Assembly: GCA_040757115.1 (NCBI GenBank)
Contig: JBFLYA010000078.1
Coordinates: 10,050 to 16,304 of the forward strand
DNA from: a bacterium
Lineage (GTDB): Bacteria > UBA9089 > CG2-30-40-21 > SBAY01
Reading direction: 5' to 3'
DNA length: 6,255 nt
The notes beneath the pieces were generated by a model. The model ran no database searches. It worked only from the letters and a program-made list of their open reading frames with translations, and was not told the origin of the DNA. The translations under genes were made by a program, and so were the position numbers. Positions within the stretch are counted from its first letter, which is position 1. Each line of letters begins with the position of its first letter. Below are positions 1 to 6,255 of this stretch, one piece after another.

Positions 1-11
1 AAGAGTAGAAT

Positions 12-80
12 AGGGTCAGACCTTGAATGTAGAAAGCAGTTCCTTTTACATTCAACATTCACGGTCTGACCCCAAAATAG
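12..80. repeat. 69-bp REP-like hairpin repeat, copy 1
   Basis: The outer arms GGGTCAGACC (13-22) and GGTCTGACCC (63-72) are perfect inverted repeats. Directly inside them TTGAATGTA (23-31) pairs perfectly with TACATTCAA (47-55), leaving a 7-nt bulge CATTCAC (56-62) on the 3' side only. The bulge repeats part of the stem (ACATTCA against CATTCAC), so GAATGT can pair in two registers. A second copy at 1789-1857 matches in the same orientation with one difference (C36 versus T). The form fits a RAYT-mobilised REP-like element, and a RAYT remnant lies at 926-1060. The link to that enzyme is inferred. Confidence 0.85.
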
Positions 81-106
81 TTCCAAAATAGTTCAAAAAT
101 AGTTCA
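74..106. repeat. 11-bp tandem repeat, three units
   Basis: Three adjoining 11-bp units, AAAATAGTTCC once and AAAATAGTTCA twice, directly follow the first hairpin repeat. The same AAAATAGT word also follows the second hairpin copy (1851-1858) and forms part of the AAAATAGTTGAC word at 881-892, 1766-1777 and 6133-6144. It looks like local expansion of the repeat's edge sequence. Confidence 0.7.
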
Positions 107-135
107 AAAAGAATGTAGGTCAGGCTCCGAAGGAG

Positions 136-666
136 TTGAGTTTGGATAGAGGATATGATGAGATTGAAGTAAGAGAACATGTAGAGAAAGATGAGACAAA
201 AGCCTATATTAGTCTTGCCAAAAGGGAAAACAAATATGGTGTTTATTCCACAGAGATGTTTGAGTTCAATAAAGAAGGTGATCTTCTTTGTCCAGCAGGA
301 AAGCAAATGAAGAGGTTGGGTAAGAAACCTCGTAAAGATAGGAAGATAAGGTTTGAAGGGATAGCTTGTGGTGAATGTGAATTGAGAGGATTTTGTACTA
401 CTGTAAGTTACCGAACAGTAGAGATTATTGAAGATGAGCATAAGAGGAGACAACAAGCAAGGGAATTAAATCAAACACCTGAACATAAGAAAGCGATAAA
501 GATGCAATTAAGGATTGAAGCAGGTATTGGTCATCTAAAAGATTATCATCTGTTGCGGAGAGCATTTTATCGAAATAAAGAGATGATAAGGATTCAACAG
601 TTGATGTCAGTAAGTTCAGCAAATATTGAAAAACTTGTTCGGGCAAAGGGTCATATGGAATTATAA
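136..666 (+). pseudogene. IS1182-type DDE transposase, C-terminal remnant
   Basis: This is the C-terminal part of a cut-and-paste DDE transposase of the IS1182 kind (DDE_Tnp_1_6-like domain). The product begins almost at the second catalytic Asp (LDRGYDEIE, D4 in this numbering). It continues with the family's Cys-rich insert (CPAGKQM, then C78, C81 and C87 in CGECELRGFC) and ends with the third acidic residue, E128, in RIEAGIGHLKDYHLLRR. The N-terminal half, with the DNA-binding region and first catalytic Asp, is absent. The frame is open only from 103, after stops at 67-69 and 100-102. The PKEL codons just before 136 may still be transposase. TTG136 is an artefactual start without a ribosome binding site. 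The hairpin repeat and its tandem tail abut the truncation. It should be inactive. Confidence 0.85.
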
Positions 667-870
667 GGTTTATTATTTCTGGTAAAGGCTATCGTTTTTC
701 TCAATATAGGAGTGTTTTAAATGCTATAATTTTACCTCAGAGAGGAGAAAGATTTAAGATTTTAAAGATAGCATTCATAAAACCCGGTTTTTAAGTTGTC
801 GGACTTCTTATGTTAAAAATTAAAGTCAAAACCGATAAGAAAAAAAGGTAGATTTTATGTCAACAGCCTG
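667..870. other. non-coding spacer, probable IS 3' remnant
   Basis: No convincing gene is visible. The stretch holds a perfect 8-bp inverted repeat, AATGCTAT (720-727) against ATAGCATT (768-775), with 40 bp between the arms. There are also AT-rich words that could be decayed transposon end sequence. No terminal inverted repeat partner for the transposase remnant was identified. Confidence 0.4.
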
Positions 871-887
871 TCGAATTGAGAAAATAG

Positions 888-916
888 TTGACGAAGTCAA
901 AGGTGTATGATATTAT
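888..916 (+). promoter_or_regulatory. consensus promoter of the RAYT remnant
   Basis: TTGACG (888-893) and TATTAT (911-916) are separated by exactly 17 bp. Transcription should start near 922-924, only a few bases before ATG926, so the message would be almost leaderless. No Shine-Dalgarno sequence is visible before that ATG. Confidence 0.6.
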
Positions 917-925
917 AAAAGTATT

Positions 926-1060
926 ATGGCAAGACCATGGAGAGTACAATATGAGGATGCAGTTTATCATGTTATGTCAAGGGAAGTTGCTCAAGGGAGG
1001 ATATTTCTCATTGATGAGGATTGTCATCGATTTTTAGATTGTCTTGAGAAAACTTTTTAA
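926..1060 (+). pseudogene. REP-associated (Y1/IS200-like) transposase, N-terminal fragment
   Basis: The 44 codons begin MARPWRVQYEDAVYHVMSRE and continue through RIFLIDEDCHRFLDCLEKTF to a stop. This matches the well-known N-terminus of RAYT/IS200-like Y1 transposases (MARPLR-EY-GA-YHV-SRG, then IF-DDEDR-RFL). The family is normally several times longer, and the HUH metal-binding motif and catalytic Tyr lie downstream of this segment, so the enzymatic core is gone. The stop falls in an A-rich joint (TTTTTAA then an A run), where an internal deletion or frameshift probably occurred. It cannot act as a transposase. Its intact boundary repeats could still be substrates for a full-length copy elsewhere in the genome. 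Family assignment is confident despite the short length, because the motif spacing is characteristic. Confidence 0.8.
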
Positions 1061-1091
1061 AAAAAAAGTAGAAAGTATTCTTAATTTTCTT

Positions 1092-1107
1092 TTCGAGGTC
1101 TGACCCC
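1092..1107. repeat. 16-bp terminal repeat, left arm of an inverted pair
   Basis: TTCGAGGTCTGACCCC here is the perfect reverse complement of 1745-1760 (GGGGTCAGACCTCGAA). The arms enclose the orphan secreted gene and span 669 bp overall. The GGTCTGACCCC core is shared with the 69-bp hairpin repeats, so all belong to one repeat family. Confidence 0.8.
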
Positions 1108-1202
1108 ATATCCTTCTTATAGTAGTATGTAGCGAAGGTCGATTTATTCTTGCATGAAGTAAATTAAGTAAAAATTCAGAAGGCAGGAATAGGAAAAGCT
1201 AC

Positions 1203-1208
1203 TATAAT
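1203..1208 (+). promoter_or_regulatory. possible -10 element for the secreted orphan gene
   Basis: A perfect TATAAT lies 26 bp before the start codon. I find no convincing -35 at 16-18 bp and no TG extension, so this is a weak call. It would put transcription start near 1214, just before the ribosome binding site. Confidence 0.3.
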
Positions 1209-1233
1209 TTTTAACAAAAGGAGGTGATAAAAG

Positions 1234-1725
1234 ATGAAAAAGGCGATATTAACAACACTGTTAGCAATAAGCTTTATGCTCACTATGACTGCAACTGCGA
1301 TAAGTCATCGGGTGATCACTGTGTGGTTATGTGATTCTGATAATTATGTGTACGAATTAGGAGTAGAGATGCCAAGTCCGGGTGCAACCCTCCCTCATTT
1401 CGATCTCGCTGGTTATCGCTTTATAGGAACACCAACAGTAAATGCTGAACCGTACCCTGTTGATGGCGCTGCATTGCTAGACTACTGGAACTTTCTTCAA
1501 ATAGGGTTGGAATGCCAATGTTTGTGGCTTCTAAACAACGAGCAGTTCATATTTACTGTCTACAATGTACGGGCAGTTCTCAGCTACGATTACGAGGACA
1601 ACCAATGGAAAGGGACACTACATTGGCGCAATCCGGACAAGAATAGGCAGGGAATAGCAACAAAGGCATGGTTACAATTTACACCACCACCACCACCAGG
1701 ACCGCCTCTCACTCCTCGTGAGTGA
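1234..1725 (+). CDS. orphan secreted protein, function unknown
   Basis: I do not recognise this 163-residue protein. Residues 1-22 are a typical Sec signal peptide: KK at 2-3, a hydrophobic stretch 4-18, and likely cleavage after ATA near 22. The mature part is rich in Trp and Tyr (W31, W85, W98, W125, W131, W146) and has three Cys (C33, C94, C96). It has no recognised catalytic motif. It ends in a Pro-rich tail (PPPPPGPP, 151-158), partly encoded by five CCA repeats at 1684-1698. The start is certain: AAAGGAGGTGA (1217-1227), a full match to the anti-Shine-Dalgarno end of 16S rRNA, sits 6 bp upstream. Base use is richer than the housekeeping genes (29 G/C in 1381-1440 against 14 in 3361-3420). 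It stands alone between inverted ends of the mobile repeat family, which suggests acquisition. A small extracytoplasmic beta-rich protein is a guess. Confidence 0.75.
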   Translation: MKKAILTTLLAISFMLTMTATAISHRVITVWLCDSDNYVYELGVEMPSPGATLPHFDLAGYRFIGTPTVNAEPYPVDGAALLDYWNFLQIGLECQCLWLLNNEQFIFTVYNVRAVLSYDYEDNQWKGTLHWRNPDKNRQGIATKAWLQFTPPPPPGPPLTPRE

Positions 1726-1744
1726 TTAAAGGAGGGGAGCAGAG

Positions 1745-1778
1745 GGGGTCAGACCTCGAATTGAGAAAATAGTTGACG
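1745..1778. repeat. RAYT-element left-end fragment (inverted-pair right arm)
   Basis: GGGGTCAGACCTCGAA (1745-1760) pairs perfectly with 1092-1107. Overlapping it, the 23 bp at 1756-1778 are identical to 871-893, the sequence that leads into the RAYT promoter. Here the homology stops right after TTGACG, there is no -10 element or transposase codon, and the next hairpin repeat begins 10 bp later. It is therefore only the left tip of a second element copy. Confidence 0.75.
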
Positions 1779-1788
1779 GAAAGGAATT

Positions 1789-1857
1789 AGGGTCAGACCT
1801 TGAATGTAGAAAGTAGTTCCTTTTACATTCAACATTCACGGTCTGACCCCAAAATAG
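1789..1857. repeat. 69-bp REP-like hairpin repeat, copy 2
   Basis: This is identical to 12-80 except T instead of C in the loop-proximal AAAG(C/T)AGTTCC segment. The arms GGGTCAGACC (1790-1799) and GGTCTGACCC (1840-1849) are perfect, as are the inner arms TTGAATGTA and TACATTCAA. Near identity of two copies about 1.78 kb apart implies recent copying or ongoing homogenisation. The 354-bp interval between the secreted orphan gene and the PorV-type gene is filled by this copy, the element tip before it and the palindrome after it. Confidence 0.85.
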
Positions 1858-1864
1858 TCCTCAG

Positions 1865-1976
1865 AAGAATAGCACGCTGATAATGCGGATATTCGCGGAT
1901 ATAAGATAGAAGACAGAAAAAAGAGAAAAAAATCAGCGAAAATCCGTTAAATCCGCGTCATCCGTGTTCTATTCTT
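1865..1976. repeat. long imperfect palindrome of a second repeat family
   Basis: The ends AAGAATAG (1865-1872) and CTATTCTT (1969-1976) are perfect complements. Further in, a segment reading GATAATGCGGATATTCGCGGAT pairs imperfectly with the segment around AATCCGTTAAATCCGCGTCATCC. A purine-rich loop (AAGACAGAAAAAAGAG) separates the arms. The phrase ATCCGCGTCATCCGTGTTCTATTCT belongs to an interspersed repeat type I have seen in many environmental bacterial genomes. No U-tract follows, so it is not an obvious terminator. It shares no sequence with the GGTCTGACCCC family. Confidence 0.65.
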
Positions 1977-2079
1977 ACGGCTATTTTCATGAGAATCAAC
2001 TTCTTTTCGGACATCTCACTTTCTACTTAAAAAAACTGTGAGGTAAAAAAAGAACTGTAAATTTTGGAGGTGTAAAAAA

Positions 2080-2979
2080 ATGAAGAGATATGTAATATTA
2101 TTAGTAATGGGATTAGTAATATCCTTTACTTATGTTCAGGCTAAGACAAATGAAAAAGCTGGGATGTGCGCTGCTCAGTTTTTGAAAATAGGTGCTGGGG
2201 CAAGACCGTCTGGTATGGGTGAGGCATTTTGTGCTGTATCCAATGATATTAATGCTGTTTACTGGAATCCAGCCGGCCTATACCAGATTAATCAAAAACA
2301 AGCAACCTTTATGCACAATGAATGGCTGTATGATATTAAATATGAATTTTTAGCCTATTGTCAGCCGACAGACAGAGGGGTGAGTGCAGTTAGTCTGATT
2401 TATCTACGAATGGGTGATTTAGAAGGAAAAGATATGAATGATAACCCAATTGGGGATTTTTCTGCTTACGATTGTGCCTTGAATATCGCCTATTCATTAG
2501 CGGCAAATAAAAATACTTATTTGGGAATTACGGGAAAACTTATCCAGCAAAAGATAGAAAATGAAAAGGCAAAGGCTCTTGCTATAGATATTGGTATTTT
2601 GCATTTAGAATCAGCAAAAGAGGGATTTAAAACCGCGGCTGTGGTGCAAAACTTAGGCTCAAAATTAAAATTCGTTCAACAGCCTGAAAATTTACCACTT
2701 ACTTATAAAATGGGTATTTCTTATAAAAGAAATAAATTACTCTTAGCCACGGATATAACTAAACCAGAAGATAATAACACCAGAATAAATATTGGTGTAG
2801 AATATCTTTTTAATCCTACTTTAACCCTCCGGGCAGGCTACAATTCACAAAACGACCTGGATTCAGGTTGGACGGTTGGAGCCGGAGTTAACTTAAAATC
2901 CTCACAATTTGACTATGCCTTTGTGCCTTACGGTGAATTAGATGATACACATAGATTTTCAGTGATTATAAAGTTTTAA
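2080..2979 (+). CDS. PorV/PorQ-family outer-membrane beta-barrel protein
   Basis: This is a predicted outer-membrane beta-barrel of the PorV/PorQ (UPF0164, FadL-like) group. Residues 1-21 form a signal peptide with cleavage after VQA. The family hallmark follows at about 36-67: FLKIGAGARPSGMGEAF, then NDINAVYWNPAGL. The rest alternates polar and hydrophobic strands and ends HRFSVIIKF, with the terminal Phe typical of a BAM-recognised beta-signal. The 299-residue length fits the family. GGAGGTG (2066-2072) sits 7 bp before the ATG, which fixes the start. In Bacteroidota PorV works with type IX secretion, but elsewhere the role is unknown, and nothing here shows a type IX system. radA begins 17 bp downstream, so the two may be co-transcribed. 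No clear promoter is visible upstream. Confidence 0.85.
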   Translation: MKRYVILLVMGLVISFTYVQAKTNEKAGMCAAQFLKIGAGARPSGMGEAFCAVSNDINAVYWNPAGLYQINQKQATFMHNEWLYDIKYEFLAYCQPTDRGVSAVSLIYLRMGDLEGKDMNDNPIGDFSAYDCALNIAYSLAANKNTYLGITGKLIQQKIENEKAKALAIDIGILHLESAKEGFKTAAVVQNLGSKLKFVQQPENLPLTYKMGISYKRNKLLLATDITKPEDNNTRINIGVEYLFNPTLTLRAGYNSQNDLDSGWTVGAGVNLKSSQFDYAFVPYGELDDTHRFSVIIKF

Positions 2980-2996
2980 TATATTGGTATCATAAG

Positions 2997-4355
2997 ATGA
3001 TTAATCAATCAACTACTAAATTTTATTGTCAGGAATGTGGCTATGAATCATTGAAATGGCTTGGGAAATGTCCTGGATGTGAAAAATGGAATACATTCGT
3101 AGAAGAAATTAAACTTCCTGCCTCAAAATATCCTTCTTTAGCCCCTTGCGAACCAAAATCTATTTCTGACATTGAAATCTCAGAAGAAGAAAGATTATTA
3201 ACTAAAATTAACGAATTTGACCGAGTTTTAGGTGGTGGAATAGTGCCAGGAGCATTAATTTTAATTGGTGGTGACCCGGGAATTGGAAAATCAACATTAC
3301 TCCTTCAATCGGCAAATGCGTTGAGTATCGAATATGGGTTGTTATTATATGTTTCTGGTGAAGAATCATTACAACAAATTAAATTAAGGGCAAATAGAAT
3401 AAATGCTGATTCTAAAAATCTACATATTCTTACAGAATGTAACCTTGAATACATCATCAACAAAATAGAAGAGATAAAACCCAAGATAGTGATTATTGAT
3501 TCTATTCAGACAATTTATAAATCAGAATTAGGTTCTTCTCCTGGCAATATTGGTCAGGTGCGCGAATGCACCACCTCATTAATGTATTTAGCCAAACAAA
3601 AACAAATTGCTATCTTTATCATTGGTCATGTAACCAAAGAAGGGGCAATTGCTGGACCCAGGGTATTAGAACATATAGTTGATACCGTGCTTTATTTTGA
3701 AGGGGCACAGTATAATACTTATCGAATTTTAAGGGCAGTAAAAAATCGTTTCGGGTCAACAAATGAGATTGGTGTATTTGAAATGCAAGAAAAAGGACTG
3801 GTTGAGGTAAATAGCCCCTCATCAGCATTTTTGTCTCAAAGACCAATAGGCGTTTCTGGTTCTGTAGTTACAGCCAGCATAGAAGGAACAAGACCTATTC
3901 TGGTTGAATTGCAATCTCTGGTCAGCCCGACTAACTTTGGTCTGGCAAAAAGGGAAACTCTGGGCGTAGATTACAATCGCACCGCACTCCTGTTAGCGGT
4001 TTTAGAAAAACGCATGGGATTACATCTTGGAATATACGATGTTTTTGTCAATGTAACAGGTGGAATGAAAATTGTAGAACCCGGCGCAGATTTAGGCATT
4101 GCCTGTGCTGTGGTCTCAAGCCTTAAAGATAAACCCATTGATTCCAAAATCGCCATTGTTGGCGAGGTAGGCTTAGCCGGTGAGGTTAGAGGAATAAGTT
4201 ATATTGAAAAAAGGATAGAAGAGGTAAGTAAACTGGGATTTGAACGCTTTATTTTACCAGAATATAACTTAGCGGGACTAAAATCTTATTCAATTGACTT
4301 AATAGGGGTCAAAAATCTGAAAGAGGCTTTAGAAAATGTCAAACTGAATCAATAA
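2997..4355 (+). CDS. radA: DNA repair protein RadA (Sms)
   Basis: RadA is a RecA-like ATPase that drives branch migration of recombination intermediates in the cytoplasm. The 452 residues match the usual length and order. A four-Cys zinc finger (C11, C14, C25, C28 in CQECGYESLKWLGKCPGC) comes first. Walker A GGDPGIGKST (91-100) and Walker B KIVIIDSIQT (163-172) follow, then the RadA signature KNRFG (249-253). A Lon-like C-terminal domain holds EPGADLGIA (361-369) and GEVGLAGEVR (389-398). All expected motifs are present, so it should be functional. No good Shine-Dalgarno sequence precedes ATG2997, and only AT-rich sequence fills the 17-bp gap after the PorV-type stop, which hints at translational coupling. 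The start is supported by the usual short lead before the zinc finger. Confidence 0.97.
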   Translation: MINQSTTKFYCQECGYESLKWLGKCPGCEKWNTFVEEIKLPASKYPSLAPCEPKSISDIEISEEERLLTKINEFDRVLGGGIVPGALILIGGDPGIGKSTLLLQSANALSIEYGLLLYVSGEESLQQIKLRANRINADSKNLHILTECNLEYIINKIEEIKPKIVIIDSIQTIYKSELGSSPGNIGQVRECTTSLMYLAKQKQIAIFIIGHVTKEGAIAGPRVLEHIVDTVLYFEGAQYNTYRILRAVKNRFGSTNEIGVFEMQEKGLVEVNSPSSAFLSQRPIGVSGSVVTASIEGTRPILVELQSLVSPTNFGLAKRETLGVDYNRTALLLAVLEKRMGLHLGIYDVFVNVTGGMKIVEPGADLGIACAVVSSLKDKPIDSKIAIVGEVGLAGEVRGISYIEKRIEEVSKLGFERFILPEYNLAGLKSYSIDLIGVKNLKEALENVKLNQ

Positions 4356-4392
4356 GCAGTGAACAGAAGCCTACTAACCACTATTCACTGCT
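4355..4392. repeat. hairpin overlapping the radA stop codon
   Basis: AGCAGTGAACAG (4355-4366) pairs with CTATTCACTGCT (4381-4392) with one mismatch and a 14-nt loop. The left arm begins on the last base of the radA stop codon. No clean U-tract follows (GTTTACCCTCTTTT), so intrinsic termination is possible but poor. It may instead be a dispersed palindromic repeat or an mRNA 3'-end stabiliser. Confidence 0.6.
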
Positions 4393-4468
4393 CAGTGTTT
4401 ACCCTCTTTTCTATCTCTATCATTAATAAGCAGTTATGAAATAAGTAAAAAAAGTTTATTTTTTTCTT

Positions 4469-4497
4469 TTGACTTTTGAGATTAATTATGCTATAAT
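4469..4497 (+). promoter_or_regulatory. strong extended -10 promoter for carD
   Basis: TTGACT (4469-4474) and TATAAT (4492-4497) are 17 bp apart, and TG at 4489-4490 gives an extended -10. Expected transcription start is around 4503-4505, leaving a 5' leader of only about 13-17 nt that starts essentially at the ribosome binding site AAGGAAG (4504-4510). The longest open frame of carD begins with the TTG of the -35, so that start cannot be real. Confidence 0.85.
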
Positions 4498-4519
4498 AAT
4501 TGCAAGGAAGCAAAAAATG

Positions 4520-4999
4520 ATGTTTAATGTAGGTGATAGAATAGTATATCCTCTACATGGAGCAGGAATCGTAGAGTCAATTGAGCACCATGAGGTACTG
4601 GGAAAAAATCAAAGTTATTATGTTCTAAGATTATTAATGGATAAAATAAGAATAATGGTGCCAACTTCATCAGTAGAAAAGGTGAAATTAAGAGGAGTTA
4701 TCTCTGGAGGTGAGGTATCAAAAGTAATAGAAATTTTAAGAAAAAAAGATGATGAAATAAATTATATTTCTGATTGGAAGACAAGGTATGCAAATAATTT
4801 AGAAAAGATGAAAAGTGGTTGCATTTATAAAATAGCTGAAGTAGTAAAAAATCTTTCTTCACGCCATAAAAAACATGGATTATCATCTATAGAAAAAAGG
4901 CTTTTTGATAATGCTTTATCAATGATTGTTAGTGAAGTATCTTTTGCTAAGGATATTGATATTAAAGAATCAATTGCTATGATTGAGGAAATATTATAA
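4520..4999 (+). CDS. carD: CarD/CdnL-family RNA polymerase-binding regulator
   Basis: CarD/CdnL proteins bind the RNA polymerase beta subunit and stabilise open promoter complexes. The N-terminal Tudor-like RNAP-interaction domain opens MFNVGDRIVYPLHGAGIVES. The helical C-terminal DNA-binding domain carries the conserved DWKTRYANNLEKMKSG, with W86 at the place of the Trp that contacts the upstream edge of the -10 region, and then LSSIEKRLFDNAL. From ATG4520 it is 159 residues, the normal family size. ATG4517, one codon earlier, is equally possible. AAGGAAG (4504-4510) serves either. The frame is open back to 4469, but that runs through the promoter. An efficient terminator follows. Role in this organism (growth-rate or stress control of rRNA) is inferred from the family. 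Confidence 0.93.
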   Translation: MFNVGDRIVYPLHGAGIVESIEHHEVLGKNQSYYVLRLLMDKIRIMVPTSSVEKVKLRGVISGGEVSKVIEILRKKDDEINYISDWKTRYANNLEKMKSGCIYKIAEVVKNLSSRHKKHGLSSIEKRLFDNALSMIVSEVSFAKDIDIKESIAMIEEIL

Positions 5000-5011
5000 A
5001 TAATAATAAAA

Positions 5012-5040
5012 TTTTGTAATTATCTTACAAAAATCTTTTT
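5012..5040 (+). terminator. weak AU-rich hairpin after carD
   Basis: TTTTGTAA (5012-5019) pairs perfectly with TTACAAAA (5025-5032) around a 5-nt loop, and TCTTTTT follows. The stem is almost all A/T, so alone it would terminate poorly. It precedes the strong terminator by about 20 bp. Confidence 0.35.
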
Positions 5041-5055
5041 AAACAGAATTTTTAG

Positions 5056-5095
5056 AGGCGTAGGGGAAAAAATTATTTCTTCTACGCCTTTTTTT
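5056..5095 (+). terminator. strong intrinsic terminator after carD
   Basis: AGGCGTAG (5056-5063) and CTACGCCT (5082-5089) form a perfect 8-bp stem. G-U and A-U pairs extend it to about 14 bp around an AAATTA loop, and seven T follow at 5089-5095. It ends only 41 bp before the yacL start codon. Confidence 0.9.
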
Positions 5096-5136
5096 CATCA
5101 AGGTTTCACGAAATCTAAAGGAGGTAAAAAAATATA

Positions 5137-6132
5137 ATGAGAAGGATTTTGTTTGTTCTTCTTTCCGTAGTAGTCGGATTCCTTATTGGTTATTTGAATA
5201 ATCAATATTTAATGGGATTCTTAGTCGGATTAGGCTTCGGACTTACTATTATTGGAATAGAGGTATGTTTAGTTCGAGTTCAAGGAGTAAAGGTTGTTTT
5301 TGCTGGATTAGGGTTAATGTTGGGATTAATCATTGCCAATTTATTAGCCTTATCCTGTGTATATCTCCCTGAAATTCAAAGATTCTCGATGTATCTGCAT
5401 TTGGCTCTATGTTTAATTTTTGGATATCTGGGAATGATAATTGCGGTAAAGAAAAAAGAGGATATATTAAAGACATTTACCTTTACCAGGATTCAATCTG
5501 AAGCAAAAGAAAAAGAAAAAGTCTCTAATGCGGAACTAAAAATATTAGATACGAGTGTCATTATTGACGGAAGAATTGCTGATATATGCGAAACGGGTTT
5601 CATAGAAGGAATTTTAGTTATACCCCGCTTTGTTCTAAAGGAGTTACAAAAGATTGCCGATTCTTCTGATTCACTAAAAAGAAATCGCGGCAGAAGAGGA
5701 TTGGATGTGCTCAATAAGATACAAAAAATGGTTAATATTCCAGTTAAGATAGACGAAACTGATTTCAATGACATTAGAGAAGTAGATAGTAAATTAGTGC
5801 GATTAGGAAAGTTATGCGGTGGAAAGGTATTTACTAATGACTTTAATCTAAATAAAGTTGCTGAATTAGAAGGGGTTCGAGTATTAAATATAAATGAATT
5901 AGCCGAATCATTGAAACCTGTAGTTCTTCCTGGCGAAGAGATGAATGTTCATGTTATTAAAGAGGGTAAAGAATTTAGTCAAGGCGTGGGTTATTTAGAT
6001 GATGGAACAATGGTTGTTGTCGATAATGGCCAGGATTTCATAGGACAAAAGGTAAAAGTAATCGTCAGCTCTGTCTTACAAACGACTGCGGGCAGAATGA
6101 TATTTGCTAAATTAGAAGAGGGGCGTATGTAA
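5137..6132 (+). CDS. yacL: YacL-type membrane PIN/TRAM domain protein
   Basis: The N-terminus carries four predicted membrane helices (about 4-20, 25-43, 52-72 and 85-104). A Lys/Glu-rich linker (105-130) leads to a cytoplasmic PIN nuclease domain whose acidic residues are all present: D138 in ILDTS, D144 in IIDGR, E169 in LKEL, D217 in EVDSKL and D235 in FTNDFN. A TRAM RNA-binding domain ends the protein (about 263-327). This order and the 331-residue length match Bacillus YacL, a presumed membrane-tethered RNase whose substrate is not well established. AAAGGAGGT (5117-5125) sits 11 bp upstream, a somewhat long spacing. No promoter is evident between the preceding terminator and the gene. 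In many genomes ispD follows yacL, but here repeat fragments do. Confidence 0.93.
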
Positions 6133-6255
6133 AAAATAGTTGACAGGGTGACCGAGAATTACAGAGAAGCAAAATTCGTAACCGTTCAGGTCTTGAATTA
6201 CTAATATTGATTGAGATTTCGGAACACTTACAAAATATTGAATGTAGAATGTAGA
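6133..6255. repeat. degenerate RAYT/REP-family fragments after yacL
   Basis: AAAATAGTTGAC (6133-6144), starting directly after the yacL stop, repeats 881-892 and 1766-1777. TTCAGGTCTTGAAT (6185-6198) matches GTCAGACCTTGAAT of the hairpin repeat at 11 of 14 bases. TTGAATGTAGA (6238-6248) is identical to 23-33, and ATGTAGA is then repeated at the window edge. No gene start is seen. The repeat probably continues beyond the window. Confidence 0.55.

Follow-up and report, generated by a model that had tools for sequence, protein, structure and literature searches.

A secreted-protein gene between end repeats of two broken TIRYT elements is preceded by a predicted structured 5′ leader

Introduction

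A small secreted-protein gene enclosed by exact inverted repeats raises a simple question: do the repeats mark a mobile unit that carries the gene, or do unrelated sequences merely adjoin? We addressed this question in a stretch of 6,255 nucleotides (G000:C78:10050-16304, hereafter called the window) from a 4.3-Mb genome in 462 contigs, G000. Since this assembly is fragmented, some element ends fall at contig breaks. The genomes used for comparison included one of the same genus (G001) and a family relative (G003); all genomes with members of the leader described below belong to one order. G001 keeps the whole arrangement including both arms, at approximately 99% identity over this block and with 18 nt extra at the right arm. 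At the corresponding locus, the DNA that precedes the PorV-like gene is different in G002, G003 and G004, so that none of these genomes offered an empty site for comparison. The window's UPF0164/PorV-like outer membrane protein has 34 matches within G000 alone.

Results

The inverted arms are end repeats of two different broken elements

The features on the left and right of the gene are as follows.

871-893, + strand: decayed TIRYT left end (direct repeat D2), first 11 bases absent, adjoining an IS fragment
926-1060, + strand: truncated N-terminus of a TIRYT (Y1) transposase, 44 codons and then a stop
1056-1103, + strand: C-terminal end of that transposase, its final 15 codons with the stop
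1092-1107, + strand: left arm, tip of a decayed TIRYT right end that also encodes the last transposase codons and stop (FKKKVESILNFLFEV plus stop ends inside it)
1745-1778, + strand: right arm plus 18 nt, a solo left end (GGGGTCAGACCTCGAATTGAGAAAATAGTTGACG), its last 23 nt identical to the decayed left end at 871-893

The arms had been annotated as perfect, and they are: TTCGAGGTCTGACCCC at 1092-1107 (+) and at 1745-1760 (-) are exact reverse complements of 16 bp (2 exact matches, versus 0 in 200 dinucleotide shuffles). They are the end repeats (TIRs) of two different broken TIRYT/TIRtron elements, with the motif GGGGTCAG. The initial annotation described them as the inverted ends of a RAYT-type element. 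Each arm is indeed an element end, but the two ends belong to different elements and the gene lies outside both, because the left arm ends a transposase relic and a 34-nt left end begins with the right arm.

An intact element was found in the family relative (G003:C35:10609-9568, - strand). It begins GGGGTCAGACCTCGAA and ends TTCGAGGTCTGACCCC, has terminal inverted repeats of the GGGGWSAS type (GGGGTCAG) at both ends, and extends from GGGGTCAGACCTCGAAAGCAGAATTAACTTGAC through an unbroken transposase frame to the tail KKKVEEIVNSAFEV plus stop, the last codons of which lie within the right end. The encoded protein matched Y1_Tnp (Pfam PF01797, E 3.8e-13) and a DnaA C-terminal HTH (PF08299, E 2e-7, with 31.3 bits slightly under the gathering score of 31.5). 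This combination corresponds to TnpAY1 subclass 2.1.2 (PMC6006769), and the repeats fit the motif GGGGWSAS published for TIRYT/TIRtron repeats (PMC3733652; PMC6006769). In the window relic (926-1103), the transposase N-terminus, 83% identical in nucleotides to the intact G003 copy, is joined to C-terminal codons by a large internal deletion; these codons were compared with the intact-copy tail KEFKKKVEEIVNSAFEV plus stop. The HTH domain present in the intact copy is deleted in that of the window, and the left-arm junction is identical to that of the intact element.

Intact elements run GGGGTCAGACC...GGTCTGACCCC, from left end to right end. The window pair has the opposite order, with a right end, the gene and then a left end. 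The ends therefore face as predicted by the simpler of two readings proposed initially, in which the right end of one decayed element and the left tip of another have a gene caught between them. Three observations support this reading: how intact copies end in relatives, the transposase codons entering the left arm, and the left-end sequence that extends beyond the right arm. The same left end, with a similar 5′ flank, was found at G001:C339, and another TIRYT copy, at G001:C40, is interrupted by the contig end.

The elements share NHYH and YIHLNP motifs, a DnaA-type HTH, flanking TIRs with GGGGWSAS, and dispersed TIR monomers and dimers with the published TIRYT/TIRtron family (Di Nocera 2013; TnpAY1 subclass 2.1.2, Quentin 2018), whose members are RAYT relatives. 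They differ in that the transposase stop codon lies within the right TIR, the TIR dimers make up a set of REPIN-like sequences and the window copy is dead.

Several other mobile or repeated sequences were observed. A 5′-truncated IS fragment with a DDE_Tnp_1_6 transposase occupies window positions 136-870. The decayed TIRYT left end comes next and is short of precisely 11 bases at its start, a pattern suggestive of an IS insertion into this end repeat. A strong IS200-type Y1 transposase match lies inside a 1120-aa open frame at G000:C205:1846-2208. A repeat of about 120 nt at 1874-1995 (AATCCGCG...) has a 90% copy at G001:C56:11713-11591 and possibly represents another small repeat family.

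The enclosed gene has a remote paralogue

1217-1228, + strand: Shine-Dalgarno sequence AAAGGAGGTGAT; comparably strong sites precede other secreted genes
1234-1725, + strand: gene for a 163-aa secreted protein with a signal-peptide-like N-terminus; remote paralogue of G000:C74:8512-8955

The gene was correctly recognised as secreted, strongly ribosome-bound and promoter-poor: the 163-aa ORF has a signal-peptide-like N-terminus, lies behind AAAGGAGGTGAT, and a scan of its strand from 1050 to 1800 gave no site resembling a sigma-70 promoter. It had also been called an orphan, a description at odds with the paralogue on C74. Alignment of the mature parts scored 61, versus 28 ± 5 for shuffled sequences (0/1000 as high); similarity to a protein on G000:C2 was weaker (score 45, 7/1000 shuffles as high). 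Scans of Pfam, PHROGs, PDB sequences, GTDB and IMG/VR returned neither a matching family nor homologues outside the genus, two weak matches in G027 being rejected as proline-run noise. Two structure predictions gave pLDDT values of 36.6 and 41.5 and no usable model. The G001 copy differs in four codons, three of them non-synonymous, which is too few to judge selection.

A base composition unlike that of the neighbours was confirmed for the gene itself (G+C 0.451 versus 0.28-0.37), but other small secreted genes of the two genomes have comparable values, from 0.40 to 0.454 against a sample mean of 0.364. A foreign origin argued from G+C alone was therefore rejected.

A conserved motif with covarying helices precedes secreted-protein genes

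1129-1202, + strand: conserved leader RNA (predicted), 74 nt, made of P1 (1129-1133/1198-1202), 5′ core GAAGGUCGAU (1134-1143), P2 (1144-1153/1183-1192) and 3′ core GAAAA (1193-1197)

A query made of the DNA between the arms matched the upstream regions of other secreted genes. Members were searched for with the 5′ strand and core only (GTAGCGAAGGTCGA, one mismatch), which returned members in G000, G001, G004 and G006; as the 3′ strand was left out of this search, its complementarity provides independent evidence. Other matches to this 14-mer in G002, G003, G005 and G008 lacked the rest of the motif. The consensus order is P1 (approximately 5 bp), the 5′ core GAAGGUCGAU, a variable P2 (5-11 bp), the 3′ core GAAAA and the closing strand of P1.

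Ten members, three of them in tandem, were identified in five genomes of one order: the window copy, G000:C2:38838 and C123:3955, G001:C303:3917-4101, G004:C459, G006:C160 and C83, and G007:C214. The members lie in sense orientation upstream of ORFs with signal-peptide-like N-termini. At G001:C303, three tandem copies within 185 nt precede a 319-aa signal-peptide ORF, an arrangement familiar from gene-control RNAs. The paralogue on C74 has no such leader.

Among the ten members (including G007:C214 and G006:C83, both found with the covariance model), 92 of the 100 tested positions were paired, and 0 of 20000 partner permutations were as high; in the eight-member alignment (A1), two-sided changes in at least one sequence occurred at 6/9 pairs versus 1.9 in shuffles, and a shift by one to three columns abolished the covariation signal. 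The family is small and comes from related genomes of one order, so that these pair counts are not independent events and are inflated by relatedness. The window leader folded modestly better than its shuffles (z -1.87).

The covariance model gave 48-59 bits in G000, G001, G004 and G006, and lower scores in G006:C83, G007 and G003. The match at G003:C126, without the 5′ strand of P1 or a secreted ORF behind it, is probably degenerate; weak matches at G000:C3 and G003:C162 were plausible by eye and were left out of the counts. No strong match outside the order was found with the model among 118 genomes, and a search of Rfam gave no match to the leader that reached or approached the gathering score. 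Scanning 84,980 GTDB species with a partial exact pattern returned 36 loci, two of which scored 58-59 bits. These two are deposited as 'Marinifilum sp. isolate IMS_BF-2', a label that may not reflect lineage, and 'bacterium isolate Yes70-11'; they apparently belong to the same order, their coordinates and scores agreeing with the G006 and G004 members. Matches to the RNA core in viral contigs scored at about chance level and were set aside. In the literature searched, the core string GAAGGUCGAU had no relevant context.

Most members have no clear promoter directly upstream, and the lack of a recognisable promoter beside the motif leaves room for a longer leader. For the window copy, we do not claim promoter disruption by the left arm, the other members being mostly without a recognisable promoter too. 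As a side observation, the weak match at G003:C162:4266-4317 lies directly behind a promoter resembling that of the TIRYT left end, and the ORF of about 70 aa that follows it (MGYETPTIELLGDYEMGEVQGEG...) resembles a peptide precursor.

Arm-like sites are dispersed across the genome

11-81, + strand: 71-nt palindrome, second copy
1788-1858, + strand: 71-nt REPIN-like palindrome with the same GGTC(A/T)GACC ends; related copies elsewhere in G000

Seven exact sites of TTCGAGGTCTGACCCC were found in G000; allowing up to three mismatches, there were 93 sites versus 5 for a reversed control, 13 of the arm-like sites being on contig C78 alone. Many form REPIN-type palindromes of 60-71 nt. When all sites with up to three mismatches were sorted into neighbouring pairs, 21 were left end-right end pairs within 100 nt (REPIN type) and seven were right end-left end pairs 100-3000 nt apart. 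The window pair is one of these seven outward pairs and needs no special explanation. Like REPINs/BIMEs, the palindromes are dispersed and consist of two inverted end repeats spanning approximately 60-70 nt in total; unlike them, they have TIR-type GGGGTCAG ends, and no GTAG/GTGG tetranucleotide foot was seen in those sequences that were inspected. Upstream of the window (G000:C78:3450-9848), a 1413-aa ORF and Rhs-like core fragments, the latter followed by short ORFs, may represent an Rhs array broken by the same end repeats.

Discussion

Nothing shows that the arms have moved the gene. A cargo cassette had been proposed, in which a TIRYT enzyme acting in trans would recognise both arms and move the enclosed gene as a non-autonomous unit. 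The exact inverted repeats around one gene, and the related transposase genes present in the genus, speak for it. Yet the arms face outwards relative to intact elements, the left one running on from transposase codons and the right one into left-end sequence. The initial annotation suggested looking for the arm pair around other genes; G000 contains no element-type (left end-right end) pair 100-3000 nt apart, so that no other genes lie between properly oriented arms, and no arms were found near six leader loci or near the C74 paralogue. A cassette is thus highly improbable. Another route to the same arrangement would be a tandem duplication of a transposase-plus-gene block, or a circle inserted by recombination at the left end, with later loss of the second transposase copy. 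The exact 23-bp direct repeat (871-893 and 1756-1778), the first copy of which is short of only its first 11 bases, is what such an event could leave behind. Solo left ends of the same type nevertheless occur elsewhere without such a gene (G000:C54 and C298; G001:C339), a second copy of the gene was not found, and we consider this history unlikely.

We think it likely, instead, that two unrelated things adjoin here: TIRYT end repeats, and a secreted gene with its own structured 5′ leader that regulates in cis. An internally deleted TIRYT to the left of the gene supplies its right end, and a solo left end lies to the right. As for the leader, protein dimers could also bind to its inverted repeats, whose spacing elements are conserved, and the motif might then be a DNA-level operator recognised by a regulator. 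The length and sequence of P2, however, vary freely while pairing is kept, and the conserved core, with 10 nt on one side and 5 nt on the other, lacks symmetry and stands ahead of the gene in sense orientation in every case. There is accordingly little probability that the motif works as DNA rather than as RNA.

The motif is most likely a regulatory 5′ leader for secreted proteins, and it may be a riboswitch. We infer that it is transcribed and acts in cis, by translational control. The leader would probably control the expression of secreted or surface proteins: the conserved GAAGGUCGAU/GAAAA internal loop would sense a signal, either a small ligand or an RNA-binding protein, and sensing would alter access to the nearby ribosome-binding site. 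In the window, P1 ends at 1202, 14 nt ahead of the Shine-Dalgarno sequence (1217). A ligand- or protein-induced change of ribosome-binding-site access is the best-supported guess, drawn by analogy from leaders already known for surface-protein genes. The leader resembles riboswitch-like leaders of secreted or surface protein genes, such as the c-di-GMP riboswitch ahead of the gene for a collagen adhesin (PMC4933901), in being a structured 5′ leader near the ribosome-binding site of secreted-protein genes, once in tandem. It differs from them in having two helices that flank a 10/5-nt internal loop, the core GAAGGUCGAU/GAAAA and no Rfam match. We tentatively suggest, as a possibility rather than the expected outcome, that the leader at 1129-1202 represents a new riboswitch class, occurring singly and in tandem (three copies) and controlling secreted-protein genes in one order.

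Where end repeats of this kind occupy about 90 sites in a genome, a gene can lie between exact inverted repeats without belonging to a cassette. The leader is a better lead than the arms: a small motif with a strict core and clear paired changes, it occurs once three in a row. Should it prove to bind a ligand, the leader would allow one to ask directly which cues these bacteria sense as they alter their secreted proteins.
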